A stretch of 64,000 nucleotides of DNA from Bradyrhizobium sp. 186 (lineage in GTDB: Bacteria > Pseudomonadota > Alphaproteobacteria > Rhizobiales > Xanthobacteraceae), in contig NZ_CP082164.1 in assembly GCF_023101685.1 (NCBI RefSeq), positions 7,750,001 through 7,814,000 on the forward strand, read 5' to 3'. Below, in pieces: positions 1-64,000 of this stretch. The notes under the pieces were generated by a model. That model saw nothing but the letters and a program-made list of their open reading frames with translations, searched no databases and had not been told where the DNA came from. Both the position numbers and the translations under genes were made by a program. Position 1 is the stretch's first letter, and the number at the start of each line of letters is the position of its first letter.

Positions 1-388
1 TCACCGGCAGGATTTCCGCGAGCACGTCGATCGCGGGACGGCCGGGCTTTTCGATCAGCGCGATGTAGAAGTCGCCCTTCTTGTCGCTCTGGATTTTTGC
101 TTCGTCGAGCGAGGCAAGGCCGGTCGCCTTCAAGAAACCCTGGATCGCGGGCTCGGCGCCGCCGACGCGCGGGCCGCGGCGCTCTTCCTTCAGATCAGGC
201 TGGCGCGCGGGAATGCCATGCACAGTCAGCGCAAGGCGGCGCGGCGTCGCGAACGCCTTTGCACCTTCGTAGACGAGACCTTCGGCGACCAGCTTGTCGG
301 TGACCATGCGGCGCAGATCATCCGCCGCCTTCGCCTGCATGCGCGCGGGGATTTCTTCCGAAAACAGTTCCAGCAAAAGATCAGGCAT
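1..388 (-). CDS. glyS: Glycine--tRNA ligase beta subunit, N-terminal part (gene runs off the window)
   Basis: This is the first ~129 codons of the beta subunit of the tetrameric glycyl-tRNA synthetase, a cytoplasmic enzyme that charges tRNA-Gly. The translation opens [18 protein letters not shown] and continues with [13 protein letters not shown], which match the family's N-terminus. The rest lies beyond base 1. The ATG (388-386) shares one base with the glyQ stop codon (TGATG), so the two subunits are translationally coupled, as is usual for glyQS. Identity is secure; only the truncation by the window limits the call. Confidence 0.93.
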
Positions 389-1323
389 CAGGCCGCTCCA
401 CCGGCTTCGGTGTGCATCCAGGCTTCTCCGCAGGCCTTTGCCAATTCGCGGACGCGGAAGATGTAGCTCTGCCGCTCCGTCACCGAGATCACGCCGCGGG
501 CGTCGAGCAGGTTAAAAACATGGCTCGCCTTGATGCACTGGTCATAGGCCGGCAGCGCCATCAAATGCGCCTCGCGCTTGCCGTCCTTCCAGCCTGCGTC
601 GAGATATTTCTTGCAGGCCGCTTCCGCCATCTTGAACTGCTCGAACAGCATCGCGGTGTCGGCGACTTCGAAATTGTGCCGCGAATACTCCCGCTCGGCT
701 TGCAGGAACACGTCGCCATAGGTGACCTTGGCGTCACCGTCGCGGCCGTTGAAGTTGAGGTCGTAGACGCGGTCGACGCCCTGCACATACATCGCGAGGC
801 GCTCGAGCCCGTAGGTGAGCTCGCCCGCGACCGGCGCGCATTCGAAGCCCGCGACCTGCTGGAAGTAGGTGAACTGGCTCACTTCCATGCCGTCGCACCA
901 GCATTCCCACCCCAAGCCCCAGGCGCCCAGCGTCGGGCTCTCCCAGTCGTCCTCGACGAAGCGGATGTCGTGCACGGCGGAATCGATGCCGATCGCGGCG
1001 AGCGACTTCAGGTACAGCTCCTGAAGGTTCGGCGGCGACGGCTTCATGATCACCTGGAACTGGTAGTAGTGCTGCATCCGGTTCGGGTTCTCGCCGTAGC
1101 GGCCGTCCTTCGGCCGGCGCGAGGGCTGCACATAGGCCGCGTTCCAGGGCTTTGGTCCGAGCGCCCGCAGGGTGGTGGCCGGATGAAAGGTGCCTGCGCC
1201 CATCTCCATGTCGTAGGGCTGCAGGATGACGCAGCCCTGCTCGGCCCAGAACCGCTGGAGCGCGAGGATAAAACCCTGGAACGAGTGTTCCGGGCGCATA
1301 TGGGCGGGCAATGAGGCGTCCAT
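388..1323 (-). CDS. glyQ: Glycine--tRNA ligase alpha subunit
   Basis: This is the alpha subunit (311 aa) of bacterial alpha2beta2 glycyl-tRNA synthetase; it carries the class II aminoacylation site. Family hallmarks are clear: [20 protein letters not shown], a downstream [26 protein letters not shown] and [15 protein letters not shown] took the ATG at 1323 ([18 protein letters not shown]). The reading frame stays open to 1392, but those codons do not resemble the family. A later ATG (MRPEHSF) is also possible. It is the promoter-proximal gene of a two-gene operon with glyS. Confidence 0.95.
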
Positions 1324-1424
1324 CGTCAGATCGGGCTCTCGCGGGGGTTTTGAATCGCGCGGGACCGTATCGGCGGCGGAGATGGGAATCAAGGCAAAGG
1401 GGTCTTGAAGGGGCCCCCAGCTTC

Positions 1425-1535
1425 CGTCATGGCCGGGGATAGCCGTCCGAAGGACGGCGTCGCTTCCGCTCGCCTACGTCCCGGCCATCCACGGTCTTGT
1501 TGCCTCTCGAAGAACGTGGACGCCCGGGCATGACG
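1425..1535. repeat. Intergenic palindromic repeat (CGTCATGGCCGGG type)
   Basis: A long imperfect palindrome opens with cgtcatggccggg and closes with gcccgggcatgacg. Internal complementary arms include gtcccggccatccacg and cgtggacgcccggg. It lies between glyQ and the small gene upstream of it. A related half-copy sits near 40088-40125. From memory, palindromes of this kind are abundant between Bradyrhizobium genes; copy number cannot be counted here. Confidence 0.7.
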
Positions 1536-1545
1536 GGTGTGGCAA

Positions 1546-1737
1546 CTACCCCGGCCGGTAAGCTCCGGTTACGGGGTCCTGCTTCAGTGTCTGGATGTCC
1601 CCCATATGGGCGGCTTCGGCGACGCGCGACAGGCGCATCTCCTCCAGCTCCTGGTTGATCCTGATAGCGGTCTTGTAGGCCCACCGGACCACGGCAAGTC
1701 CGCCCAGGACGCCCGCGAATGCGACGAACGGCGGCAT
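1546..1737 (-). CDS. Small hypothetical membrane-anchored protein (63 aa)
   Basis: I do not recognise a named family. The protein starts MPPFVAFAGVLGGLAVVRWA, a single hydrophobic helix, followed by a charged stretch (INQELEEMRLSRVAEAA) that looks amphipathic and then a short tail. I chose the ATG at 1737, which has AAGGA seven bases upstream, over the TTG at 1755. It lies between the S49 peptidase gene and glyQ on the same strand. One membrane segment with a cytoplasmic tail is inferred from hydrophobicity only. Confidence 0.6.
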   Translation of the reverse strand: MPPFVAFAGVLGGLAVVRWAYKTAIRINQELEEMRLSRVAEAAHMGDIQTLKQDPVTGAYRPG

Positions 1738-1852
1738 CGGTCGATCCTTGTTCAATGCTCAGCCCCCACGCACATTGTTGCGCAGACCGGGCCGCGCCGC
1801 AATTGGCTCGGCTTGAATTCCCCTTGGACCAAATGGCGCGGCAGCGCGCGCC

Positions 1853-2761
1853 CTAGAACCCGAATTTCGCCCAAATCGCCCGGGTTTCGACCGCCGAAAT
1901 CAGCTCGTCCGGCAGCCCGGCGACCGATTCCAGGGCCGAAAGCTGGCCGGCGCCGGGCGATTTCCGCCCCAGAAGGCCGGAGAGCAGACCGCTCGGCTGT
2001 GCAATCACAGGGGTGAGAACCTTCTCGCCGTAGCGGGCACGAAGAGTTGAGCGGAGATCGCCGATCCCGTCAGCGAGCCCCAGCGCGATCGAACTCTCGC
2101 CGGCCCAATATTCGCCGGTGAACAGGGTGTCGTCGTCGCCCTTCAGCCGCGCGCCGCGACTCTCCTTTACCAGCGCAATGAAGATCTGGTGGATCTCGCG
2201 CTGGATCGCCTTCAGCTTCGCCACGTCATCAGGGTTTTCGGGGAGGAACGGATCGAGCATCGCCTTGTGCGAGCCAGCCGTGTAAAGGCGCCGCTCGATG
2301 CCGAGCCGTTTGATCGCCTCCTGGAGGCCGAAGCTGCCGCCGACCACGCCGATCGAGCCGAGGATCGAGGACGGATCGCAAATAATCTCGTCGCCTGCGC
2401 AGGCGATCATGTAGCCGCCGGACGCCGCGACGTCCTCGACGAACACCAGCACCGGCAGCTTCTTCTCCGCGGCGAGCTGCTTGATGCGCAGATAGATCTG
2501 GCGCGACTGCACCGGCGAGCCACCGGGCGAGTTGATGACCAGCGCCACAGCCTTGGCATTGCGGACAGCGAAAGCGCGCTCCAGCACCCGCGCGAGGCCG
2601 GCGAGCGTCATGCCCGGGCGCAGCGGCGTCACCGCGCCGATCACGCCCGACAACCGCACCACCGGCACCACCGCCGCGCCCGGGCGCAAGCGCGCCGGCA
2701 GATATTGCATGAGTTTATCGGCCAGGCCGGAACCTTCGCGATCGTTCAATTGTTCGGCCAT
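1853..2761 (-). CDS. S49 family serine peptidase (SppA/SohB-like)
   Basis: This 302-aa protein belongs to the ClpP-like S49 peptidases, which cleave signal peptides or other membrane-derived peptides. The core is clear: VALVINSPGGSPVQS near residues 72-86, then ASGGYMIACAGD with the expected nucleophile Ser114, and GSHKAML with the expected general-base Lys166. The Ser-Lys dyad is therefore intact. It is the short single-domain form. No strong membrane anchor is visible at the N-terminus. The ATG at 2761 is the only good start. Confidence 0.88.
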   Translation of the reverse strand: MAEQLNDREGSGLADKLMQYLPARLRPGAAVVPVVRLSGVIGAVTPLRPGMTLAGLARVLERAFAVRNAKAVALVINSPGGSPVQSRQIYLRIKQLAAEKKLPVLVFVEDVAASGGYMIACAGDEIICDPSSILGSIGVVGGSFGLQEAIKRLGIERRLYTAGSHKAMLDPFLPENPDDVAKLKAIQREIHQIFIALVKESRGARLKGDDDTLFTGEYWAGESSIALGLADGIGDLRSTLRARYGEKVLTPVIAQPSGLLSGLLGRKSPGAGQLSALESVAGLPDELISAVETRAIWAKFGF

Positions 2762-2872
2762 GCCATTACCTCTGATTTACCATTTCTTATCACGTGACTG
2801 TCATTGGAAGTGCCTGGAACGTGTTTTGCAGATTTCCCGTTGGGAGGATGCAATGCGGCAGCGGAGAACGAC

Positions 2873-2971
2873 ATGAAAATCTATCTGCTGATACTGCTGA
2901 TCGGCGCGCTTTTCACGGCGATTCGCTTTACGTCCCCCGAGAGGCAGCAGTCGGAATCGCTTCCGCAGTAA
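2873..2971 (+). CDS. Putative 32-aa membrane miniprotein
   Basis: A short ORF encodes MKIYLLILLIGALFTAIRFT followed by a polar tail SPERQQSESLPQ. The first 18 residues form one hydrophobic helix. A GGAG lies six bases before the ATG, a good ribosome binding site. It lies between the divergent S49 peptidase gene and the convergent trmN6, ending only 4 bp before the trmN6 stop. No homologue is known to me. The call rests on the ribosome site, the helix and the unoccupied position. Confidence 0.5.
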   Translation: MKIYLLILLIGALFTAIRFTSPERQQSESLPQ

Positions 2972-2975
2972 GCCG

Positions 2976-3737
2976 TCACGACAACGGCAACGCCGCCCTC
3001 CCTTCCAGAATATCCGTCACCTTTTTGTTAGGCACGCGTGACTCTTCGTTAAGCATGAGGCCCGGCAGCAATCGTGTCGGCGCCCTGCCGCCTTTGATCG
3101 CGCGCACCAGCACGCGGATCGCGGGTCGCCCTGCCTCACCATGGACCGGCAGGACCGAGACGCTGCCGAAGCCGCGTGACAGCGCTGCCAAAACCTCTGC
3201 TATCCCATCTGCACGCCAGATCAAGGTCAGCACACCGTTCGATCGGAGGATGCGCCGCGCCGCATGCACCCATGCATCCAGCGTCTCGTCCGTTGCGACA
3301 TGTGCGACGTGCCGCGCCTGATCCGGAGAACCGCGATGCCGCGCCGGATCGTTGAAGGGGGGGTTGGTCAGCACAATGTCGACACTGTCGGGCACGAGCC
3401 CACTTGCCGCAAAGGCTTGCGCATCGGCTGTGACGTCGAGCACGATCGCCTCCGCAGCGATCGCATTCGCTGTCGCATTGGCGCAAGCAAGCTCCGCCAG
3501 CTCCGGATCGATCTCGACCAGGCTGAGGTGGATGCCGGCCACGCGCCGGGCCAGCGCCAGCCCCGCCGCGCCGATGCCGGCGCCGAGATCGACCACGCGG
3601 TCACCCGCCCGGGCCTCCGTCGCCGCCGCAAGCAAAATGGCATCGTGCCCGGCGCGGTGGCCGGACCGCTTCTGCTTCAGCCGCAGCTGACCGCCGAGGA
3701 AGGCGTCCTCGGTGATATCTGCTGCGGCCTCAGTCAT
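2976..3737 (-). CDS. trmN6: tRNA1(Val) A37 N6-methyltransferase-like protein
   Basis: This is a SAM-dependent methyltransferase of 253 aa resembling TrmN6 (YfiC), which makes N6-methyladenosine at A37 of tRNA1(Val). The protein has DAILLAAAT, then the SAM motif VVDLGAGIGAAGLALA around residues 49-64, and the adenine-methylase signature VLTNPPFND. The family opening (FLGGQLRLKQKRSGHRAGHD) is present. Its ATG at 3737 overlaps the end of the upstream DUF2007 gene by 8 bp, so the two form an operon. Assignment to tRNA rather than another N6-adenine substrate is by family resemblance. Confidence 0.82.
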   Translation of the reverse strand: MTEAAADITEDAFLGGQLRLKQKRSGHRAGHDAILLAAATEARAGDRVVDLGAGIGAAGLALARRVAGIHLSLVEIDPELAELACANATANAIAAEAIVLDVTADAQAFAASGLVPDSVDIVLTNPPFNDPARHRGSPDQARHVAHVATDETLDAWVHAARRILRSNGVLTLIWRADGIAEVLAALSRGFGSVSVLPVHGEAGRPAIRVLVRAIKGGRAPTRLLPGLMLNEESRVPNKKVTDILEGRAALPLS

Positions 3738-3957
3738 CGCCGCGCAATTCGTGGCTGAGCCCGGCCTCAGTCAGGAGCTGCCGGGCCTCGAGGGCGTCGT
3801 CCTCATGGACCAGGATCCGCCGCGGCAAAATGCCGAGCGAGCCCTCGATGATGCTCATGTTCTGGTCCAGCACCAGATGATGGATGTTGGCGCCATCGAG
3901 CAGCGCGCCGATCGCCGACACCAGCACAATATCGTTGGTCCGAACCAGTTCTCGCAA
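3730..3957 (-). CDS. DUF2007 domain protein (putative signal-transducing protein), TTG start
   Basis: This 75-aa protein reads MRELVRTNDIVLVSAIGALL and then LDGANIHHLVLDQNMS, the compact DUF2007 fold related to PII-like sensors. Function is unknown. There is no ATG in the right place. I chose the TTG at 3957, which follows AGGAGG at an ideal six-base spacing. The gene overlaps trmN6 by 8 bp and is divergent from the polyprenyl synthase gene. A 453-codon reading frame runs through it on the same strand but is a GC-driven shadow of the opposite gene. Confidence 0.8.
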   Translation of the reverse strand: MRELVRTNDIVLVSAIGALLDGANIHHLVLDQNMSIIEGSLGILPRRILVHEDDALEARQLLTEAGLSHELRGDD

Positions 3958-4086
3958 AACACCGGCCTCCTGCCTGACGGGGGTTAAGGCAAAGTCAATG
4001 GTTCCGCAGCCCTTGCCGCATCCCCGTCCAGTTTCTATTGTCTTTGCATCAGAATAGCCCTTCCGGGGCAAATATTGGAGACCGGC

Positions 4087-5094
4087 GTGGCCGTCATCGT
4101 ACCTTTCGAAACTCCCGGCGCGTCGATCGAAGAGCTGGTTGCCCTTGTCGCTCCCGACATGGAGCGCGTCAACGCGACGATTTTGTCGCGGACCGGGTCC
4201 GAGGTGACCATGATCCCGGATGTGGCCAACCATTTGATCTCCTCCGGGGGAAAACGCCTGCGGCCGATGCTGACGCTCGCCATGGCGAACCTCGCCGGCT
4301 ACACCGGCGACGGCCACATCAAGCTGGCCGCCTCCGTCGAATTCATGCACACCGCAACGCTCCTGCACGACGACGTCGTCGACGAGAGCGAGATGCGCCG
4401 GGGCAAGCTCTCGGCGCGCATGCTCTGGGGCAACGAGGCGAGCGTGCTGGTCGGCGACTTCCTGCTCGGCCAGGCCTTTCGCATGATGGTCGAGGTCGGC
4501 TCGCTCCGGGCGCTCGACATCCTCTCCGCGGCCGCCGCGACCATCGCCGAGGGCGAGGTGATGCAGCTTGCCGCCGCCAAGAACACCGCGACCACCGAGG
4601 ACGAATATCTCGCCGTGATCCGCGGCAAGACCGCCGAGCTGTTCGCGGCCGCCTGCGAGGTCGGGCCCGTGATCGGCAACCGCCCGAAGGCGGAGCAGAC
4701 CGCCTGCCGCTCGGTCGGCATGAATCTCGGCATCGCCTTCCAGCTCGTCGACGACGTGCTCGACTATGGCGGCAAGAGCGCAAAGCTCGGCAAGAACACC
4801 GGCGACGATTTCCGCGAAGGCAAAATCACACTGCCGGTGGTGCTCGCCTTCCGCCGCGGCAATGACACCGAGCGCGCCTTCTGGATCCGGGCGCTCGAAC
4901 GCGGCGAGATCGGCGACGGCGATCTCGATCACGCCATCGGGCTGATGAACAAGCACCGCACCCTCGAGGACACGCTCAGCCGCGCCCAGCACTACGGCGC
5001 CATGGCGGTCGACGCGCTCGCGCTGTTCCCGTCCTCGCCGATGAAGAGCGCGCTGGAGCAGGTCGTGGCGTTCTGCCTGGCGCGGTCGCATTAG
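4087..5094 (+). CDS. ispB: Polyprenyl (octaprenyl-type) diphosphate synthase
   Basis: This trans-prenyltransferase (335 aa) extends farnesyl diphosphate with IPP to make the long side chain of ubiquinone. Both aspartate-rich motifs are present: HDDVVDE near residues 94-100 and QLVDDVLDY in the C-terminal half. GGKRLRPML and the GKTAELF region are also present. The frame allows a TTG at 4075, but the GTG at 4087 (MAVIVPFETPG) has GGAG six bases upstream and is preferred. Chain length cannot be set from sequence alone; the decaprenyl form is usual in alphaproteobacteria. Confidence 0.88.
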   Translation: MAVIVPFETPGASIEELVALVAPDMERVNATILSRTGSEVTMIPDVANHLISSGGKRLRPMLTLAMANLAGYTGDGHIKLAASVEFMHTATLLHDDVVDESEMRRGKLSARMLWGNEASVLVGDFLLGQAFRMMVEVGSLRALDILSAAAATIAEGEVMQLAAAKNTATTEDEYLAVIRGKTAELFAAACEVGPVIGNRPKAEQTACRSVGMNLGIAFQLVDDVLDYGGKSAKLGKNTGDDFREGKITLPVVLAFRRGNDTERAFWIRALERGEIGDGDLDHAIGLMNKHRTLEDTLSRAQHYGAMAVDALALFPSSPMKSALEQVVAFCLARSH

Positions 5095-5188
5095 GTCTTC
5101 GCGTTACTTCGGTACACTGCCTGCACATCCGCGTCGTCCCGGCGAAGGCGGACGACGTTGTTGAGATAGCACCCCACTGCATCAACAC

Positions 5189-5206
5189 CGTCATTGCGCA
5201 GCGAAG
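5189..5206. repeat. Left fragment of a palindromic repeat interrupted by the IS element
   Basis: The 18 bases starting cgtcattgcg and ending cagcgaag are the start of the repeat whose remainder lies at 6980-7037 beyond the insertion sequence. The other arm of the palindrome (ctggattgcttcgctgcgctcgcaatgacg in two pieces at 7008-7037) predicts that caatccag should follow directly. That sequence is found at the far side of the element. Confidence 0.75.
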
Positions 5207-5210
5207 ATTC

Positions 5211-5222
5211 CATGGGGAGTGG
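5211..5222 (+). repeat. Left subterminal inverted repeat of the IS element
   Basis: Reads catggggagtgg. Its reverse complement matches 6964-6975 at 10 of 12 positions. It begins four bases inside the left boundary. Confidence 0.7.
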
Positions 5223-5281
5223 ATAGCGACCAGGTCTGAGGCCAGACTGAGGTTGCTGACCCCCTCAACCTGGAGACGACG

Positions 5282-6463
5282 ATGTTGCTCGATCATCCTT
5301 CCGACGGACCGACCGCTATCCGCACGCAGTTTGGCGCAATTTTTGTGTCTTTGGAACTGAGCCGTTCGACGTGGGTGATTACGTCACTTTCGCCTGGTAC
5401 GGGCGAGAAGATGTCCAGGCACAGCGTCACGGCCGGCGATACGGCTGAGCTGATGAAGCTGTTTGCGGAACTCAGGCGCAAGGCGGAGGCCAGGACCCGC
5501 GAGAGCTATCCGATCATCACGATCCAGGAAGCTGGGCTGGACGGGTTCTGGCTGCACCGTGTTCTGCAACAGAACGGCATTGAGAGCCACGTGGTCGATC
5601 CCGCCTCGATTGCGACGTCGCGACGGCGGCGGCGGGCCAAGACTGACAGGCTCGATGGCGAGGCGCTGTTGCGGGCGCTTCTGGCCTACAAGCGCGGCGA
5701 GCCGCGGGTCTGTGCGATGGTGGTTGCGCCCTCGCCTGAAGAGGAGGACCGGCGCAGGCTGTGTCGCGAACGAGCGACGCTGATCGCCGAGCGCATCACG
5801 CATGTGAACCGGATCAAGGGTCTTCTGTTCGCGCAGGGGATATCCGACTACGTGCCGCTGCGGCGCAATCGGCGGGCGCGGCTTGAGGCCTTGCGCACGG
5901 GCGACGGGCGGGAGCTGCCTTCGCATTTGAAGGCGCAGATCGGCCGCGAGCTCGATCGGGTCGAACTGCTTCTGGAACAGATCAAGGCGGTCGAGGCCGC
6001 GCGAGATGCTCTGCTGGCCGCAGCCCGGAAGCCTGCAGACAAGAACGCTGCAGACAAGGTCGCGCCGGATCCGGTGGCGATGCTGCTGGCCTTGAAAGGG
6101 CTCGGCGCCAACTTTGCGGCCGTGCTCTGGTCGGAGGCGTTCTACCGGCAGTTCTCCAACCGCCGCCAGGTCGCCGCCTATGCGGGGCTTGCGGCGACGC
6201 CGTGGCAAAGCGGAGGCATCCGGCACGAGCAGGGCGTGTCGAAGGCCGGCAATCCCAGGCTGCGGACCACAATGATCCAGCTCGCCTGGCTGTGGATACG
6301 TCACCAGCCGCAGTCGGCCCTGACGCGCTGGTTCAAGGAGCGAAGCCCGCAAGGCCGCAAGCGCGCGATCGTGGCGCTGGCGCGCAAGCTTCTCGTGACC
6401 TTGTGGAAGTATGTCACCGCGGGCGAGACCATCGAGGGGGCCGTGATGAAGCCCGCCGCCTGA
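5282..6463 (+). CDS. IS110-family transposase (RNA-guided DEDD recombinase type)
   Basis: This 393-aa protein has the IS110 two-domain plan: an N-terminal RuvC-like domain (about residues 18-170), a helical linker, and the C-terminal Transposase_20 domain (about 260-370). Acidic motifs are FVSLELS (Glu25 where the family usually has Asp), IQEAGLDGF and AKTDRLDGEAL. The C-terminal domain carries YAGLAATPWQSGG and GVSKAGNPRLRT; the serine in WQSGG is the likely nucleophile position. GGAG lies six bases before the ATG. Close relatives are common in Bradyrhizobium, from memory. No frameshift or truncation is seen. Confidence 0.92.
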   Translation: MLLDHPSDGPTAIRTQFGAIFVSLELSRSTWVITSLSPGTGEKMSRHSVTAGDTAELMKLFAELRRKAEARTRESYPIITIQEAGLDGFWLHRVLQQNGIESHVVDPASIATSRRRRRAKTDRLDGEALLRALLAYKRGEPRVCAMVVAPSPEEEDRRRLCRERATLIAERITHVNRIKGLLFAQGISDYVPLRRNRRARLEALRTGDGRELPSHLKAQIGRELDRVELLLEQIKAVEAARDALLAAARKPADKNAADKVAPDPVAMLLALKGLGANFAAVLWSEAFYRQFSNRRQVAAYAGLAATPWQSGGIRHEQGVSKAGNPRLRTTMIQLAWLWIRHQPQSALTRWFKERSPQGRKRAIVALARKLLVTLWKYVTAGETIEGAVMKPAA

Positions 6464-6527
6464 TCCGGACCGCACCAAGCGGCGTGCTTCGCCGCCCGCG
6501 CGCAACGAAAGAACCATAACCCATCTG

Positions 6528-6705
6528 CCGAGGCCCGATCAGTCTCGGAAGATCCGGGTGGACGAACCGATGGATTGCATGGCTTCAAACGCCGCAACGA
6601 AGAATGGCCTCGTCCTCTCGAGCCTGCCCGCCGCAAGCGGAATCGTGGTGCAGTCGCCTTGTGCGACGACCGAATGTGAGTTTGATCTGGCAAGCAACCC
6701 AGATC
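6528..6705 (+). ncRNA. Candidate bridge RNA (seekRNA) of the IS element
   Basis: A ~178-nt segment downstream of the transposase folds by eye into four parts. (1) A 5' hairpin ccgag/ctcgg (6528-6548). (2) A loop closed by ggacga/tcgtcc (6560-6565 with 6610-6615). It contains tggattgc (6571-6578), the reverse complement of the target right of the core, and gcaacgaag (6594-6602), an 8/9 match to the target left of the core. (3) A second loop containing ggaatc (6639-6644), the reverse complement of the left element end, and atgtgag (6674-6680), identical to the right element end, around the hairpin gtcgc/gcgac. (4) A closing hairpin gatctgg/ccagatc (6684-6705). This mirrors the target-loop/donor-loop plan known for IS110-family guide RNAs. 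Exact ends are unknown. Confidence 0.62.
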
Positions 6706-6963
6706 GTCGAACCGGCTCGACCCTTGGATCGCAAATGCGAGGATGGCAGATGCCCTGACAGAACCGCCAACGCGAGGAGCTCCTATCGGCCCAACGCACC
6801 AAGCATGATGGCGTGCTCGCTCAACTCAAGGCCAAGCCGCTTCGCGGCGGCCCTAACAGGCCGGCCTTGACTTGATCTGCGCGCGCCATCCTGCAGAACC
6901 CGCGGTCGGGACGAAGAGGTGGCTGCAGTCGAACAAAAAGGTGACTGCTCATCCTTGACATAC
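6706..6963. other. Remaining right non-coding end of the IS element
   Basis: About 260 bp inside the element between the candidate guide RNA and the right inverted repeat. It has no convincing ORF. One inverted-repeat stretch (aaggcc ... ggcctt, about 6830-6869) could fold. I see no function beyond forming part of the element end. Confidence 0.5.
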
Positions 6964-6975
6964 ACATTCCCCATG
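6964..6975 (-). repeat. Right subterminal inverted repeat of the IS element
   Basis: Reads acattccccatg on the plus strand, pairing with 5211-5222 (10 of 12). It ends four bases before the right boundary AG core. Confidence 0.7.
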
Positions 6976-6979
6976 TGAG

Positions 6980-7037
6980 CAATCCAGAAACTTTCCGCGG
7001 CGGCAGACTGGATTGCTTCGCTGCGCTCGCAATGACG
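6980..7037. repeat. Right part of the palindromic repeat split by the IS element
   Basis: Starts caatccagaaac and ends with the arm that is complementary to 5189-5206 plus the first bases of this segment. Together the two parts rebuild a ~75-bp hairpin-forming repeat, with a four-base length difference between the arms. Confidence 0.75.
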
Positions 7038-7140
7038 GCGCGATGTGCACGAGCGCCTCCACTTACATTCCAACTCGGAGCCGCAGTTTCGCATGCTTGC
7101 GGCATATCTCCGCAAGCGCCCGGAGCTGTCAGTTCGAGTG

Positions 7141-7157
7141 ACTTGCATTTTGCAAGT
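7141..7157. promoter_or_regulatory. Perfect dyad, likely operator for the HxlR regulator
   Basis: ACTTGCA-TTT-TGCAAGT is a perfect 7-bp inverted repeat ending 20 bases before the HxlR-family start codon. Its position suggests autoregulation, since HxlR proteins bind short dyads near their own promoters. The operator role is inferred. Confidence 0.55.
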
Positions 7158-7177
7158 AACATGACTAGCTTGACCTC

Positions 7178-7693
7178 ATGCAGCCCAAATCCGCCTCCAT
7201 CATGGAATGCCCGGTCGGCCGCGCTGTGGAAACGGTCGGCGAATGGTGGAGCATCCTGATCCTGCGGGATGCGTTTCAGGGTGCGACGCACTTTGATGAG
7301 TTCGAGCAAAGCCTCGGGATCGCGCCGAACATCCTGTCGCGGCGCCTCGCCCATCTCACCGAGACCGGCATGTTCGTTCGCCGCCGCTACAGCGAGCGGC
7401 CGCCGCGCCACGAATATGTGCTGACGCCGAAAGCACGAGATTTCTTCCCCGTGATCGCGACGCTGCTCGCCTGGGGCAACAGGCATCTCGCGCCAAAGGG
7501 CGAAGCCATCGTGCTGGCGAACCGGGACGATAGTCGTCCGCTCGATCCGGTCGTGGTCGACGCCATCGACATGCATCCGATCACGCTCGCCAACGCAGTC
7601 GTCATTCCCGGTCCGCGCGCAAGCCGCGGCATGCGCCGGCGGCTCGCTTCGCTCAAGGCCATGAACCCGGCCGTTGCGCCGGCTGGAGAATGA
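7178..7693 (+). CDS. HxlR-family transcriptional regulator
   Basis: This 171-aa winged-helix protein has the HxlR signature: MECPVGRAVETVGEWWSILILRD, with a conserved cysteine near the N-terminus, then FEQSLGIAPNILSRRLAHL and a PRHEYVLTPKARDF wing. Members often sense electrophiles or oxidants through the cysteine. It is longer than the usual 110-130 aa because of a C-terminal extension of about 60 residues without recognised motifs. It ends one base before the FabF-like start codon, so the two are one transcription unit. The dyad at 7141-7157 is its probable operator. Confidence 0.87.
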   Translation: MQPKSASIMECPVGRAVETVGEWWSILILRDAFQGATHFDEFEQSLGIAPNILSRRLAHLTETGMFVRRRYSERPPRHEYVLTPKARDFFPVIATLLAWGNRHLAPKGEAIVLANRDDSRPLDPVVVDAIDMHPITLANAVVIPGPRASRGMRRRLASLKAMNPAVAPAGE

Positions 7694-7694
7694 C

Positions 7695-8957
7695 ATGCGT
7701 CGTATCGTCGTGACGGGAATGGGCGCGGTGTCGCCGCTCGGCTGCGGTGTCGAACTCGCCTGGCGCCGGCTGCTCGCCGGCCAGAGCGGGCTGCGGGCCC
7801 TGCCCGAATGGTCGCAGGCGTTGCCGGCACGCATTGCCGGTCTCGTGCCCGACAAGGCCGATGACATCGAAGGCGGCTTTGACGCGGCGCAGGCAGCCGC
7901 GCCAAAAGATCAGCGCAAGATGGACCGCTTCATCCTGTTTGCGCTGCTCGCCGCCGCCGAGGCGATCGCACAGGCCAAGTGGGCGCCGCAGGATACGGAA
8001 GCGCTGGAACGGACCGCGACGATCATCGCCTCCGGCGTCGGCGGCTTCCCGGCGATGGTGGAAGCGGTGCGCACCACCGACCAGCGCGGCGTGCGGCGGC
8101 TGTCGCCATTCACCATCCCCTCGTTCCTCGCCAATCTCGCCGCCGGTCACGTCTCGATCAAATACGGCTACAAGGGACCGCTGGGAACGCCGGTCACGGC
8201 CTGCGCCGCCGGCGTCCAGGCGATCGGCGACGCCGCGCGCATGATCCGCGCCGGCGAAATCGATGTTGCGATCTGCGGCGGCGCCGAGGCCTGCATCGAT
8301 CTCGTCAGTCTCGGCGGTTTCGCGGCGGCGCGCGCGCTGTCGAGCGGGTGCAACGACGAGCCCACGCGCGCATCGCGCCCGTTCGATCGCGACCGCGACG
8401 GCTTTGTCATGGGGGAAGGCGCGGGCATTGTGGTGATCGAGGAGCTCGAACACGCGCTCGCCCGCGGCGCCTCACCGATCGCCGAAATCGTAGGATACGG
8501 CACGACGGCGGACGCCTATCACATGACGTCGGGTCCGCCGGATGGCGACGGCGCCCGCCGTGCCATGGAGATTGCGCTCCAACAGGCGCGGCTTGCGCCC
8601 GGTGACTTGCAGCACCTGAATGCTCATGCAACCTCGACGCCGGCCGGCGACGAAGGCGAGCTTGGCGCCATCGCCGCGCTGTTCGGCCGCGACCGCAGCA
8701 TTGCGGTGAGCGCGACGAAATCGGCCACCGGTCATCTGCTCGGCGCCGCCGGTGGCCTGGAGGCGATCTTCACCGTCCTCGCCCTGCGCGACCAGATCGC
8801 CCCGCCGACGCTCAACCTCGAAAACCCCGATCCCGGCACTGAGGGCATCGACATCGTCTCCGGCGCGGCCCGGCCGATGCCGATGCAGCACGCCATCTCG
8901 AACGGTTTTGGCTTCGGCGGGGTGAATGCCAGCGTGATCTTCCGCCGGTTCGGCTAG
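7695..8957 (+). CDS. Beta-ketoacyl-ACP synthase II-like (FabF family)
   Basis: This is a condensing enzyme of 420 aa that would extend acyl chains with malonyl-ACP. The N-terminus is IVVTGMGAVSPLGCG. The active-site cysteine is Cys170 in VTACAAGVQ, and the two catalytic histidines are in NAHATSTPAGD and TKSATGHLLGAAGG. The C-terminus has NGFGFGGVNASVIF. The start at 7695 has GGAG six bases upstream; the frame stays open for seven more codons. No acyl carrier or fab genes are adjacent, so it is a paralogue outside the main fatty acid cluster, possibly for a specialised lipid. It is probably controlled by the HxlR gene just upstream. Confidence 0.87.
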   Translation: MRRIVVTGMGAVSPLGCGVELAWRRLLAGQSGLRALPEWSQALPARIAGLVPDKADDIEGGFDAAQAAAPKDQRKMDRFILFALLAAAEAIAQAKWAPQDTEALERTATIIASGVGGFPAMVEAVRTTDQRGVRRLSPFTIPSFLANLAAGHVSIKYGYKGPLGTPVTACAAGVQAIGDAARMIRAGEIDVAICGGAEACIDLVSLGGFAAARALSSGCNDEPTRASRPFDRDRDGFVMGEGAGIVVIEELEHALARGASPIAEIVGYGTTADAYHMTSGPPDGDGARRAMEIALQQARLAPGDLQHLNAHATSTPAGDEGELGAIAALFGRDRSIAVSATKSATGHLLGAAGGLEAIFTVLALRDQIAPPTLNLENPDPGTEGIDIVSGAARPMPMQHAISNGFGFGGVNASVIFRRFG

Positions 8958-9001
8958 GCGAGAGGACTTGCAATCACGCCAGGCAGCGCTACGAAAGCAG
9001 G

Positions 9002-9634
9002 ATGACCGAAACCAATTTCTGGCTGTTTCTGGCGGCTGCACTCGTCATCGCAGCCATTCCCGGCCCCGGCATCTTCTACGTCGCGGCGCGGACCTTGTCG
9101 GAAGGGCGCGCAAGCGGATTTGCGTCAACTGCAGGCACGGCGCTCGGCGGGCTGGTTCATGTGGTGGCGGGCAGCCTCGGCATCTCCGCGATCATCCTCG
9201 CGAGCGCCGAGCTGTTCGCGGCCGTGAAGTTCGTCGGCGCGCTCTATCTGGTCTGGCTCGGCATCCGCACCTTTCGCAGCGCCGGCCGCACGCTGCAACT
9301 CAAGAACGAACCCGTCGGCGACAAGCGCGCGTTCCGTGATGGCGTGCTGGTCGAGGCGCTGAACCCGAAGACGGCGGCGTTCTTCCTCGCCTTCATTCCG
9401 CAGTTCCTCGATCCGGCGTCATCAAATCCCACGCTGCAATTCATCGTGCTCGGCGCGATCTCGGTGACGCTGAATACGCTCGCCGATGTCGTCGTGGTGC
9501 TGATCGCGTCCGCAACACGCACGCAACTGATCGGAAGGCCGCACCTGATGCGGCGCCTCACGCAAGGCTCCGGCCTCTTCATCGCCGGCCTCGGCCTCTC
9601 GCTCGCGCTGGCGCGCCGGCCGGCACAGGGTTAG
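9002..9634 (+). CDS. LysE-family amino-acid/metabolite exporter
   Basis: This 210-aa inner-membrane protein of the LysE/RhtB family exports amino acids or related small molecules. The family opening is clear (FLAAALVIAAIPGPGIFYVAART), followed by about six hydrophobic segments and ALNPKTAAFFLAFIPQFLDP in the middle. The substrate cannot be told from sequence. It follows the FabF-like gene by 44 bp on the same strand and may be co-transcribed. Confidence 0.87.
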   Translation: MTETNFWLFLAAALVIAAIPGPGIFYVAARTLSEGRASGFASTAGTALGGLVHVVAGSLGISAIILASAELFAAVKFVGALYLVWLGIRTFRSAGRTLQLKNEPVGDKRAFRDGVLVEALNPKTAAFFLAFIPQFLDPASSNPTLQFIVLGAISVTLNTLADVVVVLIASATRTQLIGRPHLMRRLTQGSGLFIAGLGLSLALARRPAQG

Positions 9635-9664
9635 TGCAAACGTCCCCGTCAAAGAGGTCACCTT

Positions 9665-10228
9665 CTAGCTCGCCTTTCTCCGGCGGATGCTTGACGGCGA
9701 GCGGCCATAAAGCTCGCGGAAGGTGGCGTTGAATCGGCGCACACTGCCGAAGCCGGCCTGATAGGCAATCTGGGTCAACGCCTCGTCCGTCTCATCGAGC
9801 AGACGCTTTGCCCGCTGCACACGTCGGGTTTTCGCGACCTGCTGTGGGCTCGCCCCAACGTGTTGCTCGAATAGGCGCGCGAGGTGGCGAACACTGATTC
9901 CGAGCCGGCCGGCAAGCGCATCCACGGAACCGCGGTCCAGCGCGCCGCGATCGATCAGTTTCAAGGCGCGTGCGACGGTCGACCGGGTGCCGTTCCAGGC
10001 CGGGCAGAACGGCGCCGTCTCGGGACGGCAGCGGAGGCAAGGTCGGTACCCCGCGGCTTCGGCCGCGGCTGCGGTCGAGTAATACGTCACGTTCCGCGTC
10101 AATGGATGCTTCACCGGGCACACCGGACGACAATAGATTCGCGTGGTTTTGACCGCCGTGAAGAAGCGGCCGTCGTACCGGGGGTCGCGCCGCAATCGCG
10201 CGGCGTTGCAGCTTTCGAAGGTCAGCAT
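9665..10228 (-). CDS. Ada metal-binding domain plus AraC-type helix-turn-helix protein
   Basis: The 187-aa protein joins an Ada zinc domain (about residues 1-75) to an AraC-type HTH (about 88-185). The zinc/acceptor cysteines are all present: Cys33 and Cys37 (YCRPVCPVK), Cys64 and Cys67 (CLRCRPE). The HTH half includes ISVRHLARLFEQHVGASP and IAYQAGFGSVRRFNATFRE. In the Ada domain the first cysteine takes a methyl group from DNA phosphotriesters and switches on activation. Neither an alkyltransferase domain (PCHR) nor an AlkA glycosylase domain follows; the protein stops cleanly after the HTH. It likely acts as an alkylation-responsive activator. Confidence 0.85.
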   Translation of the reverse strand: MLTFESCNAARLRRDPRYDGRFFTAVKTTRIYCRPVCPVKHPLTRNVTYYSTAAAAEAAGYRPCLRCRPETAPFCPAWNGTRSTVARALKLIDRGALDRGSVDALAGRLGISVRHLARLFEQHVGASPQQVAKTRRVQRAKRLLDETDEALTQIAYQAGFGSVRRFNATFRELYGRSPSSIRRRKAS

Positions 10229-10360
10229 GACTCGATTTTAGCGCACGGTGCCGCTCGCGAAAGGGGCCCTGGATGATCAGGTCCGATTCCGGCCAGCGAT
10301 GTCGTGGCAGTCGTCTTACAGAGGATCCGAACGGTTCGACGAACATTCGGAGACGACAAC

Positions 10361-10786
10361 ATGAGCGGCCCCACAGCCAAAGAGGTGGTCATGACCGCCT
10401 GGAAGACCTTTGCGACGCGCGACGCCGACCTGATCGCACAATTGTTTACGTCGACTGCGGAATGGATCGCGCCCGCCGGCAATGCCACGGCGGTCGCTCT
10501 CAAGCACACCGATCACATGATCGGGGCCGACCAGATCGCCCGCTTCGTCGCTACGGAAATGCATCAACTGTTTTCGAACATCGAGATCTCGTTCCGCGGC
10601 ATCTACGCCGACGGAGACACGGTGATCGTCGAGGAGCGGATGCGGGCGACGCTTCCCGGAAACACGCCGTACGACAATGATTATTGTTTCGTGTTCGTCG
10701 TGTCGGGAGACCGCATCCAGCAAGTCCGTGAATACATGGACACCCGACGAGGATGGCAGATGGTTTTCGAGCCGACCCCGGCGTGA
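10361..10786 (+). CDS. NTF2-like (SnoaL/ketosteroid-isomerase-like) protein
   Basis: A 141-aa protein with the cone-shaped NTF2-like fold, recognised from its pattern: an N-terminal helix (KEVVMTAWKTFATRDADLIA), FTSTAEWIAPAG, then VIVEERMRATLPGNTPYDND and a final REYMDT. The family includes small-molecule isomerases and many proteins with no known reaction. GGAG precedes the ATG by eight bases. It shares YDNDYC and REY.D motifs with the protein at 34528-34971 and looks paralogous to it. Specific function unknown. Confidence 0.78.
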   Translation: MSGPTAKEVVMTAWKTFATRDADLIAQLFTSTAEWIAPAGNATAVALKHTDHMIGADQIARFVATEMHQLFSNIEISFRGIYADGDTVIVEERMRATLPGNTPYDNDYCFVFVVSGDRIQQVREYMDTRRGWQMVFEPTPA

Positions 10787-10796
10787 CGCGCGCACC

Positions 10797-11690
10797 CTAG
10801 CTCAACGTTCCTGCATGCACCCACCAGCCGGGGTGATCCCTGCGGATCTTTTCGGCGGCGGCATGCGTCTCGGCGGGCGCACCGAAGATCGCAAAGCACG
10901 TCGCGCCGGAGCCGGACATGCGGGCGAGCTTGACGCCGGCGGAATCGCGTAGCGCTTTGAGCACATCGCCGATCACAGGCTCGATGCGCATGGCGGGGGC
11001 TTCGAGGTCGTTGGCGACGGTTTCGAGAACATCGACCCAGTCGGCAATCGACGCGCCCTCTTCCGGCCAGGCCGGGGCGTCGAGGACGGAGGTGGCGCCG
11101 ACCAGGAGCTCGCCATTGCGCAGGCCCAGCGCCTGGAACACGTCCTTGGTCGCGACCGGCACGCGCGGATTGACCATGACGCAGGGCATGCTCGGCAACG
11201 CGAGCGGCAGCAATTGCTCGCCGACGCCGGTCATGTCGCAGGCGCGCGAGGCCAGGCACACCGGCACGTCGGCGCCGGTCGCGAGCGCGACCTTTTGCAA
11301 GCGGGGATCATCGAGCGCCAAATTGTTGAGACGCGCTAGCAGCCGCAGCGCCGCGGCTGCATCGGCAGAGCCGCCGCCGATGCCGGCAGCGACGGGCAAC
11401 ACCTTGTCGAGCGCGAAGGCACCGAGCTTCAGGTTCGGCACGGCCTCGGCCAAAAGCTTGGCCGCCTTGAAGACGAGATTGTCCGCGGTATCGCCGCATG
11501 CGGCAGCCAGCGGTCCCGTGGTGTTGAGTTTGAGCTCGCCGCCCGGCTCCAAGGTGAGCCGATCGGCGCAATCGGCGAACGCGACCACGCTTTCGAGATC
11601 ATGATAGCCGTCGGCGCGACGGCCGACGACGCGAAGGCTCAAATTGACCTTCGCCCGTCCTTCTTCAACCAACGCCGGCATTGGCGACAC
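10797..11690 (-). CDS. ispE: 4-diphosphocytidyl-2-C-methyl-D-erythritol kinase
   Basis: This GHMP kinase of the MEP isoprenoid pathway phosphorylates CDP-methylerythritol. The protein has 297 aa. Family marks are the N-terminal RAKVNLSLRVVGRRADGYHD, the ATP-binding LPVAAGIGGGSADAAAALRL (about residues 96-115) and the C-terminal MSGSGATCFAIF. The start could be the ATG at 11690 or one three codons later. It lies 20 bp downstream of the TPR gene on the same strand, so they may be co-transcribed. It provides IPP, which the polyprenyl synthase in this window also consumes. Confidence 0.95.
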   Translation of the reverse strand: MSPMPALVEEGRAKVNLSLRVVGRRADGYHDLESVVAFADCADRLTLEPGGELKLNTTGPLAAACGDTADNLVFKAAKLLAEAVPNLKLGAFALDKVLPVAAGIGGGSADAAAALRLLARLNNLALDDPRLQKVALATGADVPVCLASRACDMTGVGEQLLPLALPSMPCVMVNPRVPVATKDVFQALGLRNGELLVGATSVLDAPAWPEEGASIADWVDVLETVANDLEAPAMRIEPVIGDVLKALRDSAGVKLARMSGSGATCFAIFGAPAETHAAAEKIRRDHPGWWVHAGTLS

Positions 11691-11710
11691 GCCCCCAGAA
11701 CTTGCTCAGA

Positions 11711-13507
11711 TCAGCCGCCCTTGCCGTCATCCTTTTTCTTCTCAGCCTGCGCCGCCGAAGAGTTCGAATTGTCGTCCGTCATGCCGTTCGCGATCTTGGC
11801 CTCGATCTTCGGCAGTTCGTCCGGCTCGGGCTTGAGATCGCGGGCGTGGGCCCACTGGAACTTGGCTTCCAGCGTGCGGCCGACGCGCCAATAGGCGTCC
11901 CCAAGGTGATCGTTGATAGTGGGATCCTCGGGCTTGAGGTCGATCGCGCGCTCGAGGTTCTTCACCGCCTCCTCGTAATTGCCGATGCGATAATGGGCCC
12001 AGCCTAGGGAGTCGACGATGTAGCCGTCGTCGGGGCGCTGCTCGACGGCCCGCTTGATCATCTTCATGCCTTCGTCGAGGTTCACGCCCTGGTCGATCCA
12101 GGAATAGCCGAGATAGTTGAGGACATGCGGCTGGTCGGGCTGGAGCTCGAGCGCCTTCTTCATGTCGGCTTCGGCCTTGCCCCACTGCTTGGAGCGCTCC
12201 TCGCAGATACCGCGATAATAGTACCAGACGCTGTTGGCCTTGTCGTTGCCGGCCGACAGCACGTCGATGCCTTGCGAATAGGTCGCGCCGCAGTCGCCGA
12301 ACTTCTTGCGGCCGCGCTCGAGATTGCCGAGCGCCATGATGGCTTCGAGGTCCTTGGATTCCTCGCTCACCACGCCCTTGAGGATCTTGATCGCCTCCTC
12401 GGTACGGTCGGCGGAGTCGAGATCGACGGCGAGCTGGATCTGCGCATTGCGCTTGAGCGGCGAGGATGACGGCACGCGCTCATAGACCTTGATGGCCATC
12501 TGCGGCCGCTTCACCGATTCATAGAGATCGGCGAGCGAGAGCAGCGCCAGTGGATGGGTGGGCTGGAGATAGAGCGCGAGTTGGAGATAGACCAGCGCGA
12601 GGTCCTCGCCGCCGCGGCGAGTCAGCGTGGCGCCGATGCCGTACAGAGCTTCGGCCGCACCGGCTTGCGCGGAATCGGCCAGCGGCGGCATCTTCTTGCC
12701 GGCCTTGGTCTCGCGCAGGCCTTCCACGATCAGCGGATGGCGGGCGAGCTTCTTGTCGAAGGCCTGGTAGACGGTGGTCGCGGCGGCGGAATCCTTGTTG
12801 CGCGACAGCCAGCGCGCATAGGCCTCGGTGACGCGCAGCATGGAATCGTCGAGCTTGTAGGCGCGTTCGAAGCGGGTGCCCGCATCCTTCTCCTTGCCGG
12901 CAAGCTCGAGGATCATGCCGGCATGAAGATCCTTGAACAGCGGATACCATTCGGGACCGGCGAGCTTGTCGATCGTGGCAACCGCGCCCTTGGAATCACC
13001 GGCGCCATAGGCAGCCCAGCCCGACAGCAGCGTGGCGACGAGATCGGTGATCGGTCCGCGGATCGACTGGTTGATGTTGGTCTGCGCGGTCGCGTATTTC
13101 TTGAACTTGAGATCGTGCACGCCGACGACGAGACGGGCGACGCGGTTGGTCTTGTCGATGGTGAGAATGCGCTCGGCGAGCTTGACCGCTTCGTCGATGT
13201 CGCCGTCGGCGACCGAGGAGATGAAGGCGCGGTCAAGCAGCTCGTTGTTCTTGGGATCGGTGCGGAGCGCCGAGCGGTAGAAGGCGGCGGCGGATGCCGC
13301 GTCGCGCTCGACGCTGGCGTGGCGGGCGGCGAGATAGCTGCCGGCGGTGGTGAGCGACTTCAGATCGGTTCGAGTCGGAAACTGCGCCGCCGTGTCGGCC
13401 GGGTGATCCGGCGTCTGCGCCAGGACCGCGCCGGGGACCGTCGCGATCGCTGTGCCCATGAGGGCGATGGCGGCAACAGTCCAGCGGTTGAAACGATTTG
13501 AGAACAT
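11711..13507 (-). CDS. Exported tetratricopeptide-repeat protein
   Basis: This 598-aa protein begins with a typical signal peptide (MFSNRFNRWTVAAIALMGTA, ending near AVLAQT). TPR-type helices fill most of the rest: ALYLQPTHPLALLSLADLYE, ALELQPDQPHVLNYLGYSW, AVEQRPDDGYIVDSLGWAHY and AIDLKPEDPTINDHLGDAYW are four clear repeats, and earlier ones are weaker. TPR proteins act as scaffolds; the periplasmic partner here is unknown. I chose the ATG at 13507, because the upstream open frame lacks a plausible N-terminus. It ends in a Lys/Asp-rich tail. It precedes ispE in the same orientation. Confidence 0.85.
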   Translation of the reverse strand: MFSNRFNRWTVAAIALMGTAIATVPGAVLAQTPDHPADTAAQFPTRTDLKSLTTAGSYLAARHASVERDAASAAAFYRSALRTDPKNNELLDRAFISSVADGDIDEAVKLAERILTIDKTNRVARLVVGVHDLKFKKYATAQTNINQSIRGPITDLVATLLSGWAAYGAGDSKGAVATIDKLAGPEWYPLFKDLHAGMILELAGKEKDAGTRFERAYKLDDSMLRVTEAYARWLSRNKDSAAATTVYQAFDKKLARHPLIVEGLRETKAGKKMPPLADSAQAGAAEALYGIGATLTRRGGEDLALVYLQLALYLQPTHPLALLSLADLYESVKRPQMAIKVYERVPSSSPLKRNAQIQLAVDLDSADRTEEAIKILKGVVSEESKDLEAIMALGNLERGRKKFGDCGATYSQGIDVLSAGNDKANSVWYYYRGICEERSKQWGKAEADMKKALELQPDQPHVLNYLGYSWIDQGVNLDEGMKMIKRAVEQRPDDGYIVDSLGWAHYRIGNYEEAVKNLERAIDLKPEDPTINDHLGDAYWRVGRTLEAKFQWAHARDLKPEPDELPKIEAKIANGMTDDNSNSSAAQAEKKKDDGKGG

Positions 13508-13765
13508 CAGGGCTCGCCTTGAGTTGGTAGTGCCTGGGCTTCGAGCAAAAAGGCCGTCTCGCATGCGAACGCGGCCGGTGGCATCGGGACCCGGAACCGA
13601 CAGGCCGGACAATGCCGCTTTTGGCGCTTCACCGCAAGGATTCGGGCCGGGCGATCCCGCCCGCACGCCCCAAATCGCCAAGTGTGCCCCAAGACACTCC
13701 TAGTATGGCCTTATCGTGGCCGCGACAGCCGTCCACGGCCCGGCCCTCACGCGAACGTGCGTCAC
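13508..13765. other. Upstream region of the TPR gene
   Basis: With the tandem repeat that follows, this makes a ~310-bp gap between the TPR start codon and the ETF-QO stop codon. I see no convincing gene. It presumably carries the promoter of the TPR-ispE unit and the 3' end of the ETF-QO transcript. Confidence 0.4.
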
Positions 13766-13821
13766 ATTGCCTTGGTTCAATTGTCTTAGCTTAATTGCCT
13801 TGGCTTAATTGCCTTGGCTCA
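13766..13821. repeat. Four tandem copies of a 14-bp unit abutting the ETF-QO stop codon
   Basis: The units are attgccttggttca, attgtcttagctta, attgccttggctta and attgccttggctca, head to tail without gaps. The last unit includes the ETF-QO stop codon (13819-13821). The unit is not a multiple of three, so copy-number change would not simply extend the protein. Confidence 0.85.
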
Positions 13822-15480
13822 CATGGCCTCGTAGTTGGGGCCGCCGCCGCCCTCTGGAGGAACCCAGGTGATATTGCCGTTGGGGTCCTTCACGTCGCAG
13901 GTTTTGCAGTGGACGCAGTTCTGGGCGTTGATTTGGAAACGCGGGCTCGCGCCCTCCTCCACCCACTCGTAGACGCCGGCCGGGCAATAACGATTCGAGG
14001 GACCTGCGAAGACGTCGTGCTCGGACGTCTTCTGGAGATTCATGTCGATCACCTTGAGATGGACCGGCTGGTCCTCCTCATGATTGGTGTTGGACAGGAA
14101 CACTGACGACAGCTTGTCGAAGGAGATCTTGCCGTCCGGCTTTGGATAGCTCTTCGGCGTGTGGCTCTTGGCCGGATCGAGCGTCGCGCGGTCGGGCTTT
14201 GCGTGCGACTGGGTGCCGAACAGCGAGCCACCGAACAGCGTGTTGCACCACATGTCGAAGCCGCCGAGCGCGACGCCGATCACGGTGCCGAACTTCGACC
14301 ACAGCGGCTTGACGTTACGAACCAGGAACAGGTCCTTGCCGACCGACGACGAGCGCCAGGCGTTCTCATAGTCGACGATCTCGTCATTGGCGCGATCGGC
14401 AGCGATGGCGGCCGCGACATGCTCGGCGGCGAGCATGCCGGTGCCCATCGCATTGTGCACGCCCTTGATGCGGGGGACGTTGACGAAGCCGGCCGCGCAG
14501 CCGATCAGCGCGCCGCCGGGGAAGCTGAGCTTCGGCACCGACTGGTAGCCGCCTTCGGTGATGGCGCGCGCGCCATAGGCAAGACGCTTGGCGCCTTCGA
14601 AGGTGCCGCGGATCGAGGGATGGGTCTTGAACCGCTGGAACTCGTCGAACGGCGACAGATACGGATCGTTGTAGTTGAGATGCACGACGAAGCCGACGGC
14701 GACGAGATTGTCGTCGTAATGGTAGAGGAACGAGCCGCCGCCGGTCTTCAGGTCGAGCGGCCAGCCGAAGGAATGCTGGATCATGCCCTTCTGATGCTTG
14801 GCGGGATCGATCTGCCAGACTTCCTTGAGGCCGATGCCGAATTTCGACGGCTCGCGGTTTGAGTCGAGCGCGAACTTCGCGATGAGCTGTTTGGTCAGAC
14901 TGCCGCGGGCGCCTTCGGCGAACAGCGTGTACTTGCCGAGCAATTCCATGCCGCGGGTAAAGGAGTCCTTCGGCTTGCCGTCCCTGCCGATGCCCATGTC
15001 GCCGGTGGCGATGCCCTTCACCGCGCCCTGCTCGTCATAGAGCACCTCGGCGGCGGCAAAGCCCGGATAGATCTCGACGCCGAGCGCTTCGGCCTTACGC
15101 GCCAGCCAGCGGCAGACATTGCCGAGCGAACCGATATAGCAGTTATGGTTGTTCATCAGCGGCGGCATGATGAAGTTCGGCAGTTTGATCGCGCCGGCGC
15201 CCGTCATCCAGTAGAAGCGGTCGTCCTTCACCTGCGTCTTCAGCGGGCAGTCGGAATCCTCGCGCCAGTCCGGGATCAATCTGTCGAGCCCGGCCGGATC
15301 GATCACGGCGCCGGAGAGAATATGCGCGCCGACCTCGGAGCCCTTCTCCACCACGACGACATTGAGATCGGCGTTGAGCTGCTTCAGCCGGATCGCGGCC
15401 GCCAGGCCCGAGGGGCCGGCGCCGACGATGACGACGTCGAATTCCATGGATTCGCGCGGGGGAAGTTCTTCGGTGCTCAT
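13819..15480 (-). CDS. Electron transfer flavoprotein-ubiquinone oxidoreductase
   Basis: This membrane-associated flavoprotein passes electrons from ETF (beta-oxidation and amino-acid dehydrogenases) to ubiquinone. The 553-aa protein has the FAD dinucleotide motif VVIVGAGPSGLAAAIRLKQ near residue 15. FPGGALIGCAAGFVNVPRIK and HNAMGTGMLAAEHVA lie in the middle. The 4Fe-4S ferredoxin-like end has CPAGVYEW and NCVHCKTCDVKDP; all four cluster cysteines (CPAG, CVHC, KTC) are present. Length is normal. It is divergent from the uracil-DNA glycosylase gene, 137 bp away. Confidence 0.96.
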   Translation of the reverse strand: MSTEELPPRESMEFDVVIVGAGPSGLAAAIRLKQLNADLNVVVVEKGSEVGAHILSGAVIDPAGLDRLIPDWREDSDCPLKTQVKDDRFYWMTGAGAIKLPNFIMPPLMNNHNCYIGSLGNVCRWLARKAEALGVEIYPGFAAAEVLYDEQGAVKGIATGDMGIGRDGKPKDSFTRGMELLGKYTLFAEGARGSLTKQLIAKFALDSNREPSKFGIGLKEVWQIDPAKHQKGMIQHSFGWPLDLKTGGGSFLYHYDDNLVAVGFVVHLNYNDPYLSPFDEFQRFKTHPSIRGTFEGAKRLAYGARAITEGGYQSVPKLSFPGGALIGCAAGFVNVPRIKGVHNAMGTGMLAAEHVAAAIAADRANDEIVDYENAWRSSSVGKDLFLVRNVKPLWSKFGTVIGVALGGFDMWCNTLFGGSLFGTQSHAKPDRATLDPAKSHTPKSYPKPDGKISFDKLSSVFLSNTNHEEDQPVHLKVIDMNLQKTSEHDVFAGPSNRYCPAGVYEWVEEGASPRFQINAQNCVHCKTCDVKDPNGNITWVPPEGGGGPNYEAM

Positions 15481-15617
15481 CTGATCTCAGCCCTTGAGAC
15501 GGTTCCTCGGTCGTTTGCGTCCTCTTGTTTCCGATTTTTCCGGGTAGGACAACCTCGGAAATGCGTTCCACTGGGATGCAAGGCGGCCCAAACTGATATA
15601 AAGGTCTGACTTCCCAA

Positions 15618-16433
15618 ATGATCCCCGAACCCGCCCCCACCGTCCGCGAGCTTCTTGCCTTCTATCTGGAGGCGGGAGTCGATTGCGCGCTTGCGGAGGA
15701 ACCGATCGACCGGCTGGCCGAGGCCGGCGCCCCGCCCCCGGCCCCGCGCCCGGCGCCGCCGATCGAGGCGCCGCGGCCGGTTGCCGCGCCCGCGGTCATG
15801 CGCGGCGAGGTCGCACCCGCGCCCGACATTGCCATTGCCTCGGCCCGCGAGGCCGCGCGCACCGCCCCGACGCTGGAGGCACTGCGCGAACTGATGCAAA
15901 GCTTCGAGGGCTGCGCACTGAAACACACCGCGACGCGGCTGGTGTTCGCCGACGGCAATCCGCAGGCGCGCATCATGTTCGTGGGCGAGGCGCCGGGCCG
16001 CGACGAAGACATCGAAGGGTTGCCCTTCGTCGGACGCAGCGGAAAGCTGCTCGACCTCATGATCGGCGCGATCGGGCTTAACCGCACCACCGCCTACATC
16101 GCCAACGTGATTCCTTGGCGGCCGCCCGGCAACCGCACGCCGACGCCGCAGGAAACGCAGATCTGCCTGCCTTTCATCCAGCGCCAGATCGAGCTGGTGA
16201 ATCCGGATGTGCTGGTGACGCTCGGCAATCCCTCGACGCAGACGCTGCTGTCGACGCGCGAGGGCATCATGCGCACGCGCGGACGCTGGTTCGACTACGT
16301 TAGCGGTGCGCGCACCATCCGCGCGCTGCCGACCTTCCACCCGGCCTATCTGCTGCGCTCGCCGTCGTACAAGCGGCTGGCCTGGCAGGATCTGCGGGCG
16401 ATCGCGAAGGTGCTGGGGCAAAGCCCGCAGTAA
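15618..16433 (+). CDS. Uracil-DNA glycosylase, family 4-like
   Basis: This base-excision repair enzyme (271 aa) removes uracil from DNA. The catalytic domain (about residue 90 onward) carries FVGEAPGRDEDIEGLPFVGR, VIPWRPPGNRTPT and TFHPAYLLRSP, the family 4 motifs. A Pro/Ala-rich linker (residues 35-85) precedes it. Family 4 enzymes normally hold a 4Fe-4S cluster with four cysteines. Here only two of those positions are Cys (EGCALK and QICLPF); the usual Cys before RPPGNR is Trp. It may therefore lack the cluster. Confidence 0.85.
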   Translation: MIPEPAPTVRELLAFYLEAGVDCALAEEPIDRLAEAGAPPPAPRPAPPIEAPRPVAAPAVMRGEVAPAPDIAIASAREAARTAPTLEALRELMQSFEGCALKHTATRLVFADGNPQARIMFVGEAPGRDEDIEGLPFVGRSGKLLDLMIGAIGLNRTTAYIANVIPWRPPGNRTPTPQETQICLPFIQRQIELVNPDVLVTLGNPSTQTLLSTREGIMRTRGRWFDYVSGARTIRALPTFHPAYLLRSPSYKRLAWQDLRAIAKVLGQSPQ

Positions 16434-16445
16434 CCACGCACTCGC

Positions 16446-16550
16446 CGTCATTCCGGGGCTCGCGAAGCGAGAACCCGGAATCTATCGGGCGGCAGAGTTG
16501 GTGGAGAAATGGATTCCGGGTTCGCGGCTTTGCCGCGCCCCGGAATGACG
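16446..16550. repeat. Palindromic repeat (CGTCATTCCGGGG type), copy 1
   Basis: Starts cgtcattccgggg and ends ccccggaatgacg. The inner part is nearly identical to the copy at 54951-55056 (cggaatc.atcgggcg.cagag around the centre). It sits between the convergent glycosylase and glycosyltransferase-like genes and could act as a terminator hairpin. Confidence 0.8.
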
Positions 16551-16557
16551 GCCGTGG

Positions 16558-18066
16558 CTACGTCCCCTTCGGCCGCACGATGGCCCAGCCGATGCGCAGC
16601 AGTTGCTGGCGGCCGGTCACCAGCCATTCGAAGGCGCGCGGCACTTCCGGCACGATGCCGGGAAAGCGCTTGAGGATTTCGGGCGGCGGGGTGCCGGCGG
16701 TATCGGAGGCGCGCCAGACCACGACGCCACCGGTCTCGCTGAATCCGGCGGGCGTCATCCACGGCGTGCGCGCCGGCTCGGCATCGATGAAGAGGTGCGG
16801 CCGGCCGGAGTGCAGCGTGATCAGGCTCGCAAGCTGGGTCTCGCCGGCGACCGCGCGCAGGCGATGGTTGGTACGGCGGGCAAAGCTCTCGTCGAAGAAG
16901 TCCGAGATCCCGCGCGCCGGCATCGAGGTCGCGATTTCGCCGGTGCCCGTCCAGGGCAGCAGCAGGGTTGCCAGCACGACGCCGGCCGCCGGCGCCACGA
17001 CGGCGGCGGCCCACACCATCCGTAGCATCCGCGCGCGGCGCATCGCGATGAGATCGCCGGCCGCCACGACCACGGCAAGCCCGGACATCACCAGCACGGC
17101 GCCGGCACCGCCGACGACGCCGTCGAGCCCGAACAAGCCGGAGATCAGGATCGCGCCGAGCACTGGAGCGAGCGCGAAGAAATAGACGAAGTTGCGCGCG
17201 AGCGGCTCGACCGGCGGCCGGTAGATGATCGGCGCCTCCTCGGTCTTGCCGGCAAACCAGCCGGTGTTGAGAAAGGTCAGCGCCGGCATCGCCGCCGCGC
17301 CGAGCACGAGCCCTCCGAGCAACCAGGCCGCGTTCAGGGCGCGCGCATTCAGCTCGGCGACTTGCGGCAGGGCCGGCAGGACAAGCGTCTCGGCACGCAT
17401 CAGCCAGACGGCATAGGGCAGCGCCAGCACGGCGACGACCACCAGCGCATACAGCGGATCGAATGCGCGCAACGTGCGGCGACCGCCTTCGGTCGCAACC
17501 GCGAAGACGACGAGGAGCGAGAGGAGAAAGATCGCCGCGGGCGTGGTCAGCAGCAGCAAGCCGGCCTCGATCGACCAGGCGAACCAGGCATTGCCGCGGC
17601 GCTCTCCGATGATCTGCCAGGAATGCAAGAGAAGCAGCGCCCACAGCGGCCGCGCTAGCACCAGGGGACCGAAGTCGAGCGCGGGCGAGGAGAAGGCCAG
17701 CGCCGTCATGGTGAGCAGCACGGCGAGCACCGCCTGCTGGGTGCCGACCACGGCGCGGGCCAGATGATAGAGCGTGATGAAGGTCGCGATCTCGCAGAGC
17801 TCGGCCAGCACGTAGACGCCGAACATGTGGCCGCCGGCGGCGCGATAGGCGATGTCGGCGAGCCAGACCGGCAGGGGCGGGCCGAGATCGGTCCCGACCT
17901 GGTATTCGCGGCCGAAGGCGAGGAGTGTCGCAAGGCTGCCGGGCGGACTGCGGTAGAACACCAGCGCCACGAACAGCCACATCGCGGCCTGCAACAGCAC
18001 GGCGATCCACACGATCAGCCGCGGCCGTGCGCGAATGAGCTCGATGACCAGGGAGGTAAACCGCAT
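16558..18066 (-). CDS. Polytopic membrane protein, glycosyltransferase-39-like
   Basis: This protein of about 502 aa has roughly ten hydrophobic helices in its first 380 residues and a soluble C-terminal domain. The pattern GREYQVGTDLGPPLPVWLADIA resembles the first luminal loop of GT-C enzymes such as ArnT/PMT-type transferases, which use polyprenyl-phosphate sugars. No classical acidic Asp-Glu pair is obvious in that loop, so activity is uncertain. The ATG at 18066 (MRFTSLVIELIRARPRL) is my start; a TTG at 18090 is possible. It has no operon partner. Confidence 0.65.
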   Translation of the reverse strand: MRFTSLVIELIRARPRLIVWIAVLLQAAMWLFVALVFYRSPPGSLATLLAFGREYQVGTDLGPPLPVWLADIAYRAAGGHMFGVYVLAELCEIATFITLYHLARAVVGTQQAVLAVLLTMTALAFSSPALDFGPLVLARPLWALLLLHSWQIIGERRGNAWFAWSIEAGLLLLTTPAAIFLLSLLVVFAVATEGGRRTLRAFDPLYALVVVAVLALPYAVWLMRAETLVLPALPQVAELNARALNAAWLLGGLVLGAAAMPALTFLNTGWFAGKTEEAPIIYRPPVEPLARNFVYFFALAPVLGAILISGLFGLDGVVGGAGAVLVMSGLAVVVAAGDLIAMRRARMLRMVWAAAVVAPAAGVVLATLLLPWTGTGEIATSMPARGISDFFDESFARRTNHRLRAVAGETQLASLITLHSGRPHLFIDAEPARTPWMTPAGFSETGGVVVWRASDTAGTPPPEILKRFPGIVPEVPRAFEWLVTGRQQLLRIGWAIVRPKGT

Positions 18067-18165
18067 GCAACGTCCGAAAGATGCAGCCAACCCGTCCAGC
18101 CGGCCCTATTCGCTCACGAGTGTTTTGATAGAGGGCGGCACGCGTCGTGGCAACGACAGTCTACT

Positions 18166-19044
18166 CTAGAGGCTCGCTGAAGCATCGATTTCGACGGCCG
18201 CTTCCACCTGCACTTCGACCTCGGTGACAGCAAACAGGTCTCGTGCCGGCTCGACCGTCCATGGCATGTGCTTGGCGCGGGCGGCGACGACGGGGGCGAA
18301 GAAGGTGCGGTGGTGGACGGTGGGGCCGAGGCGGTCGAGCGCGTCGAGATGGTCCGGGACGGCGTAGCCCTTGTGCTGCTCGAAGCCGTAGCCCGGGCAG
18401 TCCTGCGCCAGCGCGCACATCAGGCGGTCGCGCGTCACCTTTGCAATGATCGAGGCCGCGGCAATCGACAGGACGATGCCGTCGCCGCCGATCACGGCCT
18501 CGCAGTCGCAAGACGTGTCGAGCCGGTCGCGGCCGTCGACGAAGACATGCCGGGGGACTTCGGGCAGCGCCACCACCGCGCGCTTCAAGGCCCATAGCGA
18601 GGCGCGCAGAATATTGTCACGGTCGATCCGCGCGCGCGAGGCGACGACGACCGAGACCTGCGCGGTCGCGCAGATCTTGTCGAACAGTCTTTCGCGCTCT
18701 TCCGCCGTCAGCCGCTTGGAATCGTCGATGCCGCGAGGAATACGGTCGGGATCGAGAATCACGGCAGCCGCCACCACGGGGCCGGCGAGCGGCCCGCGAC
18801 CCGCCTCGTCGCAACCTGCGACTGGCCAGACGCCGCGCTTGATCAGCGCACGCTCGCGGCGGAAGCTCGGCGCAGCGACGGCGATAATGCCCCTCTTGGC
18901 AGCGCTCTTGCCGCTCTCAGTCTTGCCGGCTTCAGTCTTGCCGGCTTCGGCCTTGTCAGCCTCGGCATTACCAGCCGTGGCTTTCGCAGGCTCTTGAGGC
19001 GCGGCCTTCCTGGTCGGCTTGTTGGCGGACTTGTCCCGAATCAT
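18166..19044 (-). CDS. rnhB: Ribonuclease HII
   Basis: This endonuclease cleaves RNA in RNA/DNA hybrids and at single ribonucleotides in DNA. The catalytic core is clear: [20 protein letters not shown] (Asp-Glu), [10 protein letters not shown] and [11 protein letters not shown] long Lys/Ala/Glu-rich N-terminal tail of about 60 residues, with repeated (K)AEAGKTE-like units, precedes the domain and is probably disordered. The start is taken at the ATG encoding [12 protein letters not shown]; the open frame continues 12 codons upstream. The gene stands alone between divergent and same-strand neighbours. Confidence 0.93.
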
Positions 19045-19122
19045 GGCCGGGATCGTGCGCAAGCGGTCCCGGTTGCGCAACCGGGAACCCCGAACAATGC
19101 CCGTTATTCAAGTTATCGCCAC

Positions 19123-19578
19123 TTACTCCGCCAGATGCACCCGTCGGTCGTCGCCGACATCGATGCCGGGCGCGACGACGACCTCCCAGGGATGACCGTC
19201 GGGATCGGCAAAATAGCCGGAATAGCCGCCATAGTCAGTTTCGTGCGCAGCCTTCAGCAATGCCGCCCCTTTCTCGACGGCGAAGGCCAGCACTGCGTCG
19301 ACCTCCTCGCGCGTCCGGCAGTTCCAGGCGAGCGTGATGCCGCGGAAGCTCGATGGCCTCGGCTTGTCAGGCAAAGTCGCGTCGGCCGCGAGCTGATCCC
19401 AGGGAAACAGCGCGAGCACCGGACCGCCGGTGTCGAAGAACGCAACCGCCTCGCCGGTCGCCTTCAGCCTGCGGGCAAAGCCGAGCGCATCGTAGAAGGC
19501 GATGCTGGCGCGGATGTCACTTACACCCAGCGTGATCACAGTCAGCCGCGGCACCGGCGCCGGTAGTTCCTTACTCAC
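19123..19578 (-). CDS. VOC (glyoxalase/dioxygenase superfamily) protein
   Basis: This 151-aa protein has the vicinal-oxygen-chelate fold. The strand-helix start LTVITLGVSDIRASIAFYDALG and the end YFADPDGHPWEVVVAPG are typical. Members include glyoxalases, dioxygenases and resistance proteins; which one cannot be told. It starts 24 bp after the radical SAM gene ends, on the same strand, so it may share its transcript. Confidence 0.83.
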   Translation of the reverse strand: MSKELPAPVPRLTVITLGVSDIRASIAFYDALGFARRLKATGEAVAFFDTGGPVLALFPWDQLAADATLPDKPRPSSFRGITLAWNCRTREEVDAVLAFAVEKGAALLKAAHETDYGGYSGYFADPDGHPWEVVVAPGIDVGDDRRVHLAE

Positions 19579-19602
19579 GCTACGCCCCGTTCACTTTCGC
19601 CC

Positions 19603-20766
19603 TCAAAACAGGCTCAGCTGCTCGCCGTTCCGCTTCGGCCTGGCAAAGTGATCCGTCGTCAGCTTCGAGCGCCGCTTGTTGAGCCCGAGCCTGTCGCAGG
19701 CGATCTCGAAGCGGCGCCCGATGGTCCAGGCCATCGGGCCCGTGCCCTTCATCCGCTCGCCCCATTTCGCGTCGTAGTCGCGCCCGCCGCGCATGTCGCG
19801 GATCAGCGTGAAGACGTGGCGGTAGCGGTCCGGATAGTTCGCCATCAGCCATTCACGGAAGAGATCGCGCACCTCGAGCGGCAGCCGCAGCAGCACGTAG
19901 GACGCTTCCTTGACGCCGGCATGGGCAGCCGCATCCAGAATGCGCTCGATCTCGGAATCGTTCAGCGCCGGGATGACGGGCGCAACCATGACCGTGGTCG
20001 GAATGCCGGCGTCGGAGAGCTGCTTCAGCGCCTCCAGCCGCTTCGGCGGCGTCGACGCCCGCGGCTCCATGGTGCGCGCCAGCTTCGGATCGAGCGAGGT
20101 GACCGAGATCCCGACCTTGGCGAGGTTGCGCTTGGCCATCCGCGAGAGAATGTCGATATCGCGGGTCACCAGCGCCGACTTGGTGACGATGCCGACGGGA
20201 TGGCCGGCGCGCTCAAGCACCTCCAGAATGCCGCGCATGATTTTGCGCTCGCGCTCGATCGGCTGATAGGGATCGGTGTTGGTGCCGATCGCGATCATCC
20301 GCGGCTCGTAGCCGGGCGCGGCAAGCTCCTTCTCCAGCAGCGACGGCGCCTCGGGCTTTGCAAACAGTTTTGACTCGAAGTCGAGCCCCGGCGACAGGCC
20401 GAGATAGGCATGCGTCGGCCGCGCGAAGCAGTAGACGCAGCCGTGCTCGCAGCCCCGATAGGGATTGATCGAGCGGTCGAAGCCGATATCGGGCGACTCG
20501 TTGCGGGTGATCACCTTGCGCGAGGTGTCGACCCCGACGGTGGTCTTGAACGGCGGCAGCTCCTCCAGGCTCTGCCAGCCGTCGTCGAAGGCGACGCGCG
20601 CCTCGGCTTCAAAGCGGCCGCTGGCGTTGGACTGGGCGCCCCGCCCTCGCCTGCGCTCGCGGTCGATGGCGACCGCGAGTTCAGGGAAAGCGGAAGGCGC
20701 ACCCGCCGGCTCGGAGGGCGCCGTGACCGGCGGGTGCTTGAGCGCACGAGAGGATGCTCGACTCAT
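19603..20766 (-). CDS. PA0069-family radical SAM protein
   Basis: A radical SAM enzyme of 387 aa related to spore photoproduct lyase-like proteins. The cluster motif is GCEHGCVYCFARPTHAY (CxxxCxxC) near residue 108, after ITRNESPDIGFDRSINPYRG. MIAIGTNTDPYQPIER and SVTSLDPKLARTMEPR match the PA0069 group. The reaction of this group is not established. The N-terminal ~40 residues are low-complexity. A VOC protein gene follows closely. Confidence 0.86.
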   Translation of the reverse strand: MSRASSRALKHPPVTAPSEPAGAPSAFPELAVAIDRERRRGRGAQSNASGRFEAEARVAFDDGWQSLEELPPFKTTVGVDTSRKVITRNESPDIGFDRSINPYRGCEHGCVYCFARPTHAYLGLSPGLDFESKLFAKPEAPSLLEKELAAPGYEPRMIAIGTNTDPYQPIERERKIMRGILEVLERAGHPVGIVTKSALVTRDIDILSRMAKRNLAKVGISVTSLDPKLARTMEPRASTPPKRLEALKQLSDAGIPTTVMVAPVIPALNDSEIERILDAAAHAGVKEASYVLLRLPLEVRDLFREWLMANYPDRYRHVFTLIRDMRGGRDYDAKWGERMKGTGPMAWTIGRRFEIACDRLGLNKRRSKLTTDHFARPKRNGEQLSLF

Positions 20767-20820
20767 GAAGCCAAGATAGCACGCGAACGGAACAAATCAA
20801 GAACAAGAACGAAAAAGCGC

Positions 20821-20842
20821 AAAACAACCCCATGCACAGTAG
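20821..20842. repeat. 22-bp repeat shared with 61264-61285
   Basis: The sequence aaaacaaccccatgcacagt plus two further bases (ag) is identical at both places, both intergenic. From memory this string recurs in Bradyrhizobium genomes. Its role is unknown. Confidence 0.8.
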
Positions 20843-20977
20843 AGCTGCCCAAACTTCGGGCGCGCTCTTTTGACCTCGCGCAACGCCCGTGTCCGGCGAT
20901 CCCATTTGATGGCGCCGAAGGATCGATCGTCCCGGAACACGGTTGGTGACGATCGCTGGGTGAAGGTCAGCAGGAAC

Positions 20978-23392
20978 ATGACAAATCAACAACAATCCGC
21001 CGCCGCGGGCAGCGAACTCGATCTCCTCGATCGCTACTGGCGTGCCGCCAACTACCTCTCCGTCGGGCAAATCTATCTCTTAGACAATCCGCTGCTGCGC
21101 GAGCCCTTGCGGCCCGAGCACATCAAGCCGCGTCTGCTCGGCCATTGGGGCACGACGCCGGGGCTGAACTTCATCTATGCCCATCTCAACCGCGTCATCC
21201 GCACGCTGGACCTCGACATGATCTATGTCTGCGGTCCCGGCCATGGCGGCCCGGGCATGGTCGCAAACACCTATCTCGAAGGCAGCTACAGCGAGATCTA
21301 TCCCGATATCGGGCGCGACGCGGACGGATTGCACAAGCTGTTCCGGCAGTTCTCCTTCCCCGGCGGGATTCCAAGCCATGCCGCGCCGGAGACGCCGGGC
21401 TCGATCCACGAAGGCAGCGAGCTCGGCTACGCCCTGGTGCATGCCTATGGCGCGGCGTTGGACAATCCCGACCTGATCGTCGCCTGTGTGGTCGGCGACG
21501 GCGAGGCCGAGACCGGCCCGCTCGCGGCCTCCTGGCACTCGAACAAGTTTTTGAACCCGGCGCATGACGGCGCGGTGCTGCCGATCCTGCATCTCAACGG
21601 CTACAAGATCGCCAACCCGACCGTGCTCGGGCGGATGCGCGATGCGGAGATCCGCGATCTCTTCCGCGGGCTTGGCCACGAGCCGCTGTTCGTCGAGGGC
21701 GACGATCCCAAGCTGATGCACCGGACCATGGCGGATGCGCTCGACGTCGCGCTGGCCAGCATCCGCTCGATCCAGCAGCACGCCCGCGACGGCCGCAAGG
21801 CGGTCGAGCGGCCACGCTGGCCGATGATCGTGCTGCGCAGCCCCAAGGGTTGGACCGGCCCCAAGGAGGTAGACGGCCTCAAGGTCGAGGGATTTTGGCG
21901 CGCCCACCAGGTGCCCGTCTCCGGTTGCCGCGAGAATCCGGCGCATCTGAAAGTGCTCGAAGACTGGATGCACAGCTACGAGCCGGAAAAGCTGTTCGAT
22001 GCGAGCGGCGCGCTGGTCGGCGAGCTCCAGGCGCTAGCACCCACAGGCGAGCGCCGCATGGGCGCCAATCCGCATGCCAATGGCGGGCTGTTGAAGAAGG
22101 AGTTGAAGCTGCCGGACTTCCGCGGCTTCGCGGTCGAGGTGCCACAGCCCGGCGGTGTCGTGGGGGAAGCGACGCGCGAGCTTGGCAAATTCCTGCGCGA
22201 TGTCATTCGTCTCAACGCCGACGAGCGCAATTTCCGCATCATGGGTCCGGACGAGACCGCATCAAACCGGCTCGACGCGGTGTTCGAGGCGACTGAACGG
22301 GTGTGGATGGAGGCAACCGAACCTTACGACGTCCATCTCGCGCAGGACGGCCGCGTGATGGAGGTGCTGAGCGAGCATCTCTGCCAGGGCTGGCTCGAAG
22401 GCTATCTGCTCACCGGACGGCACGGCTTCTTCTCCTGCTACGAGGCCTTCATCCACATCGTGGATTCCATGTTCAACCAGCATGCCAAATGGCTGAAGGT
22501 CACGCGGCATCTGCCGTGGCGGCGCTCGATCGCCTCGCTCAACTATCTCCTGACCTCGCATGTCTGGCGCCAGGACCATAACGGCTTCAGCCATCAGGAT
22601 CCCGGCTTCGTCGATCTCGTCGCCAACAAGAAGGCCGACATCGTCCGCATCTATTTCCCGCCGGACGCCAACACACTGCTGTGGATCGCCGATCACTGCC
22701 TGCGCACCTATGACCGCATCAACGTGATCGTCGCCGGCAAGCAGCCGGCACCGCAATGGCTCTCGATGCAGGAAGCGGCCACCCATTGTGACGCCGGCAT
22801 CGGCATCTGGACCTGGGCCGGCACGGAAGACCCGAAGGGCGAGCCCGACGTGGTAATGGCCTGCGCCGGCGACGTGCCGACATTGGAGACACTTGCGGCC
22901 GTCGACTTGCTGCGCAAGGCGCTGCCCGACCTGAAGATCCGCGTCGTCAACGTCGTCGACCTGATGACGCTGCAACCGAAGGAGCAGCATCCGCATGGCC
23001 TCAGCGACCGCGACTTCGACAGCCTGTTCACGCGCGACAAGCCGGTGATCTTCGCCTATCACGGCTATCCCTATCTGATCCATCGGCTGACCTATAACCG
23101 CACCAACCATGCCGGCATGCATGTGCGCGGCTTTGCCGAGGAAGGCACCACGACGACACCGTTCGACATGGTCGTGCTCAACGAGCTCGACCGCTACCAT
23201 CTCGCGATCGAGGCGATCGAGCGCGTGCCTGGTCTCGCGACCAAGGCCGCGCATGTGAAGCAGCTATTCCGTGACAAGCTGATCGAGCATTCACACTATG
23301 TGCGCGAGCACGGTGAGGACATGCCCGAGATCCGCGACTGGGTCTGGCCCAACAGCGCGGGTGGCAAGACCCGGGCGGAAGCAGGCGACTGA
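20978..23392 (+). CDS. xfp: Phosphoketolase (xylulose-5-P/fructose-6-P)
   Basis: This thiamine-diphosphate enzyme (804 aa) splits xylulose 5-phosphate or fructose 6-phosphate with phosphate to give acetyl phosphate. Marks are [38 protein letters not shown], the TPP motif [29 protein letters not shown] and the C-terminal [15 protein letters not shown]. Length is normal. I start at the ATG at 20978 ([11 protein letters not shown]); the frame is open 36 codons further upstream without family sequence. The acetate kinase gene follows 9 bp later and would convert the product to acetate and ATP. Confidence 0.95.
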
Positions 23393-23401
23393 AGCCAAGC
23401 A

Positions 23402-24586
23402 ATGTCAGATACGGTTCTCGTCCTCAACTCCGGATCGTCGAGCATCAAGTTCGGCCTGTTCGGGCTGTCAGCGGTCGACCCCGCTCTGCTCTGCAAGGGC
23501 CTGCTCGACGAGCACGAGGCGAGGCCGCGGCTCGTCGTGAAGAATCCGGCAGGCGAGACTCTGTTCGAAAAGCAACAGACGGGATCGGATACCGACAGCA
23601 GTCATCTGTTCGCCGACGTGCTCACCTTCATCGAGAAACATTTCGGCCAGCACCGCTTGCGCGCCGTAGGCCACCGCATCGTTCATGGCGGCTCGGACCA
23701 CTCCGGCCCGGTCGAGCTGACGGATGATGTCTACGCGGGGCTGGAGGCGCTGACACCGCTTGCGCCGCTGCACCAGCCGCGTTGTCTCGAGCCGGTCCGC
23801 ACCATCAACGCGATCCGGCCCGACCTGACGCAGATCGCCTGTTTCGATACCGCCTTTCACCACGGCCTGACGCCGCCAGCGAGCCGCTTCGCCATCCCAA
23901 CGCGCTATGAGCAGCGGGGCATCCGACGCTACGGCTTTCACGGCCTCTCCTTCGAGTACGTCGCGGGCCGTCTCGCCGAGATCGCACCCGAGCTTGTCAC
24001 GAACCGTACCGTCATCGCGCATCTCGGCAATGGCGCGAGCCTGTGCGCGCTGCGCAACAGCCGCAGCGTGGACACCACGATGGGGCTCACCCCGCTCGAC
24101 GGGCTGGTGATGGGCACGCGCTGCGGCTCGATCGATCCCGGTGTCCTGCTCTATCTGCAACAGCACGAGAAGATGTCCGTCGAGGCCGTCGAGCACCTGC
24201 TCTATCAGGAGTCAGGCCTGCTCGGTGTCTCCGGCATCTCTTCGGACATGCGCGAGCTGCTTGCGAGCGGCGAGGCCGCGGCGCGGGAGGCCGTCGACCT
24301 CTTCACCTTCCGTGCGGCGCAGCAGGTCGCGGTGATGGCAAACACGCTGGGCGGATTGGATTGCCTGGTGTTCACCGGCGGCATCGGCGAACACAGCAAG
24401 GAAGTCCGGGCAGGGATCGGCGAACGTCTCGCCTGGCTTGGCGTGCACATCGATGCCGTTGCGAACGATGACACGCGCGAGCGCATCGGCAACAGCGACA
24501 GTGCCGTCGACATCTTCGTCATTCCGACCGATGAAGAGCTGACGATCGCGCGGCATTGCGCGGCGGTGCTGCGAAGGCCTCAGTGA
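23402..24586 (+). CDS. ackA: Acetate kinase
   Basis: This cytoplasmic kinase (394 aa) interconverts acetyl phosphate plus ADP with acetate plus ATP. Family motifs are VLVLNSGSSSIKFGLF at the start, RYGFHGLSFEYVA, IAHLGNGASLCA, MGTRCGSIDPGV and VFTGGIGEHSKEVR. It is the second gene of a phosphoketolase operon, a common pairing that lets sugar phosphates yield ATP without pyruvate. Its last 7 bp overlap the end of the convergent RMD1-family gene. Confidence 0.95.
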   Translation: MSDTVLVLNSGSSSIKFGLFGLSAVDPALLCKGLLDEHEARPRLVVKNPAGETLFEKQQTGSDTDSSHLFADVLTFIEKHFGQHRLRAVGHRIVHGGSDHSGPVELTDDVYAGLEALTPLAPLHQPRCLEPVRTINAIRPDLTQIACFDTAFHHGLTPPASRFAIPTRYEQRGIRRYGFHGLSFEYVAGRLAEIAPELVTNRTVIAHLGNGASLCALRNSRSVDTTMGLTPLDGLVMGTRCGSIDPGVLLYLQQHEKMSVEAVEHLLYQESGLLGVSGISSDMRELLASGEAAAREAVDLFTFRAAQQVAVMANTLGGLDCLVFTGGIGEHSKEVRAGIGERLAWLGVHIDAVANDDTRERIGNSDSAVDIFVIPTDEELTIARHCAAVLRRPQ

Positions 24587-25455
24587 GTGCCTGACAGGAT
24601 CTGGACGCAGCCGATCACGACCTCGATCACGATCAGCACGACCACGGCCACTTCAAGGCGCAGCGAGCGCTGGGTGTCGATGATGTCGGTCAGCGCGTTC
24701 GCCGTCGCCGACACGGCGGTGAGCTTGCGCTCGAGCGTGTCGAGACGCTCCTTCAATTCATACTCGTCTTCGAGACGCGCATAGAGCCGGTCGAGCTCCG
24801 GCTTCTCCCAGAGCACGTCGGGTTTCTCGGCAACGGCAACGCGACCGGCCACGCGTTGCTGGACAAGCAGCGCATTGCCGATCAGTCGCAAAATGCCGTT
24901 GCGCCGGCGCGGGGTGCGGCCGCGTTCGGCGAGCTCCCGCGCGAACGGCTCGATGACGTCGAAGACCGCGGCGACACGTCGCTCGTCGCGAGCCAGCGAC
25001 GTGCTCTTGGCGAGCGCGTCCGCAACCAGTAGCAGCCGGTCGTCGGAGAATTTTGCCAGGCAGATCGGCCCGCCCGGCTGGATCGCCTCGGCGCTTTCGT
25101 CGTGGCAGAGCTGCGCCTGCGCGGTCTCTTCCTCGTAGGGGCTGAACTCGCCGATCACCCGCGGCTTCAGGTTGTCGATGAGGACCTTCTCCTCCGACGG
25201 CAGCAGTCCGATCAGCACCACGACGCCGTAGCGAAAGATCACGGCAAGACCGGCATGGACGCGGAAGGCGGCCGGCGTCGACGAGACGATCGCGCCGATC
25301 TCGAGGCCGGAGGCATTGATGCGGTCACCCAGCATCAAGGCGCGTATCCGCAAGGTCGGCGCGGCGTCCTGTTTCGGCGACGTTGGCGTCGTGCCAACGG
25401 AAAGTTGATCGGCGTTCACACGAATATCCTGTTTGATAGGGCCTCTGTCCGTCAT
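24580..25455 (-). CDS. RMD1/DUF155-family protein with C-terminal membrane anchor
   Basis: This protein of about 291 aa belongs to the Rmd1/Sif3 (DUF155) family, known in fungi and mitochondria (RMND1) but of unclear function in bacteria. The core reads FRYGVVVLIGLLPSEEK, then the acidic EFSPYEEE, followed by ADALAKSTSLARDERRV and PDVLWEKPELDRLYARLEDEYEL. The end is a single membrane helix (VAVVVLIVIEVVIGCVQIL), as in eukaryotic members. The ATG at 25455 is chosen; the upstream open frame is not family-like. Confidence 0.82.
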   Translation of the reverse strand: MTDRGPIKQDIRVNADQLSVGTTPTSPKQDAAPTLRIRALMLGDRINASGLEIGAIVSSTPAAFRVHAGLAVIFRYGVVVLIGLLPSEEKVLIDNLKPRVIGEFSPYEEETAQAQLCHDESAEAIQPGGPICLAKFSDDRLLLVADALAKSTSLARDERRVAAVFDVIEPFARELAERGRTPRRRNGILRLIGNALLVQQRVAGRVAVAEKPDVLWEKPELDRLYARLEDEYELKERLDTLERKLTAVSATANALTDIIDTQRSLRLEVAVVVLIVIEVVIGCVQILSGTH

Positions 25456-25753
25456 TGCAGGTTTTTCCTGTCCAGGCCGCCGATCGAGACGTCGATGCTT
25501 GCGATCGTGTAACCGGCCGATGCTCGACAATCGCGGCGGCGATATCCGGTTTCCTACGGGCTTTTGCGCGGGCGCGGAAACATTCGGCAACATGGCCACC
25601 CCGCACGCGACACATTTGGCTGTGATGGCTCGGTGGTTTACCATCGTACGCTGAACCGCCGCCGAAAAGTTTGCGCTCGGCAGCGCCGCGTGTTTATGAC
25701 AACATCATAATTTGCTACGCTTCTCCCGAAATTGAGACCCTGAAGCCTCAATC
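25456..25753. other. Divergent intergenic region
   Basis: About 300 bp between the RMD1-family and GT2-like start codons. AT-rich stretches near 25695-25720 may hold promoters for the rightward gene. No gene, repeat or clear binding site was recognised. Confidence 0.4.
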
Positions 25754-26329
25754 ATGCTGAGCGTCATCATACCGACCGAAGGCGTCGAGCAGACGGCGGT
25801 CGCAACTCTGGCCGCGCTGGTGCCCGGCGCCGCTGCGGGGATCATCCGGGAAGTTCTCCTGGTCGATGGCACCCGCAACGGCGTCATGGAGCGCGTTGCC
25901 GACGTCGCAGGCTGCCGCTTCATCGGCTTCGACGGATCGTCGCAAGGCGCCGCGCTCGCCGCCGGCGCGCTCCAGGCCCGCTCGTCCTGGCTGATGTTCC
26001 TCCCCGCGGGTGCCGTGCTCGAAACCGGCTGGATCGAGGAGACCACCCAGTTCATCCAGAGTGTTTCGGCCAGCGGCCGGGATCGCGCGGCCGTGTTCCG
26101 CTATGCGCGCTCGCCTTATGCCGAGACCGGATGGCGCCACGTTCTCCGCGCCGTGGCGCGCAAGCTCATCGGCCCGCTCGGCGATCAGGGACTTTTGATC
26201 GCGCGTGATCATTATGACCGGATCGGCGGCTACCCGCCCCAGGCCCGCCGTTCCGAGGCGCGCCTGCTGCGGCGGCTCGGCCGCTCCTCCCGGACCATGC
26301 TGCGCAGCCGGATTGTCATGGTGGGGTGA
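25754..26329 (+). CDS. GT2-like glycosyltransferase-fold protein, short
   Basis: At 191 aa it is shorter than normal GT-A enzymes. The opening MLSVIIPTEG, EVLLVDGTRNG and the block GSSQGAALAAGALQARSSWL resemble family 2 glycosyltransferases, followed by AGAVLETGWIEE in place of the usual DxD region. The canonical DxD is not obvious, so catalysis is doubtful. Similar short proteins are annotated as glycosyltransferases or hypothetical in Rhizobiales, from memory. No operon partner. Confidence 0.65.
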   Translation: MLSVIIPTEGVEQTAVATLAALVPGAAAGIIREVLLVDGTRNGVMERVADVAGCRFIGFDGSSQGAALAAGALQARSSWLMFLPAGAVLETGWIEETTQFIQSVSASGRDRAAVFRYARSPYAETGWRHVLRAVARKLIGPLGDQGLLIARDHYDRIGGYPPQARRSEARLLRRLGRSSRTMLRSRIVMVG

Positions 26330-26337
26330 GCCACCTG

Positions 26338-26379
26338 ATACTTGCCAAAGTCAAATAACTCATTGACAATGGCAAGTAT
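26338..26379. promoter_or_regulatory. Long interrupted dyad upstream of the MarR-GNAT gene
   Basis: Perfect 10-bp arms atacttgcca (26338-26347) and tggcaagtat (26370-26379) flank inner arms gtcaa and ttgac. The dyad ends 11 bases before the ATG. It is a good candidate operator for the MarR-type protein it precedes. It resembles the HxlR-gene dyad in the shared ACTTGC half-site. Confidence 0.5.
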
Positions 26380-26390
26380 TGAGGTGTCCC

Positions 26391-27329
26391 ATGGCGGCAA
26401 GCCCTTCGTCCGACCAGGTCTCCGATAACCAGGTTCAGGCGGTTCGCGCCTTCAACCGCTTCTACAAGCTCGGCGTGCTCGACCAGCAACTCCTAAAAAG
26501 TCCGTTCTCGCTGAGCGAGGCGCGCGTGCTGTACGAGCTCGCGCAAGGCGGCGAGCAGTCGGCCAAGGAGATCGGCATCGCGCTCGGGCTCGATCCCGGC
26601 TATCTCAGCCGCATCGTGCAAAGCTTCGACGAGAGCGGGCTGATCGTACGCAAGCCGCTCGCAACCGACCGCCGGCAGTACCAGCTCAGCCTGACCGCGA
26701 AGGGCCGCCGGGCCTTCGCCAAGCTCGAGCGCGTGACGCAGGAGGGCGTCGCTGCGATGCTGCGAGCCCTGCCCGGCGAGGACCGCAGGCGGCTGACCGG
26801 CGCGATGGAGACGATCGAGCGGCTGCTCGGCCTGCCGCGCACGCCAGCCCCGCGCGCGATCTTGCGCGATCCCCGCCCCGGCGACATGGGCTGGGTGGTG
26901 CAGAGCCACGGCGCGCTCTATGCCGGCGAATACGGCTTCGACTCCGGCTTCGAGGCGCTGGTGGCCGAGATCGTCGCGAAATACATGACATCCTACGATC
27001 CCTCGCGCGAGCGCTGCTGGATCGCCGACATCGACGGCCGCCCGGCCGGCTCGGTGTTCCTGGTCAAGGCGAGCGACGACGTCGCCAAGCTGCGCCTGCT
27101 GCTGCTCGATCCGGCGGCGCGCGGCCAGGGCCTCGGCCAGCGGCTGGTCGCCGAATGCGTCACCTTCGCGCGCGCCTGCGGCTATCGCCGGATGACGCTG
27201 TGGACGCAGAGCAACCTGATCGCCGCGCGAAAAATCTACCAGGATGCCGGCTTCAAGCTGGTCGCGACCGAACCGCACCGCAGCTTTGGCCAGAACCTGA
27301 TCGGCGAAACCTGGGAGCGCGATCTCTGA
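26391..27329 (+). CDS. MarR-type regulator fused to GNAT acetyltransferase
   Basis: The 312-aa protein has a MarR winged helix (about residues 10-150: PFSLSEARVLYELAQGG, LGLDPGYLSRIVQSFDESGL, ATDRRQYQLSLTAKGR) and a GNAT domain (about 160-310: LRLLLLDPAARGQGLGQRLV, the acetyl-CoA loop, and AARKIYQDAGFKLV). This fusion is a known architecture; the acetylated substrate is unknown. GAGG precedes the ATG by six bases. A 46-codon gene overlaps its stop codon. Confidence 0.88.
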   Translation: MAASPSSDQVSDNQVQAVRAFNRFYKLGVLDQQLLKSPFSLSEARVLYELAQGGEQSAKEIGIALGLDPGYLSRIVQSFDESGLIVRKPLATDRRQYQLSLTAKGRRAFAKLERVTQEGVAAMLRALPGEDRRRLTGAMETIERLLGLPRTPAPRAILRDPRPGDMGWVVQSHGALYAGEYGFDSGFEALVAEIVAKYMTSYDPSRERCWIADIDGRPAGSVFLVKASDDVAKLRLLLLDPAARGQGLGQRLVAECVTFARACGYRRMTLWTQSNLIAARKIYQDAGFKLVATEPHRSFGQNLIGETWERDL

Positions 27330-27469
27330 TGCGTCAGCGGCACCAGCCTGCGCGCCGTGTCACTGGAGAGCTCGTCGAACTCTACCAGCGCCGGGCGCGG
27401 CGGCTGCACGCGGAGGCTTGCCGGAATTTGTGGCGGGCAGTGTGGAGTTCGCTGCGGCGGAAAATCTAA
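27329..27469 (+). CDS. Small basic protein (46 aa), coupled to the MarR-GNAT gene
   Basis: The ATG shares its A with the upstream stop codon (TGATG). The protein starts MRQRHQPARRVTGELVELYQ and is rich in Arg, with a helical middle (RARRLHAEACRNLWRAVW). It faintly resembles the short Arg-rich DUF1127-type proteins, but I do not claim membership. Evidence is the coupled start and single-strand continuity; no homologue is known to me. Confidence 0.5.
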   Translation: MRQRHQPARRVTGELVELYQRRARRLHAEACRNLWRAVWSSLRRKI

Positions 27470-27488
27470 TCGAGAACGAACGCTGAGA

Positions 27489-27652
27489 TGCTCATTGCTG
27501 TGCCCTCGCCCCTTGTGGGAGAGGGCAGCGACGCAGGTAGACACAAGCTCTCTGGGGTGAGGGGTTGTCTCCACATCTTCCGTGCCGAGCGAGACCCCTC
27601 ATCCGGCGCTTCGCGCCACCTTCGCCCACAAGGGGAGAAGGGAAGAAAGCGC
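27489..27652. repeat. Intergenic repeat with CTCGCCCC...GGGGAGA arms
   Basis: Complementary arms (ctcgccccttgtgggagag and cgcccacaaggggagaag) bracket a region with ggtgaggggttg and cccctcatccgg. A related, differently arranged block lies at 38228-38372. It sits between convergent genes and can form hairpins. Confidence 0.6.
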
Positions 27653-27654
27653 GC

Positions 27655-28218
27655 TTAAACCGTCGCGCCCTGCGCCTTCGTGCGCCGCAGATGCTCGTCC
27701 AGCCGCGGCATGATCTCGACGAAATTGCAGGGGCGCGTGCGGTAGTCGAGCTGGCTTGCGAGGATGCCGTCCCAGCCGTCGCGGCAGGCGCCGGGGGAGC
27801 CGGGCAGGCAGAAGATGTAGGTCGCGCCGGCGACGCCGGCGGTGGCGCGGCTCTGGATCGTCGAGGTGCCGATCTTGGCGTGGCTCAACATGTGGAATGC
27901 GATCGAGAAGCCGTCCATGCGCTTCTCGAACAGCGGCTCGATCGCCTCCGGCGTGACGTCGCGCCCGGTGAAGCCGGTGCCGCCGGTGGTGACGACGACA
28001 TCGATGCCGGCGTCCGCGATCCAGCGGCGAATGACGGCGCGGATCGCCTCGACGTCGTCGGTGACGATCTCGCGCCCAGCGAGATGGTGGCCTGCCGCCG
28101 TGATGCGGTCGGCGAGCGTCTGGCCAGACTTGTCGTCGGCGAGCGCGCGCGTGTCGGAGACCGTGAGCACCGCGATGTTGAGCGGGATGAATTGTTTTGC
28201 TTCGTCGATGGATGCCAT
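27655..28218 (-). CDS. moaB: Molybdenum cofactor biosynthesis protein B
   Basis: A MoaB/Mog-type protein (187 aa) acting on molybdopterin in Moco synthesis. It has IAVLTVSDTRALADDKSG, the MPT-binding VVVTTGGTGFTGRDVTPEA and a C-terminal FCLPGSPGACRDGWDGIL. The start at 28218 is supported by GGAG seven bases upstream; the open frame extends into an upstream repeat and is not coding there. No other moa/moe genes are in the window. Confidence 0.92.
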   Translation of the reverse strand: MASIDEAKQFIPLNIAVLTVSDTRALADDKSGQTLADRITAAGHHLAGREIVTDDVEAIRAVIRRWIADAGIDVVVTTGGTGFTGRDVTPEAIEPLFEKRMDGFSIAFHMLSHAKIGTSTIQSRATAGVAGATYIFCLPGSPGACRDGWDGILASQLDYRTRPCNFVEIMPRLDEHLRRTKAQGATV

Positions 28219-28246
28219 GACTTCACTCCTGCTTCCCCAACCACCG

Positions 28247-28348
28247 CCGTCATCCTGAGGTGCGCGCCCTTGCGCGCCTCGAAGGATGGGCCGGGGGGCT
28301 CGCCATCCTTCGAGGCTCGCCAAATGAGGCGAGCGCCTCAGGATGACG
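28247..28348. repeat. Palindromic repeat (CGTCATCCTGAGG type)
   Basis: Begins cgtcatcctgagg and ends cctcaggatgacg, with inner arms ctcgaaggatgg and ccatccttcgag. It fills the gap between moaB and the zinc peptidase gene. Confidence 0.75.
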
Positions 28349-28360
28349 CCTACAACCAGT

Positions 28361-29298
28361 CTACAACGCCCCGCCGCCGAACGTGTTGCAGGCCTGCACC
28401 GTGCCCTGCTTGTAGCCGGTCATGAACCATTGCTTGCGCTGCGCAGCCGAGCCATGGGTGAAGGAATCAGGCACGACGCGTCCCGTGGCCTGACGCTGCA
28501 GCGTGTCGTCGCCGATCGCGGTCGCCGTGGTCAGCGCGGCGTCGATGTCGCCGGCTTCGAGAAAGCCCGGACGCTTCTTCTCCTCGCGGTTGACCCAGAC
28601 GCCGGACAGGCAGTCGGCCTGGAGTTCCACCTTCACCTGCAACGCATTGGCCTCGGCCTTGCTGCCGGCCTGCTGCTGGAGCCGCGTCACCCGCGGAATG
28701 ATGCCGAGCAGGTTCTGGATGTGATGGCCCGCCTCATGCGCGATGATATAGGCCGCGGTGAACTTGCAGGCATTGCCGGAGCAGCCGCGAAAACGCGTCT
28801 CGACCTCGCGGAAGAAGCCGGTGTCGAGGAAGATGGTGCGGTCCGGCGGACAATAGAACGGTCCCATCGCCGACTGCGCCATGCCGCAGCGGCCGCCATT
28901 GGTGGCGTTGCGGAACAGCACGATCTTCGGCCCGGTGTAGTTCTGGCCGCTGGCCTGGAATATATCGCTCCAGCGATCGTCGATCTCGCCGAGCACGCCA
29001 GCGATCATGCTGCCCATCTCGTCGGTCGGCGCTCCGCGCTTGGCGTTGGAGGACGACTGGCGGTCGGTCTGGTAGGTCGGCGCCTGGTTGCCGCCGGTGA
29101 GGATCTCGGCGCCACCGATCAGGATGCGCGGATCGATGCCGAAGGCGTAGCCGATCAGGCCGAGCACGATGACGGTGCCGATGCCGAGCCCGCCGCCCCC
29201 CATGGGCAGGCCGAACCCGCCCCTCCACCGCCGCCGCCACCACCATCGTCGCGACGATCCTCGACGTCGTCGCTGCGGCGGAAATCATCGTAGCGCAT
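28361..29298 (-). pseudogene. Neutral zinc metallopeptidase (YpfJ-type) with a one-base frameshift near the N-terminus
   Basis: The body of the gene (ATG at 29203 to stop at 28361, 280 aa) encodes a membrane-anchored zinc peptidase: helix GTVIVLGLIGYAFGI, then RTIFLDTGFFRE and the zinc motif IIAHEAGHHIQNL. The family N-terminus (MRYDDFRRSDDVEDRRDDGG) is present too, starting at ATG 29298, but in another frame. Adding one base in the glycine-codon run (about 29210-29225) restores FGLPMGGG in frame. Either a sequencing error or a real mutation. A shorter protein starting at 29203 would keep the anchor and active site. Confidence 0.8.
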
Positions 29299-29620
29299 GG
29301 CGGCTTCCCTCGGTCCTTGATGGCATCACTTGGGCGTTTTGGGCACAAGGGCGCGAAAGCTCGACGCGCCACACACATAAAATTTCCATTGCGTTAATCA
29401 ATATCCCGCTCGGCAAAAATTGCCTAGTGCGACAGCGTGCCGGTGCCAGCAATTTTTTCCGGGGTCGTGCAGTTTTTTCCGAGAGAAATTTGGAGTCTTT
29501 TTGGAGCTCTGGCTGCTCCCGCGACGCGAAGAAGCGCGAAATGCACTGTAAAACACGACGAATGCGCGCAACGAGCCACGCGCAACGCGCAACGCGGCGC
29601 CTGCTCACAAAAGTAGCGGG
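29299..29620. other. Intergenic region upstream of ccrM and the zinc peptidase
   Basis: About 320 bp, AT-richer than its neighbours around 29380-29510 (runs such as caattttttcc and cagttttttcc). It ends in a short direct repeat (acgcgcaacgcgcaacgcggc). No gene is supported. It likely holds promoters for the two divergent genes. Confidence 0.4.
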
Positions 29621-30848
<1,228 letters not shown>

Positions 30849-30872
30849 CCGCTTCCGATATTGCCGGTCTTT

Positions 30873-30960
30873 TAGGGTGGGCAAAGGCGCAAAGCGCTGT
30901 GCCCACCTCTCGCCACGCCTCAAACAGACGTGGTGGGCACGCTTTGCTTTGCCACCCTAC
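30873..30960. repeat. Palindromic repeat (TAGGGTGGGCAAAG type)
   Basis: Begins tagggtgggcaaaggcg and ends gccaccctac, with inner arms gtgcccacc and ggtgggcac. It lies just after ccrM and may terminate it. Confidence 0.7.
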
Positions 30961-31031
30961 GGCCGCTTGAATGAGACCACTCTGGGGATTAGATTTCACC
31001 CGTTGGTTCTCGTCTGGATCGGCCGGCTCCC

Positions 31032-31358
31032 ATGCGACGACATCCCGAGACATTTCTCCTCGTGCCGCTCCTGCCGATCTTCCTGGTCGGCATGTTTCCG
31101 ATGTTCCTGATCGGGCTATTGGGATTTTTCGGCCTCGCCATCTTCGGCGTGCTCGTCGTCTGCGTCGGCCTCGCCAGCAGCAACGAGGCCCACGACAGCT
31201 TTAATCACGACGTCATCGTTCACGGCTATGGGCGAGGATCGGAACGCGCCACGCAAGCGTCCAACATGCACACGGCGACGCGACTGGCCTTGCGGCTCGA
31301 GGCTGTCGGCGCTGCCATGATCATCGCGGCGGCGATCGGCCTCGTCTACGCCGGCTGA
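31032..31358 (+). CDS. Small hypothetical membrane protein (108 aa)
   Basis: Two long hydrophobic segments at residues 8-48 (FLLVPLLPIFLVGMFPMFLI, then GLLGFFGLAIFGVLVVCVGL) and one at the C-terminus (AVGAAMIIAAAIGLVYAG) surround a polar loop. The topology suggests three or four membrane helices. I recognise no family. It precedes a GST gene by 130 bp on the same strand. No strong ribosome site decides the start. Confidence 0.5.
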   Translation: MRRHPETFLLVPLLPIFLVGMFPMFLIGLLGFFGLAIFGVLVVCVGLASSNEAHDSFNHDVIVHGYGRGSERATQASNMHTATRLALRLEAVGAAMIIAAAIGLVYAG

Positions 31359-31488
31359 TCTGCGCGGCGCGCAGGTGCCGCCCGGCAAAGTCGCCGGTTG
31401 CGCCCCCGGACCAGGTTCAGGCAAGAGAAGGTCGCCTGCGGCAATGATGCGGCGTTCGCTCTCGACAAGAGGAATTGGGGAGACAAAC

Positions 31489-32169
31489 ATGCTCAAATTC
31501 TATTTCAACGGATCGCCCAACCCGACCAAGGTCGCACTTTATCTTGAAGAGTCCGGCCTGCCCTTCGAGCCGGTGGCCGTCGACACCCGCAAGGGCGAAC
31601 AGTTCACGCCGGCCTATTTGAAGATCAATCCAAACGCCAAGGTGCCGGCGATCGACGACAGCGGCACGATCGTTTTCGACTCGAACGCCATCCTGCTCTA
31701 TCTCGCCGAGAAGACCGGAAAATTCCTGCCGGCCGCCACTGTGCGCGGCGAGACGCTGTCATGGCTGATGTTCATCGCCACCGGCCTCGGCCCCTATTCG
31801 GGCCAGGCCGTGCACTTCAAGCACTTCTCGCCCAAGGACCAGGACTACGCGCATAACCGCTACCAGTTCGAAGGCCACCGCCACTACCAGATCCTCGACG
31901 ACCACCTCGCTGGGAAGCGCTACATGGTCGGCGACAGCTACTCGATCGTCGACATGGCGTTGTGGGGCTGGGCGCGCATGGCCGCCTTCGTGCTCGGCGA
32001 GGACGCGCCGGCGAAATATCCGAATGTGAAACGACTGGTCGACGAGATCTCGGCACGGCCGGCGGCGGCACGCGCGATCGCACTGAAGGACAAGTTCACC
32101 TTCAAGGCCGAGATGGACGACGAGGCCCGCGGCAACATGTTCAAACACATGACGACGAAGGTGGCCTGA
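31489..32169 (+). CDS. Glutathione S-transferase family protein
   Basis: This 226-aa protein has an N-terminal thioredoxin-like GST domain (MLKFYFNGSPNPTKVALYLE; NAKVPAIDD; FDSNAILLYLAEKTG) and an all-helical C-terminal domain (YMVGDSYSIVDMALWGW). Ser9-Pro-Asn-Pro near the N-terminus is the likely glutathione-activating region. GGAG lies six bases before the ATG. The substrate is unknown; it is not close to the other GST in the window. Confidence 0.88.
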   Translation: MLKFYFNGSPNPTKVALYLEESGLPFEPVAVDTRKGEQFTPAYLKINPNAKVPAIDDSGTIVFDSNAILLYLAEKTGKFLPAATVRGETLSWLMFIATGLGPYSGQAVHFKHFSPKDQDYAHNRYQFEGHRHYQILDDHLAGKRYMVGDSYSIVDMALWGWARMAAFVLGEDAPAKYPNVKRLVDEISARPAAARAIALKDKFTFKAEMDDEARGNMFKHMTTKVA

Positions 32170-32238
32170 TCCCGCCGCACCACTGTTTCAGGTCCACGCG
32201 CATGCGCGTGGACCTTTGCTTTTAGGACGTCCGCGCCG

Positions 32239-34248
32239 TCAGGCGGCGTGGACCGAGTTCAGGAATTTGCTGACCTCGAGCTTGAGGCGGTTGCTGTCGG
32301 CCGACAGCGAGCGCGCCGCCGACAGCACCTGCGAGGAGGCCGAGCCGGTTTCCGAAGCGCCGCGCTGCACGTCGCCGATGTTGGTCGAGACCCGCTGGGT
32401 GCCGTGGGCCGCTTGCTGGACGTTGCGGGAGATTTCCTGCGTGGCGGCGCCCTGCTCTTCCACGGCGGCGGCGACCGTCGACGAGATTTCCGACAGACGC
32501 TCGATGGTGCCGCTGATCTCCCTGATCGAGCCGACCGACTCCTCCGTCGCGGCCTGGATGCCGGAGACCTGCTGGGCGATCTCGCCCGTGGCCTTGGCGG
32601 TCTGCTCGGCAAGCGCCTTGACCTCCGAGGCGACCACGGCAAAACCGCGGCCGGCCTCGCCCGCGCGCGCCGCCTCGATGGTGGCGTTCAGCGCCAACAG
32701 GTTGGTCTGGCCTGCAATCGTGCTGATCAGCTCGACCACGTCGCCGATCCGGGCGGCGGCCTTGGAGAGCTCGCCGACCCGTTCGTTGGTCCGGCTTGCC
32801 TGAGACACGGCCTCGTTGGCGATACGCGCCGATTCCTGCACCTGGCGAGCAATCTCGCTGACCGAGGAGGAGAGCTCTTCGGTCGCGGACGCGACCGCCT
32901 GCACGTTGGCGGTGGCTTCCTGAGATGCGGACGCCACCTCGGTCGAGAGATCCTGAGCGCGGGCGGCAGTCTGGGTCAGCGTGCCCGCGGAAGCTTCGAG
33001 CTCGCTCGATGCCGATGACACGGTATCGACGATCTCGCCCACCGCCTGCTCGAACTGATCGGCGAGCTTGACCATGTCGGCCTTCCGGCTCTCCGCCTGC
33101 CGCGCCTCGACCTCCACCTGCTCGTCGCGCAGGCGTTCGGTCTCGACCATGCTCTCCTTGAACACCTGGATCGCCTTCGCCATGTCGCCGATCTCGTCAG
33201 CCTTGCCGCGTCCGGGAATCTCGACCGCGAGATCGCCGCCGGCAAGGGCGCCCATCGCGCGCGTCATCGAGGTCAGCGGTCCGACAATGCTGCGGGCGAT
33301 CAGGAACGCGACGATCAAGCCGAACAGGATGGCAAGACCCCCGGCGATCTCCTGAACCGACGTCGTGCCGGCGATCACCGCTTCGGCGGTGGTGCGCGAA
33401 TCGCGGTAGTCTTTCTTCAGGGTAGTTTCGGCGACCTTGAGCCTGCCGATGCTGTCGGCGATGAGGGGCGCAAGGTTCTTGTGGTAGATCTCGTCGGCCT
33501 GGAGCATCGCGGCGGATGTCGTCTCGAATGCGGACTTGTAGATTCCGAGCGAGGTCTTCACCGGCACGATCGCAGCTCGCAGCTCCGCCGGCGGGGAGCC
33601 CTTTTCGATCGCTGCGAGCCGTTGCGCTGCCCTGTCGGCATTCGTCCTGAAATTCGCAGGTCCCTTGGTGTCGCGCATGGCCAGGAAACGCCAGTTTGCG
33701 ATTTGAACAAGAAGGACCCTGGATTCGAGGTCCGCGACAAGGGCCGTGGTGTCTTCATCGGCGGATGCGCGCGCCGCATCGACCAGCTTGCCCATCTTGA
33801 CGGTCAGCTCGTCGCCGCTGGGCAGCAGCGTCGCCTTACCCGTTCTCGCCTCATTGACGGCATCCCCCAGATTGTCACGCAGGGTCCGCATCTTTGCTAT
33901 GTCGCCGATGAGACCGTCGTAGAGCTTTCGCCGCTCCTCCGAGAGCGTCCCCTTGGCCCCGACCTGCAACAGCTCGGTCACTGCGGTCTCCCGTTCCGCG
34001 GCCTCCCTCATCGCAGGTTCGCTGCCGTCGTAAATGTATCGCAGGTTTGCCCGCTGGATCGCCTGCAGATGGGTCGATATCTCCAGGACCCGCGCGGTGC
34101 TGTCCGAAAGTGCGGATTGTCTTGCGACCTGATCCTGGACAGCCCACAGATTCCAGACCGCCGTCATGGCCATGGCGAATCCAACCACTACGAGAGCCGT
34201 AAACCCGGCGTAAAGACGTCCCCTGATCCGCAAACGAAACTTCGGCAT
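32239..34248 (-). CDS. Methyl-accepting chemotaxis protein
   Basis: The 669-aa transducer has a first membrane helix at residues 12-33 ([20 protein letters not shown]) and a periplasmic helical sensor of about 260 residues. A second helix ([20 protein letters not shown]) is followed by a HAMP linker. The cytoplasmic signalling tip is [20 protein letters not shown] with [19 protein letters not shown] beyond it. No CheR-docking pentapeptide is seen at the end. The ligand is unknown; sensors of this helical-bundle shape often bind small organic acids. The start at 34248 was chosen because upstream codons lack a signal-like helix. Confidence 0.92.
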
Positions 34249-34527
34249 TTCCAGTGTCCACCCAGAAGCAAGAAAATTAGGGCAGCCGAATGCCTCCCGG
34301 TATTCGCCATCAGCCGCCCACGCAGCCATGAGGATCGCGCCTTGGATCACTCATGCTGCAGAGCACACAATGGTCGACACTCCTTAATCGTATCCTTCTT
34401 TTTTTCGCACGAGCTTCTGGAAAGCAGACGAAATCTGCTGATTATGTAAGCAGATGCGCAGACTCTCGCGGCATCGCGACGACAGGCCGCGCGTGCCGGG
34501 CGGCCACCGCGTTGCTCTTCAGAGCGG

Positions 34528-34971
34528 TTAGCTCGTGGCGCGGAGGGCCGCTTGCGGAAACGGCCCCAGCGCCTTCTCTGTGAGGATCGAGTCGCAATAT
34601 TCCCTGATCTCCTTGATCTTGCCGTCCTCCAGGCGAAACACCAGGCAATAGTCATTGTCGTAGCGCACGCCTTCGGGCGTGACGTTGTCACCCTTGGCTT
34701 CCACCACGACGATGTCGCCATCGGCGATAAAGCGGTGGGCGACCGTTCGCGTCCGGTCGGCCAGGCGGGTGCGCACATAGCCGTGCAGGTCGTTGACGAT
34801 GGACTGCTTGCCCGAGAACGTCCGCGACCAGGAATATTGCCCGGTCACGATCCATTTGGCGTCGTCGGCAAGGCTTGCGGTGAACAGCGCGCGGTCGCGC
34901 GCGGCGGGATCCGGATTGGCGGCGGCGGCAAAAATATCCTGCATCAGTTTCTTGTTGGCTGCGGCGCTCAT
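34528..34971 (-). CDS. NTF2-like (SnoaL-like) protein
   Basis: A 147-aa cone-fold protein: NKKLMQDIFAAAANPDPA, FTASLADDAKWIVTG, VVVEAKGDNVTPEGVRYDND and IKEIREYCDS. GGAG is eight bases before the ATG at 34971. It is divergent from a LysR-type gene 91 bp away, the common arrangement in which the LysR protein controls its neighbour. Related to the protein at 10361-10786. Reaction unknown. Confidence 0.78.
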   Translation of the reverse strand: MSAAANKKLMQDIFAAAANPDPAARDRALFTASLADDAKWIVTGQYSWSRTFSGKQSIVNDLHGYVRTRLADRTRTVAHRFIADGDIVVVEAKGDNVTPEGVRYDNDYCLVFRLEDGKIKEIREYCDSILTEKALGPFPQAALRATS

Positions 34972-35062
34972 GGCGTCATCTCCGTTTGGTGACATCACGG
35001 AGATCATCACTGCTGGATTAGAATTCTTCAAATCGATAGCCGGTATGATATCTATTCACCCC

Positions 35063-35985
35063 ATGAATTTGAACTCGCTCGACCTCAATCTGCTCACTGC
35101 ACTGGACGCGCTGCTGCGCGAGGCCAATGTCAGCCGCGCCGCCTTGCGGATCGGGCTGTCGCAGCCGACTGCGAGCCACGCGCTCCAGCGCCTGCGCAAC
35201 ATTTTCGGCGATCCGCTTCTGGTGCGCACCGGTGCGCGGATGGAGCTCACGCCGCGGGCGCTAGCCCTGCGCGCGCCGTTGGCGCAGGCGCTCGACCAGG
35301 TGCGCGGGCTGTTCGTTCCCGAGGAATTCGACGCCGCGCGCAGCGAGCGGCAATTCCGGCTGATGATGCCCGATCTCGCGGTCGAGCTGCTGATGCCGCC
35401 GTTGATGGAGAAGGTCACGCGGCTTGCCCCAACGTCCGCATCGACGTCGTGCCGTGGCGGGGACCCGCGATCTTCCACGCCGAGTTCGCCCGCACCATCG
35501 ACCTCGTGATCTCGATCGGCAACGCGTTCAAGGGCTTTCACCGCCAGTTGCTCTACGCCGACAGCGATGCGCTGGCAGTGCGGCGCGGCCACCCTCAGGG
35601 CGCGAAGCTGAAGCGGCGCGAGACCTTCCTCGCCGCGCGCCATGTCGGCGTGATCATCCGCGGCCAGCCAGAGGACCTGATCGACACCTGGCTGCACGCC
35701 AAGGGTATCGAGCGGCACATCGCGCTGGTCGTGCCGGGCTATCTCGAAGCGCTTCACGTCGCCGCCCGCACCGACCTCGTCGCCTTCGTGCCGCGCCGGC
35801 TGATTGCAGCGTTGTCGCGGCAACTCAGCCTCGCCACGGTGATACCGCCGCTCGACCCCGGCATCGACGAGCAGTTCATGTTCTATCCGACCCGCGCGCA
35901 GATGGATCCTGGGTCGATCTGGCTGAGACGGTTGATGCTGGAGACGGGACGGGAGCTGGACAGAGAAAAGCGGCGTGCCGTGTAG
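35063..35985 (+). pseudogene. LysR-family regulator with a one-base frameshift
   Basis: The first part (MNLNSLDLNLLTALDALLRE, SQPTASHALQRLRNIFGDPL) is a normal LysR DNA-binding domain followed by the start of the effector domain. The frame breaks at a run of four C (35427-35430): one added C would give the expected join from KVTRLAP to NVRIDVVPWRG. The second part then continues in frame to 35985 (RTIDLVISIGNAF ... LATVIPPLDPGID). The two pieces sum to about 307 aa, full family length. Either a sequencing error or a recent inactivation. The divergent NTF2-like gene is the likely target. Confidence 0.82.
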
Positions 35986-36008
35986 AACGCAGTTTCAAAA
36001 AATTCAGT

Positions 36009-36154
36009 GTCGTCCCGGCGAAGGCCGGGACCCATAACGCTAGGGAGGAGTTTGGCGAAGACTGGTCGTTCGGTACTCCTATCGATCGCAATCGATAGAT
36101 TCCGCGGTATGGGTCCCGGCCCCCGTGCGCAATTGCGCACTAGGCCGGGACGAC
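36009..36154. repeat. Palindromic repeat (GTCGTCCCGGCGAAGGCC type)
   Basis: Begins gtcgtcccggcgaaggccgg and ends ggccgggacgacg. The inner motifs gacccata and tatgggtc are also complementary. It lies between the LysR gene and a convergent GST gene. A degraded fragment of the same type is visible near 5131-5152. Confidence 0.8.
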
Positions 36155-36171
36155 GGCGGAGAGTTACTTAC

Positions 36172-36792
36172 TCACGCCTTCTGCGCGTCCATCACCTTGC
36201 GCACGGCGGGGCGGTCGGACATCCGCTTGAAATGGTCGGCGACCTTCGGGGTGGCGTTGATATCAACGCTGTCGCCTTCGAGCCATTGCGAGATGGTGAA
36301 GAGATAGGGATCGCAGATCGTGTACTGCTCGCCCATCACCCAAGGCCCCCTGAACATCTTCTGCTCGATCAGCGCGAAGCAGCCGCCCACGGTCTTCGGG
36401 ATCATTTGCTTCATGTCGGCGAACGAGCTCTCTTCCGTCGCCCAGCGCGCGCCGCGCATCTTGTGCGCATGGGCGATGTGCACGGTCGAGCAGAGATAGG
36501 AGTTGAACGACTGTACCTGCGCGAAGGCAAAGGGATCGTCGAACGGCGCGAGCTTCGCCTTGGGGAAGGTCTGCGCGATGTAGGCCAGCATCGCCGGCGT
36601 CTCGGTCAGGACGCCACGATCGGTCACCAGCGACGGCACGCGCGCCTTCGGGTTAATCTCGAGATATTCCGGGCTGTTCTGCTGATTGGCTTTGAAGTTA
36701 AGCTGTTCGGCCGTGTAGTCGGCGCCGACCTCTTCCAGGGTGATATGGGTGGCGAGCGCGCAGGTGCCGGGGGCGGTGTAGAGCTTGAACAT
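36172..36792 (-). CDS. Glutathione S-transferase (beta-class-like)
   Basis: This 206-aa GST begins MFKLYTAPGTCALATHITLE; the cysteine at position 11 is where beta-class bacterial GSTs have their reactive Cys. NPKARVPSLVTDRGVLTETP is the glutathione-binding loop and GEQYTICDPYLFTISQW the C-terminal domain core. Start at ATG 36792. It is divergent from the flavin monooxygenase gene (123 bp apart), and the two may act on the same aromatic or electrophilic substrate; that link is inference. Confidence 0.9.
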   Translation of the reverse strand: MFKLYTAPGTCALATHITLEEVGADYTAEQLNFKANQQNSPEYLEINPKARVPSLVTDRGVLTETPAMLAYIAQTFPKAKLAPFDDPFAFAQVQSFNSYLCSTVHIAHAHKMRGARWATEESSFADMKQMIPKTVGGCFALIEQKMFRGPWVMGEQYTICDPYLFTISQWLEGDSVDINATPKVADHFKRMSDRPAVRKVMDAQKA

Positions 36793-36915
36793 GGCGGACC
36801 TCATGGGAAAAGCGGAAATTAGCGGCCGGCCGCCGCCGCGTCCATAGGGCTCTCTTCGCAGTTGCCCACGGCCGCCCCGCCGTGCGAAGACGCCGCCAAT
36901 CGGAGGGGATTTGTC

Positions 36916-38196
36916 ATGACGGTACTCATCGCCGGTGGCGGCATCGGCGGGCTGACGCTTGCGCTCAGCCTGCACCAGATCGGCATCCCTGCAAAGGTGT
37001 TCGAGAGCGTCTCCGAGCTAAGACCGCTCGGCGTCGGCATCAACGTGCTGCCGCATGCGGTGCGCGAGCTGATCGAGCTTGGCCTGATGGACAAGCTCGA
37101 TGCCAACGGCGTGCGGACCTGCGAGCTCGCCTATTTCTCCAAGCACGGCAAGCCGATCTGGAGCGAGCCGCGCGGGCTGGAGGCTGGCTATAAATGGCCA
37201 CAATTCTCGATCCATCGCGGCACGCTCCAGCACCTCCTGCTCGACACCGTGATCGAGCGGCTGGGACGCGAGAACATCCTCACCAGCCATCATCTGACCG
37301 GCTGGAATGAGACGGCCGACGGCGTGCGTGCCGACTTCGTCGACAAGGCGACCGGCAAGGCCGCCGGGTCTTATGAAGGCGCGATCCTAATCGCCGCCGA
37401 CGGCATCCATTCCGCCGTGCGAGAAAAGCTCTATCCGCAGGAGGGACCGCCGATCTGGAACGGCCGCATTCTGTGGCGCGGTGTCACGCCGTCAAAGTCC
37501 TTCCTCAGCGGTCGCACCATGATCATGGCCGGCCACGAGATCTTGAAATTTGTCTGCTACCCGATCTCGAAACAGCCGGATGCGGCGGGCAACCACCTGA
37601 TCAACTGGGTCGCCGAGCGCCACATGCCGCCGACCTATCAGTGGCGCCGCGAAGACTATAACCGCACCGCGCGGCTCGAGGAGTTTCTGCCCTGGTTCGA
37701 GAGCTGGCAGTTCGACTGGCTCGACGTGCCCGGGCTGATCAGGAACTGTCCACACGCCTACGAATACCCGCTGGTCGACCGCGATCCGGTGTCGCAATGG
37801 ACCTTTGGCCGCGTCACGCTGATGGGCGATGCCGCGCATCCGATGTACCCGATCGGTTCGAACGGCGCCTCGCAGGCAATCCTCGATGCCCGCGTCATTG
37901 CCTGCGAGATTCAGGCGCATGGTCCGACGAGCGTGGCGCTGACGGCCTATGAGGCCGAGCGGAGGCCGGCGACCACCGATCTCGTCCTGCTTAACCGCAA
38001 GAACGGCCCCGAGCAGGTGATGCAGCTCGTCGAGGAGCGCGCGCCCGACGGCTACAAGGTCGTCACCGACGTGTTGTCGCAAAAGGAGCTGGAGGACGTC
38101 GCTGCCAACTACAAGCGCGTTGCGGGGTTCCAGGTCGAGGCGCTGAACGCGAAGCCTGCGATCGTGAGCGCGGATGCGAAGCGCGCCAGCGCTTGA
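36916..38196 (+). CDS. Flavin-dependent monooxygenase (PHBH/salicylate hydroxylase-like)
   Basis: A class A FAD monooxygenase of 426 aa. The three family motifs are present: VLIAGGGIGGLTLALSLHQ at the N-terminus, IAADGIHSAVREKLYP (DG motif) and GDAAHPMYPIGSNGASQAIL (GD motif). Such enzymes hydroxylate aromatic or heterocyclic compounds with NAD(P)H and O2. The closest-looking subgroup is the one annotated flavin-dependent oxidoreductase, near PhzS. GGAGGGG precedes the ATG. Substrate unknown. Confidence 0.88.
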   Translation: MTVLIAGGGIGGLTLALSLHQIGIPAKVFESVSELRPLGVGINVLPHAVRELIELGLMDKLDANGVRTCELAYFSKHGKPIWSEPRGLEAGYKWPQFSIHRGTLQHLLLDTVIERLGRENILTSHHLTGWNETADGVRADFVDKATGKAAGSYEGAILIAADGIHSAVREKLYPQEGPPIWNGRILWRGVTPSKSFLSGRTMIMAGHEILKFVCYPISKQPDAAGNHLINWVAERHMPPTYQWRREDYNRTARLEEFLPWFESWQFDWLDVPGLIRNCPHAYEYPLVDRDPVSQWTFGRVTLMGDAAHPMYPIGSNGASQAILDARVIACEIQAHGPTSVALTAYEAERRPATTDLVLLNRKNGPEQVMQLVEERAPDGYKVVTDVLSQKELEDVAANYKRVAGFQVEALNAKPAIVSADAKRASA

Positions 38197-38227
38197 GAGT
38201 TAGCTGATCATCGAGCCGTAAGCTCCG

Positions 38228-38372
38228 CTTCACCTCGCCCCGCTTGCGGGGAGAGGTCGGATTGCATCGAAGATGCAATCCGGGTGAGGGGGAGCCTCCG
38301 CGGTTCGTCTGTCACCGTGACCGCGGAAACGCCCCTCACCCCTCCCTCTCCCCGTAAGAACGGGGAGAGGGA
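38228..38372. repeat. Intergenic repeat with CTCGCCCC / GGGGAGAGG arms
   Basis: Contains cctcgccccgcttgcgggga and a gag extension, gattgcatcgaagatgcaatc (itself a small palindrome) and a second block ccctctccccgtaagaacgg. It lies between convergent genes. Related to 27489-27652. Confidence 0.65.
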
Positions 38373-38399
38373 GAGAGAAATAGGCGTTCGCCTCACGCC

Positions 38400-38819
38400 T
38401 CACCGCACCACCCTCGCCGCCTCCAGCAGCCGCTCGCTCGCGGTTGCGGTGGCCAGCACCGTACCGTCTTCAGTCATCAGCTTGGCTTCGACGAAGGCGA
38501 TGGTCTTGCCGAGTTGCGTCACCGTCGCCTCGGCGATGATCGGACCGGGCTTTGCGGGCGCCAGAAAATTCACGGTCATGCTGATGGTGGTGGTGTAGAG
38601 CCGGCCCTCGCTCATCACGAGGACGGCCGGGCCCATGGTGTCGTCGAGCATGGCCGAGAGCATGCCGCCCTGGATGAAGCCCGCCGGGTTGCAGAATTCA
38701 GGCTTGCCCTCGAAGGCGAGCTTGATCCAGCCGTCCTCGGGACGGGCATCGAGCAGGCGCCATCCCAAAAGCTCGGCGCAGGGCGGCCTTCGAAAGTTGT
38801 CGAGCGCGGTCTTGACCAT
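38400..38819 (-). CDS. PaaI-type hotdog thioesterase
   Basis: This 139-aa hotdog protein has the PaaI-family segment FCNPAGFIQGGMLSAMLDDT, in which Asn, Gly-Gly and Asp positions match the acyl-CoA thioesterase site. TISMTVNFLAPAKPGPIIAE follows. Start at 38819 with GGAGG five bases upstream. The acyl group is not predictable. It lies alone between the repeat at 38228 and mutY. Confidence 0.87.
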   Translation of the reverse strand: MVKTALDNFRRPPCAELLGWRLLDARPEDGWIKLAFEGKPEFCNPAGFIQGGMLSAMLDDTMGPAVLVMSEGRLYTTTISMTVNFLAPAKPGPIIAEATVTQLGKTIAFVEAKLMTEDGTVLATATASERLLEAARVVR

Positions 38820-38935
38820 GCGAACCTCCGTTGCCGTCAGCAGATAGCGTAAGCCTGCTGACAACATCGTGTCAGCAGTCGATACGCCGCAGCGCAACAC
38901 TCCTGGGAAATACGGAAAGATGTGCGAATGAGGTT

Positions 38936-40054
38936 TCAGTCCAGCGCGTGGGCGATCGCCTTGCGCATGACGTTGGGCAGCGCTTCGTCGGCAAGGGTGG
39001 CGATCGGTACCCAGCGCATGCCTTCCGGTGCGCGTGTGCGGGCTTCGGCCTTCGCCGTGTAGACCACCAGCTCCAGCGGAAAATGCGTGAAGACGTGGGT
39101 GACCACGCCGAGCTTGCGCTGCCAGCGCGAGAGCCCCTTCAGCTCGGGCGCTTGACGCTTCGCAGTCGTGTCATCCTGTCCGGCGAGCCAATCCGAGCCC
39201 GGCACCTCAGTCATGCCGCCGAGCAGGCCCTTTTCCGGCCGCGAGCGCACCAGGAGTTCGTCGCCCCGCGTGACGACAAAGGCGGCGCCGCGCCGCAACG
39301 TTCCGCTCTTCTTCGGCGCCTTGCGCGGAAAACTCTCCTGCGTGCCTTGCGCGCGTGCTGTGCAATCATCGTTGAGCGGGCACAGCGAGCAGGCCGGTTT
39401 TTTCGGCGTGCAGATCGAGGCGCCCAAATCCATCAGTGCCTGCGCGCTATCGCCGGCGCGACACGTCTCGTCGCCGGCGCGAGAATCCGCGAGCAGCGTC
39501 GCCGCCAGTTGCTGGATCAGCGCCTTCGCCTGCGGCAGCTCCTCCTCGACAGCGAACAGGCGCGACATCACCCGTTCGATATTGCCGTCGACCGGCATGG
39601 TGCGGCGATCGAAGGCGATCGCCGCAATTGCGGCTGCCGTGTAGGGCCCGATCCCCGGCAGCGTGCGCAGGCCTTCCTCGGTGTCGGGAAACGCGCCGCC
39701 ATGGTCGCGCGTCACCGCGACCGCGCAGGCGTAGAGGTTGCGCGCGCGGGAATAATAGCCGAGCCCGGCCCACATCCGCAGCACGTCATCCAGCGAGGCC
39801 CGGCCGAGCGCCGTGACATCGGGCCAGCGCGCGACAAATTTTTCGAAATAGGGTCCGACCGCTTTCACCGTGGTCTGCTGGAGCATGATCTCCGACAGCC
39901 AGACGCGATAGGGGTCCGACGTCTCGCCCGGCGCCGCCCGCCACGGCAGCCTGCGGCGGTGGCGGTCGTACCATTGGAGGAGCACCAATGGGCGCGACGG
40001 GGCCTCCGACAGCACTGGTTCCGACTTGGCCTTGAGGGCGGATTTGGGGCTCAT
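38936..40054 (-). CDS. mutY: A/G-specific adenine DNA glycosylase
   Basis: MutY removes adenine mispaired with 8-oxoguanine. The 372-aa protein has LSEIMLQQTTVKAV (catalytic Glu), the helix-hairpin-helix LPGIGPYTAAAIAA, the catalytic Asp in MPVDGNIERVMSRL, and the 4Fe-4S motif CTPKKPACSLCPLNDDC (C-X6-C-X2-C-X5-C). A Nudix-like C-terminal domain (LVRSRPEKGLLGGMTEVPG) recognises 8-oxoG. Divergent from the DciA-like gene; this order with dsbA and smc is conserved in Rhizobiales, from memory. Start at ATG 40054. Confidence 0.95.
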   Translation of the reverse strand: MSPKSALKAKSEPVLSEAPSRPLVLLQWYDRHRRRLPWRAAPGETSDPYRVWLSEIMLQQTTVKAVGPYFEKFVARWPDVTALGRASLDDVLRMWAGLGYYSRARNLYACAVAVTRDHGGAFPDTEEGLRTLPGIGPYTAAAIAAIAFDRRTMPVDGNIERVMSRLFAVEEELPQAKALIQQLAATLLADSRAGDETCRAGDSAQALMDLGASICTPKKPACSLCPLNDDCTARAQGTQESFPRKAPKKSGTLRRGAAFVVTRGDELLVRSRPEKGLLGGMTEVPGSDWLAGQDDTTAKRQAPELKGLSRWQRKLGVVTHVFTHFPLELVVYTAKAEARTRAPEGMRWVPIATLADEALPNVMRKAIAHALD

Positions 40055-40176
40055 GCGGCTACTGTAACGGCGTCGTGCCGATCTCTCCACGTCATGCCCG
40101 CGCTCATCGCGGGCATCCACGTCTTTCTTCGCGGCGAGGAGCCTGTGGCCCGCGCCCCGGAGTGCTATAAGAGTCC

Positions 40177-40668
40177 ATGTCCAAATTCCCCGCCAAACCC
40201 GGCCCCATCAGCGCAAAGCCGCTCTCGCTGCTGCTCAATGACGTCTTTGCCGAGGCCTATGCCAAGCAGGGCTTTGCCGCGCGCGAGCTGGTGACGCGGT
40301 GGGCGCAGATTGCCGGGCCGGAGATCGCGGCCCATGCCGAACCGCTGAAGATGCAATGGCCACGGCCGGTCGAGGGCCAGCCGCAGGAACCGGCGACGCT
40401 GGTGCTGCGGGTCGAGGGCCCGATGGCACTGGAGATCCAGCATTCTGCCCATGTCATCCTGGAACGGGTGAACCGCTTCTTCGGCTGGAGCGCAGTCGGC
40501 AAGCTCGCCTTCCGCCAGGCCCCCCTGTCACGGGCGCGGCGCCCGGTGCGGCCCGGCCCGCCGGACCCGAAGGCGGTCGCCGAGGTGGCGGAGAGCTTGG
40601 CGGACATCGAAGATGAACAATTGAAGACCGCGCTGGCGCGCCTTGGGGCCGCAATCAAGCGAAATTGA
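40177..40668 (+). CDS. DUF721 protein (DciA-like helicase-loading factor)
   Basis: The 163-aa protein matches DUF721 (DciA): PLSLLLNDVFAEAYAKQGFA, LVTRWAQIAGPEIAAHAEPL and TLVLRVEGPMALEIQHSAHV, ending in a KH-like fold. DciA recruits the replicative helicase DnaB in bacteria without DnaC. The C-terminal ~50 residues are Pro/Arg-rich and probably disordered. It begins the mutY-distal run that continues with dsbA and smc. Confidence 0.82.
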   Translation: MSKFPAKPGPISAKPLSLLLNDVFAEAYAKQGFAARELVTRWAQIAGPEIAAHAEPLKMQWPRPVEGQPQEPATLVLRVEGPMALEIQHSAHVILERVNRFFGWSAVGKLAFRQAPLSRARRPVRPGPPDPKAVAEVAESLADIEDEQLKTALARLGAAIKRN

Positions 40669-40808
40669 GCCTCATTCCGCCCTCAATCTGGACCCGTCCT
40701 TGCGGCTCGCCATTGCCTCAAGCGACGTTTCAAGCTAGCGACAGGCCGCCCAAACGGGAACCTTGATTAGATCCTTGGGGCGAGACCACACCAATCCGGG
40801 AGCCGACC

Positions 40809-41480
40809 TTGATCATCACCCGCCGCGCCTTCACCACGATGCTGTCGCTGACCGGGCTTACCGCGCTCGCCGGGCTCTCGCCGCTGCGGTTCATCAGCGA
40901 AGCCATGATCCCTGAAGCAATGGCGCAGGCGACCGCCGATGTCGCCAAGCCGGTGTCGCTGCCTGACATGGCTCTGGGCCCGAAGGACGCCGCCGTCACC
41001 ATCACCGAATACGCCTCGATGACCTGCCCGCATTGCGCGGCCTTCAACGAGCAGGTGTTCCCCAAGATCAAGTCGGAATACATCGACACCGGCAAGGTGC
41101 GTTACATCTTCCGCGAGTTCCCGCTGGACATCAAAGCCGCCGCCGGCTCGATGCTGTCGCGCTGCATCGCCAATGGCGACGCGCCGAAATACTTTGCCGT
41201 CACCGACATGCTGTTCCGCCAGCAGAACGACTGGGTGACGAAGAACACCACGGAGACGCTGACGCGGATCGGCAAGCAGGCCGGCCTCACCCAGCCGCAG
41301 GTCGAGACCTGCCTGAAGGACCAGGCGCTGCTCGACAAGATCGCCGCCGACCAGAAATATGCCAGCGACGTCTTGAAGGTCGATTCCACGCCGACCTTCT
41401 TCATCAACGGCGAGAAGATCAAGGGCGAGACCTCGTTCGAGGAATTCGCGAAGAAGATCAATCCGCTGCTGAAGAGCTGA
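40809..41480 (+). CDS. DsbA-family thiol:disulfide protein, TTG start
   Basis: This 223-aa exported thioredoxin-fold protein starts MIITRRAFTTMLSLTGLTAL; the twin arginine suggests Tat or Sec export, with cleavage near AMAQA. The redox site is CPHC (MTCPHCAAFNEQVFPKI). The end DSTPTFFINGEKIKGETSFE is the cis-proline region. There is no ATG; the TTG at 40809 has GGGAG six bases upstream. It probably works as a periplasmic oxidant or isomerase. It precedes smc on the same strand. Confidence 0.9.
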   Translation: MIITRRAFTTMLSLTGLTALAGLSPLRFISEAMIPEAMAQATADVAKPVSLPDMALGPKDAAVTITEYASMTCPHCAAFNEQVFPKIKSEYIDTGKVRYIFREFPLDIKAAAGSMLSRCIANGDAPKYFAVTDMLFRQQNDWVTKNTTETLTRIGKQAGLTQPQVETCLKDQALLDKIAADQKYASDVLKVDSTPTFFINGEKIKGETSFEEFAKKINPLLKS

Positions 41481-41697
41481 TCCTCGCGCTCAACGCCTGA
41501 TTCGCGCCGTCAAAGCCGTATCTTTCCCGTCATAAATCCCTTGGGAAAAGCGGCTTTCGCCGGTTGCCCTCGCGGCGCACCACGGCCATTGTCCAGCCGC
41601 ATGAGCCGCCTCGCGCGACTCACCCAGAGAGCGACATTGCCTTCCATGGTATTGTCCCGGCAGGAGGATTCGCGCCTGCCAAAAGAGATGCGTGCTT

Positions 41698-44600
41698 ATG
41701 AAGATCACCCGCCTGCGCCTTCACGGCTTCAAGTCCTTCGTTGAGCCGACCGACTTCGTCATCGAGCCCGGCCTGACCGGCGTGGTCGGACCCAACGGCT
41801 GCGGCAAGTCGAATCTCGTCGAGGCGCTGCGCTGGGCGATGGGCGAGACCTCGTACAAATCGCTGCGCGCCGCCGACATGGATGCGGTGATCTTCGCCGG
41901 CTCCGGCAACCGCCCCGCGCGCAACCACGCCGAAGTGACGATGACGATCGACAACGCCGATCGCACCGCGCCGGCGGCGATGAACGACAGCCAGCTTCTG
42001 GAAATCTCCCGCCGCATCGAGCGCGAGGCGGGCTCGGTCTATCGCATCAACGGCCGCGACGTGCGCGCCCGCGACGTGCAGATCCTGTTTGCGGACGCCG
42101 CCACCGGCGCACGCTCGCCGGCTCTCGTCCACCAGGGCAAGATCGGCGAGATCATCCAGGCCAAGCCCGAGCAACGCCGCCGCGTGCTGGAAGATGCCGC
42201 CGGTGTCGCCGGCCTGCACGCCCGCCGCCACGAAGCCGAGCTGCGGCTCAAGGCCGCCGAAACCAATCTTACCCGCGTCGAGGACGTGATCCGCCAGCTC
42301 TCCGGCCAAGTCGAAGGCCTGAAGAAGCAGGCCCGCCAGGCCGTGCGCTATCGCGAGGTCGCGTCCAAGGTCCGCAAGGCTGAAGCGACGTTGTTCCATC
42401 TGCGCTGGATCGGCGCCCATGCCGAGGTCAGCGATTCCGGCCAGACCCATGATCTCGCCGTCCGCGAGATGGCCGAGCGGACCCAGCACCAGGCGGAAGC
42501 CGCGCGCATCCAGGCGATCCGCGCCGCCGAAATGCCGGCGCTGCGCGATGCGGAAGCGCGCGCAGCCGCGGGCCTGCAACGGCTGACCAACGCCCGCGAA
42601 CTGCTCGACCGCGAGGAAGAGCGCGCCAAGGAGCGCGTCGCCGAGCTCGAGCGCCGCCTGGCGCAGTTCGAGGGCGACATCGCCCGCGCCCAGCAACAGA
42701 CCATGGATGCGGACGTCGCGCTCGAGCGGCTCGACACCGAAGATGCCGAGCTGAAGGAAGAGATCAAGTCGCGCGTGGAAAAACGCTCCGGCGTCGACGA
42801 GCGCGTGGCCGAGGCCGAGGCGACGCTCGCCGAAGTCGAGCAGCAGTTCTCCCAGCTTACCACGGAGCTCGCCGACCTCACCGCCAAGCGCAATCAGCTA
42901 GAAGCCAATGTCCGCACCCACCGCGACAAGCTCGCCCGGCTCGACCATGAGATCGCGAATGTCGCCGCGGAAGAGCAGAAGCTTGCGCAGGAGACCGGCG
43001 GCTTCGGCGATCTCGACGAGCTGACCGCAACCGTCGAGAATGCGGAACAGACGCTTGCGGCGTCCGAAGCCGCGGCCCAGGCGAGCGAAGCGGCACACGT
43101 CGCCGCGCGCCAGACGCTGGAATCTTCACGCTCGCCGCTGAACGAGGCCGACAAGCGTGTGCAGCGGCTCGATACCGAAGCGCGCACCATCTCCAAGATC
43201 GTCAATGGCGAGACCAAAAATCTGTGGCCGCCGATCATCGACGGCATCACCGTCGACAAGGGTTTTGAAAAGGCGATCGGCGCCGCGCTCGGCGACGATC
43301 TCGATGCGCCCGTCGATCCGTCGGCGCCGATGCGCTGGACCAATGCCGGCGTCACCGATGGCGATCCGGCGCTGCCCGAGGGCGTCGTCTCGCTCGCCAA
43401 CCATGTGCAGGCGCCCGCTGAATTGGCGCGCCGCCTGGCGCAGATCGGCGTGGTGCCGCGCGAGCGCGGCGCTGAGCTGGTCTCGCAGCTCCAGACCGGT
43501 CAGCGGCTGGTCTCGCCGGAAGGCGACGTCTGGCGCTGGGACGGCTTTGTCGCCGCAGCTCACGCGCCAACCGGCGCCGCGCGGCGTCTCGCTGAGCGCG
43601 CTCGTCTCGTCGACATCGAGAACGAGCTGGAGCAGGCCCGCATCGACGCGCAGATCAAGCGTCAGGCGCTTGAGAACGCCGAAGCCGAATTGCAGATGGC
43701 CGCCAGCACCGAGGGTGCCTCACGCGAAGCCTGGCGCGCCGCACAGCGCGAGCTCAACGCCGCACGCGAGCGCCACGCCACGGCCGAGCGCGAGATCAAC
43801 CGCCACGCCGCGCGCAAATCGGCGCTGTCGGAAGCCCATAGCCGTCTTGCCGCCGACCGAGCCGAGGCCGAGGCCGCGCACGAATACGCAGCCGCCGCGA
43901 TCTCCGAGCTGCCGTCGAGCGAAGACACCGAGACCCGTCTCGCCGCGGTCCGCAGCGACATCGAAGGCCATCGCCGCATGGCGGCCCAGGTCCGCGCCGA
44001 GGCGCAGGCCCTCGCACGCGAGGCCGAGCTCGCCGACCGCCGCGTGCAGGCGATCCTCGCCGAGCGCACCGAGTGGCAGAACCGCAAGGGCAGCGCGGCC
44101 TCTCATATCGACACCATCCAGGCCCGCATCACCGAAGTCTCGATCGAGCGCAGCGACCTTGAAAACGCGCCCGCCGCGTTCGCCGAGAAGCGCAGCGCGC
44201 TGATCACCGAGATCGAATATGCCGAGAACGACCGCCGCGTCGCCGCCGACGCGCTCGCTTCCGCGGAGACCGCAATGGCGGAGACCGACCGCGCGGCAAA
44301 GTTGACCCTCGAAGCGCTGTCGAGCGCGCGCGAGGCGACCGCGCGCGCCGAAGAGCGCATGGAAGGCGCGCGGCGCCGGCTCGAGGACATCGAGCGCGAA
44401 ATCCGCGACATGCTCGAAGTCGAGCCACAGGCCGTCGCCGGCCTTGCCGAGATCGAGCCCGGCGCCGAGCTGCCGCCGCTCGGCGAGACCGAGGAGGAGC
44501 TGGAGAAGCTCCGCCGCGACCGCGAGCGCCTGGGCGCCGTGAACCTGCGCGCCGAGGAAGAGCTACACGAGGTCGAGGCCCAGCACACCGGCCTGACCAC

Positions 44601-45162
44601 CGAGCGCGACGATCTCGTCGAAGCCATCAAGCGGCTGCGCCAAGGCATCCAGAGCCTCAACAAGGAGGCCCGCGAGCGCCTCCTGACTTCGTTCGAGGTC
44701 GTCAACAACCACTTCAAGCGGCTGTTCGTCGAGCTGTTCGGCGGCGGCGAGGCGGCGCTGCACCTGATCGAGAGCGACGATCCGCTCGAAGCCGGCCTCG
44801 AGATCATCGCCAAGCCGCCGGGCAAGAAGCCGCAGACGCTGTCGCTGCTCTCCGGCGGCGAGCAGGCGCTGACCGCGATGGCGCTGATCTTCGCGGTGTT
44901 CCTCACCAACCCCTCGCCGATCTGCGTGCTGGACGAAGTCGACGCGCCGCTCGACGACCACAACGTCGAGCGCTACTGCAACTTGCTGCACGAGATGACC
45001 GCCTCGACCGACACCCGCTTCGTCATCATCACGCACAACCCGATCACGATGGCGCGGATGAACCGGCTGTTCGGCGTCACCATGGCCGAGCGTGGCGTCT
45101 CGCAGCTGGTGTCGGTGAACCTGCAAGAGGCGGTGGATATTCTCGACCAGAACGTGGCGTGA
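41698..45162 (+). CDS. smc: Chromosome segregation protein SMC
   Basis: The condensin-type ATPase (about 1154 aa) organises the chromosome. N-terminal Walker A: GVVGPNGCGKSNLVEALRWA. Two long coiled coils (about 170-480 and 640-940) flank a hinge around residues 490-620 (WPPIIDGITVDKGFEKAIGA). The C-terminal head has the signature LSLLSGGEQALTAMALIFAV and Walker B ICVLDEVDAPLDD. The ATG at 41698 is family-like (MKITRLRLHGFKSF); a GTG two codons upstream is equally open. ScpA/ScpB are not nearby. Confidence 0.96.
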   Translation: MKITRLRLHGFKSFVEPTDFVIEPGLTGVVGPNGCGKSNLVEALRWAMGETSYKSLRAADMDAVIFAGSGNRPARNHAEVTMTIDNADRTAPAAMNDSQLLEISRRIEREAGSVYRINGRDVRARDVQILFADAATGARSPALVHQGKIGEIIQAKPEQRRRVLEDAAGVAGLHARRHEAELRLKAAETNLTRVEDVIRQLSGQVEGLKKQARQAVRYREVASKVRKAEATLFHLRWIGAHAEVSDSGQTHDLAVREMAERTQHQAEAARIQAIRAAEMPALRDAEARAAAGLQRLTNARELLDREEERAKERVAELERRLAQFEGDIARAQQQTMDADVALERLDTEDAELKEEIKSRVEKRSGVDERVAEAEATLAEVEQQFSQLTTELADLTAKRNQLEANVRTHRDKLARLDHEIANVAAEEQKLAQETGGFGDLDELTATVENAEQTLAASEAAAQASEAAHVAARQTLESSRSPLNEADKRVQRLDTEARTISKIVNGETKNLWPPIIDGITVDKGFEKAIGAALGDDLDAPVDPSAPMRWTNAGVTDGDPALPEGVVSLANHVQAPAELARRLAQIGVVPRERGAELVSQLQTGQRLVSPEGDVWRWDGFVAAAHAPTGAARRLAERARLVDIENELEQARIDAQIKRQALENAEAELQMAASTEGASREAWRAAQRELNAARERHATAEREINRHAARKSALSEAHSRLAADRAEAEAAHEYAAAAISELPSSEDTETRLAAVRSDIEGHRRMAAQVRAEAQALAREAELADRRVQAILAERTEWQNRKGSAASHIDTIQARITEVSIERSDLENAPAAFAEKRSALITEIEYAENDRRVAADALASAETAMAETDRAAKLTLEALSSAREATARAEERMEGARRRLEDIEREIRDMLEVEPQAVAGLAEIEPGAELPPLGETEEELEKLRRDRERLGAVNLRAEEELHEVEAQHTGLTTERDDLVEAIKRLRQGIQSLNKEARERLLTSFEVVNNHFKRLFVELFGGGEAALHLIESDDPLEAGLEIIAKPPGKKPQTLSLLSGGEQALTAMALIFAVFLTNPSPICVLDEVDAPLDDHNVERYCNLLHEMTASTDTRFVIITHNPITMARMNRLFGVTMAERGVSQLVSVNLQEAVDILDQNVA

Positions 45163-45171
45163 GATTTTTGG

Positions 45172-45264
45172 CGTCATTCCGGGGCGATGCGTAGCATCGA
45201 ATCCGGAATCTCGCGCTCCAATCTCTGGATTCCGGGTTCGCGCTTCGCGCGCCCCGGAATGACG
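45172..45264. repeat. Palindromic repeat (CGTCATTCCGGGG type), copy 2
   Basis: Starts cgtcattccgggg and ends ccccggaatgacg, with a shorter centre than copies 1 and 3. It fills the smc to Rsm22 gap. Confidence 0.8.
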
Positions 45265-45275
45265 TGAGGTTATCG

Positions 45276-46253
45276 ATGATCTCTCCCACCCTCCCCGCCG
45301 AACTCAAAGCCGCGCTCGACGCCAAGCTCCAGGGCTTTTCGCGCATCGACGCCGCGCAGCGGTCGCAGAAAATCTCGAATACCTATCGCGCCGGCGGCGG
45401 CTCGGGCACGATCAAGTCGGACGCCGATGCGCTGGCCTATGCACTCGCGCGGATGCCGGCGACCTACGCGGCCGTGGCTGCGAGCCTGAATGCGATGACC
45501 GAGATCACCCCGGACTTTGCTCCGGACACATTGCTCGATGTCGGCGCAGGTCCGGGCACCGCGAGCTGGGCCGCCGCGGAAGCCTTTCCGTCGCTGCAAT
45601 CCTTCACCCTGCTCGATGCCAACGCGACCCTGAGCCGGCTGGCGCTCGAACTCGCGCAAGACAGCACGCGGCTGGCGGATTGCCGCTTTCTGCCGGGAGA
45701 CGCCGGCGCGAACCTCGCCGAGGTCCCGCAAGCCGATCTCGTCGTTGCAAGCTACATCATCGGCGAGCTTGGCGAGAGCAATCAGCGCGCGCTGACAGAC
45801 GCAATGTGGGCCAAAGCGCGCCACGCGCTGGTCGTGATCGAGCCCGGGACACCCGCCGGCTACGCACGCATTCTCGCGCTGCGCCAGCAACTGATCGCGG
45901 CCGGCGCCTATGTCGCCGCCCCCTGCCCGCACGAAAAGTCCTGTCCGCTGATTGCGCCGGACTGGTGCCATTTCTCCCAGCGCCTGCCGCGCTCGCAAGC
46001 GCACCGGCAGATCAAGGGCGCCGAGGTGCCGTTCGAGGACGAGCGTTTCATCTACGTCGCCCTGACCCGCAAGCCGCCCGCAGCGCGCGCCTCGCGCGTG
46101 CTGGCGCCGCCGGATGTCGGCAAGGCCGAGATCGCGGCAAAGCTCTGCACCGAGGAAGGTGTCGCGCTGGCGAAGGTGCCGCGCCGCGACAAGGCCGCTT
46201 ATGCAAGCGCCCGGCGTTGGCGCTGGGGCGATGCCGTCATGTCCGAAAGTTAA
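45276..46253 (+). CDS. Rsm22-like methyltransferase
   Basis: The 325-aa protein belongs to the Rsm22 group (mitochondrial ribosomal small subunit-associated methyltransferases). It has LLDVGAGPGTASWAAAEAFP (SAM motif), VVASYIIGELGE and CPHEKSCPLIAPDWCHFSQR. The cysteine-rich segment carries the metal ligands seen in this group. A ribosome-linked role is inferred. GAGG is six bases before the ATG at 45276, which decides the start. Confidence 0.85.
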   Translation: MISPTLPAELKAALDAKLQGFSRIDAAQRSQKISNTYRAGGGSGTIKSDADALAYALARMPATYAAVAASLNAMTEITPDFAPDTLLDVGAGPGTASWAAAEAFPSLQSFTLLDANATLSRLALELAQDSTRLADCRFLPGDAGANLAEVPQADLVVASYIIGELGESNQRALTDAMWAKARHALVVIEPGTPAGYARILALRQQLIAAGAYVAAPCPHEKSCPLIAPDWCHFSQRLPRSQAHRQIKGAEVPFEDERFIYVALTRKPPAARASRVLAPPDVGKAEIAAKLCTEEGVALAKVPRRDKAAYASARRWRWGDAVMSES

Positions 46254-46388
46254 CCTCCTTCGGCGCTTTTGCCTTGAACTCGGATGGTTCCCCATTCGAC
46301 CAAGTCTTACCTTCCTTCCGTGCCGGGCTCTCCCCCGGCGCAGTTTTGGTTTACGCTCCCCGCCTTCTTTCCCCTTCAGGAGTTCTCC

Positions 46389-46949
46389 ATGTCGACCGGC
46401 TGGATCGTTCTCGGCGTTATCGTCGTCCTCGTGCTGTTCGCCTTCAGCGCCTACAACCGGCTGGTGGCACTGAGCCAGCGCGTCGGCCAGGCCTTTGCCG
46501 ACATCGACGTGCAGCTCAAGCAACGTCACGATCTGATCCCGAACCTGGTCGAGACGGTGAAGGGCTATGCGTCGCATGAGCGCGGAACGCTCGACGACGT
46601 CGTCAAGGCGCGCAATTCGGCGATGTCGGCGCAGGGGCCGGCGCAGGTGTCCGCCGCCGAGAACCAGCTCTCCGGCGCCCTGGGCCGGCTGATTGCGCTG
46701 TCGGAGGCCTATCCGGACCTCAAGGCCAACGCCAATTTCCAGCAGCTCGCCAGCGAGCTCTCCGACCTCGAGAACAAGATCGCGGCCAGCCGCCGCTTCT
46801 TCAACAACGCGGTCCAGGAGTACAACACCGGCATCCAGCAGATGCCGGCCGCGCTGTTCGCCGGCATGTTCGGCTTCACCAGGAAGGAGTTCTTCGATCT
46901 CGGCACAAGCCGCACCGAGGTCGAGGCGACGCCGCAGGTGAAATTCTGA
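46389..46949 (+). CDS. LemA-family protein
   Basis: A 186-aa membrane-anchored protein: N-terminal helix STGWIVLGVIVVLVLFAFSA, then the helical LemA domain with FADIDVQLKQRHDLIPNLVE and SRRFFNNAVQEYNTGIQQMP. AGGAG lies upstream of the ATG at the right distance. LemA proteins often sit beside M48 proteases, as here (33 bp to the next gene). Biochemical role unknown. Confidence 0.92.
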   Translation: MSTGWIVLGVIVVLVLFAFSAYNRLVALSQRVGQAFADIDVQLKQRHDLIPNLVETVKGYASHERGTLDDVVKARNSAMSAQGPAQVSAAENQLSGALGRLIALSEAYPDLKANANFQQLASELSDLENKIAASRRFFNNAVQEYNTGIQQMPAALFAGMFGFTRKEFFDLGTSRTEVEATPQVKF

Positions 46950-46981
46950 TTTAAGCCGATAGGCCGGCAGGGCAGCGCGTC

Positions 46982-48202
46982 ATGGCCGCGTATGGTCTCT
47001 ACACGCACATCGCCTCGAACAAGTTTCGTTCGGTGCTGCTGCTCGCCGGTCTTTTCCTGCTGCTCTATGTGCTGGTCTATGCCGGTGCACTGATCGCCGA
47101 AGTCGTCATCGACAGCGATCAGTCCATCGGCTTCTACCTGTCGCGTGCTTTCGCCGACCTGCTCAAAGCCTCGCCATTTGCGACGATCGCCGCCGCGGCC
47201 TGGATCGTGATTGCCTATTTCTTCCACCAGTCGATGATCGACGCGGTGACCGGTGGCCATGACGTGACGCGGCAGGAGGAGCCGCGGCTCTACAATCTCC
47301 TCGAGAATATCTGCATCTCGCGCGGCATCACCATGCCGAAGCTGAAGATCATGGAGAGCCCGGCGCTGAACGCATTCGCGACCGGCCTCAACCCGCGGCA
47401 ATATGCGATCACCGTCACCACGGGTCTTCTGAAAGCGCTGAACGACCGGGAGATCGAGGCGGTGCTGGGCCACGAGCTGACCCACATCAAGAACGGCGAC
47501 GTGCAGCTCATGGTGGTCGCCGTCATCATCGCCGGCGTGGTCGGCTTCTTCGGCGAATTGTTCTTCCGCCTGTTCACGAGCTTGAACTGGAGTTCCGGCT
47601 CCGGCGGCTCGTGGTCGTCGGGCTCTTCCTCGTCGTCGCGATCGTCCTCGTCATCGAGCGACAGCAAGAGCTCCGGCGGCGGCGCTATCGTGGTCATCAT
47701 CATCGCGGTTGTGCTGATCGTGGTAGCCTGGCTGTTGTCGCAGGTGGTGAAGCTCGCGCTGTCGCGCTCGCGCGAATATCTCGCCGACGCCGGCTCGGTC
47801 GAGCTCACCAAAAATCCCGACGCCATGATCTCGGCGCTGCGCAAGATCGAGAACCGCGGCGAGCTGCCGGGCGCGACCTCGGCGGTGATGGAGCTCTGCG
47901 TCGACAATCCGCGCGAGGGCTTTGCGGATTTGTTCGCGACCCACCCGTCGGTGCAATCCCGGGTCGATGCGCTGGTCAAGTTCGCCGGCGGCCATGATCC
48001 CGGCCCGCTGCCGCCGCCCGCTGATGAGACCGAAGAGCCCGACGCACAGGCCGACCAGCAGCATGCTCCGCCGCCACTACCCCGGGGGCCGTGGAACGAC
48101 GCAGGCGAGGCAAGTCCGCCGCCCGTACCGGCGCCAAGGCCCTCCGGAACCGCAGCCGGCAATCCGATGAGCAATCCCCGAGGTCCCTGGGACCGCCATT
48201 GA
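46982..48202 (+). CDS. M48-family membrane zinc protease
   Basis: This 406-aa HtpX-like protein has two N-terminal helices (residues 16-38 and 58-80), the zinc motif AVLGHELTHIKNGDVQ, a further hydrophobic pair, and the third zinc ligand in SREYLADAGSVEL. A striking Ser/Gly-rich loop (about residues 203-233) interrupts the membrane part. The last 70 residues are Pro-rich. With LemA it forms a recurrent two-gene unit thought to handle envelope protein quality. Confidence 0.9.
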   Translation: MAAYGLYTHIASNKFRSVLLLAGLFLLLYVLVYAGALIAEVVIDSDQSIGFYLSRAFADLLKASPFATIAAAAWIVIAYFFHQSMIDAVTGGHDVTRQEEPRLYNLLENICISRGITMPKLKIMESPALNAFATGLNPRQYAITVTTGLLKALNDREIEAVLGHELTHIKNGDVQLMVVAVIIAGVVGFFGELFFRLFTSLNWSSGSGGSWSSGSSSSSRSSSSSSDSKSSGGGAIVVIIIAVVLIVVAWLLSQVVKLALSRSREYLADAGSVELTKNPDAMISALRKIENRGELPGATSAVMELCVDNPREGFADLFATHPSVQSRVDALVKFAGGHDPGPLPPPADETEEPDAQADQQHAPPPLPRGPWNDAGEASPPPVPAPRPSGTAAGNPMSNPRGPWDRH

Positions 48203-48397
48203 GCGCGTGATCCACCGCGACTTCGGCTGATTTCACGGCGATCGGGAAAAACCCCGGGAATTGCCGCAACGATACGCCGAGGAATTGAATTCTCCCTTGT
48301 TTCTGCCATGTTCGCGCCCAACAGCAGACTCGGGACATCGATTTGGGGCCCGGCCGATTGCGACCTCGCGATCGGGGGCGCGCGTTAGGGGACAGCA

Positions 48398-49150
48398 ATG
48401 GCAAAGCCGGCAGTGGTTGTGGTGGGCGCGGATAAGGGCGGGGTCGGCAAGACCACGGTGTCACGTACCTTGCTCGATTATTTTTCCGCCAACAACGTAC
48501 CGACGCGCGCCTTCGACACGGAGTCGCCGCGCGGAACGCTGAAGCGCTTCCACCCTGACATCACCGAGATCGTCGACATGACGACGACCTCCGATCAGAT
48601 GAAGATCTTCGATACGCTCAATGCGACGAGCCCGTCGGTAACCGTGATCGACGTCCGCGCCGGCCTGCTGTCCCCGGCGCTCGCCTCCTTGCGCGACATC
48701 GGTTTCCTCGACGCCGCCAAGGCCGGCCAGATCACCTTTGCCGTGTTCCACATCCTCGGACCCTCGATCGCATCTCTGGACGAGATCGCCGAGACCGCGG
48801 GCTTCATGACCGGCGCCAAGTACTTCCTGGTGAAGAACTTCATCAACGACACCCAGTTCTTCCAGTGGGACCAGGCGACCTATAATTCCTACTTCCATCG
48901 CATCAAGGATGCGACCGAGCTGACCATCCCCAAGCTCAACGAAATGGCCTATGAGCAGGTCGAGGTCTCGTCCGTTCCGTTCCTGAAATTCGTCGCCAAC
49001 AAGGGCATTAACGACGATGCCGCCAATTACTCCTTCGTGCTGCGCGGCTATGTCCGGCACTGGCTAGCGAACGTCTGGAGCGAGTTTGACCGGATCCGGC
49101 TGACCGACATCGTCGGCTCCAAGCCCGCCGCCCGCAACAGCGAAAAATAG
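48398..49150 (+). CDS. ParA/MinD-type P-loop ATPase, uncharacterised
   Basis: A 250-aa protein with the deviant Walker A VGADKGGVGKTTVSRTLLDY at the N-terminus (both signature lysines, KGGVGKT) and a DxxTES segment (AFDTESPRGTLKRFHP). Walker B-like VTVIDVRAGL follows. Ordinary ParA partners (ParB, MinC, chemotaxis or flagellar genes) are absent. A second P-loop protein follows 60 bp later. The pair may act together; the process is unknown to me. Confidence 0.78.
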   Translation: MAKPAVVVVGADKGGVGKTTVSRTLLDYFSANNVPTRAFDTESPRGTLKRFHPDITEIVDMTTTSDQMKIFDTLNATSPSVTVIDVRAGLLSPALASLRDIGFLDAAKAGQITFAVFHILGPSIASLDEIAETAGFMTGAKYFLVKNFINDTQFFQWDQATYNSYFHRIKDATELTIPKLNEMAYEQVEVSSVPFLKFVANKGINDDAANYSFVLRGYVRHWLANVWSEFDRIRLTDIVGSKPAARNSEK

Positions 49151-49210
49151 TTGCGCAAGTCGGGCGGATGCGGCTGGATTAGGCGGTGAGTTCGCCTGAT
49201 ATAGCTGTCG

Positions 49211-49879
49211 ATGCCCGCGACGCCCCTCTACATCATCTGTTCGCCCCGCCCGCAGGTCGGCAAGACGCTGCTGGCGCGGCTTTTGAGCGAATTTTTGCTG
49301 CTCAAGAACGGCGACGTCGCGGCCTTTGACGTCAACCTGAAGGAACCGTCGCTGCTCGACTATCTGCCGAAGATCACCGAGACGGCAGACGTGATCGATA
49401 CGTTCGGCAAGATGCAACTGATGGACCGGGTCATCGTCGACGACGGCATGGCCAAGGTCATCGACCTCGGCTTCCACGCCTTCAACGAGTTCTTCAAGAT
49501 GGCCGACGAGATCGGCCTCTTGAAGGAGGCGGCGCGCCGCCATGTCGCGCCGATGATCCTGTTCGTCGCCGATACCGACCGCGTCTCGGCCCGCGCCCAT
49601 GAAACGCTGCGCGGGCAGATCCCGCGGATGAACCTGATCACAGTCGACAATGAGTTCATCATCCGCGGCGAGCTGCCGCCTGCGATGGCCGGCGGCCGGC
49701 TGTTGCGCCTGCCGGCGCTGCCCGGCTTCCTGAAGACCTATATCGACCGGCTGAACTTCTCCTTCACCGGCTATCTGCGCCAGGAGAAGGACACCTCGAC
49801 CGAGCTGCACCAGTGGACCCGGCGCAACTACCTCGCCTTCCGCGAGCTTGAGCTCAGCCTGATCCTGCAACGGTCCTAG
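49211..49879 (+). CDS. P-loop NTPase, uncharacterised, partner of the preceding gene
   Basis: A 222-aa protein with Walker A SPRPQVGKTLLARLLSEF and a ParA-like AFDVNLKEPSLLDYLP. The deviant first lysine is missing (PRPQVGKT), so it is not a canonical ParA. PMILFVADTDRVSARAHETL suggests a nucleotide-binding core of the same class. It ends with a helical, charged tail. It shares strand and proximity with the ATPase upstream. No function can be assigned. Confidence 0.72.
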   Translation: MPATPLYIICSPRPQVGKTLLARLLSEFLLLKNGDVAAFDVNLKEPSLLDYLPKITETADVIDTFGKMQLMDRVIVDDGMAKVIDLGFHAFNEFFKMADEIGLLKEAARRHVAPMILFVADTDRVSARAHETLRGQIPRMNLITVDNEFIIRGELPPAMAGGRLLRLPALPGFLKTYIDRLNFSFTGYLRQEKDTSTELHQWTRRNYLAFRELELSLILQRS

Positions 49880-49907
49880 GCATAAATTTACCCGGGCAAT
49901 ATTTTAC

Positions 49908-50447
49908 TCAATGCCCCTCGAATGTCATCAGCGTGCGCACCGGCACGTCCATTGCGCGCAGCTTGGCGGCGCCGCCGAGCTCGGGCAGGTCGATGATGAA
50001 GCAGGCCGCCACGACATTGGCGCCGATCTGCCGCAGCAGCTTCACCGCGCCCTCCGCAGTGCCACCGGTGGCGATGAGATCGTCGACCAGGATCACGCGC
50101 TCGCCCGGCTGGATCGCATCGACATGCATCTCCATCTCGTCGATGCCGTATTCCAGCGAATAGGCGATGCGCACGGTCGTGTGCGGCAGCTTGCCTTTTT
50201 TCCGGATCGGCACGAAGCCGGCCGAGACCTGGTGCGCCACCGCGCCGCCGATGATGAAGCCGCGCGCCTCCATGCCGGCGACCTTGTCGATCTTGTTGCC
50301 GGCCCAGGGATTGACGAGCTCGTCGACCGCACGGCGGAAGGCGCGCGCATCGGCGAGCAAGGTCGTGATGTCGCGGAACATGATCCCCGGCTTTGGATAG
50401 TCCGGGATGGTGCGAACGCTCGCCTTCAGATCGTGGTCAAAGATCAT
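49908..50447 (-). CDS. apt: Adenine phosphoribosyltransferase
   Basis: This purine-salvage enzyme (179 aa) makes AMP from adenine and PRPP. Marks are [20 protein letters not shown] at the start and the PRPP loop [37 protein letters not shown] is also present. It lies 9 bp downstream of trpE(G) on the same strand and may share its transcript. Confidence 0.95.
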
Positions 50448-50456
50448 TGGTGCCTC

Positions 50457-52622
50457 TCAATCGACGCTCGCATCCAGCCGGAATGCGTTCTCGACAATTC
50501 GTAAACCCACCTCGCCGCTGAGCGACATCAGCGATTCCGGGTGGAACTGCACGCCGGCGACCGGCAGGGTCCTGTGCTCGAGCGCCATGGCGACGCCGTC
50601 CTCGGTGCTGGCGGTGACATCAAGCACCTCCGGCATGCTGTCACGCTCGACATAGAGCGAATGATAGCGGCCGATCACGATCTCGTTCGGCAGATTGCGC
50701 ATCAACCGCCCGCCACGCACCTGCACCCGCGAGGGCCGGCCATGGGCGGGATGCGTGAGCTGCCCGAGCTCACCGCCGAAATATTCGCCGATTGCCTGCA
50801 CGCCGAGGCAGACGCCGAACACCGGCAGCTTGTTCTCCAGCGCCGCGTCGATGGTCTTCTTGATCCCGAAATCCTCAGGGCGCCCGGGGCCGGGCGACAG
50901 CACGAGCAGGTCCCACCGCTTCTGCTCGAGCATATTGAGCGCGTGCACATAGCGGACCACGGTGACGCTCGCGCCGACCTGGCGGAAATAGTCGGCGAGC
51001 ATGTGCACAAAACTGTCGTCGTGATCGATCAGCAGCACCCGTTTGCCCGACCCCGTGGCGTCGGGCGCAAAGGCCGACAGCGGCTTTGGCGGATCGCCGC
51101 GCAGCGCCTGGAACAGGGCCGCAGCCTTGACCTGGCATTCGCGGTCCTCCGCGGCGGGGTCTGAATCGAACAGACAGGTGGCGCCGACACGCACTTCGGC
51201 GAGACCATCCTTCATGCGGATGGTGCGGATGGTGAGGCCGGTGTTGATGCTGCCGTCGAAATTCACCACGCCAATCGCGCCGGCATACCAGCGCCGCGGC
51301 GAGCGCTCGTGGTCCTCGACGAACTGCATCGCCCAGAGTTTTGGCGCGCCGGTCACCGTGACCGCCCAGGCGTGGGTGAGAAAGGCGTCGAGCGCATCGA
51401 AGCCGGGGCGCAGCATGCCTTCGACGTGATCGACGGTGTGGAACAGCTTTGAATAGGTCTCGATCTGCCGCCGCGCCAGCACCTTGATCGTGCCGGGGAC
51501 GCAGACGCGCGCCTTGTCGTTGCGGTCGACGTCGGTGCACATGTTGAGCTCGAACTCGTCCTTCTCCGAGTTGAGGAGCTGGCGGATCTGCTCGGCGTCG
51601 CCGATCGCATCGGTGCCGCGCGCGATGGTGCCGGAAATCGGGCAGGTCTCGACACGGCGCCCGTCGGAACGCACGAACATTTCCGGCGAGGCCGACACCA
51701 GGAATTCGCCGTCGCCAAGATTCATCAGGGCGCCATAAGGCGACGGGTTGATGACGCAGAGGCGCTGGAACACTTCGGCCGGCGAGCGGTCACAGGGCTC
51801 GGCGAAGAGCTGTCCCGGCACGGCTTCAAAGAGATCGCCGCGTGCGAAGGCCGCGCGCGCGGTCTCGACTGTGGCTTGATATTCGCCGGGCGCGTGATCG
51901 GCAAAACCTTGGCGCGGCGTCTTCAGATACGGGCTGTCGGCCGTCTCGCGCGGCAGGCCCTCGGTGGATTTGCCTTTCCAGGCGAAATCGTAACTCAGCA
52001 CCACGCCGCGGCCGGTGGCGCGGTCATAGGCGAGCAAGCGATCGGGGACATAGAGCACGATGTCGCGCTGGTCGCTCTCGCGCGCGCGCTTCTGGACGAG
52101 GTCCTCGATCTGGAAGACGAGATCGTAGGCGAAGGCGCCGAACAGGCCGAGCAGCCCGTCGTCATTGGCCGAGAAGGCGGCGACGAGATCGCGCACCAGC
52201 GACATCACGCTGGCGCGACGCGTGCGCTGGTCCTCGTCGACCGGGGCATCGCCGCGGATGATGTGGCCGGCAAGGCGCGAGGTGGTCTTCTCGGAGATCA
52301 CGACGCAGGGTTCGCGCAGGACGTCAGCGAGGAAGGCGATCAGCACCTGCCCGCGCTGGTTCAAAGCTTCCAGCTTGAAATTGACGCCTGTTGTCTCGAG
52401 CTTGAGCGGCGGATCGGAGAAGCCGAGGTCAAAACTCTCGTAACGGCCGGGCACGGTCGTGCCCGAGGACAGCACCACACCGCGGCGACGGTCCAGCAGG
52501 CTGATGAGATCGTCGAGGCGGTTGGCGCCGCCGGAAAACTGCTCCGCCACGCGCGTGATCGCGAGACCGGCGCGGGTCACATAGTCGCTTCTGGCCGGGA
52601 GGGCAAAGACGGTCCTGTTCAT
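50457..52622 (-). CDS. trpE(G): Fused anthranilate synthase components I and II
   Basis: The 721-aa fusion converts chorismate and glutamine to anthranilate, the first step of tryptophan synthesis. The TrpE half (to about residue 510) ends with TGAPKLWAMQFVEDHERSPR, YAGAIGVVNFDGSINTGLTI and chorismate-site residues. The amidotransferase half has VLLIDHDDSFVHMLADYF, the nucleophile in GVCLGVQAIGEYFGG and VAGVQFHPES. Fused trpE(G) is typical of Rhizobiales and some other bacteria. AGGA precedes the ATG. A leader peptide with Trp codons upstream points to attenuation. Confidence 0.95.
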   Translation of the reverse strand: MNRTVFALPARSDYVTRAGLAITRVAEQFSGGANRLDDLISLLDRRRGVVLSSGTTVPGRYESFDLGFSDPPLKLETTGVNFKLEALNQRGQVLIAFLADVLREPCVVISEKTTSRLAGHIIRGDAPVDEDQRTRRASVMSLVRDLVAAFSANDDGLLGLFGAFAYDLVFQIEDLVQKRARESDQRDIVLYVPDRLLAYDRATGRGVVLSYDFAWKGKSTEGLPRETADSPYLKTPRQGFADHAPGEYQATVETARAAFARGDLFEAVPGQLFAEPCDRSPAEVFQRLCVINPSPYGALMNLGDGEFLVSASPEMFVRSDGRRVETCPISGTIARGTDAIGDAEQIRQLLNSEKDEFELNMCTDVDRNDKARVCVPGTIKVLARRQIETYSKLFHTVDHVEGMLRPGFDALDAFLTHAWAVTVTGAPKLWAMQFVEDHERSPRRWYAGAIGVVNFDGSINTGLTIRTIRMKDGLAEVRVGATCLFDSDPAAEDRECQVKAAALFQALRGDPPKPLSAFAPDATGSGKRVLLIDHDDSFVHMLADYFRQVGASVTVVRYVHALNMLEQKRWDLLVLSPGPGRPEDFGIKKTIDAALENKLPVFGVCLGVQAIGEYFGGELGQLTHPAHGRPSRVQVRGGRLMRNLPNEIVIGRYHSLYVERDSMPEVLDVTASTEDGVAMALEHRTLPVAGVQFHPESLMSLSGEVGLRIVENAFRLDASVD

Positions 52623-52714
52623 GTGGTCCTCTTACGAAACTTGCCGAGGGAACGCCACACAGGACAAACGATCAGGCCGCCGCACTGCGTGGCGACCTCA
52701 GACGATTTGGGAAA

Positions 52715-52760
52715 GGAAAATCGCACCGGCCACCTCTTTAGGAGGTGCGCCACCAAAAAC
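52715..52760 (-). promoter_or_regulatory. Candidate trp attenuator (alternative hairpins)
   Basis: On the minus strand, the end of the leader peptide gene can form either CACCTC/GAGGTG (52742-52747 with 52731-52736) or CGCACC/GGTGCG (52744-52749 with 52722-52727). The second is followed by ATTTT, the pattern of an intrinsic terminator. The two share bases, so they exclude each other. This is the layout expected when a ribosome stalled on the Trp codons decides termination. Confidence 0.65.
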
Positions 52761-52785
52761 GGGCTGGGCGGACGGCGGTGCTCAT
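52738..52785 (-). CDS. trpL: trp leader peptide (15 aa, tandem Trp)
   Basis: The short ORF encodes MSTAVRPARFWWRTS and stops within the attenuator. The two Trp codons (52755-52750) are adjacent, as in characterised trp leader peptides, including the rhizobial trpE(G) leader with three Trp. It starts 163 bp upstream of trpE(G). No strong ribosome site is visible before the ATG. Its role would be to sense charged tRNA-Trp by ribosome stalling, not to make a product. Confidence 0.82.
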   Translation of the reverse strand: MSTAVRPARFWWRTS

Positions 52786-52872
52786 GGGCGGATACACATC
52801 ATGGCGCGGCGGCCGCGTCAAGAGCGGGCGTGGCCTCCTCGATCGTCGAAATGGTGTGGATCACATCGCTGA

Positions 52873-54078
52873 TCATGCCTGGAGCCGCATGCTTTCGCGG
52901 CCGGCAGCCGCCTCGGCAGCATGACGCTCGGTTTCGGCTCTCGTTACCGTGAGCTCAGCTTTGCCGTCAGACCCGACAAGATCGGCGCGGTCGCCGAGAG
53001 TCGTAGCCATAACGCAGGTCCGCCCGCTCACCGCCAACCAGGTCGCCCGGTCATCGCTCACTCTCAGCGCCGTGATCGTCGCCGCTGGATCCATATCCGA
53101 CTTTCGCAGCAACAGGTCGATAGCTTCGGCCGCCAGATTTTGCTCGGCAATTCTCGAGAAGTTCAAAATCGTGTCGGCGCTCACAGTCGAAAGCCGCGCC
53201 CCCACAACTGGCAGGTGGCGGTTGCTCGAACTTTCCTGCTTCACTTCCCCAGGCTTCGGGATCGGGCTGGGCAGGCCGTATTCATAAAGTCGTCCACCTG
53301 CTTCTTCAAAGACGCATACCCGCGAGCCCGCGTCGGTCTTAACGCCAAAGGCCATGCATTGCTTCCCCTCCACGTTCATATCGAATCCTGGAAGCACCAG
53401 CAGCTTGAGTTCCGGCTCGGGCACCACGGCCCCGCATGCCGCGGCGACCGTGATTTGCAAGCGGTCGGTCATCTGGAAGCTGATCTGGCGAACGCTTCGC
53501 CAGATACGGCGCTGCGACAAATGTGGGTGAAGTTGTGCAAGCCGCTGGATTTCGGAGGCGTATTGCTCCTGCGCTACGGCGCGCAATTCAGGCCAGTTCG
53601 CGATCCATTGGGCCGCGAGTGGCGTCATCGGTTGCTGTTGCTCTGCCTCATAGAAGCGGCGGTCAAGCCCACGGAGAGTCGCGGCGCGCTGGGAGTGACC
53701 GTTCTGCAGTGCAGCCTCGCCAGGGTGAGCCTCCACCCAGGCCATCATCTCTTGCAATATCTGCTGTTGCGCGCTGGCTCCCATGGCCTTCAGTCCAGCT
53801 AGCGCGTCGCCGGCTGTCGTCGGAAGCATCTCGATGCCCGTGTTACCGATGAACTGACTGTGACCGCTGTTGTTGACCTGAGCGAGATAGTAGTCGGCGT
53901 GATAGGCCTGCATGGCGACCGCGGGTAGTTCACGTCCAGTGTAGACGCCGACGCGTTGAATTTCGTTGACGTAGTCCACCACGGCTTCGGTGAGATAGTG
54001 GGCTTTCTCAGGCTTCTGAGCAGCCTCCAGCGCGTCGCGAGCGACAACAACAGTTGCTAACCGGCCACCTTCGATCAT
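52873..54078 (-). CDS. Large DUF4375 (DMP19-like) protein
   Basis: The N-terminal ~130 residues match DUF4375: AVVDYVNEIQRVGVYTGREL, YHADYYLAQVNNSGHSQFIG. The first characterised member, Neisseria DMP19, is a DNA mimic that blocks a repressor. Other members are near toxin/immunity loci. Here the protein is 401 aa, about twice DMP19's length. The C-terminal ~230 residues (starting ITVAAACGAVVPEPELKLLV) are unknown to me. Base composition looks less GC-biased than its neighbours. It is upstream of the trp leader on the same strand; no functional link is evident. Confidence 0.78.
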   Translation of the reverse strand: MIEGGRLATVVVARDALEAAQKPEKAHYLTEAVVDYVNEIQRVGVYTGRELPAVAMQAYHADYYLAQVNNSGHSQFIGNTGIEMLPTTAGDALAGLKAMGASAQQQILQEMMAWVEAHPGEAALQNGHSQRAATLRGLDRRFYEAEQQQPMTPLAAQWIANWPELRAVAQEQYASEIQRLAQLHPHLSQRRIWRSVRQISFQMTDRLQITVAAACGAVVPEPELKLLVLPGFDMNVEGKQCMAFGVKTDAGSRVCVFEEAGGRLYEYGLPSPIPKPGEVKQESSSNRHLPVVGARLSTVSADTILNFSRIAEQNLAAEAIDLLLRKSDMDPAATITALRVSDDRATWLAVSGRTCVMATTLGDRADLVGSDGKAELTVTRAETERHAAEAAAGRESMRLQA

Positions 54079-54198
54079 CGCTCCCCCGGGTTCGGCATGG
54101 CGAAACGGCACGCAACTACGCCTTATGATTGCAAAAGGCAATTGCAATCGTGACGTAGCGGAAAGCGTTAGCTGTCCCGCGCGCTGCTAGCTGCACGT

Positions 54199-54873
54199 CT
54201 ACCCCAGATGCTTCCGGAAAAACTCCGTGGCGCGGCCCCAGGCGAGCTCGGCGGCTTCGCGGTCGTGCACGGCCTGGCGCTGCTCGTTGACGAAGGCGTG
54301 CTCGGCGTCATAGCGGAACAGCTCCAGCGACTTGCCGGCGGCCTTCATGCCCTTTTCGAAGGCATCGACCACTTGCGGCGTGCACCAATCGTCCTTGTTG
54401 GCGAAGTGAGCCTGGAGCGGAATCTTGACGTCGGCGGGCTTGGCCGCCTGCTCCGGCGGGATGCCGTAGAACACGACGCCGGCCGCGAGCTCCGGGATTT
54501 TTGTGGCGCCGATGATGGTGACGGCACCGCCGAGGCAGAAGCCGGTCAGGCCGACCTTGGCACCGTTCCGTGAGAGATATTGCGTGGCGCCGCGGACCGT
54601 CTGCGTGGTGGCGTCCATGAAATCGAGCGAGTTCATTTCCTTACCGGCGGCGTCGGTGTCGTGATAGGGCACCACCTTGCCCTTGTAGAGGTCGGGCGCG
54701 AGCGCATCGAAGCCGGCCAGCGCGAAGCGATCGCACAGGCCCTTGATCTGGTCCGACAGCCCCCACCATTCCTGGATCACGACAAGGCCCGGCGCGTTGC
54801 CGCGTGCGGCATTGGCGAGATACCCCGAGGCATCCTTGCCGTCCGGTCGCTTGAAGGTAATGACGGTTCCCAT
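54199..54873 (-). CDS. Dienelactone hydrolase family protein
   Basis: An alpha/beta hydrolase of 224 aa. The DLH signature is clear: VVIQEWWGLSDQIKGLCDRF, the nucleophile Cys in GLTGFCLGGAVTI, and DAEHAFVNEQR with the catalytic His. GGAGG lies five bases before the ATG at 54873. Members hydrolyse dienelactones or other esters; no catechol pathway genes are nearby, so the natural substrate is unknown. Confidence 0.9.
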   Translation of the reverse strand: MGTVITFKRPDGKDASGYLANAARGNAPGLVVIQEWWGLSDQIKGLCDRFALAGFDALAPDLYKGKVVPYHDTDAAGKEMNSLDFMDATTQTVRGATQYLSRNGAKVGLTGFCLGGAVTIIGATKIPELAAGVVFYGIPPEQAAKPADVKIPLQAHFANKDDWCTPQVVDAFEKGMKAAGKSLELFRYDAEHAFVNEQRQAVHDREAAELAWGRATEFFRKHLG

Positions 54874-54950
54874 GGTATCCTCCGACGGGTTTCTGGGGAG
54901 TGGTTGCGGGCATTTTGGCGGGTGCGGGCGCGCGGCGCAATCCACACTCT

Positions 54951-55056
54951 CGTCATTCCGGGGCGCGCGGTAGCGCGAGCCCGGAATCCATCGGGCGACA
55001 GAGTCGGTGGACAAATGGATTCCGGGCTCGATGCTGCGCACCGCCCCGGAATGACC
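54951..55056. repeat. Palindromic repeat (CGTCATTCCGGGG type), copy 3
   Basis: Begins cgtcattccgggg and closes ccccggaatgac. Centre nearly identical to the copy at 16446-16550. Confidence 0.8.
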
Positions 55057-55062
55057 ATTCAA

Positions 55063-55090
55063 CAAAAAAGCCCCCTCGCGGGGGCCTTTT
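55063..55090 (-). terminator. fbcH: Intrinsic terminator of the fbcFH operon
   Basis: GCCCCC-TCGC-GGGGGC forms a six-pair stem with a four-base loop at 55070-55085. On the minus strand it is followed by six T (55069-55064). It is 24 bp past the fbcH stop codon. Confidence 0.85.
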
Positions 55091-55113
55091 CATTCTCGTC
55101 TCGCGTCGGCCGC

Positions 55114-57186
55114 TCAGTGCGCGTCGGCCCAGACTTTCCTCTTGGTGAAGTACATCAGGCCCGCGAAGATGATCAGAAAAATGAAAACCTGGAGGCCGAG
55201 GCGCTTGCGCGCTTCCATGTGCGGCTCGGCGGTCCACATCAGGAACGTGGTGACGTCCTTGGAATACTGCGCGACGGTGGCCGGCGAGCCGTCGTCATAG
55301 GTCACCTGGCCGTCGCTGAGCGGCTTCGGCATCTTGATGGCGTGGCCGGGGAAGTACTTGTTGTAGTAGGAGCCCTCCGGGATGGTCACGCCTTCCGGTG
55401 CCTTGTCCTCAAAACCCTGAAGCACCGCCGCGACATAGTCCGGGCCCTGCTCCTGGTACTGGGTGAAGAAGTCGACGATGAACCAGGGGAAGCCGCGGCC
55501 GTAGGAGCGCGCCTTGGTGATCAGCGACAGGTCGGGCGGCGCCGCGCCGCCGTTCGCCGCACGGGCTGCCTGCTCGTTCGGGAATGGCGAGGGGAAATAG
55601 TCCGCCGGCCGGCCGGGACGCTCGAACATGTCGCCCGTATCGTTCGGACCGTCCTTGATCTTGTAGTCGGAGGCGAACGCCGCCGCCTGCGCCACCGAAT
55701 AGCCGGGACCGCCGGCCTCCGCGAGGTTGCGGAAGGCGATGTAGGACAGGCCGTGGCAGTTGGCGCAGACCTCCTTGTAGACCTTCAGGCCGCGCTGGAG
55801 CGCACCGCGGTCGTACTTACCGACCGGGCCCGCGAAGGACCACTTGTTGCCCGGCGGCTTGTCGTTGCCTTCAGAGGCGCGGGCGCTGTCGATCGAGCTG
55901 GCGAACAGGGCACCGCCCAGCGCAAGCACGATCGCGGTCGACACCATCGGCGTCGACTTGCTGCCGGTCTTGGCAAGCACCGCGTCGGCGATCGAGTTCG
56001 GCACCGGCCGCGGCGTCTCGATGCGCGAGAGCAGCGGCAGCACGATCAGGAAGTACGCGAAGTAGCAGAACGTCAGGATCCGGCCGGCGATCACGTAGAT
56101 GCCCTCCGGCGGCTGTGCGCCGAGATAGCCGAGCAGGATGCAGACCGCGACGAAAATCCAGAAGAACTGCTTGGCCAGCGGACGGTACTTCGACGACCTG
56201 GTCTTGGCGTTGTCGAGCCAGGGCAGGAAGCACAGGATGATGATCGCCGAGAACATCCCGATGACGCCTGCGAGCTTGTTCGGGATCGAGCGCAGGATCG
56301 CGTAGAACGGCAGGTAGTACCACTCCGGCACGATGTGCGGCGGCGTCACGCCGGGGTTCGCCGGGATGTAGTTGTCGGCGTCGCCGAGATAGTTCGGCAT
56401 GTAGAAGATGAACCAGGCGTAGAGGAGCAGGAAGCAGGCGACGCCGAACCCATCCTTGATGGTGGCGTGCGGCGTGAACGGAACCGTGTCCTTTTCCGTC
56501 TTCGGCTCGACGCCGTCAGGATTGTTCTGGCCGGCGACATGCAGCGCCCAGACGTGAAGCACGACGACGCCCGCGATCAGGAACGGCAGCAGATAGTGCA
56601 GCGAGAAGAAGCGGTTCAGCGTCGGGTTGCCGACCGAGTAGCCGCCCCACAGCAGCGTCACGATGCTCTCGCCGACATAGGGAATGGCGGAGAACAGATT
56701 GGTGATGACGGTGGCGCCCCAGAAGCTCATCTGGCCCCACGGCAGCACGTAGCCCATGAAGCCGGTCGCCATCATCAGGAGGTAGATGATGACGCCGAGG
56801 ATCCACAGCACCTCGCGCGGCTCCTTGTACGACCCGTAATAGAGGCCGCGGAACATGTGGACGTAGACGGCAACGAAGAACATCGAGGCGCCGACGGCAT
56901 GCATGTTGCGCAACAGCCAGCCGTAGTTGACGTCGCGCACGATCAGCTCGACCGACTTGAAGGCGAGATCGGCATGCGGCGTGTAATGCATCGCCAGGAT
57001 CACACCGGTCAGGATCTGGATCCCGAGCATGAAGGAGAGGATGGCGCCGAAGGTCCACCAGTAGTTCAGGTTGCGCGGGGTGGGGTAGACGACGAAGGAA
57101 GAGTGGATGAGACCCATGATCGGCAGACGGCGCTCGATCCATTGCAGGGCCGGATTGCTCGGCTGGTAGTCGGATGGTCCGCTCAT
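55114..57186 (-). CDS. fbcH: Cytochrome b/c1 fusion precursor of the bc1 complex
   Basis: The 690-aa precursor joins cytochrome b (about residues 1-410, with [20 protein letters not shown] and [20 protein letters not shown] heme-binding helices and [18 protein letters not shown]) to cytochrome c1. The c1 part has a signal-like helix ([20 protein letters not shown]), the heme site VCANCHGL and a C-terminal anchor ([20 protein letters not shown]). The fusion is characteristic of Bradyrhizobium and near relatives; it is cut into two after export. It follows the Rieske gene by 62 bp. Confidence 0.97.
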
Positions 57187-57248
57187 GATGCGATCCTGAG
57201 GAAATAAGACGACGAGATGGCGCGAGGCTTGGGACTAGGATCCGAAGC

Positions 57249-57779
57249 TCAGCCGATCTGGATTTTGGTGTCGGAAACGAACTGGTACGGCGGCACCGGC
57301 AGGTTCGCGGGCGCGGGCCCCTGGCGGATACGGCCGGACGAATCGTACTGCGAACCATGGCAGGGGCAGAAGAACCCGTCGTAATTGCCCTCATGAGCGA
57401 TCGGAATGCAGCCGAGATGCGTGCAGATGCCGATCACGACCAACCACTGCTCATGGCCGGACTTGACCCGGGCCTCGTCTGACTGCGGATCGGGTAGGCT
57501 CGCCACATTGACAGCGCGCGCCTCGTCGATCTGCTTCTTGGTACGGTGGCTGATGTAGATCGGCTTGCCGCGCCAGAACACCTTGATGTCCTGGCCCTCG
57601 GCGACCGGGGTGAGATCAACCTCGATCGGTGCACCGGCGGCGATGGTCGAGGCGTCCGGATTCATCTGGGAAATGAAGGGCCAGAGCGCTGCCGCGCCCC
57701 CTACCGTTGCGGCTGCCCCGGTTGCAACGAATAAGAAATCACGGCGTGTCGGATGGTCCGCCGAAGACGCTGTCGTCAC
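57249..57779 (-). CDS. fbcF: Rieske iron-sulfur subunit of the bc1 complex
   Basis: The 176-aa subunit carries the 2Fe-2S Rieske cluster. Cluster ligands lie in CTHLGCIP and FCPCHGSQYD. The N-terminus TRRDFLFVATGAAATVGGAA is an uncleaved Tat signal that serves as the membrane anchor. It is the first gene of the fbcFH operon, whose terminator is at 55063-55090. The complex moves electrons from ubiquinol to cytochrome c. Confidence 0.96.
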   Translation of the reverse strand: MTTASSADHPTRRDFLFVATGAAATVGGAAALWPFISQMNPDASTIAAGAPIEVDLTPVAEGQDIKVFWRGKPIYISHRTKKQIDEARAVNVASLPDPQSDEARVKSGHEQWLVVIGICTHLGCIPIAHEGNYDGFFCPCHGSQYDSSGRIRQGPAPANLPVPPYQFVSDTKIQIG

Positions 57780-58060
57780 GATTCCAACCCTTTCTTCTTA
57801 TTCAGCCGGCGGAACCGCTCCAGGGGGCGCCCAAACGTCCCCAGAACAGTCTGCCGGCGCCCGCGGCCCCCCGCGGCGGCAGAACCTCGCTAGTCCCCAC
57901 CAAAACAGGGCGAAAACAGCAGTCCAGAATCGTTCTATTGGCACCCTTGCCGGACGAGCGCAAGCCCGCTATCGGCGCGGGAGCGTGCAATGCACGAATT
58001 CCCGCGCCAACGATGTTTTAATGAGACATTTCGGCCCGCACCAACCCCGGTCGTCACCCC

Positions 58061-58519
58061 ATGCACATAGCGCTTTTCCAGCCCGACATCGCCCAGAACA
58101 CCGGCACGATTCTCAGGCTCTGTGCCTGTCTCGGACTGACGGCTCATATCATCGAGCCTGCCGGCTTCCCCTTCTCGGACCGCCTGTTCCGCCGGGCGGG
58201 AATGGACTATCTCGACCACGTCAGCGTGACCCGCCACGATTCCTGGTCGAAATTCGAGGAATGGCGCGCGGCACAGAGCTACCGCCTGGTGCTGTTCACC
58301 ACCAAGGGTGGCACCGACTATCTCGATTTCCGTTACCAGACGTCGGACATCCTGCTATTCGGGCGCGAGAGCGCCGGCGTCGCCGACGCAGTGGTCGAGG
58401 CCGCGGATGCGCGGCTGGTGATCCCGATCACGCCGGGGCTGCGCTCGCTCAATGTGGCGATGAGCGTGGCGATGGCCGCAGGCGAAGCACTGCGGCAGGT
58501 CCGGAACCAGCAGGTTTGA
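58061..58519 (+). CDS. trmL: tRNA (cytidine/uridine-34 2'-O)-methyltransferase
   Basis: A 152-aa SPOUT methyltransferase that modifies the wobble base of leucine tRNAs. The start HIALFQPDIAQNTGTILRLC, the middle LFGRESAGVADAVVEAADAR and the knot IPITPGLRSLNVAMSVAMA are diagnostic. It is divergent from fbcF (281 bp between) and leads a run of same-strand genes (queE, queD, hemF). Confidence 0.94.
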   Translation: MHIALFQPDIAQNTGTILRLCACLGLTAHIIEPAGFPFSDRLFRRAGMDYLDHVSVTRHDSWSKFEEWRAAQSYRLVLFTTKGGTDYLDFRYQTSDILLFGRESAGVADAVVEAADARLVIPITPGLRSLNVAMSVAMAAGEALRQVRNQQV

Positions 58520-58537
58520 CAAGTTGAGGAGAGAAGT

Positions 58538-59170
58538 TTGAGTTACGCGGTCAAGGAGATCTTCCTGACCTTGCAAGGCGAAGGCGCCCATGCCGGGCGC
58601 GCCGCCGTGTTCTGCCGTTTTGCCGGCTGCAATCTCTGGAGCGGGCGCGAGGCCGATCGCGCCGATGCGACTTGCAAATTCTGCGACACGGATTTCGTCG
58701 GCATGGACGGCACGCTCGGCGGGCGCTATGCCTCGGCCGCGGAACTCGCCGATACCATTGCCGGACAATGGGCGGGATCCGCCGCCAACCGTTACGTGGT
58801 GCTGACCGGCGGCGAGCCGCTGTTGCAGGTGAACGCGCCGCTGATCGATGCGCTCCATGCCTGCGGCTTCGAGATCGGCGTCGAGACCAACGGGACGATC
58901 GCTGCACCCGAGGGGCTCGACTGGATCTGCGTCAGCCCCAAGGGCGGAAGCGATCTGGTGCTGCGCCGTGGCCATGAGCTGAAGCTGGTCTATCCGCAGG
59001 CGCTCGCCGCGCCGGAGGCCTTCGAGGGCCTCGCCTTCGAGCGCTTCTCGCTTCAGCCGATGGACGGGCCCGAGGTTGCCGAGAATACCGTGCGCGCCAT
59101 CGATTACTGCCTGCGCCATCCGCAATGGCGGCTCAGCGTGCAGACGCACAAATCGCTCGGCATCAGATAG
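58538..59170 (+). CDS. queE: 7-carboxy-7-deazaguanine synthase, TTG start
   Basis: This radical SAM enzyme (210 aa) converts 6-carboxytetrahydropterin to CDG in queuosine synthesis. The cluster cysteines Cys31, Cys46 and Cys49 show the QueE-specific CX14CX2C spacing. LTGGEPLLQVNAPL and VETNGTI are also present. There is no ATG; the TTG at 58538 follows GAGGAG by six bases. Its substrate comes from the QueD-like protein encoded next. Confidence 0.94.
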   Translation: MSYAVKEIFLTLQGEGAHAGRAAVFCRFAGCNLWSGREADRADATCKFCDTDFVGMDGTLGGRYASAAELADTIAGQWAGSAANRYVVLTGGEPLLQVNAPLIDALHACGFEIGVETNGTIAAPEGLDWICVSPKGGSDLVLRRGHELKLVYPQALAAPEAFEGLAFERFSLQPMDGPEVAENTVRAIDYCLRHPQWRLSVQTHKSLGIR

Positions 59171-59187
59171 GATTGGTTTTCGAACAG

Positions 59188-59553
59188 ATGTGGGAATTGA
59201 CGAAATCGTTCCGCTTCGAGGCGGCGCATTCACTGTCGGGAACGACGTTCGGCGCGGCCAGCGAAGAGATTCACGGCCACTCCTTCCGCGCCGAGGTGAC
59301 GGTGCGCGGCACGCCGGATCCCAACACCGGCATGGTGGTCGATCTCGGCCTCCTCCAGCGCGCGATCGAGGACGTGCGCGTGATGCTGGACCACAAGTTC
59401 CTCAACAAGGTCGAGGGGCTCGGCGTGCCGACGCTGGAAAACCTGTCGCGCTTCGTCTGGGAGCGGCTGGCCCATGTCGGCAAGCTCACCCGCGTCAGCA
59501 TCCACCGCGACAGTTGCAACGAGAGCTGCACCTATTACGGTCCGCAGGGCTGA
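59188..59553 (+). CDS. queD: QueD-like 6-carboxytetrahydropterin synthase with Ser at the catalytic Cys position
   Basis: The 121-aa T-fold protein starts [18 protein letters not shown]. Zinc ligands are His14, His29 and His31 (EIHGHSF), and LDHKFLNKV matches the family. In E. coli QueD the residue four before the HGH is the catalytic Cys. Here it is Ser25 (ASEEIHGH). Position next to queE argues for the same pathway. The missing Cys may mean an altered mechanism or another role. ATG at 59188. Confidence 0.82.
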
Positions 59554-59557
59554 CGGA

Positions 59558-60457
59558 ATGACATCGACGATGGACCCGAGCTTGATTGAAGATCGCAAGG
59601 CCCGCGCCCGCGCCTGGTTCGAAGCCTTGCGTGACGACATCTGCGCGAGCTTCGAGCGGCTGGAAGACGACGCGCCGCAAAGCCTCTACCCCGGCGAAGC
59701 CGGGCGCTTCGTGCGCACGCCCTGGCGGCGCACCGACCACACCGGCGCGCCCGGCGGTGGCGGGGTGATGTCGATGATGTACGGCCGCCTGTTCGAGAAG
59801 GTCGGCGTGCATTGCTCGACCGTGCACGGCGAATTCGCTCCTGAGTTTCGCGCGCAGATCCCGGGCGCGGCGGAGGATCCACAGTTCTGGGCATCCGGCA
59901 TCTCGCTGATCGCGCACATGCGCAATCCGCACGTGCCCGCCGTGCATATGAACACGCGCTTCGTCGTCACCACCAAGGCGTGGTTCGGCGGCGGCGCCGA
60001 TCTCACGCCGGTGCTCGATCGCCGGCGCACGCAGGAAGATGCGGACAGCATCGCCTTCCACGCCGCGATGAAGCAAGCCTGCACGCAGCCGAACGGTGTC
60101 GCCGACTACGACAAGTACAAGAAATGGTGCGACGAGTATTTCCATCTGCCGCACCGCAAAGAGGCGCGCGGCATCGGCGGCATCTTCTACGACTGGCACG
60201 ACAGCGGCGATTGGGACGCCGACCTCGCCTTCACCCGGGATGTCGGCCGCGCCTTCCTGAAAATCTACCCTGACATCGTGCGGCGCAATTTCGCGACCGC
60301 GTGGACGGCTGACGATCGCGAGGAGCAGCTGGTCCGGCGCGGCCGCTATGTCGAATTCAACCTGCTCTACGACCGCGGCACCATTTTCGGGCTCAAGACC
60401 GGCGGCAACGTGGATTCCATCCTGTCGTCGCTGCCGCCCGAGGTGAAATGGCCATGA
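59558..60457 (+). CDS. hemF: Oxygen-dependent coproporphyrinogen III oxidase
   Basis: HemF (299 aa) decarboxylates coproporphyrinogen III aerobically in heme synthesis. Signatures: [39 protein letters not shown] and [15 protein letters not shown]. Start at ATG 59558, four bases after the queD stop; an in-frame ATG four codons later is possible. The next gene overlaps its end by 10 bp. Confidence 0.95.
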
Positions 60458-61206
60458 CTACGATGAAGCCCGCATCGAGGCCACTGCCGCGCGCCATGCT
60501 GATCGACATGGACGACACCATTCTCTCGGCCTATGGCCGGCCCGAGATCGCCTGGAATACGATTACAGCGGAGTTCGCCGCGGAGCTTGCGCCGCTGCCG
60601 CCGCAACTGGTCGCGACCACCGTACTGTCCTTCGCGCGAAATTTCTGGGCGAATGCGGAAGCCGCGTGGCGGCTCAAGCTCGCCGAGGCCCGGCATCTGA
60701 CCGTCAAGGGCGGTTTTGCCGCGCTCGCAGCAGCCGGCCACCGCGCCCTGCCCGACGATCTGGCAATTCGCATAGCCGACCGTTTCACCACCTATCGCGA
60801 GGAGGAGATGTTCGTCTTCCCCGGCGCGCATGATGCCATCGACGGGCTCAAGGCGCTCGGCATCAAGCTCGCGCTGGTGACCAACGGCGCCGCCGACACC
60901 CAGCGCGCCAAGGTCGAGCGCTTCGAGCTGGCGCACCGTTTTCACCACATCCAGATCGAGGGCGAGCACGGTTTCGGCAAGCCCGAGGAGCGCGCCTATC
61001 TGCACGCGATGGACGCGCTCGGCGTCACCGCAAAAGATACCTGGATGATCGGCGACAATCTGGAGTGGGAAGTCGTGACGCCGCAGCGCCTCGGCATCTA
61101 CGGGATCTGGATTGACGTGCATGGCGACGGTCTGCCTGAAGGCTCGACCGTCAAGCCCGACCGCATCATCCGCTCGCTCGGCGAACTCTTGCCGGGCGAG
61201 CCGTAA
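60448..61206 (+). CDS. HAD-superfamily hydrolase (phosphatase-like)
   Basis: The 252-aa protein has HAD motif I in [12 protein letters not shown], motif II in [12 protein letters not shown], the Lys motif in [10 protein letters not shown] and the acidic motif [10 protein letters not shown] helical cap lies between motifs I and II. It looks like the YjjG/NanP subgroup; substrate unknown. It overlaps hemF; either ATG 60448 or ATG 60454 (which overlaps the hemF stop as ATGA) could be the start. Confidence 0.88.
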
Positions 61207-61574
61207 CCGAAGCAGAGATCGGATTCAGCCCGAAGCTTCGTGAGCGTCAGACCAAAAATATCGAAAACAACCCCATGCACAGTAGCCGGCTGCTGCAAAA
61301 TCAACGACTTACGGATTTAGCGAAATCCTTTTGACGCGTCGGGCAAAACAGGGGCATGATACCATCATCGCGGCGCGTGGGATGGAAGAGTTCCTGCGTT
61401 ACTCATCGCACCGTCGAGCGATCTCCGACTCGAACCTCTGCCATCGGCTTTCCAGCAGTCTGTGCAGGCCGATACGCAAGCCGGAGCGAATTCACGGGCC
61501 CCGCACTCCGTGATCGGCGTGTCATGACGGCTTGCTAGCCTCCCCTCTAGTTGATCAACCCGAAAGGACCATCC
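61207..61574. other. Intergenic region with the second 22-bp repeat
   Basis: About 370 bp between the HAD gene and the YodC-like gene. It contains the 22-bp repeat at 61264-61285 and otherwise no recognised gene. Small reading frames here lack support. Confidence 0.45.
61264..61285. repeat. 22-bp repeat shared with 20821-20842
   Basis: Identical over 22 bases to 20821-20842; the flanks differ. See that entry. Confidence 0.8.
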
Positions 61575-61778
61575 ATGGAATTGAAAGCCGGCGATATCGT
61601 AATGCTGAAATCCGGCGGCCACCCGCTGACCGTCGCGGCGGTGAAAGGCGACGACGTGCTCTGCCTCTGGATGGGCATGGAAGGCGATCTGTTCCGCGAG
61701 ACGCTGCCGCTCGCCGTGCTCGAGCAGGTGGAAGAGGAAGAGGACGATGAAGACGAAGACGAGGAAGATGACGAGTAA
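61575..61778 (+). CDS. YodC-like DUF2158 protein with acidic tail
   Basis: A 67-aa protein: the DUF2158 core MELKAGDIVMLKSGGHPLTV and VLCLWMGMEGDLFRETLPLA, followed by a tail almost entirely Glu/Asp (about 16 residues). AGGA lies upstream of the ATG at 61575. Function of the family is unknown; the acidic tail could mediate binding to basic partners. Confidence 0.82.
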   Translation: MELKAGDIVMLKSGGHPLTVAAVKGDDVLCLWMGMEGDLFRETLPLAVLEQVEEEEDDEDEDEEDDE

Positions 61779-62107
61779 GCGCGTCTAGGGCGTGTACTCA
61801 TAATCCGATCAGCCGGCAAAAGTAGGCCGTGTCCGCTATGTCTTTGAGACCGGACATGGCCAGTTCGCCTCAGCGAGTCACTGAAGGCCACAAGGCGGCA
61901 TTCAGACGGCCTAACAGGTTCGCTTTTCCCCTAGAAGCAGACATCACAGTTGCCACAGCCCGCGTCCTCCAAGAGTCGATGCAGATCTTCAGGCTGGCCG
62001 AGATCCATCTCAACGCTGGACGTTCGGAAGTCTGCCGCGTCATGCCCGCCAAATGTCAAAGCGGCACACCTGAGGCGATTGATCTTGGGCTCTTACCGAG
62101 CGACAGT

Positions 62108-63274
62108 ATGGACATGGAGATACGCTATCCGATCTGGAATTATCCTTCTTGGCTTCCCTATTGTTTGGCCATCTTGATATTTTTTTGTTCGCGGGGGGTG
62201 GTCGCACTCGGACTGGTATTCTCTCAAAAATATCTGCCCTCCGGGCCCGACGTCTGGTCTGCGGGACCGATCTGGTACCACCAATTGCTGCAATGGGATT
62301 CGGAATGGTATTTCAAGATCGTCACAGATGGCTATCAGTATAATGGCGATCCGACTGTTCAACAGAACATCGTATTTTACCCGCTGTATCCGATGCTTGC
62401 ATGGGGCCTGGCGACGATTAGCGGTCTCACGCCTGCGGATGCATTGCTGTTGGTATCGAACGTCGCGGGATTGCTCGCGATTGTCGTCCTTTTCAAGCTG
62501 GTTCGCGAGGAATTTGGTGATCAACTGGCTCTCGCCACAACCGCGCTGCTCAGTTTTTTTCCCTCTTCGGTCTTGCTATCGGCCGGGTATACCGAACCCT
62601 TGGCACTGCTGATAATCGTCTCGGTTTTTCTTGCTTTGAAACGAAAATACTACTTGTCGGCAGCACTGCTTGCAGGCTTGGCAGTCTCTACCCGATCGAC
62701 GGGCGTTGTCCTATTGCCTGTCCTTCTTTGGGAGATGTGGGCCAATCGCGATCAGACGAAGTTCCTTCTTGCCCTCGTGCCATGCGTCCTTCTTGCGACG
62801 TCGGGCATCTGGCTATTCATGATCTACCTCTGGAGCGCTTTCGGAACTCCGTTTGCTTTTGCGGATGGGCAGGCGGCATTCCATCAAGGAACGACGCTAG
62901 CGACAAGATTAATTCCGGCACTAAAGCTTGAGCCGTTCACACGAATGATGCTCAATGATTGGAATCCATGGGGACAAGCTAGCTGGTTTACATTATGGTT
63001 CATAGCCTTGATTGTTTTGGGCTGGTCTCGACTGCGCGCAAGCTGGACACTGTTCGCAATGGCAGTCCTGTTGCTGCCATATCTAACACTCAGCGGTGGG
63101 CCAGCAGGCTTCGTCTCAATGAGTCGATTTAATCTCGTTTCATTTCCCCTGTTTGTGACGTTGGCTGGTTTAGGATTGCGAGCGAAGTGGCTTTTGGCAG
63201 GAGTGATAGGACTCTTCGGCGCGTCCTTGTTCATGAACACCGCCTTGTTTGCACGTAGAATTTGGATTGGTTGA
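62108..63274 (+). CDS. PIG-V-like membrane mannosyltransferase
   Basis: The protein (388 aa from ATG 62108) has about nine membrane helices and resembles the PIG-V family (dolichol-phosphate-mannose-type transferases). The first loop has QWDSEWYFKIVTDGYQY and the next NIVFYPLYPMLAW, both family-like; the WD motif holds the likely catalytic Asp. The frame is open back to 61829, but those codons do not look like protein of this family. DNA from here on is AT-richer than the rest of the window. Likely role in surface glycan synthesis. Confidence 0.72.
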   Translation: MDMEIRYPIWNYPSWLPYCLAILIFFCSRGVVALGLVFSQKYLPSGPDVWSAGPIWYHQLLQWDSEWYFKIVTDGYQYNGDPTVQQNIVFYPLYPMLAWGLATISGLTPADALLLVSNVAGLLAIVVLFKLVREEFGDQLALATTALLSFFPSSVLLSAGYTEPLALLIIVSVFLALKRKYYLSAALLAGLAVSTRSTGVVLLPVLLWEMWANRDQTKFLLALVPCVLLATSGIWLFMIYLWSAFGTPFAFADGQAAFHQGTTLATRLIPALKLEPFTRMMLNDWNPWGQASWFTLWFIALIVLGWSRLRASWTLFAMAVLLLPYLTLSGGPAGFVSMSRFNLVSFPLFVTLAGLGLRAKWLLAGVIGLFGASLFMNTALFARRIWIG

Positions 63275-63811
63275 TCGCTACAAATACTCGCGATGGCATG
63301 CTTGAGCAACGACCCAGTTTCACGCTGCGTGTCCACCACAGATTTTTCGGATCGAATTCGCTTCGGTCAATCGCGTCGTTTTGACGGTCGGCCAGCCACT
63401 TCCGGACCACCCTAATCAGCGGGCATTCGCAGGGTACGTCGGCACGTCAAACGTGCCATAAGCCGGCCGAAATATCCGCGTGGCTGACCGAGAGTCGCGC
63501 AGATAGGCTTATAAGGAAGTCGAGGCGGCAATCACATAGCCACGATCCACCAATCTCGCATGGTTTGCTTGATGCGCTCAAGCTCCTCTGACGGTATAAT
63601 GCTCATGTGACAGATGGTGTTACGTCTGACGGTAGAACCCACTCTCGCAGGCTCGCGTAGCCGCCCGCTACAATCGGAGCCTGAATATGAACTTAGTCTG
63701 TGCGGGCGTATCAACGAGTTATTAGGAAGTTATCCGGCGATCGCGTGTAGCGCGAGTTGGTCAAAGCGCACCCAATAGAGCCCATCAGGGCCCCACCAAG
63801 AGGGCAGCGTA
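63275..63811. other. Long intergenic region, no gene recognised
   Basis: About 540 bp. A 60-codon minus-strand frame (63532-63714) exists, but neither its composition nor its content supports a gene. No repeat, RNA or insertion-sequence end was recognised. It may hold remnants of older insertions. Confidence 0.4.
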
Positions 63812-64000
63812 TTGCAATCGATATCCAAGATTCCCGGTCGCTATTATCTGGCAATCTTTGTGCTGGCGTTCGCGACGCTTTCCTACCAGATCCTGATAAC
63901 GCGCTTCTTCAGCGTTATGCTCCATTATCATTTCGCATTCGCGGCCATTTCACTTGCCATGCTGGGGCTCACCCGCGGAGCGATGAAAGTCTACGGCAAG
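63812..64000 (+). CDS. Membrane spermidine-synthase-like protein, N-terminal part
   Basis: A frame from the TTG at 63812 runs off the window (63 codons). It reads YYLAIFVLAFATLSYQILIT, RFFSVMLHYHFAFAAISLAM and LGLTRGAMKVYGK. This matches the start of polytopic proteins with a C-terminal spermidine-synthase domain, which begin with a YE/YQILLTRIFS-type motif and HFAF. GAGGG lies a few bases before the TTG. The remainder is outside, so the domain is inferred. Confidence 0.65.
   Translation, partial: MQSISKIPGRYYLAIFVLAFATLSYQILITRFFSVMLHYHFAFAAISLAMLGLTRGAMKVYGK

Follow-up and report, generated by a model that had tools for sequence, protein, structure and literature searches.

A candidate bridge RNA with target and donor guides in an IS1111-type insertion sequence at REP-like palindromes of Bradyrhizobium sp. 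186

The seekRNA elements ISEc11, ISPa11 and ISKpn4 are characterized by a non-coding region downstream of the transposase gene, subterminal inverted repeats with 7-nt and 3-nt extensions, and a guide order in which the top-strand match lies 5' of the bottom-strand match (PMC11187229). The bridge RNA of IS621 and the IS110 group likewise pairs through two loops with both target and donor strands around a dinucleotide core, but in the IS110 group the RNA lies upstream, the guide order is reversed and the core of IS621 is CT (PMC11208160, PMC11208158). That the IS110 family targets REPs was published as early as 2006 (PMC1525189), and ISPa11 also targets REPs (PMC11187229). Guides are already reported to have been redirected in nature between ISEc11 and ISXne4 and between ISEc21 and ISMch6 (PMC11187229), and to covary in relatives of IS621 (PMC11208160), so the guide principle itself is not new.

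Here we describe an element from a 64,000-nt stretch (hereafter the window) of the genome of Bradyrhizobium sp. 186, which is very probably an insertion sequence of the IS1111 type in which non-coding DNA downstream of the transposase gene gives rise to a bridge RNA (seekRNA) that guides insertion. To this recently recognized class of RNA-guided mobile elements it adds a clear new example from a soil bacterium. The evidence consists of the position of the RNA, its guides, their covariation with targets and element ends, the conserved stems, and many copies with the same junctions. Among open-licence papers, the matches listed for Bradyrhizobium IS1111 elements at REPs concern, to judge from their listings, Coxiella MITEs and a tick microbiome.

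The element runs from one AG core to the other with 1771 nt between them (Table 1), and non-coding DNA flanks the transposase gene asymmetrically, 514 nt downstream vs 75 nt upstream, a feature of the IS1111 group. Its exact inverted repeats (CATGGGGA and TCCCCATG) have the extensions of that group, 7 nt on the left and 3 nt on the right. At 8 bp they are shorter than the usual 11–13 bp given in PMC11187229, but inside the 7–17 bp of PMC11208160. The transposase scored above the cut-offs of PF01548, PF02371 and NF033542 ('IS110 family RNA-guided transposase') and retains S310-G311; its 393 residues exceed the 330–350 given for IS1111, which is an observed range rather than a criterion (PMC11187229). 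Over residues 80–377, its profile aligned with IS4321 (IS1111-type) in 272 columns (prob 98.6), vs 97 columns (prob 5.7) with ISEc21 (IS110-type), with one reference standing for each type; ISShdy1 aligned over 265 columns (prob 98.4). Comparison with solved structures gave significant matches to ISCro4 and IS621 alone, and there only in the C-terminal domain.

Table 1. Features of the element and its flanks (window positions).
Feature	Position	Strand	Remarks
Left target flank	5191..5206	+	REP-like palindrome half 1; CGAAG = 5202-5206, core AG = 5205-5206
Left element end ATTCC	5207..5211	+	Donor half, read by donor guide 1
Left subterminal inverted repeat CATGGGGA	5211..5218	+	Inverted repeat of 6968-6975; outside by IS1111 convention: 5204-5210 (7 nt)
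Transposase, 393 aa, PF01548 + PF02371	5282..6463	+	Putative catalytic E25, E83, D122, D125, S310 by alignment
5' hairpin	6525..6551	+	7/8 pairs changed on both sides
Target-binding stem-loop	6556..6619	+	Stem 6556-6568 with 6606-6619; 7/11 stem pairs changed on both sides
Target guide 1	6571..6578	+	Complement of CAATCCA right of core, plus core G
Terminal hairpin of target-binding stem-loop	6581-6583 with 6591-6593	+	
Target guide 2	6596..6602	+	AACGA (5 nt) + core AG; left-target sense, i.e. pairs with bottom strand
Donor guide 1 GGAATC	6639..6644	+	Complement of left element end
Donor hairpin	6647..6671	+	GGT 6647-6649 with ACC 6669-6671; stem 6653-6657 with 6663-6667, 4/5 pairs changed on both sides
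Donor guide 2 ATGTGAG	6674..6680	+	Same as right element end + core
TTGACA	6955..6960	+	Probable -35 half of a promoter that would form when the circle closes (inferred); conserved in relatives
Right subterminal inverted repeat TCCCCATG	6968..6975	+	Outside: 6976-6978 (3 nt)
Right core AG 6978-6979 + right target CAATCCA 6980-6986	6978..6986	+	19/20 own-genome right flanks outside the element read AGCAATCCAG
REP-like palindrome half 2, interrupted (ctggattgcttcgctgcgctcgcaatga)	7008..7035	+	CTGGATTG (≤ 1 mismatch) in 19/21 own-genome right flanks

The candidate bridge RNA spans about 6525–6707, and the first-pass annotation had read four guide segments in its two internal loops. In the first loop, TGGATTGC (6571–6578) is indeed the exact reverse complement of 6979–6986, and GCAACGAAG (6594–6602) matches 5198–5206 at eight of nine positions, though the length of this second guide had been overstated, as the relatives described below revealed. 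Both donor segments were read correctly: GGAATC is the reverse complement of 5206–5211, and ATGTGAG is identical to 6973–6979. When random 178-mers were drawn from a first-order Markov chain of the RNA itself, the first, third and fourth matches arose by chance in 0.5%, 10.8% and 2.6% of 100,000 trials, respectively, and the second in 4.8% of 20,000; all four occurred jointly in 0 of 100,000. The donor matches are individually weak, and the case rests on the relatives. Searches of known RNA and defence families added nothing: Rfam gave no family above threshold for 4000–8500 (only radC, sub-threshold at 20.6 bits vs 40), and PADLOC gave no match.

That the two loops present their guides in the opposite order to IS621 had been guessed to be a trait of the IS1111 subgroup. 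The guess was right, since this order, with the top-strand match (6571–6578) 5' of the bottom-strand match (6596–6602), is the one published for IS1111 seekRNAs, ISEc11, ISPa11 and ISKpn4 among them (PMC11187229), and the guides of relatives, read at the same places of the scaffold, match their targets on the sides that this order implies.

Structural support for the RNA is covariation, not energy. Folded as a single sequence, the window RNA was no more stable than its shuffles (z −0.32). In contrast, the structure proposed at first pass proved to be conserved across related elements with compensatory changes: in a manual model 19 of 30 pairs had changed on both sides, and RNAalifold, applied to 43 distinct RNAs, returned 27 pairs of which 17 had done so. 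The 30-pair model contained 122 covarying cells vs 35.5 in shuffles (0 of 500 reached the real value), while slid controls gave 13–45. The two models close the donor hairpin differently, by GGT-ACC in the manual model and by CGG-CCG in the one that RNAalifold favoured; as the GGT-ACC pairs show no changes on both sides, covariation says nothing on them.

To compare guides with insertion sites we drew on relatives whose transposases are about 54–100% identical. Thirty loci were taken from a set of 265 genomes of the genus, in which 87 had a match, and a scan of genome contigs supplied 80 (of 87 loci, the rest being dropped), with overlap between the two sets. A scaffold search placed both target guides in 85 rows, or 84 including the window once a spurious row (L053) was excluded. 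Element ends were then located through the donor-guide motif and the inverted repeats, with the target guides left unused, which yielded usable ends in 70 of 84 rows on the right and 70 of 84 on the left. The dropped rows had an ambiguous right end (L077), a contig end or N at the flank, or no end found; the left ends of L102 and L111 look miscalled, yet were kept in the counts, and the second guide of L111 comprises four letters only.

Within the conserved scaffold the target guides of these relatives are hypervariable, and they track the flanks. The two outcomes that the first-pass annotation had named as refuting, a lack of conserved structure and guides that vary independently of the insertion sites, were thus looked for and not found. 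The right guide matched its own flank at 176 of 231 positions over 33 distinct guides, vs a shuffled mean of 64 (sd 8.4, maximum 102), and the left guide at 153 of 210 positions over 35 distinct guides, vs 54.8 (sd 7.2, maximum 84). None of 20,000 shuffles of guides among elements equalled the real match on either side; taking one representative per distinct guide was the sole handling of relatedness in this comparison. Allowing a one-base shift of register raised the right-hand match to 206 of 231, vs 94.8 when shuffled (sd 7.1, maximum 128).

The same comparison delimits the guides. Among 34 distinct six-letter second guides, positions −5 to −1 matched in 23, 26, 32, 33 and 32 cases, while −6 matched in only seven, near chance; the second guide is therefore 6596–6600 plus the core AG at 6601–6602, and not nine bases. 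For the first guide, positions +1 to +7 matched in 28, 23, 22, 24, 24, 24 and 18 of 31 cases, vs only 6 of 31 at +8. The left core was AG in 34 of 35, although the search pattern did not require it, and guide 1 can pair with the core G as well, the base opposite being C (20 of 33), U (12) or G (1). Individual fits vary. On the right, five of the 33 cases (L032, L070, L072, L087, L119) need a one-base shift, three (L042, L067, L125) match at 5/7, and L076 and L091 fit poorly at 3/7, while L092, which has the guide of L091, matches at 7/7. ISRel9 (L169), named in a plasmid record of Rhizobium sp. N731, has a transposase 69.6% identical to that of the window and the same RNA scaffold with different guides; its left flank matches its second guide at 5/6, but its right flank matches the first at only 4/7.

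For the donor guides, too, the evidence presented here is covariation; the Results of PMC11187229 deal with target matches. In 40 non-redundant elements, donor guide 1 and the left end combined as GGAAT-ATTCC (11), GGGAT-ATCCC (14), GGGAT-ATCCT (12), GGGAT-ATTCC (2) and GGAAT-ATCCG (1; L102, whose end is probably wrong). The left-end search pattern fixed most of the letters compared here and left one position free (C or T), where guide and end read G-C in 26, A-T in 11, G-T in two and A-C in one of the 40.

Could the covariation be an artefact of the alignment, or of an RNA-based choice of element ends? The donor-guide sequence served to find right ends, and a pattern derived from the element described here to find left ends, so that the donor matches are partly built in. 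Yet the target guides took no part in finding the ends, and shuffling them among elements abolishes the match. In the reverse test, in which the right end was sought by the target guide alone and only then compared with the donor guide, a single best place was found for 56 of the 84 loci (26 gave none and two were ambiguous), and in these 56 donor guide 2, seven bases ending in the core, was present for 26 of 26 distinct guides, variants included (one ATATAAG, two ATATGAG). We give an artefact almost no credence and take the guides to covary with both targets and ends. The resulting collection comprises over 30 guide pairs that share one RNA scaffold but are aimed at different sites, donor guides included. 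As a natural data set on an IS1111-type recombinase, it shows without experiments which guide lengths are likely and which mismatches are tolerated, and such recombinases of plant-associated bacteria are candidates for programmable DNA insertion.

Bradyrhizobium sp. 186 itself carries many copies. A model of the target-loop RNA found 23 places at equal full score and five weaker ones, and a DNA search found 20 full or nearly full copies (L001–L020) plus additional partial rows. Most lie in REP-like palindromes. CGAAG stands at the end of every one of the 22 left flanks, and TCATTGCG occurs at ≤ 1 mismatch in 19 of them. Of 21 right ends located (those of L020 and L021 were sought and not found), 20 have a flank outside the element, and 19 of these flanks start with AGCAATCCAG, the exception being L009 with one extra A; the right end of L016 adjoins another copy of the element. 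Of 21 right flanks examined, 19 contain the second REP half, CTGGATTG, at ≤ 1 mismatch, and L010 and L011 are identical over the first 25 bases of the right flank. All 22 left flanks mismatch the second guide at −4 and/or −5, where the guide has AA and the flanks have AG (15), GA (6) or CG (1), and the sole perfect 14-nt target site found in the genome is unoccupied, as against a total of 63 CGAAGCAATCCAG sites, some being halves of interrupted REPs. Both the mismatches and the empty perfect site count against RNA-guided insertion.

Two arrangements among these copies stand apart. At G000:C1:1280618-1283867 a full copy is directly followed by a second one without its first 294 bases (L016/L022), the pair occupying one REP site, which would fit insertion of a copy into a copy and then deletion between the repeated 5' parts. 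At G000:C1:3617167-3618635 a copy (L023) lacks about 300 internal bases (query positions 111–412) and keeps both ends and the RNA.

Given that REP palindromes are known targets of the IS110 family (PMC1525189) and that the own-genome copies lie mostly within REP-like DNA, the transposase protein might itself read the target from the REP hairpin, with the RNA matches left as remnants of past insertions or shared repeats. We consider this very unlikely, as relatives with the same scaffold sit at quite different sites with matching guides (CAGACCA in L028 and L061, GGGTTCT in L035, GACTGGA in L095). A little less probable still is that the RNA acts also, or instead, as an antisense RNA on host transcripts near REP sites: the 63 CGAAGCAATCCAG sites of the genome offer many pairing partners, but guide 1 has only 7–8 nt.

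For RNA-guided insertion, the preferred reading, a mechanism can be proposed by analogy with IS621, ISEc11 and their relatives, from which transcription, RNA binding, a circular intermediate, a junction promoter and the exchange of strands by a RuvC-type site together with a serine are all taken. RNA from the downstream region would bind the transposase, as in ISEc11 and IS621; its first loop would pair with both sides of the target (the REP-like GCGA-AG-CAATCCA) and its second with the junction at which the two ends of the circle meet (ATGTG-AG-ATTCC). Target and junction would then recombine at the AG core that they share, giving insertion in a single orientation with no extra bases. Formation of the circle would also join a −35 at the right end to a −10 at the left end. 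In 33 of 35 elements listed, a TTGACA-like hexamer (≤ 1 mismatch) starts 23–25 bases upstream of the point where the right core ends (the others have two and three mismatches), a count of the best match in a 16-base stretch without a shuffle control. A promoter scan of 6880–7100 gave no hit, and inspection by eye shows only a weak −10 across the circle junction; the promoter is one that we infer from the conserved TTGAC.

The transposase differs from those of the ISEc11/ISPa11/ISKpn4 group in having Glu for the first Asp of the catalytic DEDD tetrad, which thus reads E-E-D-D by alignment. This Glu was found in 69 of 69 distinct aligned transposases, that of the window included, and likewise in ISRel9, a USDA 135 element and a second element of the own genome; at the position of Glu25, Asp is the residue in IS4321, IS5075 and ISShdy1. 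By alignment, E25 appears to correspond to D11 of IS621, mutation of which abolishes recombination (PMC11208158). Our search of open-licence literature found no paper on IS110 transposases with EEDD and none on ISRel9. These enzymes may form a large clade of active RNA-guided E-E-D-D transposases, mainly of Alphaproteobacteria among the named loci, in which the RNA of the present element tolerates mismatches at −4/−5 so that one guide serves two REP classes; we put this forward tentatively, with slightly more doubt than confidence. The Glu-for-Asp active site offers a test case for how such enzymes hold metal ions.

Among more distant elements, about 45–50% identical, five of them (L045–L047, L049, L051) matched the RNA model at 20.2–27.1 bits (E 0.0007–0.03), L052 and L053 at only 13.7 and 15.3 bits (E 0.9 and 0.4), and L048 and L050 gave no match to it. 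By eye, the ends and flanks of these relatives follow the same rule, as in L045, with guide ACCCGGG and right flank CCCGGGT. Across the genus, 32 of 252 genomes matched the RNA at E ≤ 1e-4.

Some copies of the RNA lie beside only parts of a transposase gene (L155, L156 and L161 among others). Neither L138 nor L162, two candidates for stand-alone RNAs, matches a transposase at 1e-5; since the tail of the reading frame still precedes the RNA in both, we read them as truncated copies, and the left ends of these two were not found.

Bradyrhizobium sp. 186 also harbours the second IS110/IS1111 element mentioned above, in four similar copies (L164–L167, G000:C1 from about 4382000, 4965200, 5396000 and 8857600) with a related RNA of its own. 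The left flanks are GCGGTTTAG in two copies and GCGATTTAG in the other two, and the guide is GCGGTTTAG; the right guide matches the flanks in part only. The right end is CATACAAG, with TTGACA at the usual distance.
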